From assembly GCA_021531755.1 (NCBI GenBank), contig JADYUK010000007.1:1-64000 (forward strand): a DNA stretch of 64,000 nucleotides, read 5' to 3'. Under the pieces are notes generated by a model. It did not search any database and was not told the DNA's origin. It saw only the letters and a program-made list of their open reading frames with translations. This document shows positions 1 through 64,000 of this stretch, piece after piece. Position 1 is the stretch's first letter, and every line of letters begins with the position of its first letter. The translations under genes were made by a program, and so were the position numbers. The stretch comes from Hoylesella loescheii. GTDB lineage: Bacteria; Bacteroidota; Bacteroidia; Bacteroidales; Bacteroidaceae.

Positions 1-619
1 TGATGGTGCGGCTGAGTATCTCTATGAGTTTGCTGTGGCTCACTGTGTCGAAGAAGCGTTCAAGGTCGAGGTCAACTACATATTTGTAGCCCTCGTTGAC
101 TATCTTTTGCACTTCTCGTAGTGCGTTAAGGCATCCTCTTCGCGGACGGAAGCCGAAGCTCCTTTTGGAGAATTGGGGCTCATAGATTATTGTCAGTACT
201 TGGTTGATGGCTTGTTGCACCATGCGGTCAACCACGGTCGGTATGCCCAACAGGCGCATCTTGCCGTTGCCCTTGGGTATCTCTACCCTACGGACAGGAT
301 TCGGACGGTATGTACCGTCAAGCAAGGAGCGTATCAGTTCATCCTTATTAGCCTTGAGCCATGGGAGCAACTGCTCGCATGGCATCTTGTCGATACCGCC
401 ACAGCCCTTGTTCCTCACTACTGTCTTGTAGGCTTGGTTGAGGTTGTCGGGGCAAAGGATTACTTCCAATAGGTGCTCCTTGTCAAATGGAACTTCCACG
501 ATGTTGTCTTCGGTCATCCAAATGAAAGTCTGCACTCCCCCATACATTTCGGATTCCGTCCTATTTCTTTGGGGGCAGTCATTAGCAAGGGCTGATGTTT
601 TCTGCATTCTATCTTTCAT
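1..619 (-). CDS. ltrA: Group II intron reverse transcriptase/maturase, N-terminal part
   Basis: Partial ORF of 206 codons, open to the left edge. It begins at ATG 617-619, just after an in-frame stop. Readable RT landmarks in order: GCGGIDKM, then RPNPVRRVEIPKGNGKMRLL (RT1 region), GIPTVVDRMVQQAI (RT2), FGFRPRRGC, and YVVDLDLERFFDTVSHSKL (RT3, with the first catalytic Asp). The YADD motif, the maturase X domain and any HNH endonuclease would lie beyond the edge. The encoded protein would splice its host intron and copy it into new sites. The upstream ribozyme-like sequence argues against a retron or diversity-generating RT. Confidence 0.88.
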   Translation of the reverse strand, partial: MKDRMQKTSALANDCPQRNRTESEMYGGVQTFIWMTEDNIVEVPFDKEHLLEVILCPDNLNQAYKTVVRNKGCGGIDKMPCEQLLPWLKANKDELIRSLLDGTYRPNPVRRVEIPKGNGKMRLLGIPTVVDRMVQQAINQVLTIIYEPQFSKRSFGFRPRRGCLNALREVQKIVNEGYKYVVDLDLERFFDTVSHSKLIEILSRTI

Positions 620-1080
620 AAGGGATTCCGCGAAGCGCCTGACCAAAGGGAAGAACTTTCAATTACTAATCGTTTAATTGTTAGGTTCAGCCCTTCATGG
701 AGCGTTACCGATTACTCCACTACTATGGCTTCTGCTGACTTCTCACGGCAAGCTTTACTCCGTGGCTTTTGTAAAAACAACTAATCACCACGTCCGTGAG
801 ACCTCCTCGGATAAGGGCATTGTCTTTCCATCTTATGCCTACGTCATTTACACCAACCGTTCCGAATAGCTATCGGGCTTTGGTTTGCATAGCAACCTTA
901 CCCACGGTCAAATGCCTTGTATGAAGTTTCTGTTCGTTAGACCAGATGTTTGCCGCCGGCTTCCTTCAGATTCCACCTCGCGATGGACACCCTTGCCTTG
1001 GGCTATGCGATTCCCGCTATTAGGGCTCACTCGGGACTTGCACCCGTTAGACAATGCTCATGCCGAGCGTACTACGGATA

Positions 1081-1114
1081 AAGCCAGACAGTAGCAAAGC
1101 AATCTGTCTGGCTT
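1081..1114. repeat. Perfect inverted repeat in intron 5' region
   Basis: An 11-bp perfect inverted repeat (AAGCCAGACAG and CTGTCTGGCTT) with a 12-nt loop. It could be a domain I stem of the intron, or, if the intron begins near here, a hairpin in the 5' exon of the kind class C introns insert behind. No long T-tract follows on either strand, so I do not call it a terminator. Confidence 0.6.
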
Positions 1115-1244
1115 ATTTCGTATCCATGCAGAAGCATGGAAATGTTCATAAGAATGTACATTTTCTAACCATGGCATAGTCTGGGCTTGCCCAGCCTCTG
1201 CTCATTCGGCTTAACGAAAATGTTCCCATCAAGGGAGAAGTGTA

Positions 1245-1550
1245 CTACACCTTTATCTCTACCTCAACACCTGAAGGGAGCTCAAGCTTCATCAGTGCGT
1301 CAACAGTCTTTGCTGTTGAACTGTAGATATCGATGAGACGCTTGAAGTCAGAGAGCTGGAACTGCTCACGCGCCTTCTTGTTAACGAAGGTAGAGCGGTT
1401 TACAGTATAGATACGCTTGTGTGTTGGAAGAGGTATAGGACCACTTACATGTGCACCTGTGGCCTTGACGGCCTTAACGATTTTCTCTGCTGACTTATCT
1501 ACGAGCTGGTGGTCGTAGCTCTTCAGCTTGATACGGATTTTCTGACTCAT
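1245..1550 (-). CDS. rpsJ: 30S ribosomal protein S10
   Basis: 101 residues from [16 protein letters not shown] to VEVEIKV. It contains the S10 signature region ([19 protein letters not shown]). S10 is a head protein of the small subunit and also joins NusB in antitermination. The longer ORF back to 1604 adds 18 residues with no S10 similarity, so the start is placed at 1550. It lies 127 bp behind fusA in the same operon. rplC is expected next, but the group II intron follows instead. The GTG-TAG end of this gene is also a possible intron boundary. Confidence 0.97.
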
Positions 1551-1588
1551 AATTGATTTTTCTATATAAATAAGAGGATAAAATATGA

Positions 1589-1645
1589 AACAGGAGGGCT
1601 TCACCCGTAAAGAGTCATTTGCTCACGAGAGAGCCGACTCCTGTT
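1589..1645 (-). promoter_or_regulatory. Intercistronic stem-loop between fusA and rpsJ
   Basis: Arms AACAGGAGGGCT (1589-1600) and AGCCGACTCCTGTT (1632-1645) form a stem with a small bulge in the fusA-rpsJ spacer. There is no U-tract on the minus strand, so an RNA processing or stability element is more likely than a terminator. The role is inference. Confidence 0.45.
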
Positions 1646-1677
1646 GTTTTTTGTCTGTCTATACTCGGTAAAGCTGA

Positions 1678-3795
1678 TTAGACAAGATCAGCGCGTCCCT
1701 TGCACTCCTCGAGAATAGCCTTTGCGATAGAGCTTGAGACTGCCTCGTGGTGGTCATACTCCATAGAAGAAGTAGCACGACCAGAAGTGATTGTACGGAG
1801 AGCTGTTACATAGCCGAACATCTCAGAGAGAGGAACCATAGCCTTAACAATCTTCGCACCTGAGCGGGCGTCGTCCATGCCGAGAACCATACCGCGGCGC
1901 TTGTTGAGGTCGCCGATAACGTCGCCCATAGACTCCTCTGGAGTAACAACCTCTACCTTCATGATAGGCTCCATGAGAACTGGACCTGCCTTCGGGCAAG
2001 CGTTCTTGAAGGCGTTACGCGCAGCGAGCTCGAATGAGAGCTGGTCAGAGTCAACAGGGTGGAACGAGCCGTCGATAAGTGTCACCTTGAGGCCAGTTAC
2101 AGGGAAACCACCGAGCACACCAGCCTTGAGGCAGTCCTGGAATCCTTTCTGTACGCATGGTATGAACTCCTTAGGGATGTTACCACCCTTAACCTCGTTG
2201 ATGAACTGGAGGTCGCCCTCCTTGAAGTCCTCGTCCTTAGGACCAACGTTGACGATGATGTCAGCGAATTTACCACGGCCACCGGTCTGCTTCTTGTATA
2301 CCTCACGGAGGTTAACCTCACGTGTGATAGCCTCTTTGTAGTTAACCTGTGGCTTACCCTGGTTACACTCTACCTTGAACTCACGCTTCAGACGGTCGAT
2401 GATGATATCAAGGTGGAGCTCACCCATACCAGAGATGACAGTCTGGCCAGACTGCTCGTCTGTACGTACGGTGAATGTTGGGTCCTCCTCTGCGAGCTTT
2501 GCAAGACCATTGTCAAGCTTAGCGATATCAGCCTGTGACTTTGGCTCGACAGCGATAGAGATAACGGTGTCAGGGAATGTCATAGACTCAAGTACGATTG
2601 GGTGAGCCTCATCACAGAGAGTGTCACCTGTGCGTATATCCTTGAAGCCTACGCCAGAGCCTATATCACCAGCAGAGATTTCCTCGACAGGATTCTGCTT
2701 GTTTGAGTGCATCTGGAAGAGGCGGCTCACGCGCTCCTTCTTGCCTGAGCGTGGGTTGTAAACGTATGAGCCTGCAGCGACGCATCCTGAGTATACGCGG
2801 AAGAACACGAGGCGTCCCACGTATGGGTCAGTAGCAATCTTGAATGCGAGAGCGGATGTTGGCTCGTCAGCAGAAGGCTTACGATCCTCCTCCTCCTCTG
2901 TGTCAGGGTTTGTGCCTACGATGTTCTCTGTGTCCATTGGTGATGGAAGGAGAGCGCATACATAGTCGAGCATTGTCTGCACGCCCTTGTTCTTGAATGA
3001 AGAGCCACAGAGCATTGGGACACACTTGAGTGCGAGAGTACCCTTACGTACAGCAGCGATAATCTCTTCCTCTGTGATTGTGTTAGGGTCATCGAAGTAT
3101 TTCTCCATGAGAGCCTCGTCGAACTCGGCAGCAGACTCGAGGAGCTTGTCGCGCCACTCATTGCACTCGTCTACCATATCAGCAGGGATATCCTCGATAT
3201 CGTAGTCAGCGCCCATTGTCTCGTCATGCCAGAAGATAGCCTTCATCTTGACGAGGTCAACAAGACCCTTGAAGTTCTCCTCAGCGCCGATAGGGCAGCA
3301 GAGAGAGACAGGATTAGCTCCGAGGACCTCCTTCATCTGGCGAACCACGTCATAGTAGTTAGCACCAGAGCGGTCCATCTTGTTGACATAGCCGATACGT
3401 GGCACGTTATACTTGTCTGCCTGGCGCCAAACGGTCTCTGACTGTGGCTCTACGCCACCGACAGCACAGTATGTAGCGACAGCACCGTCGAGGACACGGA
3501 GCGAGCGCTCCACCTCAGCAGTAAAGTCAACGTGTCCCGGAGTATCGATGAGGTTTATCTTGTACTGGCGTCCGAGGTAGTTCCAGAAACATGTTGTGGC
3601 AGCAGATGTGATGGTTATACCACGCTCCTGCTCCTGTGCCATCCAGTCCATTGTTGCGCTACCGTCGTGTGTCTCACCGATTTTGTGAGTCTTGCCAGTG
3701 TAGAAAAGGATACGTTCTGATGTTGTTGTCTTACCGGCATCGATGTGAGCCATGATGCCGATATTACGTGTAAAATGCAAATCGTGCTTAGCCAT
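1678..3795 (-). CDS. fusA: Translation elongation factor G
   Basis: 705 residues, normal length for EF-G. The G domain is complete: P-loop AHIDAGKT (residues 16-23), switch [10 protein letters not shown] (about 85-92) and NKMD for guanine binding. Domain II, the IV region (GGRGKFADI) and the C-terminal domain V ([10 protein letters not shown]) are all present. It catalyses ribosome translocation with GTP and, with RRF, ribosome recycling. The start at 3795 gives [15 protein letters not shown], a typical bacterial EF-G N-terminus. It sits 32 bp behind rpsG in the str operon. No frameshift or missing motif is visible. Confidence 0.98.
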
Positions 3796-3827
3796 TTCTT
3801 TATTATCCTTAGTTGAAAATGATTCTT

Positions 3828-4304
3828 TTAGAAACGGAAATGAGCGAATGCACGGTTAGCCTCAGCCATACGGTGCATATCCTCCTTGCGCTTGAATGCG
3901 CCGCCCTGGTTGTTGTATGCGTCCATTATCTCTGCAGCGAGTTTGTCTGACATGCCCTTTCCGCCGCGCTTGCGTGCGAAAGCGATCATGTTCTTCATAG
4001 ACACAGACTCACGACGGTCCGGACGTATCTCTGTAGGCACCTGGAATGTGGCACCACCGATACGGCGGCTCTTAACCTCAACATGAGGAGTTACATTGTC
4101 GAGAGCCTGCTTCCAAATCTCGAGAGCAGATTTCTCTTCGTTCTTCATTTTCTCACCTACAGTCTTGAGGGCGTTGTAGAAGATCTCATAAGAGATGTTC
4201 TTCTTGCCGTCATACATGAGGTGGTTAACAAACTTTGACACTTTCTTGTCATTGAAGACTGGATCCGGAAGGATCAGGCGCTTCTTTGGTTTTGCTTTTC
4301 TCAT
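3828..4304 (-). CDS. rpsG: 30S ribosomal protein S7
   Basis: 158 residues starting [17 protein letters not shown]. The start is set at 4304 because the 26 residues upstream in the longer ORF are not S7-like. S7 nucleates assembly of the 30S head and binds 16S rRNA near the E site. Conserved blocks include [12 protein letters not shown] and [16 protein letters not shown]. It is the second gene of the rpsL-rpsG-fusA-rpsJ transcription unit. Confidence 0.97.
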
Positions 4305-4468
4305 TTGTTTTGTTTGTAGAAAATCTTGCGTGGGGCTGTCTGTTTCTTGTTCTTCAACGTCCGCTCCCGGACATTTACTCAACCTTTTGTTTTAAGTCTC
4401 CAGCAAAACATTTTGTTGATTTTGTTTGTTTAAGGGGTTGTCTTGTGCTATATCTGTAATAGTCAGTA

Positions 4469-4849
4469 TTACTTCTTAGCCTTAGGACGCTTTGCGCCAT
4501 ACTTTGAACGGCGCTGTGTGCGGTTTGCTACGCCGGCAGTATCAAGTGTGCCACGTACGATGTGATAACGTACACCTGGGAGGTCCTTAACACGACCGCC
4601 ACGTACGAGAACGATAGAGTGCTCCTGAAGGTTGTGGCCCTCTCCTGGGATGTAAGAGTTAACCTCCTTCTGGTTTGTCAAACGTACACGGGCAACCTTA
4701 CGCATTGCCGAGTTAGGCTTCTTAGGTGTTGTGGTATAGACACGAACACAAACGCCACGACGCTGAGGACATGAGTCCAGAGCTGGCGACTTGCTCTTGT
4801 CAACAAGCACCTTTCTGCCTTTTCTTACTAATTGCTGAATTGTAGGCAT
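4469..4849 (-). CDS. rpsL: 30S ribosomal protein S12
   Basis: 126 residues from [13 protein letters not shown]; the ORF extension to 4906 is discarded. It contains [13 protein letters not shown] and [13 protein letters not shown]. The lysines where streptomycin-resistance substitutions normally fall (the PKKP loop and the RVKDLPG loop) are wild type, so this allele looks streptomycin-sensitive. The Asp of KDLPGV is the usual methylthiolation site. S12 acts in the decoding centre. It is the first gene of the operon, with a TACCTTTG promoter box 84 bp upstream. Confidence 0.97.
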
Positions 4850-4932
4850 AATTGTTGTTTTTTTGTTTTTATATATTGTTATTTCCTTAAATACATAGCA
4901 ATTCATGGCACACTAAAGGCCATTTCGGGGTG

Positions 4933-4940
4933 CAAAGGTA
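4933..4940 (-). promoter_or_regulatory. Promoter -7 box for the rpsL operon
   Basis: TACCTTTG on the minus strand matches the Bacteroidetes TAnnTTTG box. No clean TTTG is found at the usual 19-20 bp spacing. The implied leader is about 75 nt. Confidence 0.6.
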
Positions 4941-5286
4941 CGAATATTTTCCCAAAAGACATAATTATATATATACAAAAGCGACGCTGGCTATTCTGAT
5001 TTAATATTAATTAACTCTGAGTAACGTAATTTAATTACATAATTGACACAACAACATCACAGTTTGAATCTATCGCAGCCGGTTTCACACACATGAATGC
5101 ATGGAAACACGGGTCTGTTACAATGGCTTATCTTTCAAAACAATCGGCATGTCACCACCCTTCTCCTCATTCAGATAATGGATGACGACACGCCGTCGGT
5201 TAGCTATGTAACGGACTCAGATGCACCGCCACATGCAATAATATTGGCGTAGGGGCGCCACGAGAAGGCTATTGCAGCCTGTCCTG
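4941..5286. other. Intergenic region, nothing recognised
   Basis: AT-rich near the rpsL promoter and mixed composition towards 5286. I see no ORF with family resemblance, no tRNA and no strong hairpin here. Confidence 0.5.
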
Positions 5287-5610
5287 TTACGCCTCTCCTC
5301 CTGTGCCCGACTTGAATGGGGCGATTGTCCGTCCGCCCTGGCCTGGCATCTGTATCTTGCCGAACTGCTGCTCGTAGCGCATCAGGTTCTCCTGCAGGGC
5401 ATGGAGCAGGCGCACGGCATGCTCCGGAGCCATTATCACGCGCGACACGACATTAGCCTTTGGGGGACCGGGGAGTATAGAAGCGAAATCGATTGTGAAC
5501 TCTGAGCTTGAATGGCTTATGACAGCGAAGTTCGAGTATATGCCTGTAGCCACTTCCGGACGCACTTCCATCTGCAGCTGCTGTCCGTTCTGATTGTTGT
5601 TGTTGTCCAT
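5287..5610 (-). CDS. DUF3467 family protein
   Basis: 107 residues, starting MDNNNNQNGQQLQMEV. The core (ATGIYSNFAVISHSSSEFTIDF, then LPGPPKANVVSRVIM and EHAVRLLHALQENLM) matches the small DUF3467 family found across Bacteroidetes. Function is unknown; it is soluble with no signal peptide. From memory, in Bacteroides this gene lies between rpoC and rpsL. Here the rpsL side is retained (437 bp away, same strand), but the next gene upstream is divergent manC rather than rpoC, so the ancestral cluster appears broken at this point. Confidence 0.8.
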   Translation of the reverse strand: MDNNNNQNGQQLQMEVRPEVATGIYSNFAVISHSSSEFTIDFASILPGPPKANVVSRVIMAPEHAVRLLHALQENLMRYEQQFGKIQMPGQGGRTIAPFKSGTGGEA

Positions 5611-6061
5611 TGTCTTTATGTGTATATATAATTATGTTTTTATGCGTATATATTATAATGTGTATCAATACATGGTCTCAGCCATGCTGAGCCATAGGGA
5701 TACCGTAACAGTATGCGAAGATAACACTTTTATACGATATACGCAAGCCGACACAAGCATAAGCCAATGTTTTTAGGAAATAATAACTAACAAGACGATT
5801 GCACAAGACAACTGTCAGCATATTGACATGAACTGATAAAACTTGACGTGTTTTTTAGGTCTAAAAATGGAAGGGAATATAAATATCATCAAAAAGGAGT
5901 GACCGTGTCAAGTATGTTGACAATGTTACAGGGCTAACAGAGTATAGGTATATGGTAAAGGGGACAAATGTGCTGGACAGTTACATTCAGATACGATTGA
6001 TTATAATTCTTTAATTCATCGGGCTTAAATCTTAATTCAATGAAAAAACAAGGGATAATGT
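5611..6061. other. Divergent intergenic region with palindromes
   Basis: Non-coding space between DUF3467 (minus) and manC (plus). It contains CTCAGC-CAT-GCTGAG (5677-5691) and two related palindromes, TGTCA-N6-TGACA (5813-5828) and TGTCAA-N5-TTGACA (5906-5922). These could be regulator-binding sites; no regulator is identified. Confidence 0.4.
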
Positions 6062-6092
6062 TTTGGTATCAGCAAAAAGAATAGTATCTTTG
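6062..6092 (+). promoter_or_regulatory. Promoter for manC
   Basis: TTTG at 6062-6065, 19-bp spacer, TATCTTTG at 6085-6092: a full match to the Bacteroidetes sigma-ABfr promoter. The leader to the manC ATG is about 130 nt. Confidence 0.8.
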
Positions 6093-6230
6093 CAATAGAC
6101 AGGATGCAGCCTACAATCGCATGGGCATGCTTGGCCATGCCTTCACCTTGATATATACCCATAACACCACAGGCTGTGCCTCAGGACAACACCCCGCACA
6201 ACACATCTAACCAGCAAAAGAAGAGACATC

Positions 6231-7346
6231 ATGGAAAATACACAGACTATAGACAAGAGACATTTCTACTGCCTTATATTGGCTGGTGGAAAGGGAAGAA
6301 GGCTTTGGCCTGTCAGCAGATACTCGATGCCGAAGCAATTCCTTGACTTCTTCGGGACAGGGAAGACTATGCTTCAAGAGACATACGAGAGGTTCAGACG
6401 TTTCCTTCCTGCCGAGAACATCTATGTGTCGACATACAAGGAGTATCAGGATATTGTGGCCGAGCAGCTACCGCATCTCGACAGGGACCACCTCCTCATC
6501 GAGCCTATAAGACGCAACACAGCCCCGATAGTGGCATGGGCTGCCCACCGCATAGAGAAGAATGACAGCGAGGCATCGATAATAATATCTCCTGCCGACC
6601 AGATTGTCATGAACGAGGAGGCTTTCCAGAAAGACACGCTGGAGGCTATGGCACACGCCAAGGTGGACAGATGTTTCCTGACGATGGGCATACGTCCGAC
6701 ACGCCCTGAGCCTGGATATGGATACATACAGATGGGCGACGTGGTGGAGAACGCTAACGGCGAGGAGGGGTTCTACAAGGTGCAGTCGTTCACGGAGAAG
6801 CCGGAGAGGGACTTTGCGGAGATGTTCATGAGGAGCGGAGAGTTCCTGTGGAATACGGGACTGTACATAGCCACTCCGCAGACCATCCGCGACAGGCTGT
6901 CAGGAGAGCTGCCGTCGGTGATGAGGTCGTTCGACGAGGAGCACGAAGAGACAACGCCTGAGGAGGAAAGGGCATGGATAACTGAACGCTACGCAACATA
7001 TCCAAACCTCTCGATTGAGAACGGTATACTGGAGAGAGTTGACGATGTGTGTGTGAAAGAGTGCCACTTCGGATGGGCAGATGTAGGCACATGGCACGGT
7101 GTCTACGAGGCATGCTCGAAATCGGACGGCGACAATGTGACGCTCGACACGGAGACACAGCTGTCTGACACTACCGGCTGTCTGATAAAACTGCCACACG
7201 GGAGGACGGCTGTCATTAACGGCCTGCATGACTTCATCGTCGTGGAGGAAGGCGATGTCCTGCTGATAACCCCAAGGACAGACACATCGGACGAGATGGT
7301 GAAGCAACTGACACGCTTCATAATAGACAGGGACACGAACCACTGA
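6231..7346 (+). CDS. manC: Mannose-1-phosphate guanylyltransferase
   Basis: 371 residues. It makes GDP-mannose from mannose-1-phosphate and GTP, feeding capsule/LPS mannose and GDP-fucose synthesis. Visible motifs: the nucleotide-binding loop LAGGKGRRLWPVSR near residue 17 with the GMP-type PKQF next to it, IEPIRRNTAP, SFTEKP and LWNTGLY. The length fits the single-domain form; there is no C-terminal phosphomannose isomerase cupin. It stands alone behind a strong promoter, with no sugar-nucleotide neighbours in the window. Confidence 0.92.
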   Translation: MENTQTIDKRHFYCLILAGGKGRRLWPVSRYSMPKQFLDFFGTGKTMLQETYERFRRFLPAENIYVSTYKEYQDIVAEQLPHLDRDHLLIEPIRRNTAPIVAWAAHRIEKNDSEASIIISPADQIVMNEEAFQKDTLEAMAHAKVDRCFLTMGIRPTRPEPGYGYIQMGDVVENANGEEGFYKVQSFTEKPERDFAEMFMRSGEFLWNTGLYIATPQTIRDRLSGELPSVMRSFDEEHEETTPEEERAWITERYATYPNLSIENGILERVDDVCVKECHFGWADVGTWHGVYEACSKSDGDNVTLDTETQLSDTTGCLIKLPHGRTAVINGLHDFIVVEEGDVLLITPRTDTSDEMVKQLTRFIIDRDTNH

Positions 7347-7480
7347 GCCCCTGCCTACCAGAGGGAGCGGCACAGTACAGGCTGAGACACCCGCATTCAC
7401 GGCGGACAATATCGCGCCCACGCATAACAGGCATAATACCAGCATGTTAGACACATTCAACGACAACACCCGTGATAGGC

Positions 7481-7555
7481 ACTGAATGAGCGCGTCATCC
7501 GTACCGAATGAGGGGCTCACTGGCACTGGATGACGGGCTTATAAGTGCTGGATGG
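7481..7555 (+). repeat. 22-bp tandem array, family A (copy 1)
   Basis: Three units begin at 7481, 7503 and 7525 (period 22) followed by a partial terminal unit at 7547 ending GGATGGGGAAA. Unit form: ACTGAATG, a G-rich centre, then CTCAT and GGT. It lies between the convergent manC and lipoprotein genes. Confidence 0.8.
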
Positions 7556-7653
7556 GGAAACGGGCTCAGAACTCTGCCTCGTCAGCGCCAGCGGGAGGCT
7601 GCATTCACAGCTGTCCGACGACATGGCAACAAGAAGCCCTTCCCGAACCAGAC

Positions 7654-7785
7654 AATGAGTCCATACCCCAGGAGCAATAAGGATATACCCCAGGAATAAT
7701 GAGTCCATACCCCGGGAACAATGAGGATATAGGGCTGGAAAAATGAGGCTATAACCTAAAAACAACAAGGTTATGGCGCTGGAAA
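7654..7785 (+). repeat. 22-bp tandem array, family B
   Basis: Six contiguous 22-bp units start at 7654, 7676, 7698, 7720, 7742 and 7764. The consensus begins AATGAGgaTATaCCCCaGG and degrades towards the right. The sequence differs from family A but has the same period and starts with the same AATGA word. Confidence 0.8.
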
Positions 7786-7794
7786 GAATAGCAT

Positions 7795-7842
7795 GAGAAA
7801 AGGCTGGATGACGGTTTGCATGCCGTCGTCCAGCCTTTTCTC
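7795..7842. terminator. Bidirectional terminator hairpin
   Basis: A 19-bp inverted repeat with one mismatch (GAGAAAAGGCTGGATGACG and its complement) around a 10-nt loop, with A-rich and T-rich shoulders. It separates convergent manC from the 7999-8736 lipoprotein. Confidence 0.75.
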
Positions 7843-7922
7843 TGTCTTGGGGTGTGATGGGGAATGGAGCACATGGATACCATTCCCATCACCGGATATA
7901 TGTCAGAAATATTACAGACTGT

Positions 7923-7973
7923 CACTGTCCGGTATGTTGTCCGTAACCAATCATATGGCGTTACAGGACAGTG
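7923..7973. repeat. Inverted-repeat element, ACTGTCC family (copy 1)
   Basis: CACTGTCC (7923-7930) and GGACAGTG (7966-7973) are perfect ends, with an inner GTAAC/GTTAC pair. The ends resemble the ACTGTCCGGTAAA element at 27569. It lies just downstream of the lipoprotein stop and could also act as its terminator. Confidence 0.6.
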
Positions 7974-7998
7974 AACCTTTTCAGGAGTAATCCCCTTA

Positions 7999-8736
7999 TT
8001 ATCGTCTTCCAATCTTGAACTCTACAGTCTCTGCTCCCTGTGACGAGAGGCGTACACGGATAGAGTCGTTGCCTGGCACCTGGTATATGATATTGTCGAA
8101 TGTATAGGCTGTGATGAAGCTGCCTGGCTGTGACGAAGCGTCCTTAGATGTGTGACGGTTGTAGAGGAGATTGAGCGATATGGCGTTCTCAGAGATATCG
8201 TCCTCTTTAAATGTCAGGGTCATCGCAGGATATACGCCCTTGTTGTTGACAACAGAGTATGAGCCCTCAAGGGCTATGTTGAGATAGCCGCGGTGATACC
8301 AGTAGTCAGTGAACTTTTTGATATTGAAGATACTGTCAGCGACAGTCTGGTTCTTTGCCTCAGCTGCAGCGTAGTGCATAGGGGCCTGCTCGTCGACATA
8401 GCTTCCCTGGAGTACCTGCGCGTTGTTAACCACCACGTCGCCTTTCTTGTTGACTGGGTCAGAGTAGACCACGTCGGCCTCCTTGAACGAGAGCTGGAAG
8501 AAGCAGCGCTTGTGCGCACCAAAGCCGTTGCCGTTTGTCACCTGCTGCACGCTCGCTGGTGAGAGATGGAATGTGTATCCACCTGGATGATAGAGTGTAT
8601 AGTTAGGGTATGAGCCCTCGATGACAAAGTGACCGGTGAAAATCATTGAGTTGTCGTCGTTGTCATTACATGAAGCCAGTGTGCCTATTGTCGCGAAGAC
8701 AATGGCAAGAGAATAGATGATCTTTTTTGCGTTCAT
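7999..8736 (-). CDS. Lipoprotein, possibly NigD-like
   Basis: 245 residues. A lipoprotein signal peptide is clear: MNAKKIIYSLAIVFATIG followed by the lipobox LASC with Cys about 23. The mature part is a soluble beta-rich domain with an acidic NDNDDN linker. The second half (RGYLNIALEGSYS, AISLNLLYNRH) is reminiscent of NigD-like lipoproteins of Bacteroidales, but the match is weak. It is likely anchored in the cell envelope. It is monocistronic, divergent from the ECF sigma gene, with 200 bp between them. Confidence 0.65.
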   Translation of the reverse strand: MNAKKIIYSLAIVFATIGTLASCNDNDDNSMIFTGHFVIEGSYPNYTLYHPGGYTFHLSPASVQQVTNGNGFGAHKRCFFQLSFKEADVVYSDPVNKKGDVVVNNAQVLQGSYVDEQAPMHYAAAEAKNQTVADSIFNIKKFTDYWYHRGYLNIALEGSYSVVNNKGVYPAMTLTFKEDDISENAISLNLLYNRHTSKDASSQPGSFITAYTFDNIIYQVPGNDSIRVRLSSQGAETVEFKIGRR

Positions 8737-8904
8737 TGTTCTTTTAGGTTAAATATTTGTTTCTTTCAGTTTATATCCACACAGCAGCTGGCAGGCAGTC
8801 TGTCCCTGCCGGACTGTCATATATATAATTCACAAAAAGGCGAAATATTGCATGGAGTATGGAAAAAAATGAAAAAATATTATCCTCGGGTGCAAGAAAA
8901 GGCA

Positions 8905-8912
8905 TATCTTTG
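8905..8912 (+). promoter_or_regulatory. Promoter -7 box for the ECF sigma gene
   Basis: TATCTTTG. It falls inside the longest ORF of the sigma gene, which argues that translation starts at 8938/8941 rather than 8848. The -33 element is weak. Confidence 0.6.
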
Positions 8913-8940
8913 TATTATAATAATGACAAGAACGTTGATG

Positions 8941-9477
8941 ATGAACACCGAGAAGCAAGACATAAGACGTGCGCAGGATGGTGACGCAAAGGCACAACGT
9001 AGGATATACCAGGCTCATGCAGGGTATCTCTACGCTGTATGCTCGCGTTATCTCAGCCAGGACGACGACGTCAAGGATGCCATGCAGGAGGCGTTCATAA
9101 AAATCTTCACACACCTTGACTCGTTCCAATACCGCGGAGAGGGGACGCTGCGCTCATGGATGACACGCATTGTCGTCAACGAGTCGCTGAGGCATCTGCG
9201 CACAAAGACATTCTACGACGAGAGCATAGAGGATGTCGCGGATATCGAGGAGAAAGCGGAGACAGACCTCGGAGAATTCTCCGCCGAGGATATCCACAGC
9301 ATGATAAGACAGCTGCCCGACGGCTACAGGACTGTGCTGAACCTCTATGTCTTTGAGGGGAAAAGCCACAAGGAGATAGGACAGATGCTGGGTATATCGG
9401 AGACAACATCAGCATCACAATACCACAGGGCGAAGCGCATGATGAGAAAAATCATAACACACCACCGCAATGAATGA
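8941..9477 (+). CDS. ECF-type RNA polymerase sigma factor
   Basis: 178 residues from MNTEKQDIRRAQDGD. Sigma region 2 (YAVCSRYLSQDDDVKDAMQE, then IKIFTHLDSFQYRGEGTLRS) and region 4 (LPDGYRTVLNLYVFEGKSHK, then EIGQMLGISETTSASQYHRA) are both intact. It would direct RNA polymerase to a small regulon. The start is chosen at 8941 because a promoter box lies at 8905-8912 within the longer ORF. The next gene (142 bp on, same strand) has an N-terminal cytoplasmic segment and one membrane helix and may be its cognate controller. No classical anti-sigma (zinc or FecR type) is adjacent. Confidence 0.9.
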   Translation: MNTEKQDIRRAQDGDAKAQRRIYQAHAGYLYAVCSRYLSQDDDVKDAMQEAFIKIFTHLDSFQYRGEGTLRSWMTRIVVNESLRHLRTKTFYDESIEDVADIEEKAETDLGEFSAEDIHSMIRQLPDGYRTVLNLYVFEGKSHKEIGQMLGISETTSASQYHRAKRMMRKIITHHRNE

Positions 9478-9619
9478 CCATGGCAACAGGCAGCGTGACG
9501 GCGGCAGCACAAAGACGTGATGGCAGACATGGACAGTACATAAGAGGACACGAGAGGACAGGACACACAAGGAGACGGATATCAACGAGAAACCCCAACA
9601 CATCATATACAACATCAAT

Positions 9620-10822
9620 ATGGCAGACAGATTTGAGAAAAACCTCCGGGAGAAGCTGAAAGACTATGAGAGGCCCGTGCCGGAGGATATATGGAAAGGT
9701 ATAGAGCAGGGCATGACCGGCAAAAGGAAGCGCGGCAGGAGACTCATGCCTATATGGTATGCGACGGCTGGCATAGCTGCTGCAGCATGCTTGCTTGTCG
9801 TCATGTATATGAAGAACGACACCCAGATGCAGCAGACTGTGGCGGAGACGGAGCGAAGGCATAACACCCGTAAGGCCGTGAATAACGCCGTGGGCGATGT
9901 CATGGGCAGCGACATCATAGCCGGAATAACGGCTATGGCAGAGAATGGCACACGAGAGAAGACGATGACTGCACACCTGACGGTCCCAGAGACTGACGAC
10001 GAGGGCAGCATGACGACAACGGCAGAGGAGAAGCAACAGGTGGGCAACGGCGGCGAGGCGGAAAACACCGGCAGCACTCTACCCGAGGAGGACAAGAGCA
10101 GGCAGGGAATACATACAGAGAAGAAGCAGGAGGACAGGAAATGGGACACCAACCCGCATAAGGACAACAGCAAGGACAGGACAGGAGACACAAGGCGCAG
10201 GGACAGAGGAGGCAGACTGTCAGCCTCAATATACGGCACAGGCGTGCCATCAAGCCAGAACGCAAAGGCAGGAAACATGATAATGAGCTCAAGCGCAGCC
10301 AATATAGCTGGCTATAAGAATATGCTCCAGGCTGTCACTCCCGAGCCGACAACGGAGGCGACACACAGCATCCCATTCAAGTTCGGAGTGAGCCTGAGAT
10401 ACGGGCTGACAAGGAACATCGGCTTAGAGGGAGGTGTCAGATACACCATGCTGAAATCAAAGTTCACGCAGAAGCCATCACACGCCGAGAACCATCAGGA
10501 TGTGGGCATGGTAGGAATCCCCATAGCCCTGACTTACAAGATATACGGCAACCGCACGTTCGAGACGTATGGCAGCATCGGAGGAGAGGTAGCCAAGACC
10601 GTCAAGGCTGACGACGACGTGTACAGCGACCTTGCCAAACCATGGCAGCTGTCAGCCAATGCGGCTGTCGGAGCACAATACAACATCACCCCGGCAATAG
10701 GCCTTTACATAGAGCCAAGCGTCGGATACTATTTCGACAATGGCTCTGGCCTGAGGACGACATACTCAGACCATCCTTTCAACTTCAATGTCAGTGTGGG
10801 ACTCAGATTCTCTGCACATTGA
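9620..10822 (+). CDS. Membrane-anchored protein with C-terminal outer-membrane beta-barrel
   Basis: 400 residues. Residues 1-45 are cytoplasmic-type and charged (MADRFEKNLREKLKDYERPV), followed by one hydrophobic helix (about 47-63), a long hydrophilic low-complexity linker (about 65-235, rich in T, E, K, D), and a C-terminal domain (about 245-400) with alternating beta strands and repeated glycine/aromatic endings typical of the OMP_b-brl family. The final residues SVGLRFSAH resemble a barrel C-terminal strand. The layout would span the inner membrane, periplasm and outer membrane. It follows the ECF sigma gene, so a signalling role is plausible but unproven. Confidence 0.75.
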   Translation: MADRFEKNLREKLKDYERPVPEDIWKGIEQGMTGKRKRGRRLMPIWYATAGIAAAACLLVVMYMKNDTQMQQTVAETERRHNTRKAVNNAVGDVMGSDIIAGITAMAENGTREKTMTAHLTVPETDDEGSMTTTAEEKQQVGNGGEAENTGSTLPEEDKSRQGIHTEKKQEDRKWDTNPHKDNSKDRTGDTRRRDRGGRLSASIYGTGVPSSQNAKAGNMIMSSSAANIAGYKNMLQAVTPEPTTEATHSIPFKFGVSLRYGLTRNIGLEGGVRYTMLKSKFTQKPSHAENHQDVGMVGIPIALTYKIYGNRTFETYGSIGGEVAKTVKADDDVYSDLAKPWQLSANAAVGAQYNITPAIGLYIEPSVGYYFDNGSGLRTTYSDHPFNFNVSVGLRFSAH

Positions 10823-11173
10823 TGCCTAACATGGGGAATGACGAGCTTGCGGCTACAATGGGCATGGCCCATAGAGGGGCTTATATATGCTCATAGCGCG
10901 GCTTAAATATATAATAATATAAGATATAGAGTGCCTGACGCTGGGGAGAACGTCTCCATGGCTTCAACCATCACTCAAACAACGGCACATCCGGGTCAAG
11001 GACAGAGCCTCGCATACCATCATCCGCAACAGGCGGCATTCTCTCATAAAGCATCCGTTAGCCTGCCATGACATGCGCCGCGGATGACGGGAGAGGCTGG
11101 ATAATGACGCGTCGGAATTGTTAAAGAAAGTTTATTTGGCCGTGTTTTCAAGACGAATGTGAAATAAAAGTCG
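10823..11173. other. Intergenic region, nothing recognised
   Basis: No family-like ORF. A short GGAGA/TCTCC hairpin is visible near 10942, too weak to call a terminator. The last part is AT-rich and leads into the tRNA promoter. Confidence 0.5.
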
Positions 11174-11181
11174 TAACTTTG
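11174..11181 (+). promoter_or_regulatory. Promoter -7 box for tRNA-Leu
   Basis: TAACTTTG twelve bases before the tRNA 5' end. The -33 element is imperfect. Confidence 0.6.
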
Positions 11182-11192
11182 CAACCGCTTAT

Positions 11193-11274
11193 GCCCAGAT
11201 GGCGGAATAGGTAGACGCGTTGGTCTCAAACACCAATGCCGCAAGGCGTGCCGGTTCGAGCCCGGCTCTGGGTA
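11193..11274 (+). tRNA. tRNA-Leu(CAA)
   Basis: 82 nt with acceptor arms GCCCAGA and TCTGGGT (a G-U closing pair), D-arm GCGGAATAGGTAGACGC, anticodon stem TTGGT/ACCAA with loop CTCAAAC (anticodon CAA, reading UUG), a long variable arm (TGCCGCAAGGCG) of class II type, and T-arm GCCGGTTCGAGCCCGGC. The discriminator is A; CCA is not encoded. Confidence 0.93.
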
Positions 11275-11473
11275 CATAACACATAATTTTAACAGCAAAA
11301 GGACAAGGCCCGAGAAGCCGTGACAGCATTACAGCGGCAGTCTGGGAAAGCCCTTTTCAGAGTCATACAGGACAACAGATGGGAGTCCTGGCACAGGGAT
11401 TGTGTCGGGATTCTTATCTTTTTGTCGTGTAAAGAGAAACCACAATCAAATACCCTAAACCCAAAAGTACATT

Positions 11474-11941
11474 ATGGCTTACATGTCACAGGAAGGCTAC
11501 GACAAGCTCGTGGCCGAGCTCCAGCGCCTGGAGTCTATTGAGCGTCCTAAGGCTTCTGCAGCCATCGCAGAGGCAAGAGACAAGGGCGATCTCTCAGAGA
11601 ACGCAGAGTATGATGCGGCCAAAGAAGCCCAGGCCCATCTCGAAGATAAAATCAACCAGATGAAGATAACAATCGCCGACGCTAAGATAATCGACAAGAG
11701 CCGTCTTAGCACCGACGCCGTACAGCTGTTGTCGAAGGTTGATATGACAAATCTCGCCACAAACACGAAGATGACTTACACCATCGTCAGCGAGCAGGAG
11801 GCTAACCTCAAAGAGGGAAAGATATCTATCAAGACCCCTATAGCCCAGGGACTGCTGAACAAGAAGGTGGGTGATGTCGCTGATATAAAGATACCACGCG
11901 GCATGATTCGACTGAGAATAGACGGTATAACAATAGAATAA
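11474..11941 (+). CDS. greA: Transcription elongation factor GreA
   Basis: 155 residues. The N-terminal coiled coil carries the catalytic tip acidic pair in GDLSENAEYDAAKEAQ (about residues 38-53), and the C-terminal FKBP-like domain ends VGDVADIKIPRGMIRLRIDG. GreA enters the RNA polymerase secondary channel and stimulates cleavage of backtracked RNA. The length and both domains are normal. The start MAYMSQEGYDKL is the only sensible one. It is followed after 303 bp by the HIT gene. Confidence 0.95.
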   Translation: MAYMSQEGYDKLVAELQRLESIERPKASAAIAEARDKGDLSENAEYDAAKEAQAHLEDKINQMKITIADAKIIDKSRLSTDAVQLLSKVDMTNLATNTKMTYTIVSEQEANLKEGKISIKTPIAQGLLNKKVGDVADIKIPRGMIRLRIDGITIE

Positions 11942-12244
11942 TATAAGGCAGGGAACACAACCCCCAGCCGCAAGAAATCTAATAACACAGGGTCGGCACT
12001 CATGTGTTGGAGCGCGAAGAGGCTCCCACGGTACGAGTCATGGCAGGTCTACATTCCTGTATCTTGCATCTCTCGCGCATCCCGCTGGCACACGACGACA
12101 GTAGTCCCGGCAACAATGACCGCATCAATGCCTCACGATACAGCTATCAGCTCAACGATACATGCAGGCATCAAGACGTGAGAGGACACAATAGCCAGCA
12201 GAAGCGGATACACATAACCTACCCTAAAAAACATCACAAAGCCT
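11942..12244. other. Spacer between greA and the HIT gene
   Basis: No ORF with family resemblance and no clear terminator or TAnnTTTG box, so read-through from greA into the HIT gene is possible. Confidence 0.4.
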
Positions 12245-12637
12245 ATGTCTATCTTCTCAAAAATCGCCAATGGCGAGATACCAAGCTACAAATGCGCTGA
12301 GAATGACAAGTTTTACGCATTCCTCGATATTAACCCTCTGCAGAAAGGACATACTCTCGTTATACCACGCCGTGAGGTGGACTATATCTTCGACATGGAG
12401 GATGACGAGATAGCCGAGTTCCAGGTGTTCGCCAAGAGAGTGGCTATAGCCATAAAGAAAGCTTTCCCTTGCATCAAGGTTGGCCAGGCTGTGCTCGGTC
12501 TTGAGGTGCCTCACGCACACATCCACCTCGTGCCTATGCAGTCAGAGAGGGATATGATATTCTCCAATCCTAAACTGAAGCTCACACCAGAGGAGTTTGA
12601 GGCTATCGCTGCCAAGATACGCGAGAACTTCGAGTGA
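12245..12637 (+). CDS. HIT family protein (nucleotide phosphohydrolase)
   Basis: 130 residues. The histidine triad HAHIHLVP is present with His at about 90, 92 and 94, together with the N-terminal signature FSKIANGEIPSY and FLDINPLQKGHTLVIPRR. Proteins of this Hint-like branch hydrolyse nucleoside phosphoramidates or dinucleoside polyphosphates through a covalent His-AMP intermediate. It is soluble and cytoplasmic. The downstream gene starts 11 bp after its stop, so they are probably co-transcribed. Confidence 0.92.
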   Translation: MSIFSKIANGEIPSYKCAENDKFYAFLDINPLQKGHTLVIPRREVDYIFDMEDDEIAEFQVFAKRVAIAIKKAFPCIKVGQAVLGLEVPHAHIHLVPMQSERDMIFSNPKLKLTPEEFEAIAAKIRENFE

Positions 12638-12648
12638 TACCCGACACT

Positions 12649-13032
12649 ATGACAGAAGGATATCTACAGAAAGGCCACGGACGGCGGACAAAGCGCTACT
12701 GCCAGATAATGGAGCTGCGCGATGACGCCGAGCTGATAAGGCGCTACGTGGAGGCCCACTCAGAGGAGAAGGCGAGAAGCATTGTCCTCAAGGGAATACG
12801 CGAGGTAGGGATAGAGGAGATGGAGGTCTATCTCCTTGGCAACAGGATTGTCATGATAGTCGACGCACCGGAGGATTTCAACTGGGATGAAGCCATGGCT
12901 AAGCTCGCCACTCTACCGGGACAGGCAGAGTGGGAGGCTTATGTGTCACAGTTCCAGCAGTGTGACGCCAACGCCACGTCTGACCAGAAATGGCAGATGA
13001 TGACAAGAATTTTCCATCTTTACGAGAAATAG
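12649..13032 (+). CDS. L-rhamnose mutarotase-like protein (DUF718/RhaM family)
   Basis: 127 residues from ATG 12649; an upstream GTG at 12634 overlaps the HIT gene and adds only five residues. The core (KRYCQIMELRDDAELIRRYV, VLKGIREVGIEEMEVYLLGN, WDEAMAKLATLPGQAEWEAY) matches the ferredoxin-like RhaM/DUF718 fold, which interconverts sugar anomers. The substrate here is not certain (rhamnose or fucose type), as no rhamnose genes are nearby. A strong terminator follows at 13123. Confidence 0.8.
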   Translation: MTEGYLQKGHGRRTKRYCQIMELRDDAELIRRYVEAHSEEKARSIVLKGIREVGIEEMEVYLLGNRIVMIVDAPEDFNWDEAMAKLATLPGQAEWEAYVSQFQQCDANATSDQKWQMMTRIFHLYEK

Positions 13033-13122
13033 TGTGATGGATGAATAGCCGGGAAACAACACTGTCACCCCATCAGAACGGCTATTCAGCCATTACAAAA
13101 AAAGGAAATGCTAATATTTCTG

Positions 13123-13196
13123 GGCGTACCAGCATAAGTGGAAGCATATCAAAGAGACTCTTGAACTGCCCACTTCAATGTTGGTGCGCCTTTTTT
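13123..13196 (+). terminator. Rho-independent terminator after the mutarotase gene
   Basis: A long stem (GGCGTACCAGCAT plus AAGTGG, pairing with CCACTT and ATGTTGGTGCGCC) followed directly by TTTTTT. Three internal differences are two wobble-type changes and a 2-nt bulge. The 28-nt apical loop is large for a simple terminator. Confidence 0.75.
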
Positions 13197-13365
13197 ATAT
13201 ATTGCACTATGCACAGAAACGCCTGTCTGTCATGACACTGTCAGGCGACGTATGCTTATGGGCAGGGGCACTGACAGACCATGAAGGGACAGCGTAAAAA
13301 CAGCATGCATAGAGCAATAATCACTCCACACATGTCTGGCGGCATGAGGATGGCGAGGCATTGAG

Positions 13366-13475
13366 GATGGATGGCATAATAATCCGCACAGAAGCCACAA
13401 CGCAGAAGAATCTCACATATCCCTCCATACACGATGGATGGCATAATCATCCGCACAGAAGCCACAAGGCAGAAG
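13366..13475. repeat. Direct repeat, two about 43-bp copies 67 bp apart
   Basis: Copies at 13366-13408 and 13433-13475 share GATGGATGGCATAAT, ATCCGCACAGAAGCCACAA and GCAGAAG with two substitutions. They lie in the non-coding space between convergent genes. Confidence 0.8.
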
Positions 13476-13500
13476 CCACCGGCAGGCATATGACAACATG

Positions 13501-13541
13501 AAGGCGGCGACAGGAAAAGCAAAGATTCCTGTCGCCGCCTT
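13501..13541 (-). terminator. Terminator after mrp
   Basis: A perfect 16-bp inverted repeat (AAGGCGGCGACAGGAA and complement) with a 9-nt loop, ending 21 bp from the mrp stop on the minus strand. Confidence 0.75.
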
Positions 13542-13562
13542 GGTGATTCTATAGCAGATAAT

Positions 13563-14624
13563 TTACTGATTCCTTCTCGACATTGTCGCCACAGCCTGGG
13601 CGAGAGACAGGAACGCCTGTCCCGTAGGCGACGCAACATCCATCGCTGCCGGCCGCCCCTCGTCGCCGTTCTCACATATGCTCTGCACAAGAGGCAGCTC
13701 GGCAAGGAGAGGGAGGTGGAGCTCCTCAGCCAGTTTGCGGCATCCGCCACGGCCGAAGATATAGTATTTGTTCTCTGGCAGCTCTGCCGGAGTGAAGTAT
13801 GCCATATTCTCAACAAGTCCGAGGATAGGCACCTTGACCTTCTCATTCTGGTACATGTCAATGCCTTTGCGGGCATCAGCCAGAGCCACAGCCTGAGGTG
13901 TCGACACAATCACCGCACCCGAAATCTTCAGCAGCTGCAACAGAGAGAGGTGGATATCGCTTGTTCCCGGTGGAGTGTCAAGAATCATGAAGTCAAGCTC
14001 TCCCCAATCAGCGTCGGCGAGAAGCTGCTTCAGAGCCGAGCACGCCATGCCTCCACGCCACAGCGTGGCAGTCTCTGGAGACACGAAGAATCCAATGGAG
14101 AGCAGCTTGACACCGTAGCGCTCAATAGGCTCAATGAGCTGGCGTCCGTCTTTCTCCACAGCATAAGGGCGCGCATCCTCACACCCGAACATCTTAGGCA
14201 TGGAGGGACCGAAGATGTCTGTGTCGAGCAGACCGACCGTGTACCCAAGGCGTGCAAGGGAGACAGCAAGGTTTGCTGACACTGTCGACTTGCCCACACC
14301 GCCCTTGCCAGAGCTGACTGCGATGATATTCTTCACACCTTTCAGCAGAGGCTCATCCTTCGGACGTGGCTTTGTCTTGAACTCAGTGTTTATAGTGACC
14401 TCAACATCCTTGCTGACATAATAGTGTATGGCGGCCTCCGCGGCCTTGATGGTCGATTTGAGGAATGGGTCGGTCTCCTTGGGGAAGAGCAGCGAGAAGG
14501 ATACTTTCATACCGTCAATACGCATATCGTCGACAAGCATCTCGCTCTCTATGAGATTCTTCTTCGTCCCCGCATATGTAACCGTGGCGAGGGCGTCAGT
14601 GATGAGTTTTGGATATAGTGTCAT
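13563..14624 (-). CDS. mrp: Mrp/NBP35 family iron-sulfur carrier ATPase
   Basis: 353 residues. It has an N-terminal MIP18/DUF59-like domain (about 1-85), then a P-loop ATPase with GKGGVGKST, LLDTDIFGPSMP and DTPPGTSD. It would carry and transfer Fe-S clusters. The usual CxxC pair after ENM-YF is absent: the sequence reads ENMAYFTPAELPENKYY. I believe this is common in Bacteroidetes Mrp. The start is set at 14624 because the TAACTTTG box at 14646-14653 places transcription start near 14641, downstream of the alternative ATG at 14648. Confidence 0.9.
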   Translation of the reverse strand: MTLYPKLITDALATVTYAGTKKNLIESEMLVDDMRIDGMKVSFSLLFPKETDPFLKSTIKAAEAAIHYYVSKDVEVTINTEFKTKPRPKDEPLLKGVKNIIAVSSGKGGVGKSTVSANLAVSLARLGYTVGLLDTDIFGPSMPKMFGCEDARPYAVEKDGRQLIEPIERYGVKLLSIGFFVSPETATLWRGGMACSALKQLLADADWGELDFMILDTPPGTSDIHLSLLQLLKISGAVIVSTPQAVALADARKGIDMYQNEKVKVPILGLVENMAYFTPAELPENKYYIFGRGGCRKLAEELHLPLLAELPLVQSICENGDEGRPAAMDVASPTGQAFLSLAQAVATMSRRNQ

Positions 14625-14645
14625 GTCTGTTTCCTTATTTTTCTG

Positions 14646-14653
14646 CAAAGTTA
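14646..14653 (-). promoter_or_regulatory. Promoter -7 box for mrp
   Basis: TAACTTTG on the minus strand. It decides the mrp start codon (14624, not 14648). Confidence 0.6.
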
Positions 14654-14790
14654 ATAAAATCAGTTGACATAATGCGCCTTATGACTCATTATTTCTATTT
14701 TCTTATAACATCTTTACCCTCTTTCCCAATACATTCTGCCTTGATGCACGACGACGGCCACTAATCAGCATCAAGCCATGGATAGCATTG

Positions 14791-14813
14791 CCATATGCCT
14801 CGTTGGCATATGG
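14791..14813 (-). terminator. Short hairpin after the pseudouridine synthase gene
   Basis: CCATATGCC/GGCATATGG with a 5-nt loop, 12 bp past the stop of the 14825-16438 gene. There is no clear U-tract, so termination is only probable. Confidence 0.45.
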
Positions 14814-14824
14814 AGAGTTTATGG

Positions 14825-16438
14825 TCAGAAAGGGCATGTTGACTCAATGTGCATGCTCTCGCCAGTGACAGGATGTGCGAAATCAAGTGTCGTGGCATGA
14901 AGCATCAGGCGGCTGTCATGCCGTCCATAGAGGTCGTCGCCGACGATGGAGACACCAAGTCCGTCACTATGCGCGCAGTGAATCCTCAGCTGGTGGGTAC
15001 GTCCTGTCTGCGGGTAAAGGGCTATGCGTGTCGTCGACTCGCGTCTCTCTGTCACATGATACACAGTAATAGCCTCCTTGCCATTATCATAATCAGCCTT
15101 CTGGCGTGGGCGGTTGAGATAGTCGGCAGCAAGCGGAATGGCAATCACACCATCGTCCGGACCGTTGTACGACCCATCAAGGAGTGCGGTGTATGACTTC
15201 CTCACCTGGCGCATGGCAAACCGTCTCTGCATCTCGCGCTGTATCTCTGCCGAGCGTGCGAATACCAGCAGTCCTGATGTCTGCATATCAAGCCGGTGGA
15301 CACACAACAGCCCGTCCTCTGCGCATGACAGTTCTTCGCAGAGTATCTCCTGTGCAGAGAGCCTCGTCCCTTTACCGGGAACAGAGAGCATACCTGCCGG
15401 CTTGTCTATTATGAGAAGCCATGCGTCGCTATATACTATATCAATATGTGTCCTTGGCTCGTCGGCCTCAAGAGGGTTAGGCTCGACATCGAGGCCCTGA
15501 AGCATAAAGTCGAGTATCGGGCGGCACTTTCCCTGGCAAGCCGGATAATGGGAGAGATGATGGCGTATCTCACCAACTGGCGACCTACCCCACCAGAACT
15601 CAGCTATCGCCAAAGGCTTCATGCCATGGGCGAAAGCATACTGCAACAGCTTTGGGGCGCAACACTCACCAGCTCCAGAGGGGGGAATACGCTGTGGAGT
15701 ATTGGCAAAGATTTCAAGCAGCGAGCGCCGTTCGCCCCTGCTGTTCATCATGATGAAATTAGAGAAAAGCCATTGTTGAAGCCTGTCAGACATCTCCTTG
15801 CGCTGTCTCCTTAGTGTTGCCATCCTCATGTCATGGTCTCCCAGAGCGTCCTCTATGGGCTTTATCTCTGCCGCGACGGCAGCCTTCAGCCTTTTCAGCT
15901 CAGCTTTCTGGAACTGGCTCTCTCGTATCAGGGTTTCCTCCGGCTCGCCATTCTCACGCCTCGTCCTGCGCTTTCTCTTGCTCTCGGCCATCATATTCCG
16001 GTATTCTTCTATCCTTCTTGTGGCCTCTTCCTGCACCTTTGAGAGTCTGGCTCTCATCATAGCGATCCTCAAATCCCTCTCCCCGACGTCGATAGCCCTG
16101 TTTATCTCAGATATCTCGGCCTCCCTCGTCATGAAATATCCCTCAGGCGAGAGATAGTCAAAGACAGCCGGCACCCATCCCGGCCAGTCTTCCCGTCCTC
16201 CTATCTGCCCGGAGTATGCCCTCAGGAATCCTGTCTTTCCGTCGGTCGTCCTCACGACCATCACCCCGAACATCTTGCCACAAGATATCTCCTCATGCCA
16301 TTCTTCCATAGCCTCTATATCCTTCATGACAGCACGCCAGGCTTCTCTACATGCCTCAGCAGGCTCATAGTAGAAAGGACAATTGAGCCTCTCTGGTAAT
16401 ATAATATCATTATGTATATCAAAAAAACACTGGTCCAT
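14825..16438 (-). CDS. RluA family pseudouridine synthase with long N-terminal extension
   Basis: 537 residues. The C-terminal half (about 330-537) is the RluA catalytic domain, with HRLDMQTSGLLVFA holding the catalytic Asp at about 384, LYPQTGRTHQLRIHC, and the closing LMLHATTLDFAHP. The N-terminal 330 residues contain a strongly charged coiled coil (about 120-230) and a segment with clustered Cys (GECCAPKLLQYAF). This architecture is known from Bacteroidetes RluA proteins. It isomerises uridines in rRNA or tRNA; the target cannot be read from sequence. Confidence 0.9.
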   Translation of the reverse strand: MDQCFFDIHNDIILPERLNCPFYYEPAEACREAWRAVMKDIEAMEEWHEEISCGKMFGVMVVRTTDGKTGFLRAYSGQIGGREDWPGWVPAVFDYLSPEGYFMTREAEISEINRAIDVGERDLRIAMMRARLSKVQEEATRRIEEYRNMMAESKRKRRTRRENGEPEETLIRESQFQKAELKRLKAAVAAEIKPIEDALGDHDMRMATLRRQRKEMSDRLQQWLFSNFIMMNSRGERRSLLEIFANTPQRIPPSGAGECCAPKLLQYAFAHGMKPLAIAEFWWGRSPVGEIRHHLSHYPACQGKCRPILDFMLQGLDVEPNPLEADEPRTHIDIVYSDAWLLIIDKPAGMLSVPGKGTRLSAQEILCEELSCAEDGLLCVHRLDMQTSGLLVFARSAEIQREMQRRFAMRQVRKSYTALLDGSYNGPDDGVIAIPLAADYLNRPRQKADYDNGKEAITVYHVTERRESTTRIALYPQTGRTHQLRIHCAHSDGLGVSIVGDDLYGRHDSRLMLHATTLDFAHPVTGESMHIESTCPF

Positions 16439-16575
16439 AATATAAAATTAACAATATCCCACCATATGAAAAAACTGCCGTATATGCGCATTTGACATTT
16501 TATCACATGGCAAGGCAATGTTTTGTTGATTTAAATCATTAATAGATGAATTATTTAAAGAATTTCGCTGAAATA
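16439..16575. other. AT-rich spacer
   Basis: Low-GC non-coding sequence between the RluA-type gene (minus) and the ncRNA promoter (plus). Nothing else recognised. Confidence 0.4.
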
Positions 16576-16607
16576 TTTGCACGTATGTTGAAATAGTCGT
16601 ATCTTTG
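16576..16607 (+). promoter_or_regulatory. Promoter for the putative small RNA
   Basis: TTTG at 16576-16579, 20-bp spacer, TATCTTTG at 16600-16607: a full consensus promoter with no ORF behind it. Confidence 0.75.
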
Positions 16608-16612
16608 CAGTG

Positions 16613-16674
16613 TGTTTTTCATAGTATTAGATTTAAGGTTAACAAAGATTGGGACAGAGCGCTGTCCCATTTTT
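16613..16674 (+). ncRNA. Putative small RNA, about 60 nt
   Basis: Between a consensus promoter (16576-16607) and a hairpin-plus-T-tract terminator lies a 38-nt single-stranded-looking segment containing TTTTTCATAGTATTAG and AAGGTTAACAAAGATT. The terminator is GGGACAG-AGCG-CTGTCCC (16651-16668) followed by ATTTTTCGTTTT. There is no ORF. I have an unverified impression that this core recurs in Bacteroidales genomes. An alternative is a short leader or attenuator for the GH3 gene, 530 bp downstream. Confidence 0.6.
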
Positions 16675-17013
16675 CGTTTTAAAAGGCTTGGAAAAACACA
16701 AAACAACCACATTTTTACCGTGATTGCTGATATATTTATACCATATAAATGATGTAAATCAAATATCATATTCTGAAAAATAATCCTCAAAGTTTGCAAA
16801 AAATAGATTGTTACGCTTGTCAAGCCATATGCAAAGTTAGTAAAAAACTACTATTGTAAGCAAATATCACGGTATTTTTTGCATCTGCGAAACTATTTCC
16901 CGACTTTCTTTCAACATATTCAAATGTGCTCACGAATAGGCACGACAGGGGCACTCTCCTTCCATGCCGAATCCAGATAATAACCGGTGGAGGCTAATAA
17001 ATACAAGCATAAA
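16675..17013. other. AT-rich intergenic region before the GH3 gene
   Basis: Non-coding, AT-rich; no ORF with family resemblance, no strong hairpin. Confidence 0.4.
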
Positions 17014-17045
17014 TTTCACAATATCAGAAATTATTATTATCTTTG
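17014..17045 (+). promoter_or_regulatory. Promoter for the GH3 gene
   Basis: TTTC at 17014-17017 (one change from TTTG), 20-bp spacer, TATCTTTG at 17038-17045. The leader is about 155 nt. Confidence 0.65.
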
Positions 17046-17206
17046 CACAGAAATACATACATACGCATACCACAAGTGTGCGCCATTGTTAACCTGCCAC
17101 TAAGATTTTTACTAAAGAAACGTATCGAGAAACGCTGATTGTTGTCATGCGTTGATATGTGATACACACTCATGAATACAACTAATCTAAATTCTAAAAA
17201 AAATCT

Positions 17207-19792
17207 ATGTCACTAAAAAAGACCATTTTTGCATGCATCATGGCTTTGGCATCACTGTCTGCATCAGCCCAAAGCCTGCTCCCTTACCAGAATCACCGTC
17301 TCTCTCCCGAGCAAAGGGCAGAGGACCTCATAGGACGCCTCACGCTTGAGGAGAAGGCTCGTCTGATGCTCAACAACTCCAAACCTATCGAACGACTGGG
17401 CATCCCAAGTTTCCAATGGTGGAACGAGGCGCTACATGGTGTAGGCCGCAACGGATTCACAACAGTATTCCCTATCACCATGGGCATGGCTGCATCGTGG
17501 GATGACATCCTGCTACAGCAATGCTTCGAGGCTGTCAGCGACGAGGCACGCATAAAGAACCAGCAGGCTAAGCGCTCTGGAGTTGTCAGCCAATACCAAG
17601 GCCTGTCGTTCTGGACTCCTAACATAAACATCTTCCGCGACCCACGATGGGGACGTGGACAGGAGACATACGGTGAGGACCCTTACCTGACGACACGCAT
17701 GGGAATGGCAGTAGTGAGAGGACTTCAGGGACCCGACGATGCACACTACCGCAAGCTCCTGGCATGCGCCAAGCACTATGCAGTACACTCTGGGCCAGAG
17801 TGGAACCGCCATACATTTGATATACAGCAGCTTCCAGAGCGTGACCTATGGGAGACATACATGCCTGCTTTCAAGACATTAGTGCAGGACGGACATGTGG
17901 AGGAAGTCATGTGCGCATATCAGAGGATTGACGGCAGCCCATGCTGTGGCAACACAAGATACCTGCAACAGATACTACGCGACGAGTGGGGATTCAACGG
18001 AATTGTCGTCAGTGACTGTGGCGCGATACGTGACTTCTACCAAGAGGGATGCCATGAAGTTGTGAAGACAGCCTCTGAGGCCGCTGGCAAGGCTGTCCTT
18101 GCGGGCACTGACCTCAACTGCGGCAGTGTATACAACCATATACCGAAGGCTGTCAAGGATGGCACGACAGACATGGAGACTATCGACCGTGCGGTGAAGC
18201 GTCTGCTCGTGGCACGTTTCCGTCTGGGCGATATGGACCCTGACGACATTGTTCCATGGACAAAGATACCCGAGGACAGGCTCTGCTCAAAACAGCATAA
18301 CAATCTCGCATATAGGATGGCACAAGAGAGTATGGTGCTCCTGCAGAACAAGAATTCCATCCTGCCTCTTAAGAAAGACGGCATAAAAGTAGCTGTCATG
18401 GGACCTAACGCAGCTGACAGCGTCATGCAATGGGGCAACTATAGCGGCTATCCGAAGCATACGGTGACTATACTCCAGGGCATAGAGAAAAAACTGAAAG
18501 GGCGTGGAACTGTGAGATATATCGGTGGATGTGGGCATACAAGCAACATTGCCCGCGTCAGCCACTTCACAGAGATGGTGGCTCCTGACGGCCAGCAAGG
18601 CATGGAGGCGACATTCTGGAACAACACGAAGATGGAGGGCGACGCAGCCAACAAAGTGGTGTTCAAGGCTCCTGTCCACCTGAACAACGGCGGCAATACG
18701 GTCTTCGCGCCAGGCGTGGAGCTTGAGAATTTCACGGCATCGCTGAGGGGGACGCTGTGCCCGAAAGAGGCTGGAGAGATAATCCTCAGTGTTGAGGCCG
18801 ACGACGGTTACCGCATGACTGTCAACGGAGAGATTGTGGCTGACCGCCTGAGATCCGCTCATGGTGTACAGAAGAAAGAACACAGGCTCAACGTAAAGCC
18901 AGGGGAGAAGTATGATATACAGATAGACTATATACAATTCTCAGGCATGGCTCATCTGCAATTCGACGCATACCACGCAGAACAACTCTCTGAGGAGTCC
19001 ATCCTCTCGCAGGTTGGAGATGCTGATGCCGTCATATTCGTGGGAGGAATATCCCCACGTCTTGAGGGCGAGGAGATGAAGGTTGACGCCAAGGGATTCA
19101 AGGGTGGTGACCGTACTGACATACAGTTGCCTGACTGCCAGCGCAGCATTATCGGACGTCTTAGCGCTGCCGGCAAGCGTATAGTGTATATCAACTGCTC
19201 AGGCTCGGCAGTAGCGCTTGTCCCTGAGACAGAGCGTTGTGAGGCAATCCTCCAGGCATGGTACCCCGGCGAGCGTGGCGGTGATGCCATTGCCGATGTC
19301 ATCTTCGGCGACTATAACCCATCAGGCAAGCTTCCAGTGACATTCTACCGCTCTGCCGACGACCTCCCTGACTTCCTCGACTACACAATGAAGAACCGCA
19401 CATACCGTTATTTCAATGGCAGTCCGCTGTGGGCTTTCGGCTACGGTCTGAGCTATACGACATTCTCTTTCGGCAAGCCAAGATACAAGGATGGCATCGT
19501 GACGGTCGATGTGAAGAATACGGGTGAGCGTGACGGCGACGAGGTGGTACAGGTCTACATACGCCGCACAGCAGACACTGAGGGGCCGAAGAAGACCCTG
19601 AAGGCATTCAAGCGTGTCACTCTGAATGCTGGCGAGACAAAGACAGTCGCTATCGACATGCCACGCTCGAGCTTCGAGGTGTGGGACGCCGAGACATCAA
19701 GCATGCGTCCGCTTCCAGGACGTTACGAGGTCATGGTGGGCTCATCGAGCCGTGACGAGGACCTCACGAAGGTCAATGTCAAGCTGCGTTGA
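17207..19792 (+). CDS. GH3 beta-xylosidase/beta-glucosidase with PA14 insert
   Basis: 861 residues with a signal peptide (cleavage after about SASA-Q, residue 21). The GH3 TIM barrel (about 35-340) carries the nucleophile Asp270 in GIVVSDCGAI. The alpha/beta sandwich domain is split by a PA14-like insert (about 460-600), and a fibronectin-III-like domain closes the protein (about 745-861). The early motif WWNEALHGVGR and the PA14 insert are typical of Prevotella Xyl3-type enzymes, so xylo-oligosaccharides are the likeliest substrate. It would act in the periplasm or on the surface. It is monocistronic, with its own promoter (17038) and terminator (19854). Confidence 0.92.
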   Translation: MSLKKTIFACIMALASLSASAQSLLPYQNHRLSPEQRAEDLIGRLTLEEKARLMLNNSKPIERLGIPSFQWWNEALHGVGRNGFTTVFPITMGMAASWDDILLQQCFEAVSDEARIKNQQAKRSGVVSQYQGLSFWTPNINIFRDPRWGRGQETYGEDPYLTTRMGMAVVRGLQGPDDAHYRKLLACAKHYAVHSGPEWNRHTFDIQQLPERDLWETYMPAFKTLVQDGHVEEVMCAYQRIDGSPCCGNTRYLQQILRDEWGFNGIVVSDCGAIRDFYQEGCHEVVKTASEAAGKAVLAGTDLNCGSVYNHIPKAVKDGTTDMETIDRAVKRLLVARFRLGDMDPDDIVPWTKIPEDRLCSKQHNNLAYRMAQESMVLLQNKNSILPLKKDGIKVAVMGPNAADSVMQWGNYSGYPKHTVTILQGIEKKLKGRGTVRYIGGCGHTSNIARVSHFTEMVAPDGQQGMEATFWNNTKMEGDAANKVVFKAPVHLNNGGNTVFAPGVELENFTASLRGTLCPKEAGEIILSVEADDGYRMTVNGEIVADRLRSAHGVQKKEHRLNVKPGEKYDIQIDYIQFSGMAHLQFDAYHAEQLSEESILSQVGDADAVIFVGGISPRLEGEEMKVDAKGFKGGDRTDIQLPDCQRSIIGRLSAAGKRIVYINCSGSAVALVPETERCEAILQAWYPGERGGDAIADVIFGDYNPSGKLPVTFYRSADDLPDFLDYTMKNRTYRYFNGSPLWAFGYGLSYTTFSFGKPRYKDGIVTVDVKNTGERDGDEVVQVYIRRTADTEGPKKTLKAFKRVTLNAGETKTVAIDMPRSSFEVWDAETSSMRPLPGRYEVMVGSSSRDEDLTKVNVKLR

Positions 19793-19853
19793 GACATCAA
19801 CCATCCATAATATGTGATACTGGACGGCACGGACAATTGTCCATATGAACAAA

Positions 19854-19900
19854 GGGAATCATGGTTGGCAGATGCTTTTTTGCCCCCTGATTCTCTTTTT
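19854..19900 (+). terminator. Terminator after the GH3 gene
   Basis: GGGAATCA pairs with TGATTCTC (one G-U), with inner GGCA/TGCC, followed by TTTTT. Confidence 0.7.
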
Positions 19901-19936
19901 CCATTTAAATAATGTTATTATTACGATATATTTTAT

Positions 19937-19944
19937 TAACTTTG
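19937..19944 (+). promoter_or_regulatory. Promoter -7 box for the MFS transporter
   Basis: TAACTTTG, 35 bp before the ATG. The -33 element is not clear. Confidence 0.55.
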
Positions 19945-19978
19945 CAACTTGTAAGTATAAACCCATAATAAACTCATA

Positions 19979-21394
19979 ATGACAGAATTTATACAGCGAA
20001 AGCTTAATGACTCTCCGGCAATGCGCTGGACAGCCCTTGTTCTCGTGGCATCGATGATGTTCTTCGGCTACATGTTTGTCGATGTCATGTCTCCTATTCA
20101 GGCTCTTATGGAGAGCCAGCGTGGATGGACACCAGATATCTTTGGCACATACGCTGCCTCTGAGTACATCCTTAATGTCTGTGGTTTCCTCATCATCGCC
20201 GGTGTCATCCTCGACAAGATGGGGGTACGTTTCACCGGTGAGCTGTCTGCCAGCATGATGTTTGCCGGTGCTGTTATAAAGTACATAGGCATAACGGACT
20301 GGTTCCAGACGACAGCATTCGCCGACTGGCTCAACACGTGGTGGGTAAGCATGCCAGCCAGCGCTAAGATGGCATCGCTTGGCTTCATGCTTTTCGGCTG
20401 TGGCTGTGAGATGGCCGGCACCACTGTCTCCAAGGCTATCGCGAAATGGTTCAAGGGTAAGGAGATGGCACTCGCTATGGGTCTGGAGATGGCCATTGCC
20501 CGTGTTGGAGTCTTCGCCATATTCTCCATCTCGCCGATAATAGCCGACAAGTTTGGCACTGTTGTCGCTCCTGTTGCGTTCTGCACAGTGCTTCTCCTCA
20601 TCGGTCTGATAACATTCACTGTATTCACATTCATGGACAAGAAGCTTGACAGCCAGCTCGGTGAGGATGCTGGCGAGGAGGCAAGCGACGAGGAGTTCAA
20701 GTTCAGCGACCTTGGAAAGATTCTCTCTTCCCAGGTATTCTGGATTGTAGCCCTTCTCTGTGTCCTCTATTATTCAGCAATATTCCCATTCCAGCGCTAC
20801 GGCGCGAACATGCTCCAGTGTAACCTTGACGGCATCACGGCCGAGGCTGCGTCAAACATTTTCCGCTGGTTCCCTATCGGAGCGGCTGTCATCACTCCGT
20901 TCCTTGGCAATTTCCTTGACCGCAAGGGCAAAGGTGCCACGATGCTCATTGGCGGTGCCCTTCTGCTCATCTGCTGCCACCTTATCTTCGCCTTTATCCT
21001 TCCAGAGACAAAGAGCGCCCTTCTTGCATACTCCACGATAGTCCTCCTCGGCATATCATTCGCCCTTGTTCCTGCTGCCCTCTGGCCGAGTGTGCCGAAG
21101 ATTATCGACGAGAAGGTGCTCGGCAGCGCATACTGTCTCATCTTCTGGGTGCAGAACATCGGTCTCTGCTTTGTGCCGAAGCTTATCGGCAATATACTCA
21201 CCTCTACCAACGAGGACAACCCAGCAGTCATTGCAGCAAAGCAGGCTGGCTCAGACTTCATACCATACGACTACACCGTACCTCTCGTTGTGTTCGCCGG
21301 ATTCGGCATCCTCGCCCTCATCATAGCCATCTATCTTAAGGCTGTCGACAAGAAGCGTGGCTACGGTCTTGAGGAGCCTAACATCAAGTCATAA
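19979..21394 (+). CDS. MFS transporter, MFSD1-like
   Basis: 471 residues with about 12 hydrophobic segments and a charged central loop (about 220-245, GEDAGEEASDEEFKF). The sequence around helix 1-2 (GYMFVDVMSPIQALM) and the A-like motif ILDKMGVRF are MFS features. It resembles the MFSD1 branch, which in animals includes dipeptide transporters; that link is inference. The next gene, 139 bp on and in the same direction, is a POT peptide transporter, which makes peptide or amino-acid import a reasonable guess. The substrate is not proven. Confidence 0.8.
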   Translation: MTEFIQRKLNDSPAMRWTALVLVASMMFFGYMFVDVMSPIQALMESQRGWTPDIFGTYAASEYILNVCGFLIIAGVILDKMGVRFTGELSASMMFAGAVIKYIGITDWFQTTAFADWLNTWWVSMPASAKMASLGFMLFGCGCEMAGTTVSKAIAKWFKGKEMALAMGLEMAIARVGVFAIFSISPIIADKFGTVVAPVAFCTVLLLIGLITFTVFTFMDKKLDSQLGEDAGEEASDEEFKFSDLGKILSSQVFWIVALLCVLYYSAIFPFQRYGANMLQCNLDGITAEAASNIFRWFPIGAAVITPFLGNFLDRKGKGATMLIGGALLLICCHLIFAFILPETKSALLAYSTIVLLGISFALVPAALWPSVPKIIDEKVLGSAYCLIFWVQNIGLCFVPKLIGNILTSTNEDNPAVIAAKQAGSDFIPYDYTVPLVVFAGFGILALIIAIYLKAVDKKRGYGLEEPNIKS

Positions 21395-21467
21395 TCCCAG
21401 AATGGCTCTTGGGCGATACGCCACAATATGCCTGATAGCACAGTATGTTGTGACGTATGGCCTGGGA
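21395..21467 (+). promoter_or_regulatory. Structured intercistronic element between two transporters
   Basis: Outer arms TCCCAG (21395-21400) and CTGGGA (21462-21467) enclose ATACGCCACAA and TTGTGACGTAT, which pair apart from one wobble-type change. There is no T-tract. It may be an RNA stability or partial termination element tuning the downstream gene. Confidence 0.45.
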
Positions 21468-21533
21468 ATATGGACCCTAATCTACAGAATTTATTAATCC
21501 TTATTATTAATCAACCCAAAACAAGACACAATT

Positions 21534-23072
21534 ATGTTTGAAGGACAACCTAAAGGCCTTTGGGCTCTTGCGCTGGCTAACACTGGCGAGCGTTTTGGTT
21601 ATTACACCATGTTGGCTGTGTTCCTGCTTTACCTCCAGGCGAACTTCCACTATGAGGCTGGTCTGGCGAGTACGATTTACTCCACCTTCCTTATGATGGT
21701 ATATTTCCTTCCGGTGATAGGTGGTATAGCAGCCGACCGCTTTGGATTCGGCAAGATGGTCACAACGGGCATCTTCATCATGTTCATCGGCTATCTGCTC
21801 CTTTCCGTACCTCTTGGCGGTGATCTTCCAGCAGCTGCCGCTATGGCTGTTGCCCTTATCCTTGTCAGCCTCGGCACAGGACTTTTCAAAGGCAATCTCC
21901 AGGTCATGGTAGGCCGTCTGTATGACTCGCCTGAGTATGCTGACAAGCGCGATGCCGGATTCAGCCTGTTCTATATGGCTATCAATATCGGTGCCATGTT
22001 CGCCCCGACAGCAGCCATCAAGATAATGGACTGGGCACAGAACAGCCTTGGCATAGCAGAAGCTGACTCTTACCATTTCGCTTTCGCTGTGGCATGTGTG
22101 AGCCTTATCGTCTCTATCCTTATATATTATTTCACATCATCGACATACAGCCACGTTCTTGCCAACGAGAAGCCGAAGGCTGCAAAGGCTGATGAGGCTA
22201 AGGCCGCTGTGCCTGAGCTGTCAAAGGCTGAGACAAAGGAGCGCATCATATGCCTCTGCCTTGTCTTCGCTGTCGTGATATTCTTCTGGATGGCATTCCA
22301 CCAGAACGGCAACACGCTGACCCTCTTCGCCCGTGACTACACACAGACATCATCTGTCGGACTGCAGAGCATGGCATTCGATGTGACAAACCTTGTGGCA
22401 TGTATCTTCATTGTCTATGGTCTCTTCGGTGTATTCCAGAGCCGCACGACAAAGGGCCGTGGCATAAGCACAGTCATCATTCTTCTTGCCATTGCATTCC
22501 TCGGATACAAGTACACGACCCTTGAGGGTGCCGTTGATGTCAAGGCTCCTATCTTCCAGCAGTTCAATCCATGCTATGTTGTGGCTCTCACTCCTGTCAG
22601 TGTCGCTCTCTTCTCATGGCTCAACCGCAAGGGCAAGGAGCCTACAAGTCCACAGAAGATTGGTCTCGGCATGCTTGTCGCCGCAGCCGCGTTCTGCCTT
22701 ATGATAGCTGGCTCGACAGGTCTTCTCTCACCTATGGACCAGGCAGCGGCCATCGAGAACAATGCCGACCCAGCACGTGTCAGCGCAAACCTCCTTATCT
22801 CGACATATCTTGTGCTCACCTTTGCCGAGCTGCTCCTCTCTCCTATCGGTATCAGCTTCGTCAGCAAGGTGGCTCCCCCAAAGTATGCTGGCCTCATGAT
22901 GGGTCTGTGGTTTGCAGCCACAGCTATTGGCAACCAGCTTGTCATGATTCCAGGCCTCCTCTGGGGACAGAACGTCTCTCTCCCTGTCATATGGGGTGTC
23001 CTTGCGGGCATATGCCTCCTCAGCGCTCTCTTCATCTTCTCTATAATAAAGAAGCTGAACAGAGTGGCATGA
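21534..23072 (+). CDS. POT family proton-dependent peptide transporter
   Basis: 512 residues with 12-14 membrane helices. The POT signature is near the N-terminus (LANTGERFGYYTMLAVFLLYL, carrying the ExxER-like GERFGYY), followed by GGIAADRFGFGK (MFS motif A) and the PTR2 block GTGLFKGNLQVMVGRLYD. It imports di- and tripeptides with protons across the inner membrane. The second half contains the long loop and FAELLLSPIGISFVSKVAPP. It is probably co-transcribed with the MFS gene upstream; a strong terminator follows at 23165. Confidence 0.92.
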   Translation: MFEGQPKGLWALALANTGERFGYYTMLAVFLLYLQANFHYEAGLASTIYSTFLMMVYFLPVIGGIAADRFGFGKMVTTGIFIMFIGYLLLSVPLGGDLPAAAAMAVALILVSLGTGLFKGNLQVMVGRLYDSPEYADKRDAGFSLFYMAINIGAMFAPTAAIKIMDWAQNSLGIAEADSYHFAFAVACVSLIVSILIYYFTSSTYSHVLANEKPKAAKADEAKAAVPELSKAETKERIICLCLVFAVVIFFWMAFHQNGNTLTLFARDYTQTSSVGLQSMAFDVTNLVACIFIVYGLFGVFQSRTTKGRGISTVIILLAIAFLGYKYTTLEGAVDVKAPIFQQFNPCYVVALTPVSVALFSWLNRKGKEPTSPQKIGLGMLVAAAAFCLMIAGSTGLLSPMDQAAAIENNADPARVSANLLISTYLVLTFAELLLSPIGISFVSKVAPPKYAGLMMGLWFAATAIGNQLVMIPGLLWGQNVSLPVIWGVLAGICLLSALFIFSIIKKLNRVA

Positions 23073-23164
23073 TATAATGGTGGCAGAGAGCCACCACAAG
23101 GCCGTTAGAGACATAGCCGTATGACAGGTTTATGTCATCAGCAACGGCCGACAGATACACGACA

Positions 23165-23210
23165 AAGACATCCGCCTCCGTGCTTTAATTGGCATGAAGG
23201 CGGATGTCTT
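23165..23210 (+). terminator. Terminator after the POT transporter
   Basis: A perfect 13-bp stem AAGACATCCGCCT/AGGCGGATGTCTT followed by CGTTTTG. Confidence 0.8.
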
Positions 23211-23221
23211 CGTTTTGTATT

Positions 23222-23289
23222 ATTACTGTCAGGGAAAGACGCTGAAGACCTTGACACAATGGTCTTCAGCATGTTTACCGGACAGTAAT
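23222..23289. repeat. Inverted-repeat element, ACTGTCC family (copy 2)
   Basis: Ends ATTACTGTC (23222-23230) and GACAGTAAT (23281-23289) are perfect, with an inner perfect 10-bp pair GCTGAAGACC/GGTCTTCAGC (23241-23250/23261-23270). The first 40 bases match 37295-37334 at 33 of 40 positions. Confidence 0.75.
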
Positions 23290-23357
23290 AGTTGTTTATA
23301 TTGTATCTAAGGATGGGGCACGGACAGCCCAGCGGGCTGCCTATGGTTTACAGCGGA

Positions 23358-23840
23358 TTATCTCTCGTGCATGAAATCCTCGCCGCAGTTGTTACAGTGA
23401 TGGTTGGCTTTCTTGCCGATGAAGAGGTCGAAGAGCAGGAGGAAGAGGCAGGCTATGGCGAATGGCCATTGTCCGAAATACAGCGCCACGACGAGCACTA
23501 CAGCCCAGAGCACTATATTCCAGCGCTTCTCTCGTATGATATTCCTCGGCCTTACCCTACGTGTCTCTGTGCGTGTGACATCCTCACTGCCGCAGCGTGG
23601 GCACCATGGTGTGATATCCTCACGCGAGTCTCTCACGCCCTTTACTATGTCGCGGGCCTTCTCGGCGTCCTCCTCGTAGACCCTTATGCTTATACCGGTT
23701 GTGCCGCCATAGGCCCCGACCACTGTATCCTCGTTCTCGTCATGTACAAGACAGACTATTCCCTCTGCTCCGAGTTTCTCCTTTATCTCGTCTGCATAGA
23801 CTGTATTGTCGCATTTGGCTATCTCTACAAGTTGTCTCAT
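23358..23840 (-). CDS. DUF2007-domain membrane protein with zinc ribbon
   Basis: 160 residues. The N-terminal 70 residues form a DUF2007-type domain (MRQLVEIAKCDNTVYADEIK, then GISIRVYEEDAEKARDIV). A zinc-ribbon pair follows: CPRCGSED at about 80 and CNNCGEDF near the C-terminus, with two membrane helices between them (about 108-140). The two half-ribbons flanking the membrane hairpin would meet on the same side. Function is unknown. It is monocistronic on the minus strand. Confidence 0.78.
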   Translation of the reverse strand: MRQLVEIAKCDNTVYADEIKEKLGAEGIVCLVHDENEDTVVGAYGGTTGISIRVYEEDAEKARDIVKGVRDSREDITPWCPRCGSEDVTRTETRRVRPRNIIREKRWNIVLWAVVLVVALYFGQWPFAIACLFLLLFDLFIGKKANHHCNNCGEDFMHER

Positions 23841-24072
23841 AAGCAGGTGTGCAGAATTATTTGTATAATGATTATATTGATTAGTGATGCAGAATCAGCA
23901 TGTGACATTATGGAGTGTATCGACTCCTACCCGACTGCTGTCACTTGCTGGTAATGCGCAGTAAGCGGTGCAGGGATTATATAGATAAATCCGCACACCT
24001 GCTTAATGCTATTTGTCGTGTTTTCTTTGTTGCTCCCTATCCTTCCCTCTCACATTATGCGCCCATAAGGCT
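23841..24072. other. Intergenic region, nothing recognised
   Basis: Non-coding stretch between the DUF2007 gene and the GH95 terminator. No promoter box or hairpin stands out. Confidence 0.4.
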
Positions 24073-24132
24073 GAGGCCAGGCACAGCGTCACTTGGGGTT
24101 TCTATGGTCCCAAGGGCGCCATGCCTGGCCTC
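24073..24132 (-). terminator. Cruciform hairpin after the GH95 gene
   Basis: GAGGCCAGGCA/TGCCTGGCCTC with a second inner stem CTTGGG/CCCAAG, five bases past the GH95 stop. Confidence 0.7.
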
Positions 24133-24137
24133 ATCTG

Positions 24138-26762
24138 TCATTCTGCTGCCACGAATGTGTATTCTGTTCCTGGTGTTGTCATCACGTCGTAGAGATATGT
24201 CGGGTCGAGCGGTGCGTAGACAATCTTCGACATGTCCTTCACTATTGGTGTCAGCACATCATAGCGTCTCATGAGCGGGTTCATGTTAGGCGAGTCTTCC
24301 TGGACGCGTGTCAGCTGCTTCCCGTTGGCCATCTGGAGCGCTGTCCGTGAGCGCAGGCGCAGGTTTCCGCCCACGGTAGAGCGTATGGTGATGTTCCTCA
24401 CCCTGCCGTTCTCCCATCTCATCCTGACTATCTCGAATCCTCCACGTGCCTTCAGTCCTGTCACTTCTCCGTATGGCCATACATCTGGTATGGCGGGGAG
24501 GAGGTGTACTGCCTCGTCGTGGCTCTGCACTATCATCTCGGCTATTCCGGCACAGCACCCGAAGTTTCCGTCTATCTGGAATGGCGGATGGGCGTCGAAC
24601 ATGTTGGCGTATGTCCCGCCGTCGGCATCACGTATTGTCGCCGTCGGCTCTTTGAGGTTCAGCTGGTTCTCTATCAGTTTGTATGCGTGGTTGCCGTCAA
24701 GGAGTCTCGCCCACAGGCATACTTTCCATCCCATGGACCATCCTCTTGAGGCATCGCCGCGCCCGAGGAGTGATTTTCTCACCGCTGCCGTCAGCTCCGG
24801 GGTGCGGAAGGGTGATATCTGGCGTCCCGGATAAGCACACCATAGATGTGAGACATGTCTGTGGCCAGTCTCCTCACGGTCCCAGTCGTCGAGCCACTCC
24901 TGCATCTGTCCGTACTGTCCCACCATCATTGGAGGCAGCTTCAGGCGCATATCGTCGAGGCTGTCGGCGAAAGCCATCAGTCTGGCGGCGGCGTCGCCCC
25001 ACATCGTCGATGCCATCATCTCGGCTGCCTGGCGGGTGGTATAGAGGAGGTCGTATATCATCTGGTTGTCCATCGCCACTCCCTGGAACACCGCGGGGCG
25101 GTAGTCTTTGTTGAAGACAGAGTCATGATAGCTCTCCATGCCGGGGTTGTTCTCCGGCGAGTTGGATGGAGAGGCCACGAGATATCCCGTCGCTGCGTCT
25201 GTCGTCAGAAAGTCCATGTAGAACCGGCAGGCATCGGCCATGATGGGGAAGGCTACGTCTGAGAGATACTTACGGTCGCCTGTGAAGAGGAAGTGCTCCC
25301 AGAGATGCGAGCAGAACCATGCGTTACATGTCGGCCAGATGCTGCACGGATGGTAGTCTACCGCGCCTGTCGAGCGCCAGATGTCTGTGTTATGGTGGAG
25401 AGCCCAGCCGCGTGCGCCATACATCTCGCGTGCTGTGGCACGTCCGGTCTGGCTGACATCTCTCACCATGTCGAGGAACGGCCAGTGACAATCGCTGAGG
25501 TTTGTCACCTCGGCAGGCCAGTAGTTCATCTCGACATTTATGTTCGTCGTGTATTTTGAGTCCCATGCCGGGTACTGTCCGGCATCAGGATTCCATATTC
25601 CCTGCAGGTTTGCTGGCTGTGTGCCGCGCTGTGATGATGATATCATGAGGTATCGTCCATACTGGAAGTACATGGCGGCGAGATGCGGGTCGGTGGTGTC
25701 TCGGAACTCTGCTATGCGCCTGTTTGTGGGCTTTGTCTCCTGCGTGGCGTTGCTGCCGAGGTCGAGTGTGACACGGTTGAACTGCTTCTGGTATATGTCC
25801 TCGTGTCTCGCGAGCGATGCCTGGTACTCTTTCTGTATGTTTCCCTTGGCGAGGAACTTGGTCAGCCCCGCCTTCGCTTTTGTCTCCGCGTCGGCTGTTA
25901 TGTCCTTGTAGCTGACGAAGTTTGTCGCCGACGATACGATGATATATGCGTCGGTAGCCTCGCTGACAGATACCGTGTTGCCTGAGAAGACGGTCTTTGC
26001 CTCTGGCGCTATGACTCGGATATAGGTTATGCAGTGGAGTCCGTTGGCCACATTCTCCATATTGGGCGCTGAGGGGACGCTGTACACACGCAGCTCGCCA
26101 TTCTCTGTGCCGGAGCGTGTCACGGTACAGCTGACGCGGTCCTTCAATGGCTGGCAGAAGCTTGTCTTGAACTGCAAGGCGCCTTTTCTTGAGGCCTTCA
26201 GGCGTATCACTATCACGTCATCGGCAAACGAGCTGAACGCCTCACGCTCATAGACGACACCATCGACGGTGTATTCTGTCCTCGCCAGAGCACGGTCGAG
26301 CGACAGCTCACGGCGGTAGTCCTTGGCGAAAGCATGGCTTGACGGGAATGTCAGCACCATGTTCCCCACTGACTCGTATGCCATTCCGTGGCCTGTGATA
26401 TTCCTGTCGGCTGTTATATTGTGCAGCGAGAGGTCCTGGGCTGTCTTGTAGTCACGGCGGTTCAGTGCGTCGCGTATCTCCCCGAGCCTGAAGAGAGCCT
26501 TCGGGTTGATATTGTTATATGGCGAGCCGCTCCAGAATGTGTCCTCGTTTATCTGTATCGTGTCGCTCTGAGTGCCTCCATAGACCATGGCGCCGAGGCG
26601 TCCATTGCCCAGCGGGAGAGCCTCAACCCAGTACTCGGCGGGGCGGTCATACCATAAGGTATTGTCTTTCCTCAAATCCGCGGCATGAGCTGGCAAGCCC
26701 ATGGCAGCAGACAGAACGAACGTCATGAGACATTTCATGACGCATTCCATGTTGTGTTTCAT
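24138..26762 (-). CDS. GH95 alpha-L-fucosidase or alpha-L-galactosidase
   Basis: 874 residues with a signal peptide ending near AHAAD (residue 28); alternative starts at residues 5 and 9 keep the signal. The N-terminal beta domain begins DNTLWYDRPAEYWVEALPLG with GNGRLGAMVYGG and NEDTFWSG. The (alpha/alpha)6 barrel holds GTQPANLQGIWN, NINVEMNYWPAEVTNLSDCH, and SPSNSPEN. These are GH95 landmarks. The family cleaves alpha-1,2-L-fucosides of xyloglucan or mucin, and some members cleave alpha-L-galactosides of xylan. The neighbourhood (GH3 xylosidase, xylulokinase) leaves both open. It is extracytoplasmic. Confidence 0.93.
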   Translation of the reverse strand: MKHNMECVMKCLMTFVLSAAMGLPAHAADLRKDNTLWYDRPAEYWVEALPLGNGRLGAMVYGGTQSDTIQINEDTFWSGSPYNNINPKALFRLGEIRDALNRRDYKTAQDLSLHNITADRNITGHGMAYESVGNMVLTFPSSHAFAKDYRRELSLDRALARTEYTVDGVVYEREAFSSFADDVIVIRLKASRKGALQFKTSFCQPLKDRVSCTVTRSGTENGELRVYSVPSAPNMENVANGLHCITYIRVIAPEAKTVFSGNTVSVSEATDAYIIVSSATNFVSYKDITADAETKAKAGLTKFLAKGNIQKEYQASLARHEDIYQKQFNRVTLDLGSNATQETKPTNRRIAEFRDTTDPHLAAMYFQYGRYLMISSSQRGTQPANLQGIWNPDAGQYPAWDSKYTTNINVEMNYWPAEVTNLSDCHWPFLDMVRDVSQTGRATAREMYGARGWALHHNTDIWRSTGAVDYHPCSIWPTCNAWFCSHLWEHFLFTGDRKYLSDVAFPIMADACRFYMDFLTTDAATGYLVASPSNSPENNPGMESYHDSVFNKDYRPAVFQGVAMDNQMIYDLLYTTRQAAEMMASTMWGDAAARLMAFADSLDDMRLKLPPMMVGQYGQMQEWLDDWDREETGHRHVSHLWCAYPGRQISPFRTPELTAAVRKSLLGRGDASRGWSMGWKVCLWARLLDGNHAYKLIENQLNLKEPTATIRDADGGTYANMFDAHPPFQIDGNFGCCAGIAEMIVQSHDEAVHLLPAIPDVWPYGEVTGLKARGGFEIVRMRWENGRVRNITIRSTVGGNLRLRSRTALQMANGKQLTRVQEDSPNMNPLMRRYDVLTPIVKDMSKIVYAPLDPTYLYDVMTTPGTEYTFVAAE

Positions 26763-26908
26763 AATAATCCTGTGTGTCTTTTTGATTATATTCCTTTTAT
26801 TCTATCCTGTCCATAAGTCCCATATGAAAGTCGGCGGGCCGCTGTCTACACCTTGCATGGAGTAAGCGTGCGTGGCGTATAGCCATAGGGCGACGGCCTT
26901 TCCTGCTG

Positions 26909-27319
26909 CTATTTCTGTCTCTCGAAGTCACATCCCTCAGCCAGCGGAGCTATGAGCCGGCGGTCGCCATTGCCACGACGGTGGGTGTTGGGGCGGTAGT
27001 TGACACTGACTCCTGTTATATGCTTCTTGACATTGAAGTCTGCCGCACGGTAGACTCCCTCGCTCTTAACGCCGAGTGAGAGGCGACCCAACTCGTCGAG
27101 ATCGACAGTGTAACCCTCTTGCAGCTTGCCCTTTATGGTGTCAACGAGCTCTGTCAGCACAGCGCGCACATCGCTACGCTTCAGCGAGCAGTTCTGCTCT
27201 ATGATACGCTCTATCTCCTTCATTCCCACCTCTCCGCTCTTCACGGAGCGGGCATACCACTTTCCGAAACACTCGTGGCCGCTAATCTTGTTCTGTACCA
27301 GTTTGTATTTTACTGCCAT
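26909..27319 (-). CDS. HU-like DNA-binding protein
   Basis: 136 residues from MAVKYKLVQNKISGHE. The longer ORF to 27358 starts upstream of the TACCTTTG box (27356-27363), so its extra 13 residues are excluded. The middle (EIERIIEQNCSLKRSDVRAV, then IKGKLQEGYTVDLDELGRLSL) matches the HU/IHF-like domain common in Bacteroidetes. The C-terminal tail (PNTHRRGNGDRRLIAP) is basic and flexible. It probably bends or coats DNA as a nucleoid-associated factor. Confidence 0.82.
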   Translation of the reverse strand: MAVKYKLVQNKISGHECFGKWYARSVKSGEVGMKEIERIIEQNCSLKRSDVRAVLTELVDTIKGKLQEGYTVDLDELGRLSLGVKSEGVYRAADFNVKKHITGVSVNYRPNTHRRGNGDRRLIAPLAEGCDFERQK

Positions 27320-27355
27320 AATCTCTTGGTTGGTTTGTTCGACGATTATCTTGCG

Positions 27356-27363
27356 CAAAGGTA
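27356..27363 (-). promoter_or_regulatory. Promoter -7 box for the HU-like gene
   Basis: TACCTTTG on the minus strand, 37 bp before the chosen ATG, with a CTTG about 20 bp further upstream. Confidence 0.65.
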
Positions 27364-27568
27364 CATGTTTTCTGCATCAATCCCAAGAACACTATCAATG
27401 GCAGCGCGTATTTTAACATAGTATAACTAAACGGAGCATCGTAATTACTCAGTCTTTACCGCACAATCACTTAGTAATATCCTCCTGAGGGAGTTTTCCC
27501 ATAGAGAATCTCCTGCGTGCTGTACTGGGCTTACACAGGGTTCACATGATTATGGTTTCCCATTTATT

Positions 27569-27617
27569 ACTGTCCGGTAAAACTTTATGATAAGTTGTGA
27601 TTCATTTACCGGACAGT
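27569..27617. repeat. Inverted-repeat element, ACTGTCC family (copy 3, best copy)
   Basis: A perfect 13-bp inverted repeat ACTGTCCGGTAAA (27569-27581) and TTTACCGGACAGT (27605-27617) with a 23-nt centre. It ends 9 bp before the 22-bp array at 27627, in the divergent space between the HU-like gene and xylB. Confidence 0.8.
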
Positions 27618-27626
27618 TAAATTTCC

Positions 27627-27714
27627 CATTCAGTACCTATGAGCCGCTCATTCAATACCAATGACATGCTCATTCAGTACCAATGACACGCTCATTCAGT
27701 ACCAATGACACAAC
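27627..27714 (-). repeat. 22-bp tandem array, family A (copy 2)
   Basis: Units start at 27627, 27649, 27671 and 27693 (plus-strand reading CATTCAGTACCAATGACACG and two more bases). On the minus strand this is ACTGAATGAGCG...TCATTGGT, and the array ends with GAATGGGAAA at 27630-27621. Confidence 0.85.
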
Positions 27715-27881
27715 CACACATAAGCCCCTGATACATAGCATATTCCATCACGGACTACCAGACAGCCGCCCCTTCCCGTCCACATCCGCCCTACCCCATG
27801 CCGACCGCACAGGGCGAAACTTTCCAGACAGGCAAGAAAAAGTAAATCCATCCTTTTCTTGTCAGTCTCAAATATTATTGT

Positions 27882-27889
27882 TACCTTTG
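27882..27889 (+). promoter_or_regulatory. Promoter -7 box for xylB
   Basis: TACCTTTG, 51 bp before the ATG, with TTGT at about the -33 position. Confidence 0.65.
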
Positions 27890-27940
27890 CCCTGTGATAG
27901 ATTGAATATACTAACCTAATTAATATCAAACCCAATCATT

Positions 27941-29434
27941 ATGGAGAAAGAATATCTGCTTGGATATGACATTGGCACATCGTCAGTCAAGGCATCACTC
28001 GTCGACGCCTCAACAGGCATAACCGTTGCGAGCGCACAGTACCCCGACACAGAGGCTCCCATCATCTCACACCAGGCGGGATGGGCAGAGCAGGACCCCG
28101 AGATGTGGTGGACTGAGCTGCGACATGCCACACAGCGCGTGGCGGAGAAAGCGGGCGACACGTCAGCACTCAACGCCGTGAGAGCAATCGGAATATCATA
28201 CCAGATGCACGGACTGGTATGTGTCGACAAGGACTGCAATGTCCTACGCCCGTCAATAATATGGTGCGACGGACGAGCCGTGAAGTACGGCAACGAGGCG
28301 TTCGAGACCATTGGACCGGAGCAATGCCTAAGCCATCTGCTCAACTCACCAGGAAACTTCACAGCGGCAAAGCTGGCATGGGTGAAGGAGAACGAGCCTG
28401 AGCTATTCGCTAAGATTGACAAGATAATGCTCCCGGGAGACTATATCGCCATGCGCCTCTCGGGCGGAGACCGCAAGACAACTGTCTCCGGACTCTCCGA
28501 GGGCATGTTCTGGGATTTCAAGACAGACAGCGTCTCTGAAGATGTCATGAGCCATTTCGGATTCCCCGAGACCATCATACCAGAGATCGTCCCGACGTTC
28601 GCCATACAGTCACGCCTCTGCGAGAGTGTTGCTCAGGAGCTGGGACTCCCTGCCGGCACTCCCGTAGCATACCGTGGTGGAGACCAGCCTAACAACGCCC
28701 TGTCGCTCAATGTAATGCGCCCAGGGGAGATAGCAGCGACCGGCGGAACATCGGGCGTTGTATATGGTGTGCTCGGAGAGGTTAACTACGACAAGCTCTC
28801 GCGTGTCAACACCTTCGCACATGTCAACCACCGGCAGCCGGACACACGTCTCGGAGTCCTGCTATGCATTAACGGCACCGGCATCCTCAACGCATGGATG
28901 AAGCGCACCGTGGCGCCAGAGGGCATATCATACGCTGATATGAACAACCTCGCCGAGAGCGTCCCAGTAGGCGCATGCGGACTGAGCGTCATACCCTTCG
29001 GCAACGGAGCGGAGCGCGTATTGCAGAACGAGAATCCAGGAGCGAGCGTCCACGGCATAAACTTCAATATCCACACCAAGGCCCACATGCTGCGTGCGGC
29101 ACAAGAGGGCATTGCATTCTCCTTCGCATACGGCATGGAGATAATGGCGGGAATGGGCATGGAGATAAAGACCATCAAGGCAGGCCACGCCAACCTCTTC
29201 CTCTCCCCACTCTTCCGCCGCACTCTTGCCGCAGTCACCGGAGCCACGATAGAGCTGTACGAGACTGACGGCTCGGTAGGCGCAGCATACGGAGCAGGCA
29301 TAGGCGCAGGCATATACAAGGATGCCGACGACGCCTTCAAGACACTGAAGCACATAGCGACAGAGAAGCCCGTGGACGACGTGGCAGACTACAAGGCCGC
29401 CTACGTGCTGTGGAAAGAGAGGCTCGGAAAGTGA
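27941..29434 (+). CDS. xylB: Xylulokinase (FGGY family)
   Basis: 497 residues. The N-terminal FGGY domain starts LLGYDIGTSSVKASLVD, with the substrate loop ISYQMHGLV. The C-terminal domain carries the catalytic base Asp248 in RGGDQPNNAL and the ATP-binding GTSGVVYG and GATIELYETDGSVGAAYGAG blocks. It phosphorylates D-xylulose to enter the pentose phosphate pathway. xylA and a xylose permease, often adjacent in Bacteroidales, are absent here, so the gene is separate. Its own promoter and terminator support a monocistronic unit. Confidence 0.93.
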   Translation: MEKEYLLGYDIGTSSVKASLVDASTGITVASAQYPDTEAPIISHQAGWAEQDPEMWWTELRHATQRVAEKAGDTSALNAVRAIGISYQMHGLVCVDKDCNVLRPSIIWCDGRAVKYGNEAFETIGPEQCLSHLLNSPGNFTAAKLAWVKENEPELFAKIDKIMLPGDYIAMRLSGGDRKTTVSGLSEGMFWDFKTDSVSEDVMSHFGFPETIIPEIVPTFAIQSRLCESVAQELGLPAGTPVAYRGGDQPNNALSLNVMRPGEIAATGGTSGVVYGVLGEVNYDKLSRVNTFAHVNHRQPDTRLGVLLCINGTGILNAWMKRTVAPEGISYADMNNLAESVPVGACGLSVIPFGNGAERVLQNENPGASVHGINFNIHTKAHMLRAAQEGIAFSFAYGMEIMAGMGMEIKTIKAGHANLFLSPLFRRTLAAVTGATIELYETDGSVGAAYGAGIGAGIYKDADDAFKTLKHIATEKPVDDVADYKAAYVLWKERLGK

Positions 29435-29540
29435 TGCATACACCCATATGCCCACAGCCCCTGGGCATTGGTATGCACACGGCACATGACCGTCGATAAA
29501 CCACACCGCTGACACACACAGACGGATATATACACACAAA

Positions 29541-29589
29541 GCGCGAGACATCAGTACGGGTGAGTATACCCATAGCCGATGTCTCGCGC
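29541..29589 (+). terminator. Terminator after xylB
   Basis: A perfect 12-bp stem GCGCGAGACATC/GATGTCTCGCGC, inner GGGT/ACCC pair. No strong T-tract follows. Confidence 0.6.
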
Positions 29590-29693
29590 TGTATATATTG
29601 TTGTTATCATAGGCTGCCCATAATAGCCAATGGTCGCCAATAATATCGATAGGCTGCCAAAGATAGCCAAGGGCTGCCAAAGAGAGGATGGTG

Positions 29694-29906
29694 TTAGTTC
29701 AGGTCCCAGTAGTTCTTGTAATGTGGATTTGAGCCATCCTCCTCTTCCTCCATAGACATCTCCATGTCTATATTGTTCTTCTTGGAGAGCATATCACCTT
29801 CGTCTATCTTTCTCACAGATGCGTTGACTATTTTTATATCATCCATAAGCTCCTCTGTTGTGAAAGGCTCGAATGTCGGGGCTGTATATATCTTCTTATT
29901 CTTCAT
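29694..29906 (-). CDS. Small acidic protein of unknown function
   Basis: 70 residues, no signal peptide. It begins MKNKKIYTAPTFEPFTTEEL and has a run of acidic residues (MEMSMEEEEDG) before the end SNPHYKNYWDLN. I do not recognise a family, though short Prevotella proteins starting MKKxYxxP are frequent. It follows the secreted EEP-fold gene on the same strand by 111 bp, so they may share a transcript. A peptide precursor is possible but not supported by processing genes nearby. Confidence 0.55.
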   Translation of the reverse strand: MKNKKIYTAPTFEPFTTEELMDDIKIVNASVRKIDEGDMLSKKNNIDMEMSMEEEEDGSNPHYKNYWDLN

Positions 29907-30017
29907 AACAATTCAGTGTATTTATTGATTCTCTCTTGTATTCTATAATGTTCTGTCGCTTCCCCTGCCAGAGGCTGCATTGGCTGCTGCCACTGACAGG
30001 AGAAGGAATCAGAATAT

Positions 30018-32381
30018 TCACTTCACAGCCACCTTACGCACTGTACCGTCTGACATGCGCACGATGTTTATGCCACGTCTGAGAGCGCTGCGCTGCTCTC
30101 CTGCCACGCCATAGACAGCTGTGGCATTAGCGTTGATGGCTGACTCTGCCTTGTCGATGGCGGTAGGTATATCCTCACCGTCGAAGATGAATGCGACACG
30201 CTTCACCTGTGTCACCTCCTGTGGCTTCAATACGATGTAAGCGCAGTTGGCTGCAATATTCTGACCATAATTGAGGTTATAGAATCCAAGTCCCTGATTC
30301 TTATTTGCAAGACCATAGACACAGCCATTGTTGTCTCCCTGACCGACTGAGTTCTGCTCTGGATTGCCGCTGAGGAGATTACTCTGTGGAGCATTAGCCT
30401 TCTTTCCGCTATATCTGAAGGTATATATATCTGGCGTTTCAGAATAGATAATGAATCCCGTATTAGCAGGGATAACATTCTTACCATTGTTGCCCTGTGG
30501 GTTCGTATACTTCTGAAGTGTCACATAGCGTGTGTCGCCCTTATCTGTATATGTTTCGGCAGCATAGACTGTCACGCCCGCTGGCACCCATGCGTTCCAT
30601 GGCAGACATACTGTGCCATAATTGACAGAGGTTATTGTCCTGTTGATAGAAGGGCGGTTCTTAATATTATTGTAAGCTTCGATAAGTTTCTTAGTATCCT
30701 CTTCCGATGTGGTATAGTTTGTGTTTGTTGTCTCAAGCAATACCTGCTCAAGCGCCTCAAACAATTCAGGCTCGTCATCTCTAAGGCCGCTCAATGACTT
30801 ATCACTAAGCAAGCCCTTGGCATTCTCATAGGCTTTCTCATAAGCAATATAAGCATTCTTCTGTTTCTCGCTGATAAAGAGCCAGTCCATAGAGGCATCA
30901 AGACTACTTTCCTTCGCACCTGCATATTTTCCTTCATCATTTATTTGAAAATGGTGAAGATCTTTATTTATACCTGTATATTTTGCGTCAAATCTATAAG
31001 CTCCTTTTGTGATAGTTGATTCAACAAGAGTGAAGTCTGTTGCACCATACAATCCTTTTGTAATTATTCCAACTCCACCTCTTGTTGAAACATCCATTCT
31101 TATTCTAAGGTCACCCTTAGAAATCGTAAATGTTCCATTATTATTGTTATAGTACACCCCCCACTTCTCAGCATAGTTAATATCCGTAACGGAAGGGGAT
31201 GAACCTTTACCTCCAGTTATGAACATGCCCGAGCCAACGTTATAAATGTATATACCTCCATTGGTTGAGGTCTCAGACGTTGCTGTCTCAAAGGGCTCTC
31301 CTACCCAGAACTCCGGCTGAGTGGCTGCTGTATAGTTTTCATCCGACAGCGTACCTGAAATAGTGAATGTAGCTATTACAGGCACATGGTCGCCAAGGAG
31401 AGTGCCATCTCCATTCTTATAATTGTCTGCATCAAACACAAGGTCTTTGAGGGTGAATGACAGATTGCCGCCTTTAGGATTCAGATAGAATATCTTATCA
31501 ACAATCTCGCCAGTTTCGTAAGCTTTGCTGTTAGTCTTGTCTGAAACTACAATGTCATCATCAACATCTGGAGTATAAGTAGGAGCTGTACCATTCCGGA
31601 ACTTCTCTACCCATACATCCTTGATGTCATAGCTTGCTGACAATGGATCGATGAGGTTATCAACCACCTTGTTACGAGTATAACGGCAGTTTGTATCGCC
31701 TATGATAAGCTTCGGGCGTCCATCACCGTTTGCGAGTATGGCATTAGCAAGCTGTGTCAGCTGCCTGTCCTGCAAAGCAATCTGGGCTGAACCTTCCGCA
31801 GTATTCATATGCAGGATATACACATCAATCTTAACGTTGTCGCCAAGATTGACAGTATAGAAGCGGTAGCCCTTATCAACATTCTCGTTGGCTCCATTGC
31901 TGAGACCGCCGAGGCTTTCCTCCCATTGTACCCAAGTCTCGTTTGAGTAGCTCATGTTCTGACCGGAACTGTTCTGATTCTTCAGGAGGAACATAAGTCC
32001 GTCAGTATTGAAATGCAAGCCAGAAAAGATTCCACTTGCATCAATGCGTCCGCGCCATGTTCCCATCTGATAATTATTATCCAGACCGACTATGAGATCG
32101 CCATTATAGTTGAAGTCCTCGCTCAAGCCGAGAATGTCTATCCTATTTTTTACGATATACTGTCCAATAGCCTGTGTGCCGTCGGCTCCTGGGCCGTCGC
32201 CATTAACTGTAATGCCTGCCATAGTCTGAGGCAGTCCATCGATATTAAGGGCGCAGGCTGTGAAAGTCTTGTTGACATCAGTTTGAGCATGTATGCCTAT
32301 TGTAGCGAATAGCGCCACAAGAAGCAAGAGTGTTCCCTTAACTCTTGAAAGGAAACGAGATAACGAGTTCGTAGAATTCAT
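30018..32381 (-). CDS. Secreted endonuclease/exonuclease/phosphatase-fold protein
   Basis: 787 residues from the second Met of the MMNST start; upstream residues in the longer ORF are untranslated leader. The signal peptide ends near GIHAQ. Residues about 35-375 form an EEP domain: FTACALNIDGLPQ, ILGLSEDFNY (metal Glu), VYILHMNTAEG, KLIIGDTNCRY, and GDHVPVIATF (catalytic His). The middle (about 385-520) is beta-rich with FYIYNVGSG-like text; a helical stretch (about 540-610) precedes a C-terminal beta domain. The tail AVYGVAGEQR...RGINIVRM resembles a sorting tail. The substrate (DNA, phospholipid or phosphoester) is unknown. Confidence 0.78.
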   Translation of the reverse strand: MNSTNSLSRFLSRVKGTLLLLVALFATIGIHAQTDVNKTFTACALNIDGLPQTMAGITVNGDGPGADGTQAIGQYIVKNRIDILGLSEDFNYNGDLIVGLDNNYQMGTWRGRIDASGIFSGLHFNTDGLMFLLKNQNSSGQNMSYSNETWVQWEESLGGLSNGANENVDKGYRFYTVNLGDNVKIDVYILHMNTAEGSAQIALQDRQLTQLANAILANGDGRPKLIIGDTNCRYTRNKVVDNLIDPLSASYDIKDVWVEKFRNGTAPTYTPDVDDDIVVSDKTNSKAYETGEIVDKIFYLNPKGGNLSFTLKDLVFDADNYKNGDGTLLGDHVPVIATFTISGTLSDENYTAATQPEFWVGEPFETATSETSTNGGIYIYNVGSGMFITGGKGSSPSVTDINYAEKWGVYYNNNNGTFTISKGDLRIRMDVSTRGGVGIITKGLYGATDFTLVESTITKGAYRFDAKYTGINKDLHHFQINDEGKYAGAKESSLDASMDWLFISEKQKNAYIAYEKAYENAKGLLSDKSLSGLRDDEPELFEALEQVLLETTNTNYTTSEEDTKKLIEAYNNIKNRPSINRTITSVNYGTVCLPWNAWVPAGVTVYAAETYTDKGDTRYVTLQKYTNPQGNNGKNVIPANTGFIIYSETPDIYTFRYSGKKANAPQSNLLSGNPEQNSVGQGDNNGCVYGLANKNQGLGFYNLNYGQNIAANCAYIVLKPQEVTQVKRVAFIFDGEDIPTAIDKAESAINANATAVYGVAGEQRSALRRGINIVRMSDGTVRKVAVK

Positions 32382-32470
32382 CATAATAATATATATTAGT
32401 ACGTTCGTAATTACTTGTTTTGTTGTCCACACACCGCACGATGTCATGTAGTAATAGTGTATCCTCTATT

Positions 32471-32506
32471 GGGTTATTCCCCTTTGCTGGGTTATTCCCA
32501 TTTGCT
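32471..32506. repeat. 18-bp tandem duplication in the EEP gene leader
   Basis: Two adjacent copies of GGGTTATTCCCCTTTGCT, differing at one base. Confidence 0.7.
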
Positions 32507-32731
32507 GAGTTACATAGTCTAAATCACTTTGTTTCACATAACTTCCACGTATCTTCGTTCGGGTATACTGCAACGTTTGTGCTGTCCGTAGCTATAGTGT
32601 GGTAGTTTTGGATATCTGATTCTTACATTTAATCTTGCTTGAGAGCCACCCTGTTCAACACTTTGCTTGCAGAAGAGGTATTCTCCTTAAATAATAAGCA
32701 ATTGTATTGTTGAGGCGACATCTGTCTTTTG

Positions 32732-32739
32732 CAAAGGTA
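32732..32739 (-). promoter_or_regulatory. Promoter -7 box for the EEP gene, with long leader
   Basis: TACCTTTG on the minus strand. If used, the 5' leader is about 345 nt, unusually long. No -33 match. The leader holds the 18-bp duplication but no riboswitch I recognise. Confidence 0.5.
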
Positions 32740-32985
32740 AGCATAAATTTGTATGATATATTTAGCATAATGTGTGATTTAAACTCTTTTAACCATTTAC
32801 CTTGTCATATATCATTTTTCACATACATTTGCAATGTAAAAGTAACAAGTCGGACGTATAAATGACAGCAAAGGGGGATTGAATGCTGACAATGACACGT
32901 GGACTGGTATGGGCAGACAATGAAGGCTGTGACACGTGGGCGTATGTCTTATCCAAGCCGTGAGAAGATAATTTTTCGTTAATTA
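32740..32985. other. Divergent spacer between EEP and EIIC promoters
   Basis: AT-rich near 32760-32860, no ORF or hairpin recognised. Confidence 0.4.
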
Positions 32986-33017
32986 TTTGCGTGTGTGGAA
33001 ATTAAGTGGTAACTTTG
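32986..33017 (+). promoter_or_regulatory. Promoter for the EIIC-kduI unit
   Basis: TTTG at 32986-32989, 20-bp spacer, TAACTTTG at 33010-33017. The leader is about 190 nt. Confidence 0.78.
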
Positions 33018-33101
33018 CAGAGGATAGGCGGCACCTCAGCAATATTGAGCAAGCTCTATTGCATTCGGTTTGCACTATTCTTGCAGAGGATATGTGCCGC
33101 C
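33014..33101 (+). promoter_or_regulatory. Structured leader with duplicated start region
   Basis: GGCGGCAC (33027-33034) pairs with GTGCCGCC (33094-33101), with GCAATA/TATTGC inside (33039-33044/33057-33062). TTGCAGAGGATA occurs twice (33015-33026 and 33081-33092). This may be an RNA switch or simply a local duplication; no known riboswitch class is recognised. Confidence 0.4.
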
Positions 33102-33212
33102 GTCATGCCATGACAATCCATGTATGCTGACATGTCCCGGTCTATGACCACCACTTTACATGCATAAACACCTTAAACCTAATATTACTCATATAATAAT
33201 CATAGAAAGATA

Positions 33213-34586
33213 ATGGAATCAGTATTCTCGTACATCATCGGCCTTGGTGCCGCAGTCATGATGCCTGTCATTTTCACCATCCTTGGTGTGTGTATCGGCA
33301 TACGTTTCTCTAAGGCATTGAAGAGTGGCCTGTATGTGGGAGTCGGCTTTGTAGGCCTCAGTGTCATCACCGCCCTCCTCACGAGCTCTCTCGGCCCAGC
33401 CCTCTCAAAGGTTGTTGAGATATACGGCCTTGAGCTTCAAGTGTTTGACATGGGCTGGCCAGCAGCCGCCTCAGTGGCCTACAACACCCTTGTCGGCTCG
33501 TTCATCATCCCTGTGTGCCTTGGTGTTAACCTCGTCCTCCTTGTCCTTGGCTGCACGAGGACAGTGAACATTGATCTCTGGAACTACTGGCACTTCGCAT
33601 TCATCGGCGCTGTTGTCTATTTCATGACAGAGTCAGTATGGTGGGGATTCTTCGCTGCCATTATCTGCTATATCATCACGCTTGTCCTTGCCGACCTTAC
33701 CGCCAAGCGTTTCCAGAAGTTCTATCCAGGCATGGAAGGCATCTCCATCCCCCAGCCATTCTGTCAGGGTTTCATGCCTTTCGCTATTGTCATAAACAAG
33801 GGTCTTGACTATGTTCCTGGCATAAACAAGATTCATATCGACTCTGAGGGAATGAAGAAGAAGTTCGGTCTCTTCGGCGAGCCTCTCTTCCTTGGTGTCA
33901 TCATAGGCATCATCATAGGCTGTCTGGCATGCAAGGACAGCCAGGAGCTTATTGACAATATCCCCGCCACGCTTGGCCTCGGCATAAAGATGGGTGCTGT
34001 CATGGAGCTTATCCCACGCATCACCAGCCTCTTCATCGAGGGTCTGAAGCCAATCTCCGACGCTACCCGTGAGCTTATCGCCAAGAAGTTCGGAGCGGAC
34101 AAGGAGCTGTATATTGGCATGTCCCCAGCCCTTGTCATCGGCCACCCGACGACTCTTGTCGTCTCTCTCCTCCTCATCCCTGTCACACTGGCGCTTGCTG
34201 TTGTCCTCCCCGGCAACCAGTTCCTGCCTCTCGCCTCTCTCGCAGGTATGTTCTATGTCTTCGTGATGATACTGCCATTCACTAATGGCAATGTCCTCCG
34301 CTCATTCATAGTAGGCCTTGTCGTTATAGCCATCGGACTGTACTTTGTCACATGGATGGCGGGTGATTTCACCTCAGCAGCCCACAGTGTTGCCCTTGCC
34401 CATCCTGAGGATGCCTCTGTCGCTGTGCCGGCAGGGTTCCAGGCAGGCGCCCTCGACTTCGCCTCAAGTCCGCTGTCGATGTTGATATACGCCTGCTGCA
34501 AGTATCTGACATACATAGGCGCCGGTGTGCTGACTGTGCTCACTGTCGGCCTCGTGGTGTGGAACAGACGCCGCATAAACAAGTAA
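33213..34586 (+). CDS. PTS galactitol-type EIIC transporter (GatC-like)
   Basis: 457 residues, about 10-12 hydrophobic segments. The sequence from MESVFSYIIGLGAAVMMPVI through GFVGLSVITALLTSSLGPA to the conserved NKGLDYVPGI and IGHPTTLVVSLLLIPVTL fits the EIIC-Gat/SgcC family. In a PTS the EIIC channel imports a sugar that EIIB phosphorylates. No EIIA, EIIB, EI or HPr gene is in the window, so it may act as a non-phosphorylating transporter. KduI follows on the same strand, which suggests a uronate or sugar-acid substrate. Confidence 0.85.
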   Translation: MESVFSYIIGLGAAVMMPVIFTILGVCIGIRFSKALKSGLYVGVGFVGLSVITALLTSSLGPALSKVVEIYGLELQVFDMGWPAAASVAYNTLVGSFIIPVCLGVNLVLLVLGCTRTVNIDLWNYWHFAFIGAVVYFMTESVWWGFFAAIICYIITLVLADLTAKRFQKFYPGMEGISIPQPFCQGFMPFAIVINKGLDYVPGINKIHIDSEGMKKKFGLFGEPLFLGVIIGIIIGCLACKDSQELIDNIPATLGLGIKMGAVMELIPRITSLFIEGLKPISDATRELIAKKFGADKELYIGMSPALVIGHPTTLVVSLLLIPVTLALAVVLPGNQFLPLASLAGMFYVFVMILPFTNGNVLRSFIVGLVVIAIGLYFVTWMAGDFTSAAHSVALAHPEDASVAVPAGFQAGALDFASSPLSMLIYACCKYLTYIGAGVLTVLTVGLVVWNRRRINK

Positions 34587-34587
34587 A

Positions 34588-34741
34588 ACCGGCCGGAGGG
34601 ACCGGAGAAACCGGAATGACCGGAAGAACCGGAAAGACCGGGAAGACCGGGAAGACCGGGAAGACCGGAAATACGGAACATCCGGAACATCCGGATAACC
34701 CGGATAACCCGGATAACCCAGACAACCCAGATAACCCGGAA
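34588..34741 (+). repeat. 9-bp minisatellite between EIIC and kduI
   Basis: About 18 tandem 9-bp units begin two bases after the EIIC stop. The left half follows ACCGGnAAn (for example ACCGGGAAG three times in a row), the right half ACCCGGATA. One unit is 7 bp. Read from an upstream GTG it could encode GKTGKTG and NPDNPD repeats, but that frame starts inside EIIC. Confidence 0.9.
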
Positions 34742-34794
34742 AAGCCCAAAAGCTAACAAGGAACAAAACAAACAAAGAGAAAAATATACAAATA

Positions 34795-35769
34795 ATGAAG
34801 AAAGTATTAGCTATCGCTGTCATGGCATTATGTGCCGGCAGCCTCTCTGCACAGCAGAATGTGAATTTCCAGACAGCATGTCATCCACGCGATGTCATGC
34901 ACTATGACACAAAGACTCTGCGCGAGCGTTTCGTGATGGAGAAGGTTATGTCTCCTGACGAGATTAACCTCACCTACTCACAGTATGACCGTTTCATCTT
35001 CGGCGGCGCGATGCCAGTGAACAAGGACCTGAAGCTTGAGAACTTCCCAGCCCTTGGCCTCTCGGTAGACAAGACCATCGCCGAGCCATATTTCCTCTAC
35101 AACCGTGAGCTTGGAATTATCAACTGCGGTCTCGGGACAGGCTCAGTCCTTGTCGACGGCAAGGAGTATGTCCTCGCTCCGAAGGAGGCATTGTATGTCG
35201 GCCGTGGCCATCTCGGCAAGGACAAGGATATCAACAAGAGCGTTGTGTTCCGCTCCAAGGATGCCAAGAACCCAGCAAAGTTCTACATCAACTCAGCTAC
35301 AGCCCACAAGCATTACAAGACACAGCTTGTCACTCTTGACGGCCGCAAGGGTTCATTGAAGGCCGCCATATGGGGCCCTGTAGGCACAAAAGAGGAGGCA
35401 AACGGCCGTACAATCTACAAGCTCATTGTCCGTGACGCCCTTGAGGAAGGCCCATGCCAGCTCCAGATGGGACTGACACAGCTTGAGCCGGGAGCGGTAT
35501 GGAACACCATGCCCCCTCACACCCATGGCCGCCGCATAGAAGCATACTACTACTTCAATCTGCCTGAGGGCCAGACAATATCCCATGTTATGGGCGAGCC
35601 ACAGGAGACACGTAACGTATGGCTGCACAACGAGCAGGCCATCATGTCGCCAGAGTGGTCAATCCACGCTGCGTCAGGCACATACTACTACACATTCATC
35701 TGGGGTATGGCAGGCGAGAACCTTGAGTATAACGACAAGGATGTAGTGCCTGTTATAGACATCAGATAA
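34795..35769 (+). CDS. kduI: 5-dehydro-4-deoxy-D-glucuronate isomerase with signal peptide
   Basis: 324 residues. A signal peptide is clear ([19 protein letters not shown], then QQN), about 20 residues longer than cytoplasmic KduI at the N-terminus. The cupin core has the metal-binding [13 protein letters not shown], where the two His and Glu bind zinc, and [11 protein letters not shown]. KduI isomerises the unsaturated-uronate product 5-keto-4-deoxyuronate in pectin or glycosaminoglycan breakdown. A periplasmic location is unusual and is inferred only from the signal. It is followed by a terminator at 35820. Confidence 0.88.
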
Positions 35770-35819
35770 TATACGGTAGACACACAGCGGCCCTCCGGCA
35801 CGTTGTGCAAGAACCTCAC

Positions 35820-35854
35820 ACAGGGGGCATTCCATCATCAGGGATGCCCCCTGT
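35820..35854 (+). terminator. Terminator after kduI
   Basis: ACAGGGGGCATTCC pairs with GGGATGCCCCCTGT with a small internal mismatch. No long T-tract. Confidence 0.65.
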
Positions 35855-35890
35855 ATGCATTTATGGACAGACAATAAGAGTCGGGGAGAA

Positions 35891-36040
35891 GATTGAGAGA
35901 AGCAGAGGAAAAGGGAGAGAGAAAGCAAGGAGAAGGGAGAGAGAAAGCAAGGAAAAGGGTGAGAGAAAGCGAGGAGAAGATTAAGAGAAGGCTGTAAAAA
36001 GGAGAAAGAATGCGAGGAGAAGGGAGAAAGGCAAGAACAG
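35891..36040 (+). repeat. Purine-rich tandem array, 22-bp period
   Basis: Units start at 35891, 35913, 35935, 35957, 35979, 36001 (21 bp) and 36022 (partial). The best pair are GGGAGAGAGAAAGCAAGGAG plus AA and the next copy, differing at one base. Almost all plus-strand bases are purines. It lies in the spacer before the Nudix regulator. Confidence 0.85.
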
Positions 36041-36151
36041 ATATTATCGTAATGGATACGATATTAAACAAGATATCGTTTATCTTACGATATACGAGAA
36101 GTGAAGATTAGTTAAATTATTGTCACTCAGATACAGAAAAACCGTTTTATA

Positions 36152-36183
36152 CTTGTCAGGAAGGACAAAAAAGGTTAACTTTG
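36152..36183 (+). promoter_or_regulatory. Promoter for the Nudix regulator
   Basis: CTTG at 36152-36155, 20-bp spacer, TAACTTTG at 36176-36183, 27 bp before the ATG. Confidence 0.75.
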
Positions 36184-36210
36184 CAGAGCAAACCCTGATT
36201 AACAACTATC

Positions 36211-36930
36211 ATGCTTCAATCACTAACCCAAGTCAACCCATATGTCTCTGTCGACTGTGTCCTTCTCGGATTTGACGGAGAACAGCTCAATGTGCTCCTT
36301 GTACGGCAGTGCAGCACTGGCGGCAGCGACAGCACTGGCAACTACAAACTACCAGGAAGCCTCATCAATATGGATGAAGACCTTGACGACGCCGCACAGC
36401 GTGTTCTGAAGACCCTTACCGGATTGGAGCAAGTAAGCATGATACAGTTCAGGGCATTCGGTGGCGCGAAGCGTCTGAGCAACCCCGCAGACAGCATCTG
36501 GCTGGAGCGTTTCCACAATCTCCATAACCAGATAGAGCGCATTGTGACGATAGCCTACGCCGCACTGATACGCATCGACCGCCGCATGGAACGTCTTGAG
36601 GAGGGCTACGAGGCTTGCTGGATGCCGATATGCGATGTGCCGCACCTGGCATTCGACCACAACGACATAGTCAACGCCGCAATAGAGGAGATAAAGGCAC
36701 GCGCCACGCTCAACCCCACACTGATATTCAATCTCCTGCCCCGCAAGTTCACGGCGTCACAGCTACGCGTGGCCATGGAGAAGGTGCTGAACACCACATT
36801 CGACGTGAAGAACTTCCACAAGAAGCTGGCACAGATGCCTTATGTGGTGCCACTCGACGAGAAGGAGAACGGTGTCAGCCACCGGGCAGCGAGATACTTC
36901 AAGTTCCGCAAGCCAAGGAGCAAATTCTGA
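36211..36930 (+). CDS. Nudix-related transcriptional regulator (NrtR/AraR-like)
   Basis: 239 residues. Residues 1-150 form a Nudix fold starting YVSVDCVLLGFDGEQLNVLLVR, with GSLINMDEDLDDAAQRVLKTL at the Nudix box. The box lacks the catalytic REXXEE residues, so hydrolysis is unlikely. Residues 155-239 form a winged helix (FNLLPRKFTASQLRVAMEKV, then FDVKNFHKKL). Family members in Bacteroides control arabinose or xylose genes with the sugar as effector. Which sugar applies here cannot be read; xylB at 27941 is the nearest pentose gene. Own promoter at 36176. Confidence 0.85.
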   Translation: MLQSLTQVNPYVSVDCVLLGFDGEQLNVLLVRQCSTGGSDSTGNYKLPGSLINMDEDLDDAAQRVLKTLTGLEQVSMIQFRAFGGAKRLSNPADSIWLERFHNLHNQIERIVTIAYAALIRIDRRMERLEEGYEACWMPICDVPHLAFDHNDIVNAAIEEIKARATLNPTLIFNLLPRKFTASQLRVAMEKVLNTTFDVKNFHKKLAQMPYVVPLDEKENGVSHRAARYFKFRKPRSKF

Positions 36931-37254
36931 CAGGCGCCTCTTCCTCACCACCCTGCCCAGCCTGTGAGGAAGAATGGAGGGACATGGAAGCGGGACTATA
37001 TATATAATAAGGTATATAAGCACTTATATAATAAAGTGAAAATAAACCTTGCAGAGAACACTGAGCGTAATAGGCGCACAGCCGTCTCAACGTGAAGGAA
37101 TGAGAATTGGGGAGTGATATCCCACTGCCAGCAACGGCAATGGTGAGCGATGTACTCATAAGGAAGCCATCAGCCGGACAGCGACATGTCAGCTGGATGG
37201 CTGAAAAGGAAGACGAAACCTTTTACAAAATATAATAACTAACTGACTTACTTG
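36931..37254. other. Intergenic region, nothing firm recognised
   Basis: An AT-rich block near 37000-37050 with a degenerate TAAACCTTG box, followed by a loose inverted repeat GCCATC/GATGGC near 37167-37202, and then the terminator at 37255. A short transcript is conceivable but weakly supported. Confidence 0.3.
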
Positions 37255-37290
37255 CCCTGTATGCATGTGATTATGCATACAGGGTTTTTT
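37255..37290 (+). terminator. Rho-independent terminator
   Basis: CCCTGTATGCAT and ATGCATACAGGG form a perfect 12-bp stem with a 6-nt loop, followed by TTTTTT. Confidence 0.85.
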
Positions 37291-37294
37291 ATTG

Positions 37295-37617
37295 TTACAG
37301 TCCGGAAAACACTCTAAAGACCTTGACACAGTGGTGGAGTAATGATTATCCAGGCCTCTTCCAGCACACAAACATGACTGTCCGATAATTGTGCCTGCTA
37401 TACAGTATAACGGAAGAACGAGTAATAAAGCATAGAACGTTGTCCACAGCACAGAAGGGGCGCGACAGTTAGAAACTGATGGAGCAGCGAGGCTAATGGC
37501 CCCGTATCTTCGAGACTTAACTCTTGGACATGCTCTTAGCAATAGATTCCAATATTGCTACATCGGCTGTCTGCTAAAACCTATCGTTTCTCATCCTAAC
37601 GTTTTTACAGGACAGCA
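37295..37617. repeat. Long ACTGTCC-family element (copy 4, degenerate)
   Basis: The left end 37295-37334 (TTACAGTCCGGAAAACACTC...) matches copy 2 at 33 of 40 positions. The right end near 37602-37617 (TTTTTACAGGACAGC) is an imperfect inverted copy. About 320 bp lie between with no ORF of note. A 22-bp array begins 16 bp further right. Confidence 0.55.
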
Positions 37618-37632
37618 TATTCTGCAATAGTT

Positions 37633-37730
37633 ACTGAATGGCGGGCTCATTGGTACTGAATGGCGGGCTCATTGGTACTGAATGACGGGCCCATTGGTAC
37701 TAAATGGCGGGTTCATTGGTACTGAATGGG
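37633..37730 (+). repeat. 22-bp tandem array, family A (copy 3, best copy)
   Basis: Units start at 37633, 37655, 37677, 37699 and a truncated last unit at 37721. The first two full units are identical (ACTGAATGGCGGGCTCATTG plus GT). The last unit ends GAATGGGAAAA. Confidence 0.92.
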
Positions 37731-37906
37731 AAAACCAACCAGCGCAGCCTCCGAAACAAGGGAGAAACACTGAAGCCGCGACCTGGAGACAACGAGAGCG
37801 CACACCAAAGAAAACAGGAATAAAAGACATAAAACAAGGATAAACGGGCAAATATGGACGAAAAATGAAGAAAAACGAAGAAAAATCAAAAAAAACCGCC
37901 GAAAAA

Positions 37907-37938
37907 TTTGCAGGAAAGAGAAAATAGTCTTATCTTTG
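37907..37938 (+). promoter_or_regulatory. Promoter for the ABC/DUF2807/GntR unit
   Basis: TTTG at 37907-37910, 20-bp spacer, TATCTTTG at 37931-37938. The leader is about 150 nt. Confidence 0.8.
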
Positions 37939-38095
37939 CGGTGTCTTACAATAGTAATACACTAAATAAACATCAGACAACAAGGAGAAGAAGAAGTAAA
38001 ACAGACTCTACCACAGGGTATTGGCAAAGAAGGAGGAGAGACCTCAAAGGCATGTGCCGTATACCGATGGTGAATAAAAAAGAAAGGAAAAAGCT

Positions 38096-38914
38096 ATGGA
38101 CATCAAATTCACGAACGTCAGTTTCAAGTACAAGGGAACACGCAATGAGGTATTAAGCCACACGACGTTAGCATTCACAGAGAACCGCATCTACGGTCTG
38201 TTAGGCAAGAACGGTGTAGGCAAATCGACAATGCTGTATCTCGCCGCAGGACTGCTGGAGCCAACAGAGGGGACAGTAAGGATAGCCGGCGAGGAGAGCA
38301 AGAGACGCCGTCCTGAGATTCTGAAAGAGATATTCTTCGTCCCGGAGGAGTTCTCGCTTCCTAATGTGAGGCTGTCAGAGTATGTCAGCATGAACGCTCC
38401 GTTCTACCCCAACTTCTCGCGTGAGATGCTCGACATCTGCCTCAAGGACTTCGGCATGTCGGCCGATGTCAATCTCGGGGAGCTCTCCATGGGACAGAAG
38501 AAGAAGGTATTCATGAGCTTCGCCCTTGCGACAGGGACACGCATACTCCTCATGGACGAGCCGACAAACGGGCTCGACATACCATCGAAGAGCCAGTTCC
38601 GCAAGGCTATGAGCCGCATGATGGACGAGAACCGCATCGTGATAATATCAACCCACCAGGTGCACGATGTGGAGCAGCTGATAGACCACGTGGTAATCAT
38701 GTCGAAGGACGGAGTGCTCATGGACAAGTCAATGGAGGAGATAGCCGAGGAATATGTATTTGAATACAGGCTCATGGGCGACACAGCAGACGCCATATAC
38801 TGCGAGCCATCACTCCAGGGGACTATCGTCATGGCGCCAAGAGGCGACCGCGGAGAGACACAGGTGAACCTCGAGCTGCTCTTCAACGCCATCGTCAGCA
38901 AAAGCAAGGAATGA
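38096..38914 (+). CDS. ABC transporter ATP-binding protein
   Basis: 272 residues. Walker A GKNGVGKST (about 37-45), signature ELSMGQKKK, Walker B ILLMDEPTNGLD, H-loop STHQVHD. It is the cytoplasmic ATPase of a small exporter, resembling the YtrB/BcrA type. The last 60 residues are a C-terminal extension after MSKDGVLMDKSMEEI. The neighbours are a DUF2807 lipoprotein, a multi-helix membrane protein likely to be its permease, and a GntR regulator of the YtrA type, which together form one probable operon. Confidence 0.93.
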   Translation: MDIKFTNVSFKYKGTRNEVLSHTTLAFTENRIYGLLGKNGVGKSTMLYLAAGLLEPTEGTVRIAGEESKRRRPEILKEIFFVPEEFSLPNVRLSEYVSMNAPFYPNFSREMLDICLKDFGMSADVNLGELSMGQKKKVFMSFALATGTRILLMDEPTNGLDIPSKSQFRKAMSRMMDENRIVIISTHQVHDVEQLIDHVVIMSKDGVLMDKSMEEIAEEYVFEYRLMGDTADAIYCEPSLQGTIVMAPRGDRGETQVNLELLFNAIVSKSKE

Positions 38915-38996
38915 CACAGGCGACAGCAATCAGGAACAAGCAGGAAACCCAACCTAAGCAAGACAACAAACCAAAGCAAGAGAAAGGAACCACATC

Positions 38997-39797
38997 ATGA
39001 CAAAGACATATAACATACTGGCAACAACCATACTGACATTAGCTATGATGATAGCCGTCGGGATGCTCACATCGTGCAATATAGAGATAGTGAAGAACGA
39101 CGACAAGAATGACGAGACGAAGGTCTTCAACGTGAAGGAGTTCAGCCGTATAGAGGCAAGCGTCGGCGCCTCGATAATCTACAGCGCCTCAGACACGACA
39201 GAGGTGAAGGTAGTCTCAAGCAGGAGACAGTTAGACCGTCTCGACATAGAGACAAAGGACGGAGTGCTGTACATCGGATTCAAGAACGAGAAGCCGAATG
39301 GAGGCCGTATCGTGATAAACAACCGCAACCATGGCATAAAGATATTCATCCGCGGCCCGAAGATGGAGGGTGTGGCATTGTCTGGCAGCGGAGAGTTCAA
39401 GACAAAGGACCATATCACAGCCGAATTCTTCAACGCCCGCATATCAGGCTCAGGGTGGATTGACATCGATGGCATCAAGGCTAAGACACTGAAGGCCGAC
39501 ATATCAGGCTCGGGAGACATGGACCTGGGATGCATCGAGGCTACAGAGACATCGCTGTCAGTAGCCGGCTCAGGCAAAATCGAGGCAGAGGAAGTCAATG
39601 TCGACATGACAAACATACAGATTGCGGGTTCGGGCGATATAGACGTGGACATGAACGACTGTGGCAGCGCCATAGTGAACATAGCCGGCTCGGGCGACGT
39701 GAAGCTGAAAGGCACGGTCAACGAGCTTAACAAATCGGTAGCTGGCTCAGGCAATATCAACACGAAGGATTTAGTTATCAAGGGAGGTTCAAACTGA
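38997..39797 (+). CDS. DUF2807 (head GIN domain) lipoprotein
   Basis: 266 residues. Lipoprotein signal with lipobox LTSC (Cys about 27). The mature protein is a right-handed beta-helix type with repeated short turns (ISGSG, VAGSG, IAGSG six or more times, each followed by I/V-D/K-I/V pairs). DUF2807 proteins are called putative autotransporter adhesins but their role is unknown. It lies 82 bp behind the ABC ATPase and is probably anchored in the cell envelope. Confidence 0.88.
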   Translation: MTKTYNILATTILTLAMMIAVGMLTSCNIEIVKNDDKNDETKVFNVKEFSRIEASVGASIIYSASDTTEVKVVSSRRQLDRLDIETKDGVLYIGFKNEKPNGGRIVINNRNHGIKIFIRGPKMEGVALSGSGEFKTKDHITAEFFNARISGSGWIDIDGIKAKTLKADISGSGDMDLGCIEATETSLSVAGSGKIEAEEVNVDMTNIQIAGSGDIDVDMNDCGSAIVNIAGSGDVKLKGTVNELNKSVAGSGNINTKDLVIKGGSN

Positions 39798-40288
39798 TTC
39801 GGCAAGCAGAAGGAGCCACTGACAAGAGGCTTACATTCTGCAAGGGATAGGCTGCATATGACTAAAGGCTGGCACCTGCCGCACAGGCACAGAGTCAAGG
39901 CGAGCGGGATGCACTGCTCCCCCCGCGGCATAGCCTGGGCAAGCCCGGCACCTCAGACATAGCACCGGCCTATCTATGGCGAACCAGCAGAACCCATAAT
40001 AGAAGAACAGCAGACGCCGGCAACAGAGGGACAACCTGCCAGATGAGACACACCGGCAGGCAACCCACGCCGACGCCTGAGGCAACAGGGGACGGCTGCC
40101 ACAGCCAACGGGACGCAGGTAAAGCTGGAGGGACATTGAGAAAAACCTTTTCATAAAACCATTCAGACAGACAACGACATACCCGCCACGCTGCAAAACG
40201 CTCCGAGCATGGCAGCCCCCATTCGCCTAAAGAAACCACGGGCCAAGGACAAACAGCCCACAACTATAAACCAAGAAAGGAACCCGAT
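39798..40288. other. Long spacer inside the ABC operon
   Basis: 491 bp, G+C-rich, without an ORF of recognisable family. No TAnnTTTG box or terminator is seen, so co-transcription across it is possible. Confidence 0.4.
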
Positions 40289-41092
40289 ATGAACACGAAA
40301 AGACTGTTAGATGTAATAAACTGGAACCTCACTGGCGCCAAGCGTGCCCTAAGACGCGAGACAGCAGGACTCATCGTCGCCCCGTCATGTATAATCATCG
40401 CCAACTGCGCCCCATACTGGATAAACAAGCAGCCAGTGGACGAAGGGCTGCATATAGCCGCAAGCGTCACATGGTTCGCCCTGTTCTTCCTCGGCGCTTA
40501 CTGGGGAGCACGCTTCTGCTTCAACATGAACACGAAGAACAACGCGCTGAACTACATGATGCTGCCTGCCACTAACGGCGAGAAATACTTGGCCAACATG
40601 TTCATGCAGACAATCGTGAGGATGGTAGAGACTGCCGTTGCGATAATCATGGCAGACCTCATACAGGCTGTCATTTGCCTGTCGGTGGGCATAGACATAC
40701 AGAGCTACACTATGGCTCTCATAGATGCCGCCTCAGAGGTGACCGATGCCCCGCTGACGATTAAGGCGTTTATCCTGGCATCTATCATCAACCTGCATGC
40801 GTCGATGGTGCTCGGAGGATGCTTATTCCGCAAGAACCACCTCATATTCACAGGCATATCACTCTTCGCATTGATGTTCGCCACAACAGGAATACTAAGC
40901 GGAATATCATATCTCGTCAATGAATGGGCTGAGGCAAACGACTGTGCCATATACATCGACTTCACAATATCGAAGGATGCCATAGCATGGATAGCCTGCA
41001 CCGTGATAACAATGGTATCAGCACTCTTCTACTGGCTCTCGTTCAAGATATTCTGCCGCAGACAGCTCATAACAAGCCGTTTCTTCAACTAA
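40289..41092 (+). CDS. Multi-helix membrane protein, probable ABC permease
   Basis: 267 residues with about six hydrophobic helices (for example AGLIVAPSCIIIANCAPYW, WFALFFLGAYWGARF, LMFATTGILSGISYL, AWIACTVITMVSALFYWLSF). No ABC-2 signature is obvious, but the motif MLPATNGEKYLANM is like Bacteroidetes ABC-2-type permease subunits. Its position after the ATPase and lipoprotein supports a permease role. I cannot assign a substrate. Confidence 0.68.
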   Translation: MNTKRLLDVINWNLTGAKRALRRETAGLIVAPSCIIIANCAPYWINKQPVDEGLHIAASVTWFALFFLGAYWGARFCFNMNTKNNALNYMMLPATNGEKYLANMFMQTIVRMVETAVAIIMADLIQAVICLSVGIDIQSYTMALIDAASEVTDAPLTIKAFILASIINLHASMVLGGCLFRKNHLIFTGISLFALMFATTGILSGISYLVNEWAEANDCAIYIDFTISKDAIAWIACTVITMVSALFYWLSFKIFCRRQLITSRFFN

Positions 41093-41343
41093 AAGCGGAA
41101 TAAAACGAGCAGAAGAGTACCGCATGTCCTGCACGGACGCGGCAAACAACCTTCCATCCGCCAGTCAACGATGTCCACATTCAGTACCGGTTGACGGGGC
41201 GGAGAGGGCTGCCCAATCGCTCTCATGCCCTGTCCGTCACAGGCCAGGAGACAGAGGCGACAGGAAGAAGAATATAAAGACACCACCACAGGCACAGCTC
41301 TATGGAGAGTGTGGCTGATATGAACAAGAAAGGAAACAGCTAT

Positions 41344-41718
41344 ATGGTAACATTCGCAACAGACCGCCCAATATATCTACAGATATGCGACCGTATCTGT
41401 AACGAGATACTCCAGGAAGTCTATGCGGCCGACACACGCATCCCAAGCGTGAGAGAATACGGCGCACTGCTGCAGGTAAACCCCAACACAGCGTTCAAGG
41501 CTTTCGAGGAACTGTCACGTGACGACATCATATACCAGCGCCGGGGAATGGGCTACTACGTCAAGGCCGGAGCCCGGGAGCGCATCATGGAGCAGCGCCG
41601 GCAGACAATGCTAAACTCCACTCTGAAACAGTTGTTCAACGACATGGGTGTGCTCGGGATAAGCATTGACCAGGTCGTCGACGAGTATGTCAAATACCAG
41701 AGCGAGGAGAAAAGCTGA
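41344..41718 (+). CDS. GntR family regulator (YtrA type)
   Basis: 124 residues from ATG 41344; upstream Mets at 41302 (GTG/ATG) and 41320 are possible but give a non-conserved tail. It is a winged helix (PIYLQICDRICNEILQ, then TRIPSVREYGALLQVNPNTA, EELSRDDIIYQRRGMGYYV) followed by a short helical C-terminus (about 80-124), the size of YtrA regulators that repress adjacent ABC genes. Here it is the last gene of the unit, whereas in the classical order it comes first. Confidence 0.88.
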   Translation: MVTFATDRPIYLQICDRICNEILQEVYAADTRIPSVREYGALLQVNPNTAFKAFEELSRDDIIYQRRGMGYYVKAGARERIMEQRRQTMLNSTLKQLFNDMGVLGISIDQVVDEYVKYQSEEKS

Positions 41719-41825
41719 CAACCGGCAGCATCTTGCCGCTCCACACTGCCTGACAGCACACGGAGGACACACCGCATAGGGAGACAGCGACAAGAGACAG
41801 AACAGTATAAGGAACAACAGAAAGG

Positions 41826-41877
41826 CGAAGCGCCATCCCGCAGACATCAAAACAGATGACAGCAGGATGGCGCTTCG
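41826..41877. terminator. Bidirectional terminator between GntR and TlpA genes
   Basis: A perfect 13-bp stem CGAAGCGCCATCC/GGATGGCGCTTCG with a 26-nt loop, in the convergent space. Confidence 0.7.
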
Positions 41878-41999
41878 TTATTGTATAGGCGGGGAGTATA
41901 GATATCAACCGATAGCTATGGAGGGATATGGGAATATCTCGTCTCGCCGCTATCTTGATTTTCTCCCCACGTCATAGGTTCCCCAGCCTTATCAGGCAG

Positions 42000-43094
42000 C
42001 TACTTGGCGAAGAGCTCGTCGAGGAAGGTGTAGAATGCAGGATCCTCACCGACGACAGTCTTCACAATCTTCCCGTCCGGGCCGATGACAATCTTCGTCG
42101 GGAATCCGCTTATGGCATACTTCTCTGTGAGGTCAGAGCCCTTAGGGTTGTAGACATGCTTCCATGGTATCTGGTGCTTCTCGACAGCAGCCTTCCACTT
42201 CTGCTCAGTGTCGTTACAGTCAATGCCGAGAATCTCCATCTTGTCCTTGTACTTGTCGTAATACTTCTTCATCTCAGGTATACCCCTAATGCACCATATG
42301 CACCATGAGCCCCAGAAGTCAAGGACAACATACTTCCCGCGCAGCGAGGAGAGGGCGAGGTCCTGCCCATTGATATCCTTCAGCGTGAAGTCTGGTGCCT
42401 GACAGCCGTCAGCGACATACTTGGCCGCCTCCTTGCGTGCCTTCTCCTTGTCAACATCATTCTGCAGGCTGGTTATGATTTCTGAGAAATAGCCGTTGCG
42501 AGCCTCGGCCGACAGGAGGCTGAGCGGCTCCTCATAATCGTTCATGATATAAACAAGAGCGGCGCTGACATCGCTCGTAGGGTTGGCCTTTATATATGCC
42601 AGCCTGTACTCCTTCCCAGCCTTCTCGGCCTTCTCTATCAGCGGGGCATAGGCCTTGCGGAGAGAATCCTTCGGCTCGCCAGCCTTTATCTTGTCGTTCA
42701 TCTCGTCTCTCAGGCGGTTCGCCTCGGCTGAAGAGGCAACGCTGACCTTCTCAAATTCGGTGTAGAAAGCCGAGCTGCCTGGCTGTATATCGCCAGGAGA
42801 GGCGAAGTTGCATGTCTCGCCTGGCACGAGGAAAAGCAGCTGGCTGGCATTAGGATTGGCGTTAGAGCGGCGAACAAGGGCAAGGCGTGCCTTGTCGAGA
42901 GAAAGAGTGTAGGTGTAGCGGTGGTCCTTGAGCACAAGGGTGTCCGTGCGCTCAAATCTGGTGAAAGCCCGGTCAGCGACACGGACAAAGAGGGTATCGC
43001 AGTCATCATAGGCGAAATTCACCGTGACAGTTTCCTGTGCGCTGCATAGGCATGCTACGCAAAAGGCGCAAAGAGATAGAATTGTTCGTTTCAT
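42000..43094 (-). CDS. TlpA-like thioredoxin-fold lipoprotein or periplasmic protein with DUF4369-type N-terminus
   Basis: 364 residues from MKRTILSLCAFCVACLCSA; the ORF extension to 43118 is dropped. The signal peptide ends near CSAQE; the Cys-rich hydrophobic stretch could also be read as a lipobox. Residues 22-225 form a beta domain plus a helical part (EANRLRDEMNDKIKAG). Residues 230-364 are a thioredoxin fold with the active site WCIWC (about 270-274) and the cis-Pro region SGFPTKIVI. It would reduce or resolve disulfides in the periplasm. Confidence 0.85.
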   Translation of the reverse strand: MKRTILSLCAFCVACLCSAQETVTVNFAYDDCDTLFVRVADRAFTRFERTDTLVLKDHRYTYTLSLDKARLALVRRSNANPNASQLLFLVPGETCNFASPGDIQPGSSAFYTEFEKVSVASSAEANRLRDEMNDKIKAGEPKDSLRKAYAPLIEKAEKAGKEYRLAYIKANPTSDVSAALVYIMNDYEEPLSLLSAEARNGYFSEIITSLQNDVDKEKARKEAAKYVADGCQAPDFTLKDINGQDLALSSLRGKYVVLDFWGSWCIWCIRGIPEMKKYYDKYKDKMEILGIDCNDTEQKWKAAVEKHQIPWKHVYNPKGSDLTEKYAISGFPTKIVIGPDGKIVKTVVGEDPAFYTFLDELFAK

Positions 43095-43196
43095 GTTTGA
43101 TATGTTTTTGTGAGTCATTATTGGCGTATTATGGATATAGGGGGTAACGGATGATGGAGCGGGGGATGCTGGATGGCGGCGTGACAGAGAGCACTG

Positions 43197-45587
43197 TCAC
43201 TGCGGGTCGACATCATAGAAGACCTGCATTGAGGCATAGCGCTTGTCTGAGAGGAGTGCGTCGCGTACATGACGCAGACACTGCCTTACCCTCACGAGGT
43301 CTATGCCGAGCTCTAACTTTAGGACGAGCTTGCGTATGGAGAGCGACTTTATCCTTGATACCGGCGGTTTGTCAGGGCCGAGGACACGCTGTCCGAAATA
43401 CTGTCTGAGACGTCCTCCCATCTCTATCGACGCGCTCTCGACAAGATTGTCCTTGGAATGGCGGAGATAGATATACACCACACGTGTGAAAGGAGGATAG
43501 CTGAACATCTGCCGCTCATCACACTGCTCACGGAAGAATGCCGGGAAATCGTTCTCCACCACCTGCCTTATGACAGGCAGGTCAGGATGGCGTGTCTGGA
43601 GATAAACCACACCACGGCGTCCCTGACGCCCTGCACGGCCTGACACCTGGCACAGCATCTGGAAGGCCTGCTCATAGGCACGGAAGTCAGGATAGTTGAG
43701 CATGGTGTCTGCATCAAGTATGCCCACTATGCTGACATTCTCAAAGTCAAGACCCTTGCTGACCATCTGTGTGCCTATAAGAATCTGTGTGCGGCCGGCC
43801 GAGAAGTCGTTTATGATACGCTCGTATGCGTTCTTCGTACGTGTCGTGTCGAGGTCCATACGCGCTATGCGGGAGAATCCGAGCTCCGCGAGTCTCTCCT
43901 CCACCTTCTCCGTTCCATATCCCCGCTGGCGAATATCACGGCTGAAGCACGACGGACACTTGTCGGGTATAGGGTAAGTATACCCACAGTAATGGCATCT
44001 CAACTGCCCCTCGACCTTATGCATGGTCAGCGACACGTCACAGTTCTTGCACTTCGGGACCCATCCACACTCATGACACTCGACAAGAGGAGCAAAGCCA
44101 CGGCGGTTCTGGAAGAGTATAACCTGTCTCCCATCGGCTATCGTCTGCCGCATCGCATCTACCAGCTGTGGGGAGAAAGGGCCGTACATCATCTTCCGAC
44201 GCTGCAGGTCGGCAATGTCTACTATGACAGTCTCCGGAAGCTGCATACCCTTGTAGCGCTCGGCAAGCACAACAAGATGGTACTTGCCGGATATGGCGTT
44301 ATGGTACGACTCAAGCGAAGGCGTGGCCGTCCCCATGACGACACGTACGGCTGCTGGCTGCCGCTGCCCGTTCTTGGCAGGCAGCACCGCTGTGGCAGAG
44401 GCAGATGACGAGGGGACGAGTGTAGCTGAGGAAGGGGCTGAGGGGGCAGAGAGGATACGCTGCATGACAAGGGCGACACTGCGGGCATGATAGCGCGGGG
44501 CAGGGTCTTGCTGCTTGAACGACTGCTCATGCTCCTCGTCGATAATGACAAGACCTAATCGGCTGAAAGGCAGGAATATGGCTGAACGGGCACCGAGAAT
44601 GACATCATAGGGATTGTCAGAGAGCTGTCTCTGCCATATCTCGACACGCTCGGCATCGCTGTAGCGTGAGTGGTAAATGCCGAGACGGTCGCCAAAGACA
44701 CTCTGCAGACGCTGCATTATCTGTACAGTGAGTGCTATCTCGGGCAGAAGATAGAGCACCTGGCGGCCACGTTCTATCTCCTCCTTTATCAGACGGATAT
44801 AAATCTCTGTCTTCCCCGACCCCGTCACGCCCTGCAGAAGCACTGGCTTGCTGGCCGACTGGATATCATCAAACGCACGCTGCTGTGCCGGACTTAGTGG
44901 TTTTATCTGCTCCGGGTGGTATTCTCCATGGTAGTTCAGACGCCCGACAGGCACCTCATATGCCTCAAGGAATCCCCTCCCGACAAGGCTCCGGACGACA
45001 CTGTCTGTCGTTCGCGACACGTTTATAAGCTCCTCGCGTGTTATTTCGACAGTCTTCTCTGTAGTGGTGTCGCCTTCAAGCGTATCATAATGAGAGAGAT
45101 AGAGATAGGTATTGAACGCCATCATCTGCTTCTGCGCACGGCGCAGCATGTTCAGCGCTGCATGCAGAGCTGCCTCAGTGCGGTAGTTTTCAGCGAGACG
45201 TATGTATGTCTCCGTCTTCGGACGATAGCCCTCCTCCTGCTTCATACCTGCTGGGAAGGCGGCCCGGAAGACATCACCAATGGGACAAAGATAATACTCT
45301 GATATCCACTGCCACAACCTATACTGGTAATCAAGGAGGACAGGTGCGCTGTCTATGACATCTATGATATCCTTCACCTCCACCTCGACAAGCTTCCCGT
45401 CACGCCCCTGACGTGGTTGGGGGCGGACATCATGGAGCCTCGCGACAAGCCCTGTGTATACCTTGGAACGACCGAGCGGCACAACGACACGCACGAAAGG
45501 CATTACACGCCCTGCCAGGGAATCGGGGACAGAGTATGTGAAGAGACCTTCGAGACCAAGAGGAAGGATTATGTCAGCGTATCGCAT
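43197..45587 (-). CDS. priA: Primosomal protein N' (replication restart helicase PriA)
   Basis: 796 residues. The N-terminal DNA-binding domain (MRYADIILPLGLEGLFTYSV, RVVVPLGRSKVYTGLV) precedes a helicase with Walker A GVTGSGKTEIY, DEEH (IIDEEHEQSFK), and the C-rich zinc region CHECGWVPKCKNCDVS...CHYCGY...CPSC. It also has QVSGRAGRQGR (motif VI). It reloads the replisome at stalled forks. A low-complexity Ala/Ser-rich insert (about 395-425, APSAPSSATLVPSSSASATA) lies between the Walker B part and the motif GTATPSLES and looks like a local expansion. Confidence 0.95.
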   Translation of the reverse strand: MRYADIILPLGLEGLFTYSVPDSLAGRVMPFVRVVVPLGRSKVYTGLVARLHDVRPQPRQGRDGKLVEVEVKDIIDVIDSAPVLLDYQYRLWQWISEYYLCPIGDVFRAAFPAGMKQEEGYRPKTETYIRLAENYRTEAALHAALNMLRRAQKQMMAFNTYLYLSHYDTLEGDTTTEKTVEITREELINVSRTTDSVVRSLVGRGFLEAYEVPVGRLNYHGEYHPEQIKPLSPAQQRAFDDIQSASKPVLLQGVTGSGKTEIYIRLIKEEIERGRQVLYLLPEIALTVQIMQRLQSVFGDRLGIYHSRYSDAERVEIWQRQLSDNPYDVILGARSAIFLPFSRLGLVIIDEEHEQSFKQQDPAPRYHARSVALVMQRILSAPSAPSSATLVPSSSASATAVLPAKNGQRQPAAVRVVMGTATPSLESYHNAISGKYHLVVLAERYKGMQLPETVIVDIADLQRRKMMYGPFSPQLVDAMRQTIADGRQVILFQNRRGFAPLVECHECGWVPKCKNCDVSLTMHKVEGQLRCHYCGYTYPIPDKCPSCFSRDIRQRGYGTEKVEERLAELGFSRIARMDLDTTRTKNAYERIINDFSAGRTQILIGTQMVSKGLDFENVSIVGILDADTMLNYPDFRAYEQAFQMLCQVSGRAGRQGRRGVVYLQTRHPDLPVIRQVVENDFPAFFREQCDERQMFSYPPFTRVVYIYLRHSKDNLVESASIEMGGRLRQYFGQRVLGPDKPPVSRIKSLSIRKLVLKLELGIDLVRVRQCLRHVRDALLSDKRYASMQVFYDVDPQ

Positions 45588-45771
45588 ATAGAGGATAGAC
45601 TTGAAGTATGTGGGTAATCAGACTATGAAAGGCCTTAATGATGACGATTGTTTCTATGGTTCTCCTTAAGATGGAAAAGACTTTCAGCAGGCATGACTGC
45701 ACAAGAAGCAGGAGGGGAATGCTGCGTGTGGATGAGCCTCAGCTGTATATCTGCAGTGGCTGAATGATGTC

Positions 45772-46323
45772 TCAAATGTCGCTGCCAGCATAATGCCGTG
45801 CCATCTCCCATATGATAATGCCGGCCGTGACAGAGACATTGAGCGAGTGTTTCGTGCCGTACTGCGGTATCTCAAGGCATCCGTCGCACATGTCTATGAC
45901 CTCCTGCCGCACGCCATGCACCTCATTGCCGAGGACAACAGCATAGCGATGTTGTCCCCCTTCAGCGGGGAAGAGGGGCGAGGGGAGAAGCGTAGAGCCC
46001 TCACACTGCTCGACAGCAAGCACCGTGAAGCCCTCGTCGTGAAGACGACGGACAGCGTCGCACGTGTCCTTGAAATACTCCCACTCGACGCTCTCCTCTG
46101 CTCCGAGCGCCGTCTTGTGAATCTCATTCTGCGGCGGGACAGCCGTTATGCCACACAGCATTATGCCAGCCGAGCGGAAAGCATCACACGTACGGAAGAC
46201 CGACCCGACATTGTGCATAGAGCGGACATTATCAAGAACGACGACAAGAGGCATCTTCTCAGCCATGCGGAATTCCTCTGTCGTGAGGCGTTGCATTTCT
46301 AAAGTCTTCAGTTTTCTTATCAT
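45772..46323 (-). CDS. SpoU/TrmH family RNA 2'-O-methyltransferase
   Basis: 183 residues. The three SpoU motifs are present: NVGSVFRTCDAF (motif 1), VVLGNEVHGV (motif 2), and IPQYGTKHSLNVSVTAGI (motif 3, the knotted SAM site). It methylates ribose in tRNA or rRNA; the target is not readable. The first residues MIRKLKTLEMQRLTTEEF resemble family N-termini, which favours the start at 46323. The -7 box at 46328-46335 would then leave almost no leader. Confidence 0.92.
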   Translation of the reverse strand: MIRKLKTLEMQRLTTEEFRMAEKMPLVVVLDNVRSMHNVGSVFRTCDAFRSAGIMLCGITAVPPQNEIHKTALGAEESVEWEYFKDTCDAVRRLHDEGFTVLAVEQCEGSTLLPSPLFPAEGGQHRYAVVLGNEVHGVRQEVIDMCDGCLEIPQYGTKHSLNVSVTAGIIIWEMARHYAGSDI

Positions 46324-46327
46324 ATTG

Positions 46328-46335
46328 CAAAGTTA
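46328..46335 (-). promoter_or_regulatory. Promoter -7 box touching the SpoU gene start
   Basis: TAACTTTG on the minus strand, only 4 bp from the ATG, implying a leaderless or near-leaderless mRNA if used. The -33 element is weak. Confidence 0.5.
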
Positions 46336-46455
46336 CAAAAATATACGTTTTGAATGAAAAATATTAATATTTTTTTCCATAATCATACAATAAAGCACGT
46401 AGAGATGCGTTATTGAGTCGTGGGATATAGTATACAGACACACGCCTTACACGTC

Positions 46456-47394
46456 ATGTCATGCCTCCGCCTGACACTGGCGATAGTCGCTGTGGCCTTC
46501 TCCGCAGAGGCCAGAGCACAGTATGACGTGCTGTTCAGCCATTACTATGACATGGAGACAAGCTTCAACCCCGCTGCTGCAGGCAAGGAGACAAAGATGA
46601 ACATCACCGCAGCCTACGCCATGGATATGGCAGGATTCGAGCATAACCCTCAGACGGCATACATATCGGCAGATATGCCCGTGATGATAATGAACTCCAT
46701 GCACGGTGTCGGATTGCAGTTCATGAACGACCGCTTAGGCCTCTTCAACCACATGAGGCTCTCTGCACAGTACTCGGCAAAGCTGAAGATGTTCGGAGGA
46801 CAGCTGGGCATCGGCATACAAGCCGGCCTGTTGTCAGAGAACTTTGACGGCTCGAAGGCCGACCTTGAAGACTCGAGCGACCCCGCCTTCACAGGCTCAG
46901 AGGTGAATGGCAACACGCTTGACCTCGGAGCCGGCATATACTATAAGGTTAAGGACTTCTACGTAGGACTATCGGCCCAGCATCTGACATCGCCAAAGGT
47001 TCTGCTGGGCGAGGTGAACGAGATTAAGATTGACGCCACATACTATGCCACCGCAGGCTACACCATACGCCTCAGGAATCCCCTGCTGCAGCTGAAGACA
47101 TCGGCAATAGGCCGCACTGACGGTGTCATGTGGAGGGCAGACGTGACGGGAAGACTTGTCTACACATCGGACAGGAAATCATTCTACGGGGGGCTGTCAT
47201 ACAGCCCGACAAACTCTGTCACACTGCTTCTCGGCACAAAATTCCACGGAATAAATGTCGGATACAGCTATGAGGCCTACACCAACGGCATGAGCATAGG
47301 CAATGGCTCGCACGAGCTGTTCGTCGGATACCAAATGGACCTAAACCTCATAAAGAAGGGCAAGAACCTCCACAAGGCGGTCAGAATACTCTGA
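46456..47394 (+). CDS. porP: Type IX secretion outer-membrane protein PorP/SprF family
   Basis: 312 residues from ATG 46456 (MSCLRLTLAIVAVAFSAEARA then QYD), which gives a normal signal peptide; the longer GTG start does not. The conserved opening QYDVLFSHYYDMETSFNPAAAG and the repeated GLQFMNDRLG, LGIGIQAG and DLGAGIYYK strands mark the PorP/SprF barrel family. In the type IX system PorP links the C-terminal domain-bearing cargo path to the PorK/N ring. It is the first gene of the five-gene cluster and 120 bp before porK. Confidence 0.9.
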   Translation: MSCLRLTLAIVAVAFSAEARAQYDVLFSHYYDMETSFNPAAAGKETKMNITAAYAMDMAGFEHNPQTAYISADMPVMIMNSMHGVGLQFMNDRLGLFNHMRLSAQYSAKLKMFGGQLGIGIQAGLLSENFDGSKADLEDSSDPAFTGSEVNGNTLDLGAGIYYKVKDFYVGLSAQHLTSPKVLLGEVNEIKIDATYYATAGYTIRLRNPLLQLKTSAIGRTDGVMWRADVTGRLVYTSDRKSFYGGLSYSPTNSVTLLLGTKFHGINVGYSYEAYTNGMSIGNGSHELFVGYQMDLNLIKKGKNLHKAVRIL

Positions 47395-47513
47395 GCCATA
47401 CGAGCATAACCCATACAGAAGACACAACAAGAAAGGAAAAAACAACATATCGCCCCTGTCACACTAAGCAGACAAGGGATGTGGAATATAGAAATATACA
47501 AACAACAGCGATT

Positions 47514-48968
47514 ATGAAGAAGATACATATAATAATATGCTGCGCCCTGGCAGCGGCACTGTCAGCGTGTATGAGCAGCAAAGGCATCTCATCAACAGGC
47601 GGTGGCGGCGAGGTTGTCGGCGTCGGTGGCGGCAAGGGATTCACAGAGCCGACACCCTACGGCATGACACTCGTGAAGCGAGGATTCCTGAAAATGGGCA
47701 TTGAGGACCAAGACTCACTGTGGGGAAAGAATGTCCCTGTCAGGGAGATAAGCGTAGATGGATTCTGGATGGACGAGACAGAGGTGACGAACTCAAAGTA
47801 CAAGCAGTTTGTACAATGGGTGCGTGACTCCATTCTCCGCACACGTCTGGCCGACCCCCAGTATGCTGGCGACGAGTCATACATGATAACAGAGGACAAG
47901 CAGGGCAACCCTATCACCCCTCATCTCAACTGGAAGAAACAGCTACCGAGAAAGCCTAACGAGGACGAGCTGCGCGCCATAGAGAGCCTCTACATAACAA
48001 ACCCAGCCACAGGCGAGAAACTTCTCGACGCGTCACAGATGAACTACCGCTACGAAGTTTATGACTACACGACAGCAGCACTGCGCCGTAACCGTATGAA
48101 CCCTAACGAGCGCAACCTCAACACGGATATCGTCGTAGACCCTGACGAGGTGGTAATGATATCAAAAGACACAGCGTACATAGACGACGAGGGCAACATA
48201 GTCCGCGAGACAATAAACCGTCAGCTGACCGGACCATGGGACTTCCTCAACACATACATCGTGAACATATACCCAGACACTACGTGCTGGGTGAACGACT
48301 TTAAGAACTCGGACAACGAGATATACCTCCGCAACTACTTCTCAAACCCGACATACAACGAATATCCTGTTGTCGGAGTGTCATGGGAGCAAGCCAACGC
48401 CTTCTGTGCATGGCGCACAGAGTATCTGCTCAAGGGCCTTGGCCCTCAGGCACGCTATATCCAGCGCTACCGTCTGCCGACAGAGGCCGAGTGGGAGTAT
48501 GCCGCACGCGGCAAGGATGGCACAGAATTCCCGTGGAACGAGACAAACACGAAGAACGAGAACGGATGCTTCTACGCCAACTTCAAGCCTGACCGCGGCA
48601 ACTACACACAGGACGGAAACCTCATCACCAGCCGTGTCGGGAGCTACGGGGCCAACTCAAACGGTCTGTATGACATGGCAGGCAATGTTGCCGAATGGAC
48701 CTCAACGGTATACACAGAGGCAGGAGTGACGGCCATGAACGATATCAACCCACAGCTGGAATACAAGGCAGCGCTCGAGGACCCCTACCGTCTGAAGAAG
48801 AAATCGGTAAGAGGCGGCTCATGGAAAGACCCCGAGTCATTCATCCGCTCAGCATGGCGCTCATGGGAATACCAGAATATGCCACGCTCTTATGTAGGCT
48901 TCAGATGTGTCCGCTCATTGGCAAGCTCGTCAAACACAAACCTCAAGCAGCAGAAGCGCAAGAAATAA
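47514..48968 (+). CDS. porK: Type IX secretion lipoprotein PorK/GldK
   Basis: 484 residues from MKKIHIIICCALAAALSACMS; a lipobox LSAC puts the acylated Cys at about 19. A glycine-rich linker (STGGGGEVVGVGGGKG) follows, then the formylglycine-generating-enzyme-like domain (MDETEVTNSKYKQFV, EYPVVGVSWEQANAFCAWR, YRLPTEAEWEYAARG, VRGGSWKDPESFIRSAWR, YVGFRCVRS). PorK forms the periplasmic ring with PorN. Such FGE-like domains in PorK are structural, not enzymatic. The start at 47514 is chosen for the signal peptide. Confidence 0.95.
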   Translation: MKKIHIIICCALAAALSACMSSKGISSTGGGGEVVGVGGGKGFTEPTPYGMTLVKRGFLKMGIEDQDSLWGKNVPVREISVDGFWMDETEVTNSKYKQFVQWVRDSILRTRLADPQYAGDESYMITEDKQGNPITPHLNWKKQLPRKPNEDELRAIESLYITNPATGEKLLDASQMNYRYEVYDYTTAALRRNRMNPNERNLNTDIVVDPDEVVMISKDTAYIDDEGNIVRETINRQLTGPWDFLNTYIVNIYPDTTCWVNDFKNSDNEIYLRNYFSNPTYNEYPVVGVSWEQANAFCAWRTEYLLKGLGPQARYIQRYRLPTEAEWEYAARGKDGTEFPWNETNTKNENGCFYANFKPDRGNYTQDGNLITSRVGSYGANSNGLYDMAGNVAEWTSTVYTEAGVTAMNDINPQLEYKAALEDPYRLKKKSVRGGSWKDPESFIRSAWRSWEYQNMPRSYVGFRCVRSLASSSNTNLKQQKRKK

Positions 48969-49074
48969 ACGACATTGAGAGACATGTGCAGAAACCCTCC
49001 TTACTGTAGCGTCAAGGAGCAACAGATGGAGAGGAGCACCACGTCATACGCAACAAAAACAAGGAGAAATAATC

Positions 49075-49923
49075 ATGGCAAAATACAGCAAATTCAACAT
49101 CATCTACCTCCTTCAGAAATGGATGGACAGCGTAGCCGGCCAGACTTTCATGAACTATGCCTACTCATGGGGTGCCTCGATAGTCATCCTCGGCACACTG
49201 TTCAAGCTGACCCACCTTCCCGGCGCTAACGCCATGCTTTTCATAGGCATGGGCACAGAGGTCTTCGTGTTCTTCATAGCCGCCTTCGACCGTCCTTTCG
49301 ACAAGACTTCTGACGGCCGCGAGCTGGCCACAGACACAGAGCTGGCCAAGCAGTTGGCAAGAGAATACGAGGACGACGAGCTTGAAGAGGATGATGACCT
49401 CTTACCAGAAGAGGTATCGCAAGCATCAGGCATACAGGGCTCGCCTGTCGTTGTGTTAGGCGGAGGGACAGTCCCACAGGGCATGGCAGCGGCCAGTGAG
49501 GGTGGCAACACTGGCGTGCAGACTGGTATTGTGGGCGCTGTCACAGGCTCACCGGCAGCAGCAGGGCAGGCATCACCTGTCATCATAGGCGCTCCAGCAC
49601 CTGCTGTGACACCAGAGACCGCAAAGGATATGGAAGAGGCTACCACGACATACGTCGACCGTCTGAACGAGCTGAACGAGCTTCTGCTAAAGGTTGCGGC
49701 ACAGAGCCAGCGCATCACGACCGACTCAGAGGAGATGGAGAACCTCAACCGTACTCTGACAGGCATATCGAGAGTCTACGAGATGCTGCTCAAGACAGCG
49801 TCGCAGCAGATGACGACACAGGACGAGATAAACGCCCAGACACAGCGTCTGGCACAGCAGATGTCAGACCTCAACGCTATCTATGCACGCATGATAGAGG
49901 CAATGTCTGTAAATGTGAAATGA
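49075..49923 (+). CDS. porL: Type IX secretion inner-membrane motor protein PorL/GldL
   Basis: 282 residues. Two helices near the N-terminus (about 22-60: FMNYAYSWGASIVILGTLFK, LFIGMGTEVFVFFIAAF) anchor it in the inner membrane. The acidic EDDELEEDDDLLPEEV region precedes a long cytoplasmic part with a coiled coil (about 180-282, DRLNELNELLLKVAAQSQRI). The central 130-180 is Gly/Ala/Pro rich. PorL and PorM together form the proton-driven motor of the system. It is 106 bp behind porK and 152 bp before porM. Confidence 0.93.
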   Translation: MAKYSKFNIIYLLQKWMDSVAGQTFMNYAYSWGASIVILGTLFKLTHLPGANAMLFIGMGTEVFVFFIAAFDRPFDKTSDGRELATDTELAKQLAREYEDDELEEDDDLLPEEVSQASGIQGSPVVVLGGGTVPQGMAAASEGGNTGVQTGIVGAVTGSPAAAGQASPVIIGAPAPAVTPETAKDMEEATTTYVDRLNELNELLLKVAAQSQRITTDSEEMENLNRTLTGISRVYEMLLKTASQQMTTQDEINAQTQRLAQQMSDLNAIYARMIEAMSVNVK

Positions 49924-50075
49924 CGCGCGCTTCCATATACACCCCCCACATGACACAACATGTGGCATGAAACAGGAAGCAGCACAGCCAGAGGAGCACA
50001 TGGCAGAGGGCTGCAGGCATCACACACGGTCACATTATGTGTCACCCCTGACACCATCACCCACTACAAGAAACA

Positions 50076-51626
50076 ATGGCAATAAAAAAGAACTATGTCT
50101 CTCCCCGCCAGAAGATGATAAACCTCATGTATGTCGTCTTGATGGCAATGCTGGCGATGAACATCTCGAACGAGGTTCTCGACGGCTTTACTATCGTGGA
50201 GGAGAGTCTGAACCGCACTACAGACAACTCGTCGAAGCAGAACAGTGCGATATACGAAGACTTTGAGGCTCAGATGAAGGCAAACCCCCAGAAGGTGCGT
50301 GAGTGGTTTGAGAAAGCGACAGCCGTAAAGGCGATGAGCGACTCTCTTTACAACCTCGCGCAGGACCTCAAGATAGCTATCGTCAAGGAAGCCGACGGCT
50401 CTGACGGTGACATAAACAACATAGAGCGCAAGGATGACCTTGAGGCAGCCAACCAGGTTATGCTCGCTCCCGGGACAGGACGCGGCAAAGCCCTGCGCAA
50501 AGCCATAGACAGCTTCAGGACAAGAATACTGACTATGGTGGCCGACAAGAACCAGCGTGCCATCATCGAGAGCAACCTCACGACACGGATTCACGGAAAG
50601 GCGAACCCTCTGAACAAGAACTGGGAGGAATACATGTTCGAGGGCATGCCCGTGGCAGCAGCCGTCACGCTTCTCTCCAAGCTTCAGAGCGATGTCCGTT
50701 ATGCAGAGGGCGAGGTGCTCCACACTCTTGTCAGCAATATCGACGTGAAGGATATACGTGTCAACAAGCTGTCGGCGTTTGTCATACCTAACGCACAGAC
50801 CATCGTCCGCGGCGACAAGTTCTCGGCACAGATAGTTATGGCAGCAGTCGACACGACACAGCAGCCACAGATATACATTGGCGGCAGACAAGTCAGACTG
50901 CCACGCAACACATACGAGATGACAGCGACACGCACCGGCGACTTCACCCTCTCGGGCTACATCACGATGCAGAACGGCAACGGCGAGACCATCCGTCGTG
51001 ACTTCGAGCAGAAGTATACGGTAGTCGACCCGTCGGCAACAGTCTCTGCCGACCTTATGAATGTGCTCTATGCAGGCTACTCCAACCCTATCAGCATCTC
51101 TGTGCCAGGCGTTCCGCTCAATAAGGTCACGGCAACGATGACAGGCGGAACTCTCCAGCCAGTAGGTCCAGGAAAGTACATCGCCCGTCCGGCATCAGTA
51201 GGCAAAGATGTCACCATCACCGTATCATCGCTACAGACAGGTCATGCCCAGCAGATGGGCCAGTACACATTCCATGTGCGCAAACTCCCTGACCCGACAG
51301 CATATATCGCCATGGGCAACGACCGTTTCCGTGGCGGCGGCCTGTCGAAGTCGGCCCTTATGGATGCTAAAGGCATCCGTGCCGCCATTGACGACGGTCT
51401 TCTCGACATAGAGTTCCGCGTGACAGGCTTTGAGGCTGTGTTCTTCGACAATATGGGCAACGCCGTGCCGATGGTCAGCGACGGCGCCTCATTCTCAGCC
51501 CGTCAGCGCGACGCATTCCGCAAACTGTCGCGCAACAAGCGCTTCTACATCTCGCGCATCTCAGCCATCGGCCCTGACGGCATAGCCCGCAAGCTGCCCG
51601 CATCGATGGAAATCATAGTAAAGTGA
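50076..51626 (+). CDS. porM: Type IX secretion motor protein PorM/GldM
   Basis: 516 residues. The N-terminus MAIKKNYVSPRQKMINLMYV...LAMNISNEVLDGF carries the single membrane helix (about 14-32) followed by the periplasmic domains typical of GldM: VEESLNRTTDNSSKQN helical segment, then beta-rich D2-D4 (about 220-516) ending GIARKLPASMEIIVK. PorM spans the periplasm and joins the PorL motor to the PorK/N ring. Length is normal. The conserved AMNISNEVL and GKANPLNKNWEEYMFEGMP are GldM hallmarks. Confidence 0.95.
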   Translation: MAIKKNYVSPRQKMINLMYVVLMAMLAMNISNEVLDGFTIVEESLNRTTDNSSKQNSAIYEDFEAQMKANPQKVREWFEKATAVKAMSDSLYNLAQDLKIAIVKEADGSDGDINNIERKDDLEAANQVMLAPGTGRGKALRKAIDSFRTRILTMVADKNQRAIIESNLTTRIHGKANPLNKNWEEYMFEGMPVAAAVTLLSKLQSDVRYAEGEVLHTLVSNIDVKDIRVNKLSAFVIPNAQTIVRGDKFSAQIVMAAVDTTQQPQIYIGGRQVRLPRNTYEMTATRTGDFTLSGYITMQNGNGETIRRDFEQKYTVVDPSATVSADLMNVLYAGYSNPISISVPGVPLNKVTATMTGGTLQPVGPGKYIARPASVGKDVTITVSSLQTGHAQQMGQYTFHVRKLPDPTAYIAMGNDRFRGGGLSKSALMDAKGIRAAIDDGLLDIEFRVTGFEAVFFDNMGNAVPMVSDGASFSARQRDAFRKLSRNKRFYISRISAIGPDGIARKLPASMEIIVK

Positions 51627-51773
51627 CGAGAGCGACAGCCCGCCACATGCAGTGCCTTCAGCAGGCCGAAGACTCATACTGACACCCCTTAGAGAGCCAC
51701 CGGCCGCGGAAGACGCCGCTGGGCACACAATAACGACAACAAAACAGAACCCAGAATAAAACCCAAAGGGAAC

Positions 51774-52817
51774 ATGAAGAAAATTCTGATAATAGCCCTC
51801 CTTATCAGCCTGGCAGCGACAGCAGCCATGGCACAGCCCAAGATGCGCCGCAACCAGGCCCAGGAGTCACAACAGAAGACACAGAACGGCGCACTGACAA
51901 CACGTGCGGAGATATCCTTCCCGACATCGGCAGTCATGGACGAGGAAGTCGTATGGCGCCGCGACATATACCGTGAGCTGGACCTCATGGAGAATGCCAA
52001 CGCCGGCCTCTACTACCCTGTTGAGCCGACAGACGGCAAGATGAACTTCTTCACATACATCTTCAAGCTGATGCTCTCGGGGCGTGTCCCGGCCTATGAG
52101 TATCGTCTTGACGGCAATGAGGTCTTCAACGACTCGGCACGTGTCCGCCCGCTGACACTTCTCGACAACTACCACATATACTATGAGCGTGTCAACGGCC
52201 GCCTGCGTATGGAGAACTCAGACATCCCGTCGCGCGAGGTGAAGTCATATTATATAAAGGAGTCAGCATACTATGACCAGGCTACAGCTACATTCCACAA
52301 GAAGGTCATCGCCATCTGCCCGATAATGTCGAGAGAGGATGACTTCGGCGACGGAGCGGCAAAATATCCACTCTTCTGGATGAAGTATGACGACCTCGCG
52401 CCATATCTCTCCAAGCAGACCATCATGACATCTGATGTCAACAACGCCGCCGTAATGTCCGCCGACGACTATTTCACGCAGAACATGTATAAGGGCGAGA
52501 TATACAAGACGAACAACATGCTCGGCCGCACGCTTGCCCAGTACTGCCCCAACGACTCTGCCCTGAAGAAAGAGCAGCAGCGCATAGAGGCTGAGCTTGC
52601 CACATTCGAGAAGAATGTCTATGGCGACCAAGCCAAGCGTGACTCGCTCGACAGCATCGCTAAGGCAAAGACAGCCGACGCCAAGGCCGTGAAGAAGAGC
52701 CGCACGACAAACCGCCGTGGCAACAAGACAACTGTCTCAAAGGCCAAGACAAAGGGGCCGAAGACAAGCAGCCCACAGGGCTCGGCACGCGTCACAGTAA
52801 GACGTGAGCGCCACTGA
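51774..52817 (+). CDS. porN: Type IX secretion protein PorN/GldN
   Basis: 347 residues with signal peptide (MKKILIIALLISLAATAAMA, then QP). The GldN domain spans about 45-245 (DEEVVWRRDIYRELDLMENA, NAGLYYPVEPTDGKMNFFTY, WMKYDDLAPYLSKQTIMTS). The C-terminal 100 residues are charged and Lys/Arg/Thr rich (KKSRTTNRRGNKTTVSKAKT), an extension common in Bacteroidales GldN. It partners PorK in the periplasmic ring and closes the five-gene operon. Confidence 0.93.
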   Translation: MKKILIIALLISLAATAAMAQPKMRRNQAQESQQKTQNGALTTRAEISFPTSAVMDEEVVWRRDIYRELDLMENANAGLYYPVEPTDGKMNFFTYIFKLMLSGRVPAYEYRLDGNEVFNDSARVRPLTLLDNYHIYYERVNGRLRMENSDIPSREVKSYYIKESAYYDQATATFHKKVIAICPIMSREDDFGDGAAKYPLFWMKYDDLAPYLSKQTIMTSDVNNAAVMSADDYFTQNMYKGEIYKTNNMLGRTLAQYCPNDSALKKEQQRIEAELATFEKNVYGDQAKRDSLDSIAKAKTADAKAVKKSRTTNRRGNKTTVSKAKTKGPKTSSPQGSARVTVRRERH

Positions 52818-53092
52818 CAGCAGGCATCTGTCACCAGGAAGGGACAACACGGAGCTGAAGAGCCCCTGTCGTGCCTCGAAGGATGTCACGGCAGACAACA
52901 TAACAGAGAGAGAAATGGGAATCGGGGACAATGCCGCAGCATGCGGTGCAGGCAACAATCCGGTTTCCATTTTTGCTTATAGGTGCGTGGTAGTCATAAC
53001 AGCATGGCTCTCAAGACAGAGCGATTTGTGACACAAGACACTGACGCTCACCATCCGACACAAAGAATCACACGAACAAAAACACATAAACA

Positions 53093-53686
53093 ATGAGAAA
53101 GACAATCATCGCCCTTGCCCTGCTTCTCGCCACAGTCAGCGCGTCGGCAGGCATAAAATTCGGCATACGCGGAGGTGTCAATGTGACAAATGTCTCTATT
53201 GCCAATATACCAGGAATAAGCAAGACAGGTTTCTACCTTGGCCCAACGCTGAAGTTAGGTCTGCCTTTAGGATTCGACATCGACGCCTCTCTGCTCTACA
53301 ACCAGCTTGAGGCCGACCCCGATATCTATGTCACCCAAGCAGACTACCCTACAGCAGATAAAGGTCCCAACATCAAGCGGAAGGCCATCTCTATACCGCT
53401 CAACCTGAGGAAAGGATTCGGTTTCGGCGACAATGCGAGCATATTCCTCTTCGCCGGACCACAGATATCATGGAATATCGGCGACAAGAGCATCACCGAG
53501 TACAACTATAAATGGAAATCGGCAGACATCTCGGTGAATGCCGGCGTAGGTGTCATGCTCCTGAAAAGGATAGAGGTGAAAGCCAACTACACCTTCCCAT
53601 GCTCGTCGGCTGGCGAGTCAGAGGGCGGTGAACCATACGACTGGAAGCTGAAGGGATGGCAGATAGGCATGGCTATATATCTGTGA
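53093..53686 (+). CDS. Outer-membrane beta-barrel protein (PorT/OMP_b-brl type)
   Basis: 197 residues with signal peptide (MRKTIIALALLLATVSASA, then GIKFG). The mature part begins IRGGVNVTNVSI and has eight or so amphipathic strands ending in an aromatic/Leu residue (GMAIYL). It resembles small PorT-like barrels (DUF/OMP_b-brl_2). It follows porN by 275 bp in the same direction, and PorT itself assists type IX assembly, but I cannot tell a true PorT from the broader family. Confidence 0.8.
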   Translation: MRKTIIALALLLATVSASAGIKFGIRGGVNVTNVSIANIPGISKTGFYLGPTLKLGLPLGFDIDASLLYNQLEADPDIYVTQADYPTADKGPNIKRKAISIPLNLRKGFGFGDNASIFLFAGPQISWNIGDKSITEYNYKWKSADISVNAGVGVMLLKRIEVKANYTFPCSSAGESEGGEPYDWKLKGWQIGMAIYL

Positions 53687-53823
53687 CGCCCTTCAACGTA
53701 TGACATGACGACACCCCACCCTGCCCTTCCCTGCCACAGATGCGACAGCTTCCCGAACGCCGGCAGGCTGCCCCAGCCCCTCCAACAGACAACAACCAGA
53801 CAATAAAGAATCTTACTATAACT

Positions 53824-55098
53824 ATGAGAAAGACCACACTCCCCCTTCTGCTTGTCCTGCTCACAGGAGCATTGACAGCATCGGCCGGCACATCGACATT
53901 CAACGTCCGGCTCTCCAATCCCCTCTCCACTCCACGCACAGATGTGCCTGTTGTCATAGACCTCTCCACGCTCTCGCCAAGTCTGTTACAGGAAGCTGGC
54001 GGCCGTGAGGCTATCCGCAGCGCCATGGTCACTATCGGCGGGAAGGAGATAGCCTGCCAGCTTGACGACCTTGACGGTGATGATATCGCTGACGAGCTGG
54101 CATTTGTGGCTGACTTAGGGAAGAAGGAGAAGGCGACAGCCGTAGTGACACTGACAGACAGCGGCGAGCCACGGACATACGAGCCACGGACATACGCGAG
54201 CATATCCATACGCGACCGCAACGCTAAATCATCAAAGCATTTGCCCATAACATCGGTCACAATGCCGGCATCGAGCAATTCCTACCAGTATATCTTCCCT
54301 CACGGCCCTATTCTGGAGAGCGAGCTTGTGGGATTCCGCATATACGCTGACCACCGCCAGAGTGTCGACTACTACGGCCACCGCCAGCGTCAGATAGAGC
54401 TACCGGTTACAAATTTCTACCCGACGAAGGAGCAGAAAGCCGGTATCTATGGCGATGATGTGCTTTATACCGGTTCGACCTACGGCTGCGGAACGCTCCA
54501 CGGATGGGACGGAAAGCATTCTGTCATGTTCGAGAATGTCAAGTCGCGAACATACACAATGGTTGCGAGCGGCCCTGTCAGAGCCATCATAGAGACTGTC
54601 AACCGTGGCTGGAGGCCATCCAAAGACAGCCGCCCGGTAGACATACGGACACGCTTCATCCTCTATGCCGGCCATAGGGATGTCTGTGTTGACGTGCGTT
54701 TCTCACGCCCTGTCCCCGACCTCATGCTCTCGACTGGCGTAACAGACATCGTCGGCTCTGAGGAGCTGACAGACAAGAGCGGTCTGCGCGGCTGCTGGGG
54801 CACAGCTATGGCGGGCAACAACCCTGAGGTCTATGATGTCCATACAGTGGGTCTTGGCGTCTGTGTGCCGAAGGACAACTACCGTGGCGACAGCTATTTC
54901 ACCGACGGGAAACCATCGTTGCCAAACCAGGCTTATGTCGCTCTGGTGCAGACAGAGACAGACAGCCTGAGATATTGGTTCACCGTGACATGCGACATGG
55001 AGACCTTCGGTTTCGCCGACAGCAAGGCATGGTTCAGCCACCTGAAAGACTGGAAGCAGACAATAGAGCGTCCTGTCGAGGTCAAGATAGATAGATAA
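53824..55098 (+). CDS. DUF4861 family secreted protein
   Basis: 424 residues from ATG 53824 (MRKTTLPLLLVLLTGALTAS then AGTST); the ORF upstream to 53740 lacks a signal. The motif ACQLDDLDGDDIADELAFVADL and blocks such as ILESELVGFRIYADHRQSVD match DUF4861, a family often near polysaccharide-lyase and uronate genes. Catalytic activity is unknown. A 15-bp in-frame duplication yields EPRTYEPRTY (about residues 115-124). A terminator follows at 55161. Confidence 0.75.
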   Translation: MRKTTLPLLLVLLTGALTASAGTSTFNVRLSNPLSTPRTDVPVVIDLSTLSPSLLQEAGGREAIRSAMVTIGGKEIACQLDDLDGDDIADELAFVADLGKKEKATAVVTLTDSGEPRTYEPRTYASISIRDRNAKSSKHLPITSVTMPASSNSYQYIFPHGPILESELVGFRIYADHRQSVDYYGHRQRQIELPVTNFYPTKEQKAGIYGDDVLYTGSTYGCGTLHGWDGKHSVMFENVKSRTYTMVASGPVRAIIETVNRGWRPSKDSRPVDIRTRFILYAGHRDVCVDVRFSRPVPDLMLSTGVTDIVGSEELTDKSGLRGCWGTAMAGNNPEVYDVHTVGLGVCVPKDNYRGDSYFTDGKPSLPNQAYVALVQTETDSLRYWFTVTCDMETFGFADSKAWFSHLKDWKQTIERPVEVKIDR

Positions 55099-55160
55099 CA
55101 GGCTTCTCGACTCTGGCTCATACTGTCAGACATAAGCATCAACCCGACATTCAGATTATG

Positions 55161-55196
55161 ATGATGGCGTGTCAGAATTACCTGGCACGCCATCAT
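55161..55196 (+). terminator. Terminator after the DUF4861 gene
   Basis: ATGATGGCGTG/CACGCCATCAT with an inner CAG/CTG, 14-nt centre. T-rich sequence follows. Confidence 0.7.
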
Positions 55197-55526
55197 TCAT
55201 TTCGTCTGTCTATGATGTCTTGGTTATATGGGACAATCATTGAATAGAATAAGATATCATTTCTGTGGGGTAAAACAAGGGATGAATGACGATAAGTGTA
55301 TTGCTATTCTGTTTACAAGAGAGTGTCAGGAGGTTGAAAACACTGTATTATAACTACATAAGGTGTCGTCATCACGAAAAGGCAGCGAAAGATGAGTTTT
55401 AAGGCATAAACAAGACCAGCAAGAGGGTATGATTGGGCTTTTCTTGATGTTCGAACACAGCAGTGGGACTTTTCCACCACCCTATTGATAACAAAATAAG
55501 CTGTCTGAGATACTGTCTGAGAAGCC

Positions 55527-55590
55527 CATTCAGTAGCTCTCAGCTCCTCATTCAGTACCTTTCAGAGCCTCATCCAGTACCTTTTACGAA
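55527..55590 (-). repeat. 22-bp tandem array, family A (copy 4)
   Basis: Units begin at 55527, 55549 and 55571. Read on the minus strand they are ACTG(G/A)ATGAGG... and the array ends GAATGGGCTTC. The last bases before it, near 55501-55522, hold two TGTCTGAGA copies. Confidence 0.75.
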
Positions 55591-55952
55591 TCGCCTGACT
55601 ACCGCCAGCAACATCAAAATTATGTAAACACCTGATTTCATGACACATACACCTTTCTTACAAAATTCATAAAACAGGCGTGGAGATACGACAAAAGCAG
55701 AATCACGGGCAGGATTTCCGCGGGAAAGGCATCAGAATAGTATCATCAGAATCGTCTTAGTCCGTATGCTTATACTATAATTCGCCAGCAAAGGCATCGC
55801 TTTACAAATGTACAGGAGATACACGTAATTACTTACAAAAATGAAGAATAAAACAAATCCCACTATCCATAATATTATGAACATATATATCCTAAAGGGT
55901 AAATTATTGTTAAACATAAACGGAATGTTATGCTGGACACGCAATAAAGTTG
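55591..55952. other. AT-rich intergenic region before the small secreted protein
   Basis: Non-coding; no ORF of recognisable family. The stretch is low in GC compared with its surroundings. Confidence 0.35.
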
Positions 55953-55960
55953 TAACTTTG
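55953..55960 (+). promoter_or_regulatory. Promoter -7 box for the small secreted protein
   Basis: TAACTTTG, 58 bp before ATG 56018. The -33 element is weak. Confidence 0.5.
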
Positions 55961-56017
55961 TATCGGATAACGTTATCACACATCTTTTCTAACAAAACAC
56001 AACAACAAATACAAACG

Positions 56018-56261
56018 ATGAAAAAAAATATTATTTTCAGTGATGTTCGCAGCGTTCAGCTTGACATCAAATGCGACATACACTGTCGTCGTATCTCCAT
56101 GTGAAGGGGTTCTTAATGAGGTTTATCACCGTGAGTTGTCTTATGAAGAGGTTAAAGCCGCCCAAAATAGACTCATCAAAAAATGCGAGGAACTCGAGAA
56201 CAACGGTGGCAACCAGAACCAGCAGACCGGTCAGGACGAGAATGTCTCGACCAATCCGTAA
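56018..56261 (+). pseudogene. Small secreted protein with frameshift in an A8 tract
   Basis: Starting at ATG 56018 the frame reads out within 29 codons. If the eight As at 56021-56028 were seven, translation would run MKKILFSVMFAAFSLTSNA, then TYTVVVSPCEGVLNEVYHRE to the stop at 56259-56261: an 80-residue protein with a perfect signal peptide. The mature part has two Cys and a polar Asn/Gln-rich tail (ENNGGNQNQQTGQDEN). It could be a true pseudogene, a phase-variable gene, a slippage-translated gene or a sequencing error. No family recognised. Confidence 0.65.
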
Positions 56262-56419
56262 CTGACAATGCTGGGCAACTACATATCTGTCATGATATGA
56301 AAAGCCCTTAACCGTACATATCCCCTCAGCATATATCTGTATAGATTATTATGTCTGAGGGGACAAATCACGAAGAAGTGAATGCATGAAACTATACTAA
56401 CATCAAAGATACAACTACA

Positions 56420-57229
56420 ATGATAAGACGTTTTATAATCCTCACAATTCTTTCTTTAGCATTCTCGGCATCACCTTCCTATGCCCAATACGAGGTTGTG
56501 GACACTGTCAAGACACGACTCCACTATCTGATGAGATACCATACAAGGAACGAGTTTGACCAGCGCGAGGAAGAGATGAATTTAGATATTGGAGGGGAAA
56601 AAGTCCTTTTTGGCTCCAGATGGAGATATATAAAAAAGGAGATAGCCGACAGCGTGAAGGCACACGGAGGGAACACTAACGATGTCATAGCGGCGTGGGG
56701 TGGATATCCTATTAGCGCATTCCTTGAAGATATGATTAAGAACCATCCCTCAAAGGGCAAACTGTCATACTATACAAACCTTGGCGGGAAGACTCATGAA
56801 TATGTCGAGGATATTGCTGACAAGGGATGGAAGATTGAAGAGGGCGACACGGTTATACTTGGATATCACTGCAACAAGGCGACATGCACCTTCAGGGGAA
56901 GGACATGGACGGCATGGTTCACACCGGAGATTCCCATAAGCGAGGGGCCATGGAAACTCGACGGGCTGCCTGGCATGATTCTCTTCGCTGAGGAGACGAA
57001 GCATCAGTTCCGCTTTGAGTGTATAGGGATAAAGAATAATCTCAACAAACCTATGAAGACCTGGCATGTGAAGACAATCAAGTCAACTCCACTGAAAGTG
57101 CAGAAACTGAAGATTATGGAGGTGGAAGACGAGGAAGCATTCCTGAAACTGACAGGGTTTGACGGCATAAGAGGGGGTGTCGTGAAGAGCAAGCAGAAAT
57201 ACACGGCATGCCTTATCGAGAGATACTGA
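56420..57229 (+). CDS. GLPGLI family protein
   Basis: 269 residues with signal peptide ending near SYAQYE. The signature GPWKLDGLPGMIL (about 174-186) identifies the GLPGLI family, preceded by CTFRGRTWTAWFTPEIP. Function is unknown; it is extracytoplasmic. The TonB-receptor-like gene starts 32 bp downstream, an arrangement that I recall being frequent for this family, so both likely form one operon. Confidence 0.88.
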   Translation: MIRRFIILTILSLAFSASPSYAQYEVVDTVKTRLHYLMRYHTRNEFDQREEEMNLDIGGEKVLFGSRWRYIKKEIADSVKAHGGNTNDVIAAWGGYPISAFLEDMIKNHPSKGKLSYYTNLGGKTHEYVEDIADKGWKIEEGDTVILGYHCNKATCTFRGRTWTAWFTPEIPISEGPWKLDGLPGMILFAEETKHQFRFECIGIKNNLNKPMKTWHVKTIKSTPLKVQKLKIMEVEDEEAFLKLTGFDGIRGGVVKSKQKYTACLIERY

Positions 57230-57261
57230 CAACAAAATAATCGTAAAGGACAGGCAATGAT

Positions 57262-59847
57262 ATGATGAAAGAATATCGCACGCGGCATCTTCCCACCATT
57301 CTCCTGCTGCTCATGGTGTCAGCATTATTGCCGTCAGCCTCCCATGCACAGACAACATATCATGGCATCGTATGCGACAGCTCGACAAACGCCGCTATAG
57401 ACCATGCGTCGGTCATGGCATACAACGGCAAGAGCATCGTGGCATACACATTCACTGACAGCAAGGGACGGTTCACGATAACGATAGCAGAGGGCAAGAA
57501 GTCTGACAGGCTGACATTCACTATGCTGGGATACAGAAAGGTGGACGTAGGATGTGGTACATTCCGCAACGGGCAGAGAATAAGGATGGCAGAGGAGATG
57601 ACCGAGATACGAGAGGTGACGGTAAGGACACGCGGCATACACCAACGGAGCGACACCTTGTCATACACCGTGAACCTCTTCAAGCAGAAACAGGACCGCT
57701 CGATAGCCGATGTCATAAGCCACATGCCCGGAGTGACAGTAGAGGACAATGGCGTCATAAAGTATATGGACAAGCCGATAAACAAATTCTACGTCGAGGG
57801 AATGGACCTCATGGGAGGGAAATACAGCATGGTATCTGAGAATCTTCAGGCTGTCAAGGTGAAGCGCGTGGAGATACTGAGACACCACCAGCCTGTGAAG
57901 ATGATGCGCGGGAAGATGTTCTCTGAGCAGGCCGCTGTGAATATCGTGCTGACAGACGACGCCAAGAACGTATGGAACGGGGCATTGGACGCAGGGGCAG
58001 GAGCAGGTCTGCAGGATGCCGAGTGTGAGAAAGTGCTGCGCGACGTGAGGGCTGTGGCGATGCTCTTCGGAAGGAGAAGGCAGACGCTGACAATGTACAA
58101 GACGGCGAATACGGGGCGGGACATACAGCACGAGGTGCGCGACCTCACAAACACAGAATACAGCATAGAGCCCGAGCCGCCTATCATAAGCGACATATAC
58201 CATGGCTCGGCAAGCCTCGCAGACAGCCGCTACAACATGAACTCGACACACATAGCCGCGACAAACTGGCTGTTGAAATCGGGCAAAGACGCCACAACAC
58301 GCCTCCAGGCCATATACCTCTACGACAACACCACAGGCAGTGAGAGTCAGAGGACAACACACATGGATATCGACGGGAACCCTGTCGTCGAGGAGGAAGC
58401 CACAGCCGACAAATACAGACGTGAGGCGAAAGTGGAGATACAATACCAGAAGAACAGCAGCTCGACATACATAGACAATGTCATGAGAGGCAACATAAAC
58501 TGGAACACATCATACGCGAAGACAACACTCGGCGGGAACGCCGTGACACAAAGGGTGGAGCCACGCAGCCGCTCGATAGACAACTCGTTCAGATACAGGC
58601 ACAGTATAGGCAGGGAGAAGACCCTGAACATAGACGCGGCACTGCTATGGCAGTTCATGCCCAGCACGCTGAGCCTGCTCGACAACACAGCCCAAGGTCT
58701 CGACCTCGACATAAAGAAGCTTAGCCTCAGGACAGGATTCAGCCACAGGATAGCATCGTTCAAGGTGTCATACAGCGCAAGCGCAAGATACACAAGGCAG
58801 GAGATGGAACGCCAGCTGGCCGGAGTGGAGGCCAGGGAATACGCCCAGAGGATTGAGGCTGATATAGAGCCAAGCATCACTTATGGCCGCGGGGGGCTGA
58901 ATATCAGCTGCCAGATGCCGATAGCCTACCTCAACCACTCATGGAGCAGTGGCTGGAAGAACGACATAACGCTGCAGCCAAGGGCTAACATAAGCCTCAA
59001 GGCCAGCAGCATGACTGATATGTCAGCGTCATACAGCCATTCCCTCTCGCCCTACTCAATGAGGTATCTGCTGACCATGCCATACTACACATCGTACATA
59101 AACATGGCGAAATACAACGGCGAGACAGGCTTCACAAAGCGCGACGACATAAGGATGAGCATGAAATACGCCAATCCTCTTATAGGACTGTTTGCCAACA
59201 TGTACGTCACGACATCATTCATGAGAGACACTCCTGTATTCAGCGGCAGCATGGAAGGCAACGTCTACACGCTCACCATGGCCGACGCCAAGGCCGACAA
59301 CACATACGTCCTCTTATCGGGAAGCATAGAAAAGGCGATGTTCATGGGACATCTCACAGTGGGAGCCAAATGCAGCGCGACATCAATGGGCAACACGCTG
59401 CTGCGCCAGGACAGGCTGACAGACTATGCCATGCGCTCACTCAGCGGCGAGCTGAATGTCTCGATGATAGTCTCTGACATCTTCTCGCTCGACTACAGGA
59501 GCAAGGTGCTGACCTCACGCAATGTGTGCAAGACAGACCCGAGCCTCAACTTCGACCGCAACACATACATCTCTCACAGCCTGACGACACGGCTCATGCC
59601 GGGGCAATGGGTGATAAGCCTGTCTAACGAGCTGTATCATGCTGACAGCAAAGACTTCCCGAGGACATTCTTCTCTGACCTCTCTGTCAGCTACAAGACG
59701 AGGCGCGTGGAAGTGGCTGCGACACTGACCAATATCTTCGGGCAGAAGGAATTCAGCCGCAACTATATATACACGACATCGACATGCATATCGGCTACGG
59801 CACTACGCCCCCGTGAGCTGCTCATAAAGACATACCTGTACCTATGA
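57262..59847 (+). CDS. TonB-dependent-receptor-like outer-membrane protein
   Basis: 861 residues with signal peptide (cleavage near SHAQT). Residues about 30-115 form a carboxypeptidase-regulatory-like domain (TTYHGIVCDSSTNAAIDHAS, FTDSKGRFTITI). A plug-like region follows (ADVISHMPGVTVEDNGVIKY, PINKFYVEGMDLM), then a large beta-barrel (about 240-861). No TonB box is evident. It pairs with the GLPGLI gene; such pairs probably move a small molecule or peptide across the outer membrane, but the ligand is unknown. Confidence 0.82.
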   Translation: MMKEYRTRHLPTILLLLMVSALLPSASHAQTTYHGIVCDSSTNAAIDHASVMAYNGKSIVAYTFTDSKGRFTITIAEGKKSDRLTFTMLGYRKVDVGCGTFRNGQRIRMAEEMTEIREVTVRTRGIHQRSDTLSYTVNLFKQKQDRSIADVISHMPGVTVEDNGVIKYMDKPINKFYVEGMDLMGGKYSMVSENLQAVKVKRVEILRHHQPVKMMRGKMFSEQAAVNIVLTDDAKNVWNGALDAGAGAGLQDAECEKVLRDVRAVAMLFGRRRQTLTMYKTANTGRDIQHEVRDLTNTEYSIEPEPPIISDIYHGSASLADSRYNMNSTHIAATNWLLKSGKDATTRLQAIYLYDNTTGSESQRTTHMDIDGNPVVEEEATADKYRREAKVEIQYQKNSSSTYIDNVMRGNINWNTSYAKTTLGGNAVTQRVEPRSRSIDNSFRYRHSIGREKTLNIDAALLWQFMPSTLSLLDNTAQGLDLDIKKLSLRTGFSHRIASFKVSYSASARYTRQEMERQLAGVEAREYAQRIEADIEPSITYGRGGLNISCQMPIAYLNHSWSSGWKNDITLQPRANISLKASSMTDMSASYSHSLSPYSMRYLLTMPYYTSYINMAKYNGETGFTKRDDIRMSMKYANPLIGLFANMYVTTSFMRDTPVFSGSMEGNVYTLTMADAKADNTYVLLSGSIEKAMFMGHLTVGAKCSATSMGNTLLRQDRLTDYAMRSLSGELNVSMIVSDIFSLDYRSKVLTSRNVCKTDPSLNFDRNTYISHSLTTRLMPGQWVISLSNELYHADSKDFPRTFFSDLSVSYKTRRVEVAATLTNIFGQKEFSRNYIYTTSTCISATALRPRELLIKTYLYL

Positions 59848-60097
59848 CGCCTTGATGGCGCCCGGCACAGCCTTCAGCATGAACGACACTGGCGGGCAGG
59901 GCATGACGAGGCCTGAGCTGTGGAGGGATGCTGACGACATCTGCCGCAAATGATGCCAGGCATCTCTCCTGATGTCTGTGCCGCATATCACAAGTGGGGA
60001 TGTGTGGCGCAGGCATAGGAATTGACAGACGGCAATGTCGTATATATGAATGTCGAGCCAGAACAACCCCGATGTGGCGGGACATGGACATGAAGAA
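59848..60097. other. Convergent spacer before the terminator
   Basis: Nothing recognised apart from the hairpin at 60098. Confidence 0.4.
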
Positions 60098-60143
60098 AGG
60101 CTTTCCTGCCTGACAGCCAACGCTGTCATAGGCGGGAAAGCCT
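60098..60143. terminator. Bidirectional terminator
   Basis: AGGCTTTCC-T-GCCT-GACAGC pairs with GCTGTC-AT-AGGC-G-GGAAAGCCT in the space between the convergent TonB-like gene and metY. Confidence 0.8.
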
Positions 60144-60217
60144 TGTCATTCATGCCTCGCTGAGTATTGCCAGCAAGAGGCTGTCATCAGGTTGTGCCGG
60201 ATGTCATATGCCGGACG

Positions 60218-61492
60218 TTATCTGCTCATGGCCTGCTCAAGGTCGGCAATGATATCCTCAGCATTCTCTATGCCCACAGAGAGGCGTACGAGATCGGGGG
60301 CAACACCAGCCTCACGCAGCTGCTCGTCAGACATCTGGCGGTGGGTATGGCTGGCAGGATGAAGCACACACGTGCGTGCGTCGGCCACATGTGTGACGAT
60401 GGATATGAACTCGAGATTGTCCATGAAGCGTATGGCATCCTCACGAGTGCCCTTCAGTCCGAAGGCTATCACTCCACACGTGCCGTCGGGCATATACTTC
60501 TGTGCGAGGGCATGATACTTGTTTGATGGCAGTCCGGCATAGTTCACCCAGCTGACGCGGTCATTCCGCTCAAGCCATTCTGCCACCTTCTGCGCGTTGG
60601 CACAGTGCTGTCTCATGCGCAGGGCGAGGGTCTCCAGACCGATATTCAGCAGGAAAGAGTTCTGTGGAGCCGGTATGCTGCCGAGGTCGCGCATAAGCTG
60701 GCTGACGAGCTTCGTGCAGTAAGCCATCTTCCCGAACGACTTCGTGTATGTCAGTCCGTGGTACGACTCGTCGGGAGTGGTTAGTCCGTGGAACTTGTCG
60801 CCATACTCCTCCCATGGGAAATTGCCGGAGTCGACGACGCAGCCTCCTACCTGTGTGGCATGTCCGTCCATATACTTCGTTGTGGAATGTGTCACTATGT
60901 CACAGCCCCACTCGAATGGCCGGCAGTTGACAGGTGTGGCGAAGGTGTTGTCGACAATGAGGGGCACGCCATGCTTGTGGGCCATCTTCGCGAAGCGCTC
61001 TATATCGAACACATTGCCTCCAGGGTTTGATATCGTCTCGCCAAAGAAGCATTTGGTGTTCGGGCGGAAGGCTTCCTCTATGCGCTCATCATCCCAGTCG
61101 GGGTCGATGAATGTACACTCTATGCCGAGCTTTCTCATCGTCACACCGAAGAGATTGTATGTCCCGCCGTATATGGTGTTTGATGTGACGAAATGGTCGC
61201 CAGCCTCACAGATATTGAAGACAGCATAGAAATTGGCAGCCTGTCCGCTGCTTGTCAATACCGCTCCTACTCCTCCCTCAAGCGCTGCAATCTTCTTTGC
61301 CACCGCATCGTTGGTGGGATTGGCGAGGCGTGTGTAGAAATAGCCCTCGTCCTTGAGGTCGAAAAGGCGGGCCATCTGCTCGCTCGTGTCGTATTTGAAT
61401 GTTGTGCTCTGGTAGATAGGCAGCTGCTGTGGCTCGCCCTTGCTTGGTTTCCATCCGCCGTGAATGCAGATGGTCTCGACGTTTTTCTTCAT
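60218..61492 (-). CDS. metY: O-acetylhomoserine aminocarboxypropyltransferase (MetY)
   Basis: 424 residues. It is a PLP enzyme of the Cys/Met metabolism family: ETICIHGGWKPSKGEPQQLP, then YTRLANPTNDAVAKKIAALEGG (substrate/PLP region), SSGQAANFYAV, and the PLP lysine at about Lys206 in HSTTKYMDGH. Length and spacing match O-acetylhomoserine sulfhydrylase, which makes homocysteine from O-acetylhomoserine and sulfide. The related O-succinylhomoserine lyases are usually shorter. Own promoter at 61537. Confidence 0.93.
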   Translation of the reverse strand: MKKNVETICIHGGWKPSKGEPQQLPIYQSTTFKYDTSEQMARLFDLKDEGYFYTRLANPTNDAVAKKIAALEGGVGAVLTSSGQAANFYAVFNICEAGDHFVTSNTIYGGTYNLFGVTMRKLGIECTFIDPDWDDERIEEAFRPNTKCFFGETISNPGGNVFDIERFAKMAHKHGVPLIVDNTFATPVNCRPFEWGCDIVTHSTTKYMDGHATQVGGCVVDSGNFPWEEYGDKFHGLTTPDESYHGLTYTKSFGKMAYCTKLVSQLMRDLGSIPAPQNSFLLNIGLETLALRMRQHCANAQKVAEWLERNDRVSWVNYAGLPSNKYHALAQKYMPDGTCGVIAFGLKGTREDAIRFMDNLEFISIVTHVADARTCVLHPASHTHRQMSDEQLREAGVAPDLVRLSVGIENAEDIIADLEQAMSR

Positions 61493-61536
61493 TATTTTTC
61501 GTTGTTATTATTACTGTCAATACAGGTTACAATCTG

Positions 61537-61544
61537 CAAATTTA
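61537..61544 (-). promoter_or_regulatory. Promoter -7 box for metY
   Basis: TAAATTTG on the minus strand, 45 bp before the ATG; fits TAnnTTTG. Confidence 0.6.
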
Positions 61545-61552
61545 CATATTAT

Positions 61553-61844
61553 TATTGAACTTCCTGCCTTTTTGGTTGAGAAAAATGAGACGGCCATGGA
61601 GTTTTCATTGTCCTGGAGGAGATATTCATGTCTCCACCCATGTTCCGGGAGTCATCCTGCAGGACTGGAGGGGTGGCTGGACGATTCGAGACCATCATTG
61701 CCGGCAGAACCACAAGACGAGTCATGACAAAGATACCAGACAGGCAACAGCACCTTATTATATACCTTGCCGAGAGATATTGTATTGTTGTATTAGAAAA
61801 TATTGTAATTTTTCCATATTCAGTAAAATTTTTTAATCAAAAAA
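61553..61844. other. Divergent spacer between metY and rubrerythrin
   Basis: Mixed composition, AT-rich towards 61840. A weak GGAG/CTCC hairpin lies near 61615-61638. No ORF of recognisable family. Confidence 0.4.
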
Positions 61845-61876
61845 CTTGCAGTATAATATTTTTCTTATTATCTTTG
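61845..61876 (+). promoter_or_regulatory. Promoter for the rubrerythrin unit
   Basis: CTTG at 61845-61848, 20-bp spacer, TATCTTTG at 61869-61876, 36 bp before the ATG. Confidence 0.75.
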
Positions 61877-61912
61877 CACTCATAATAATTAACCAAATAA
61901 CATATAGAGACT

Positions 61913-62455
61913 ATGAAAGAGCTTAAAGGAACAAAGACCGAGAAGAACCTCATGGAGGCATTCGCCGGCGAGTCAATGGCAAGAAACAAGTACTCATACT
62001 TCGCATCGCGCGCAAAGAAGGACGGCTACCAGCAGATAGCAGCCCTCTTCGAGGAGACAGCAGCCAACGAGAAGGAGCACGCCAAGCTATGGTTCAAATA
62101 TCTTGAGGGCGGCAGCGTGAAGGACACAATGTCTAACCTCAAGGCAGCAGCAGAGGGCGAGAACTTCGAGTGGACAAACATGTATGACCGCATGGCACAG
62201 GAGGCCGAGGAGGAGGGCTTCACGGAGATTGCAGCACGCATGAGAGGCGTGGCAGCTATCGAGAAGCACCACGAGGAGCGTTACCTGAAACTTCTCGAGA
62301 ACATAGAGAAGGGCGTGGTATTCTCACGTGAGGGCGACACAATGTGGCAGTGCCGTAACTGCGGGCACCTTGTATTCGGCAAGACAGCTCCTGAGGTTTG
62401 CCCTGTATGCGAGCATGCACAGAGCTACTTCGAGGTAAGAGCTGAGAACTGGTGA
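61913..62455 (+). CDS. rbr: Rubrerythrin
   Basis: 180 residues. The N-terminal ferritin-like four-helix bundle carries the diiron ligands in [25 protein letters not shown] and [16 protein letters not shown]. The C-terminal rubredoxin-like domain has [10 protein letters not shown] and CPVCEHAQ (about 145-165). It reduces hydrogen peroxide in anaerobes, taking electrons through its rubredoxin site. The next gene (94 bp on) encodes a flavin reductase-rubredoxin fusion, a natural electron donor. Strong promoter upstream. Confidence 0.96.
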
Positions 62456-62548
62456 TAAACAACGCACACATTGCTGAGACCATAGCAGAGAATCAGCCGT
62501 GAAAGAGACAAAAACCTCGTAACAGAAACCTTCAGAAAAGAACAGAAA

Positions 62549-63196
62549 ATGGACATCACGGTACTTTTCAAGCTCACTTACGGCCTATATGTCGTGGGAG
62601 CAATGGACGGTGAGCGCCCTGTGGGATGTGTCATAAACACCTGCTTCCAGGTGACAAGCCAGAACCCTATCCTCGCCATATCGCTCAATAAGAACAACTA
62701 TACGCTGCAGGCCATACAGCGCTCAAAGCGTTTCTCGCTATCCATCATTGCAGAGGAGACAGACCCTACTGTCATCGGGACATTCGGATTCTGCTCAAGC
62801 TGCGACAATGACAAGTATGCAGAGTATGGCGTGGAGATGGCTGAAGGGGCGCCTATCGTGAAAGGCCTGTTCGCCGGACGCCTCATCCTCGACGCACTGA
62901 ACTTTGTCGACAACGAGACGCATATCGTCGTCATGGCGAGACTCGTGGACACGATTAAGGGCGAGGGGACACCTATGACATACGAGTATTACCACCGTGT
63001 CGTGAAAGGCAGGGCTCCAAAGAATGCCCCGACATACGTCCCTGACGAGAAGGAGAAAGAGGAGCCAAAGGCTAAGGAAACGAGAAAATACAAGTGTGAG
63101 ATTTGCGGTTACGTGGCTGAGGTTGAGGGCGAGATGCCCGAGGACTATCACTGCCCGCTCTGCAAGGCTCCCAAAGAGCGTTTCTCTGAGGTCTGA
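62549..63196 (+). CDS. Flavin reductase fused to rubredoxin (HRB type)
   Basis: 215 residues. Residues about 1-150 are a flavin-reductase-like FMN domain (LTYGLYVVGAMDGERPVGCV, NTCFQVTSQNPILAISLNKN, FGFCSSCDNDKY). A charged linker (EKEKEEPKAKETRK) leads to a rubredoxin domain with CEICGYVAEVEGEMPEDYHC and CPLCKAP, giving the two CxxC iron ligands. Such high-molecular-weight rubredoxins pass NAD(P)H electrons to rubrerythrin or flavodiiron proteins. The position behind rbr supports that pairing. Confidence 0.93.
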   Translation: MDITVLFKLTYGLYVVGAMDGERPVGCVINTCFQVTSQNPILAISLNKNNYTLQAIQRSKRFSLSIIAEETDPTVIGTFGFCSSCDNDKYAEYGVEMAEGAPIVKGLFAGRLILDALNFVDNETHIVVMARLVDTIKGEGTPMTYEYYHRVVKGRAPKNAPTYVPDEKEKEEPKAKETRKYKCEICGYVAEVEGEMPEDYHCPLCKAPKERFSEV

Positions 63197-63259
63197 CCAT
63201 AACAGCATGTGGCTCCCGTACGTGGCATGATGATATGCCACAACGAGAAACAAAATGAA

Positions 63260-63314
63260 GCCGGCAAGGCAATGCCATATACCATCAGCGTAATATGGGC
63301 ATAGCCTTGCCGGC
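63260..63314. terminator. Bidirectional terminator
   Basis: GCCGGCAAGGC and GCCTTGCCGGC form an 11-bp outer stem, with ATGCCATAT/ATATGGGCAT inside, between the convergent reductase gene and the 63532-64000 gene. Confidence 0.8.
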
Positions 63315-63531
63315 ATTATCGTATAACACATGGGGGAGGGATTCCCAGCCACGAGAGCCAGCAGGAAGTGACGGCCTCATGGTGAGATACAGGGACTTAT
63401 CATGAGCAATGTGCTGGTTCTTACTCCCAGAATGGGCTCGAAATAAGGCGGACCGCATATCCATTGCAGTCCGCCTGTATAGTGTCATCATGTTGCCCGC
63501 TCAGTATTCGGGGCTACATTGTGATTTGTGC
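63315..63531. other. Convergent spacer, nothing recognised
   Basis: No ORF of recognisable family; the terminator is at 63260. Confidence 0.35.
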
Positions 63532-64000
63532 TTATCTGATAACCTTCTTGCCGTTCTTAATGACAAGACCCTTGGCGTTGTCGCTGACACGCTGTCCGGC
63601 AACATTGTATGCTGGAGAGTCGACATTCTTGTCTACCTCTATGGCGTTGACAGATGCGGAGCCACCCTCAAATTTGAAACCATAGAAGCCAAGTTTTGAG
63701 CCTGTGCAATAAACAGCGTATTTCTTTCCTGAAGTCACATTGAATTTCGCAAGTCCTCCAGTAAGCTTATCTGCAAGCTTGCCACCATTTGCGAGCTCCA
63801 CAGCATTGCCTTCTGCGTCTGTGACTGTGAAATCAATATTGTTGCCGTCTACATCCTGTACATAGAACGCCTTGCCTGAATTGAGTACGAAACCAACAGT
63901 GATCGTGCCGTTGACTGAAGGCTCAAAAAAATAAACTGTGCCTTCTGTTAACTTACCATTCTTTCCGTTTCCCTCGCAATAAGCGGTAGAGCCTAATGCA
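63532..64000 (-). CDS. C-terminal part of a secreted protein (cut by right edge)
   Basis: Open on the minus strand to the window edge, 155 codons plus stop readable, no start inside. The text is beta-rich (EPSVNGTITVGFVLNSGKAF, YVQDVDGNNIDFTV, KYAVYCTGSKLGFYGFKFEG), like the beta module near the end of Prevotella secreted polysaccharide-degrading proteins. It finishes SPAYNVAGQRVSDNAKGLVI then KNGKKVIR, similar in layout to the tail of the EEP protein at 30018. The catalytic part, if any, is outside the window. Confidence 0.75.
   Translation of the reverse strand, partial: ALGSTAYCEGNGKNGKLTEGTVYFFEPSVNGTITVGFVLNSGKAFYVQDVDGNNIDFTVTDAEGNAVELANGGKLADKLTGGLAKFNVTSGKKYAVYCTGSKLGFYGFKFEGGSASVNAIEVDKNVDSPAYNVAGQRVSDNAKGLVIKNGKKVIR

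Follow-up and report, generated by a model that had tools for sequence, protein, structure and literature searches.

The window analysed here is a stretch of 64,000 nucleotides from the genome of Hoylesella loescheii (3.30 Mb, 72 contigs), in which it forms part of contig C70. Four of its intergenic spaces, that at 37633-37730 among them, contain tandem arrays of a common 22-bp unit, and two further arrays with the same period consist of other sequence:

37633..37730, plus strand: four-unit 22-bp array and a fifth half-unit (TRF 4.5 copies, period 22)
27613..27714, minus strand: array of three strong 22-bp units with weaker edges, part of a type A element with leader (TRF 3.9 copies)
27721..27731, minus strand: IHF-like leader TCAGGGGCTTA (TCARNNNNTTR), upstream of the 27613 array in array orientation, gap 20 nt
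7481..7555, plus strand: diverged array of three 22-bp units and a half-unit (unit scores 27.0, 22.3, 24.3)
55513..55590, minus strand: degenerate array of three 22-bp units (TRF 2.9 copies; unit scores 18.2, 18.9, 20.2)
7652..7785, plus strand: adjacent period-22 array (TRF) with a different, AATGAGTCCATACCCCAGGAAC-like unit and alternating 44-bp higher order, a candidate relative of the 22-bp family
35895..36027, no strand assigned: period-22/44 tandem array (TRF) of unrelated purine-rich sequence

The spacing of exactly 22 bp from unit start to unit start that had been counted in the initial annotation was borne out at all four loci of the family, and according to our own ORF model all four are indeed situated between genes, in a convergent (7481), a divergent (27613) and two co-directional gaps (37633 and 55513). 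The units are contiguous and without spacers, ruling out CRISPR as had already been stated. With profile scores of 30.3, 30.3, 30.6 and 21.5 bits for its four units and 9.6 for the fifth, the array at 37633-37730 is strong, as is that at 27627-27714 (29.4, 27.6, 29.5 and 11.9 over 27613..27714), the weak last unit of which overlaps an IS-like end. The array at 7481-7555 is moderate and that at 55513-55590 degenerate, its units scoring 18-20 bits compared with up to 31.9 and keeping the CAT core in none of three cases. The two arrays of other sequence (7652-7785 and 35895-36027) had been overlooked in the initial annotation.

Several other elements reside close to the arrays or elsewhere in the window. 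The 27613 array is directly adjoined by the inverted pair ACTGTCCGGTAAA / TTTACCGGACAGT at 27541-27625, probably the ends of a small IS remnant, and similar strings are present near the arrays of loci L043 and L019. Adjoining the 37633 array, a stretch of about 110 bp (37503-37622) recurs at about 75% identity in L042, L051 and, in part, L056. It sits 0.2-0.5 kb from arrays, as another repeat family that shares their intergenic gaps. Rfam matches in the window comprise RF04319 FopS at 16612-16678 on the plus strand (71.2 bits), a family of paralogous Bacteroidetes sRNAs, and two close group II intron domains (RF02001 and RF01998) at 690-987 on the minus strand.

The family is dispersed over the complete genome. 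When up to two mismatches are allowed, 48 matches to the unit ACTGAATGN5CTCATTGGT are found in 3.3 Mb as opposed to none for its backward control, and a two-unit skeleton has 103 as opposed to 5. Occurrence by chance in this one place, named in the initial annotation as what would overturn its reading, is therefore dismissed. Profile searches yielded at least 43 arrays, i.e., 48 clusters minus five weak single units that were dropped (L026:7451, L045:3979, L055:7123, L056:103 and window:43658); the weak places C2:56379, C66:11875, C11:491825 and C70:83210 and the chance-like ones C14:20822 and C33:38877 are outside this number. Three units are found in 22 of the 43 arrays, two in ten, a single one in four and four to six in seven, such that 39 arrays have two to six. 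All but one (42/43) are wholly intergenic, while 72% of the DNA examined is coding and 28% non-coding by our own codon-usage ORF model; a genome-wide count and a test for intergenic bias had been proposed as checks at the outset. The 40 arrays lying between two called genes occupy 16 divergent, 8 convergent and 16 co-directional gaps. A function common to the neighbours was not apparent, as none of the 209 Pfam families detected in the 84 nearest proteins occurs in more than three of them, and the idea of a regulon or a cargo was dropped for want of a common family. Rfam gave no match at gathering score over any array in the window and in 36 of the 40 loci (all except L045 and L056-L058). Loci L044 and L055 have 728 bp in common at 95% identity. 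Among the matches listed for contig C11, eight array loci fall between 261 and 460 kb and the initial 257 kb contain none, possibly reflecting a replication-linked bias.

Each unit is composed of two inverted half-sites. AATGA and TCATT cores thus alternate along the array with their centres 10 and 12 bp apart, about one helical turn. Conservation among the 109 unique units is heterogeneous between positions (chi2 414, 21 df): positions 6-8 (ATG) and 17 (A) are conserved to 97-100%, positions 10-13 and 19-20 to 49-57%. The conservation of the core is partly circular because the units were gathered by similarity and A6-G8 and A17 were already contained in the seed. Position 9, for which the seed specified no base, always carries a purine (109 of 109 units), and position 15, a T in the seed, is occupied by T in 78 units, by C in 31 and by a purine in none. 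Two overlapping dyads had been described in the initial annotation, the first of which, AATG-N7-CATT, is right. The second is CATT-N7-AATG and is centred one base away from the GTAC on which it had been placed; GTAC itself is variable (T22 in 75 and A1 in 98 of the 109 unique units). Folding of single strands, also suggested there, is not backed by comparison. The variable inner dyad pairs are without pairing covariation, with Watson-Crick combinations in 65 units for pair 9-15 and 48 for pair 10-14 versus 69.0 and 53.8 in shuffles; the outer pair 5-19 is slightly more often Watson-Crick than in shuffles (53 versus 46.6, p 0.054). RNAalifold on 11 elements found compensatory change in none of 11 predicted pairs and an unfavourable covariation term. 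With neither approach in its favour, RNA structure was dropped as a candidate. The lack of base-pair covariation argues for protein-binding sites over RNA hairpins, and we read the units as sites for a putative protein that would sit on one face of the helix.

A leader accompanies part of the arrays at a fixed distance. The motif TCARNNNNTTR has 15 matches in the 43 upstream flanks versus 1.0 in shuffles and none downstream, and 12 of the 15 are separated from the array by 19-21 nt, including that of the 27613 array in the window. At this fixed place the leader is missing in 31 of the 43 arrays, and 28 are without any match. The members of type A were chosen by eye; the motif count, taken over the full set of 43 arrays, is free of such bias. 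The motif fits the IHF consensus WATCAANNNNTTR, which is that of E. coli; HU/IHF proteins of Bacteroidales presumably have a similar specificity. In type A elements, a weak tail with the consensus ATATCA follows the array, and the third unit has CCNAT instead of the usual CTCAT in 8 of 11 aligned copies. Because they share this detail and the tail, type A elements must have spread as units of about 150 bp. Flanks fall into several unrelated subtypes, namely type A, a TTGACACC-type and that of L021, L028 and L030, which have 100-117 bp in common, and copying as a unit is therefore evident for some arrays only. Five arrays follow 11-bp AGGTGTCAAGG repeats, and one of these, L058, lies upstream of a VapE-like gene. 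Some copies of a longer motif are near-palindromic (TTTRTAAC..GTTAYAAA, with overlapping matches on both strands). The sequence TTTGTAACNNATTGATNNTCA, considered as a common terminal inverted repeat (TIR), occurs with up to two mismatches in seven of eight genomes, yet it has four matches in the window's genome (G000) compared with one for the control and was thus not taken as the end of the element there. Its inner part overlaps the leader. The elements in G000 are too decayed for their ends to be defined.

The strict consensus is present in one of 60 genomes of the genus, i.e., the window's own, and has no match in a search of genome contigs covering 84,980 species with one genome each. There, the exact 2.5-unit skeleton was found in 69 stretches, 59 of them in Prevotellaceae bacterium UBA1726 (G284), nine in four other Prevotella/Prevotellaceae MAGs and one in a MAG labelled Bacteroides sp. 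A sequence-only model of type A, for which nine candidates per genome were scored, detected 22 of 299 genomes at E <= 0.01, with multiple copies in G284 (at least 9), G145 (7) and G261 (7). The loci read in these three keep the 22-bp period and the AATGA-N5-TCATT skeleton while the other letters differ. As a pattern, the skeleton occurs in 38 of 398 genomes of the genus, ten of which have more than ten matches (G284 134, G000 48, G145 33, G111 30, G261 28, G228 18, G210 15, G158 14, G160 11 and G225 11); in G160, 10 listed of the 11 matches belong to one repetitive locus. The backward control is non-zero in 23 of the 398 genomes, with a maximum of 8 in G314 and 7 in G260, and does not exceed 1 in any of the ten high genomes. 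Since it reaches 8, the one to six matches in each of the other 28 genomes are no evidence for the family. A family-wide search, with the pattern in 19 and the control in 17 of 301 genomes, does not support spread beyond the genus; G429 (51 matches) and G000 (48) alone are well clear of the control maximum of 6.

Similar leaders, and a lattice of identical layout written in different letters, are present in UBA1726 and G429, two further species of the genus. The 40 arrays read in UBA1726 cover a narrow range of 6-11 half-sites. Their 80 flanks contain 13 leader matches versus 2.48 in shuffles, and seven of the 13 are separated from the first core by 12, 22 or 34 nt, lattice gaps that were named after the counts had been seen. 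A separate tail subtype occurs at L204, L209, L211 and L092, where the perfect 16-bp palindrome AATTCGCTAGCGAATT and one more half-site come after the array. In the linker TCATT-X7-AATGA of UBA1726, the triplets flanking the cores are mostly TGA, TTA or TGG (268/329), and the same triplet on both sides is avoided (12/142 versus 33.9 expected, 0 of 20,000 permutations). An anti-palindrome idea was not built on this, as the CC/GG bias of the 5-bp spacer resembles strand polarity in our reading. The commonest 7-bp linker, TAACTGA (22/142), also makes up direct repeats that are described, in the part of the source available, as head-to-tail heptamers in Beggiatoaceae and five Bacteroidetes (PMC4679880). 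We took this as coincidence, given the head-to-tail arrangement of the known repeats and the occurrence of the heptamer in 0 of 109 G000 units.

In G429, whose family has the best-defined boundaries, 32 places match an element of about 275 bp, mostly in part, and the ends cluster at two points. The consensus leader TGTAAC..TTGATA..ACAA....TTA is similar to that of G000; TCARNNNNTTR is exact in three of six copies read and does not fit the other three. By eye, the ends TGTAATAAAAATTCA...TAAATTAACA are at best weakly inverted. The underlying alignment matched 17 of 25 loci (plus strand only, two in the wrong register being kept) and covers both ends in seven, and in these seven copies from one species a target-site duplication was not detected (edge match 1.86 for own pairs versus 1.83 for swapped ones, p 0.58). 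No leader was seen by eye in the loci read in G145 or G261. The transposase Y1_Tnp (PF01797) exceeds its cut-off in four of eight array-bearing genomes, once in G000 (23.7 bits, cut-off 23), and is without a match in G429 and G261, both 99% complete, G225 and G228; identity with REP/RAYT systems was dropped because of this inconsistency.

The period of 22 bp is not peculiar to the family. In 220 kb taken from six other genomes, TRF reported six period-22 and two period-44 rows, which make up seven separate arrays; among periods longer than 12 bp, 22 is the most frequent there. No array of either period was reported in 200 kb of E. coli K-12. The six genomes were not picked for arrays, and two of them, G016 and G405, do have pattern matches. 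In view of these seven arrays, the period recurs with unrelated sequences, as it does at 7652-7785 and 35895-36027 in the window. Nine copies of another 22-bp unit, GGGAGGCAATAGGATTGATGGT, are located at L040 4327-4526, about 250 bp from a family array, and adjoin a TPP riboswitch at 4669-4764.

In the reading that we propose, to which we give about even chances, each array forms the core of a non-coding element dispersed through intergenic DNA, and this element provides an ordered protein-binding lattice with an IHF/HU-like bend beside some copies. Past copying would have spread the element over the genome, and at least one subtype would have travelled as leader, array and tail together, a unit of about 150 bp. 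Its array would act as a ruler of alternately facing AATGA/TCATT half-sites about one helical turn apart, along which copies of a sequence-specific, probably dimeric protein would line up next to each other on the same face of the helix. At the arrays with a TCARNNNNTTR leader (at least 12 of 43), a protein of the IHF/HU family may bend the DNA next to the array, and bend and array could then give rise to a compact complex of DNA and protein similar to those of E. coli BIMEs or datA. The likeliest roles would be to organise the chromosome locally or to insulate neighbouring genes from each other, and/or to be recognised by the agent that copies the element. Protein and IHF/HU binding, function and the mechanism of copying are what we infer here from sequence alone. 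The copies are too old to reveal the mode of movement. Because related species have versions of their own, the evenly spaced sites give the impression of landing strips for a protein that were duplicated across the chromosome. A nucleoid-protein site array had been among the suggestions of the initial annotation and fits best, considering that the alternating half-sites are helically phased, that paired bases do not covary and that the IHF-like leader keeps a fixed spacing; the binding protein itself is putative.

The main rival, which we hold to be unlikely, is a MITE proper, that is a non-autonomous element moved in trans by an IS transposase and carrying a functionless minisatellite as cargo, as has been proposed for BrickBuilt. 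Numerous intergenic copies, arrays framed by leader and tail, and species-specific amplification would be expected of such an element, and IS-like ends (ACTGTCCGGTAAA, in our reading) near arrays, a DDE transposase gene near the L058 array and the presence of CTTTGTAACTCATTGATWATCA on opposite strands at two UBA1726 arrays point in the same direction. However, the G429 ends are not clear inverted repeats, own and swapped edges match about equally well in the seven copies, the leader is one-sided in G000 (15 versus 0) and inert cargo would not predict position-specific conservation. The transposon-derived satellite of the initial annotation is supported in part: in one subtype the leader travelled with the array, but no TIR, target-site duplication or transposase could be tied to the arrays. 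The combination of an IHF-like site and phased tandem sites is also the plan of plasmid origins, datA and phage attP and, along with the near-palindrome in some copies of the longer motif, would suit iteron- or att-like sites, in which tandem 22-bp sites for an initiator or integrase arm sites next to an IHF site were dispersed as titration sites or integration relics. Tens of chromosomal copies and the absence of initiator and integrase families among the 25 commonest neighbour families render this improbable.

Action at the RNA level, through hairpins in read-through transcripts or small RNAs (a terminator, a stabiliser or BrickBuilt-like transcripts), is a reading to which we attach very little weight. 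Each unit is foldable as AATGAG-N3-CTCATT, the arrays at L027, L028 and L042 lie just downstream of hairpins that look terminator-like by eye, and pair 5-19 is slightly over-paired, but the predicted pairs are not compensatory, the inner pairs do not covary, the loci scanned gave no Rfam match and the orientations of adjacent genes are mixed. Just as improbable in our view are neutral minisatellites that grew through slippage during replication where genomes tend to duplicate 22-bp stretches, with the likeness between loci owed to chance or old duplication. The commonness of period 22 elsewhere and the unrelated 22-bp arrays in the window agree with slippage, which does not explain one motif at more than 40 loci, the narrow array size, the alternating half-sites and the fixed-distance leader.

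Should the arrays bind one protein in phase, as we favour, each genome would offer dozens of natural, mappable sites, and spacing and letters could be compared across species, giving a handle on nucleoid organisation in Bacteroidales. Should they be mobile, one element plan would recur across the genus with species-specific letters. In either case they call for practical caution in assembly, repeat-based typing and sRNA annotation of Prevotella. A further-reaching and rather doubtful extension is that there is a Prevotella-wide class of nucleoprotein sites, each with an IHF/HU-bent leader and a one-face half-site lattice and present in tens to more than 100 copies per genome, in which letters diverge while lattice, core and leader stay, and that the network of arrays may evolve in concert with a rapidly changing DNA-binding protein, the two together organising or segregating the chromosomes of Bacteroidales.

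In the open-access literature, as far as its texts were available, we found no account of Prevotella arrays in which half-sites alternate within a 22-bp unit. BrickBuilt, PINSR and the BIMEs of E. coli come closest among known systems. The new class of intergenic repeat envisaged in the initial annotation is upheld as a large dispersed family without Rfam match over the loci scanned, and qualified by such similar elements already known from Bacteroidales. BrickBuilt, a MITE of Porphyromonas gingivalis, consists of 23-nt tandem units with leader and tail, is always intergenic (Klein et al., 2015, PMC4596501) and has the IS5-type TIR GAGACCTTTGCA (PMC4596501, Table 2). Going by the available part of that description, it resembles our family as a dispersed intergenic family of near-equal unit length (23 nt) without spacers, found in few species and next to genes of mixed function, and also in the succession of leader, tandem units and tail, which in G000 is seen in type A elements, with the leader in 12-15 of 43 arrays (PMC4596501). 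It differs in that units are 22 bp with alternating half-sites here and 35 of 43 arrays have two to four of them (range 1-6) as compared with 1-22.8 in BrickBuilt (PMC4596501), and in its IS5-like TIRs, none being clear in G429, a comparison by description and not by sequence (PMC4596501). PINSR is a 188-bp intergenic repeat of P. intermedia with 177 and 184 copies and no TIRs (2015, PMC4755523). Like our family, it is a highly amplified, non-coding intergenic element of Prevotella that belongs to one clade, and its lack of TIRs recalls the G429 ends, which are at best weakly inverted (PMC4755523); unlike it, PINSR is a 188-bp element for which the accessible portion of the paper mentions no 22-bp array, and the G429 element of about 275 bp was compared with it by description only (PMC4755523).

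REP/BIME elements, which are combined with IHF sites in BIME-1 of E. coli (PMC2817692), lie outside genes as mosaics in which palindromic units face alternate ways and are accompanied by an IHF site, have a suggested part in chromosome organisation (PMC2817692) and are in these respects similar to the arrays. Their units are, however, palindromes of 20-40 bp (PMC3733652) and linked to RAYT transposases, whereas here half-sites follow each other about every 11 bp without covariation and Y1_Tnp has no match in four of eight array-bearing genomes. Hairpins of the REP/BIME type with compensatory pairing were not found in the G000 units or the 11 elements. In the accessible account, datA and DARS of E. 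coli are single loci with DnaA boxes and without phased 22-bp arrays (PMC10380432); the plan they have in common with the arrays is an intergenic IHF site whose spacing is important and which is placed beside a cluster of protein boxes (PMC10380432).
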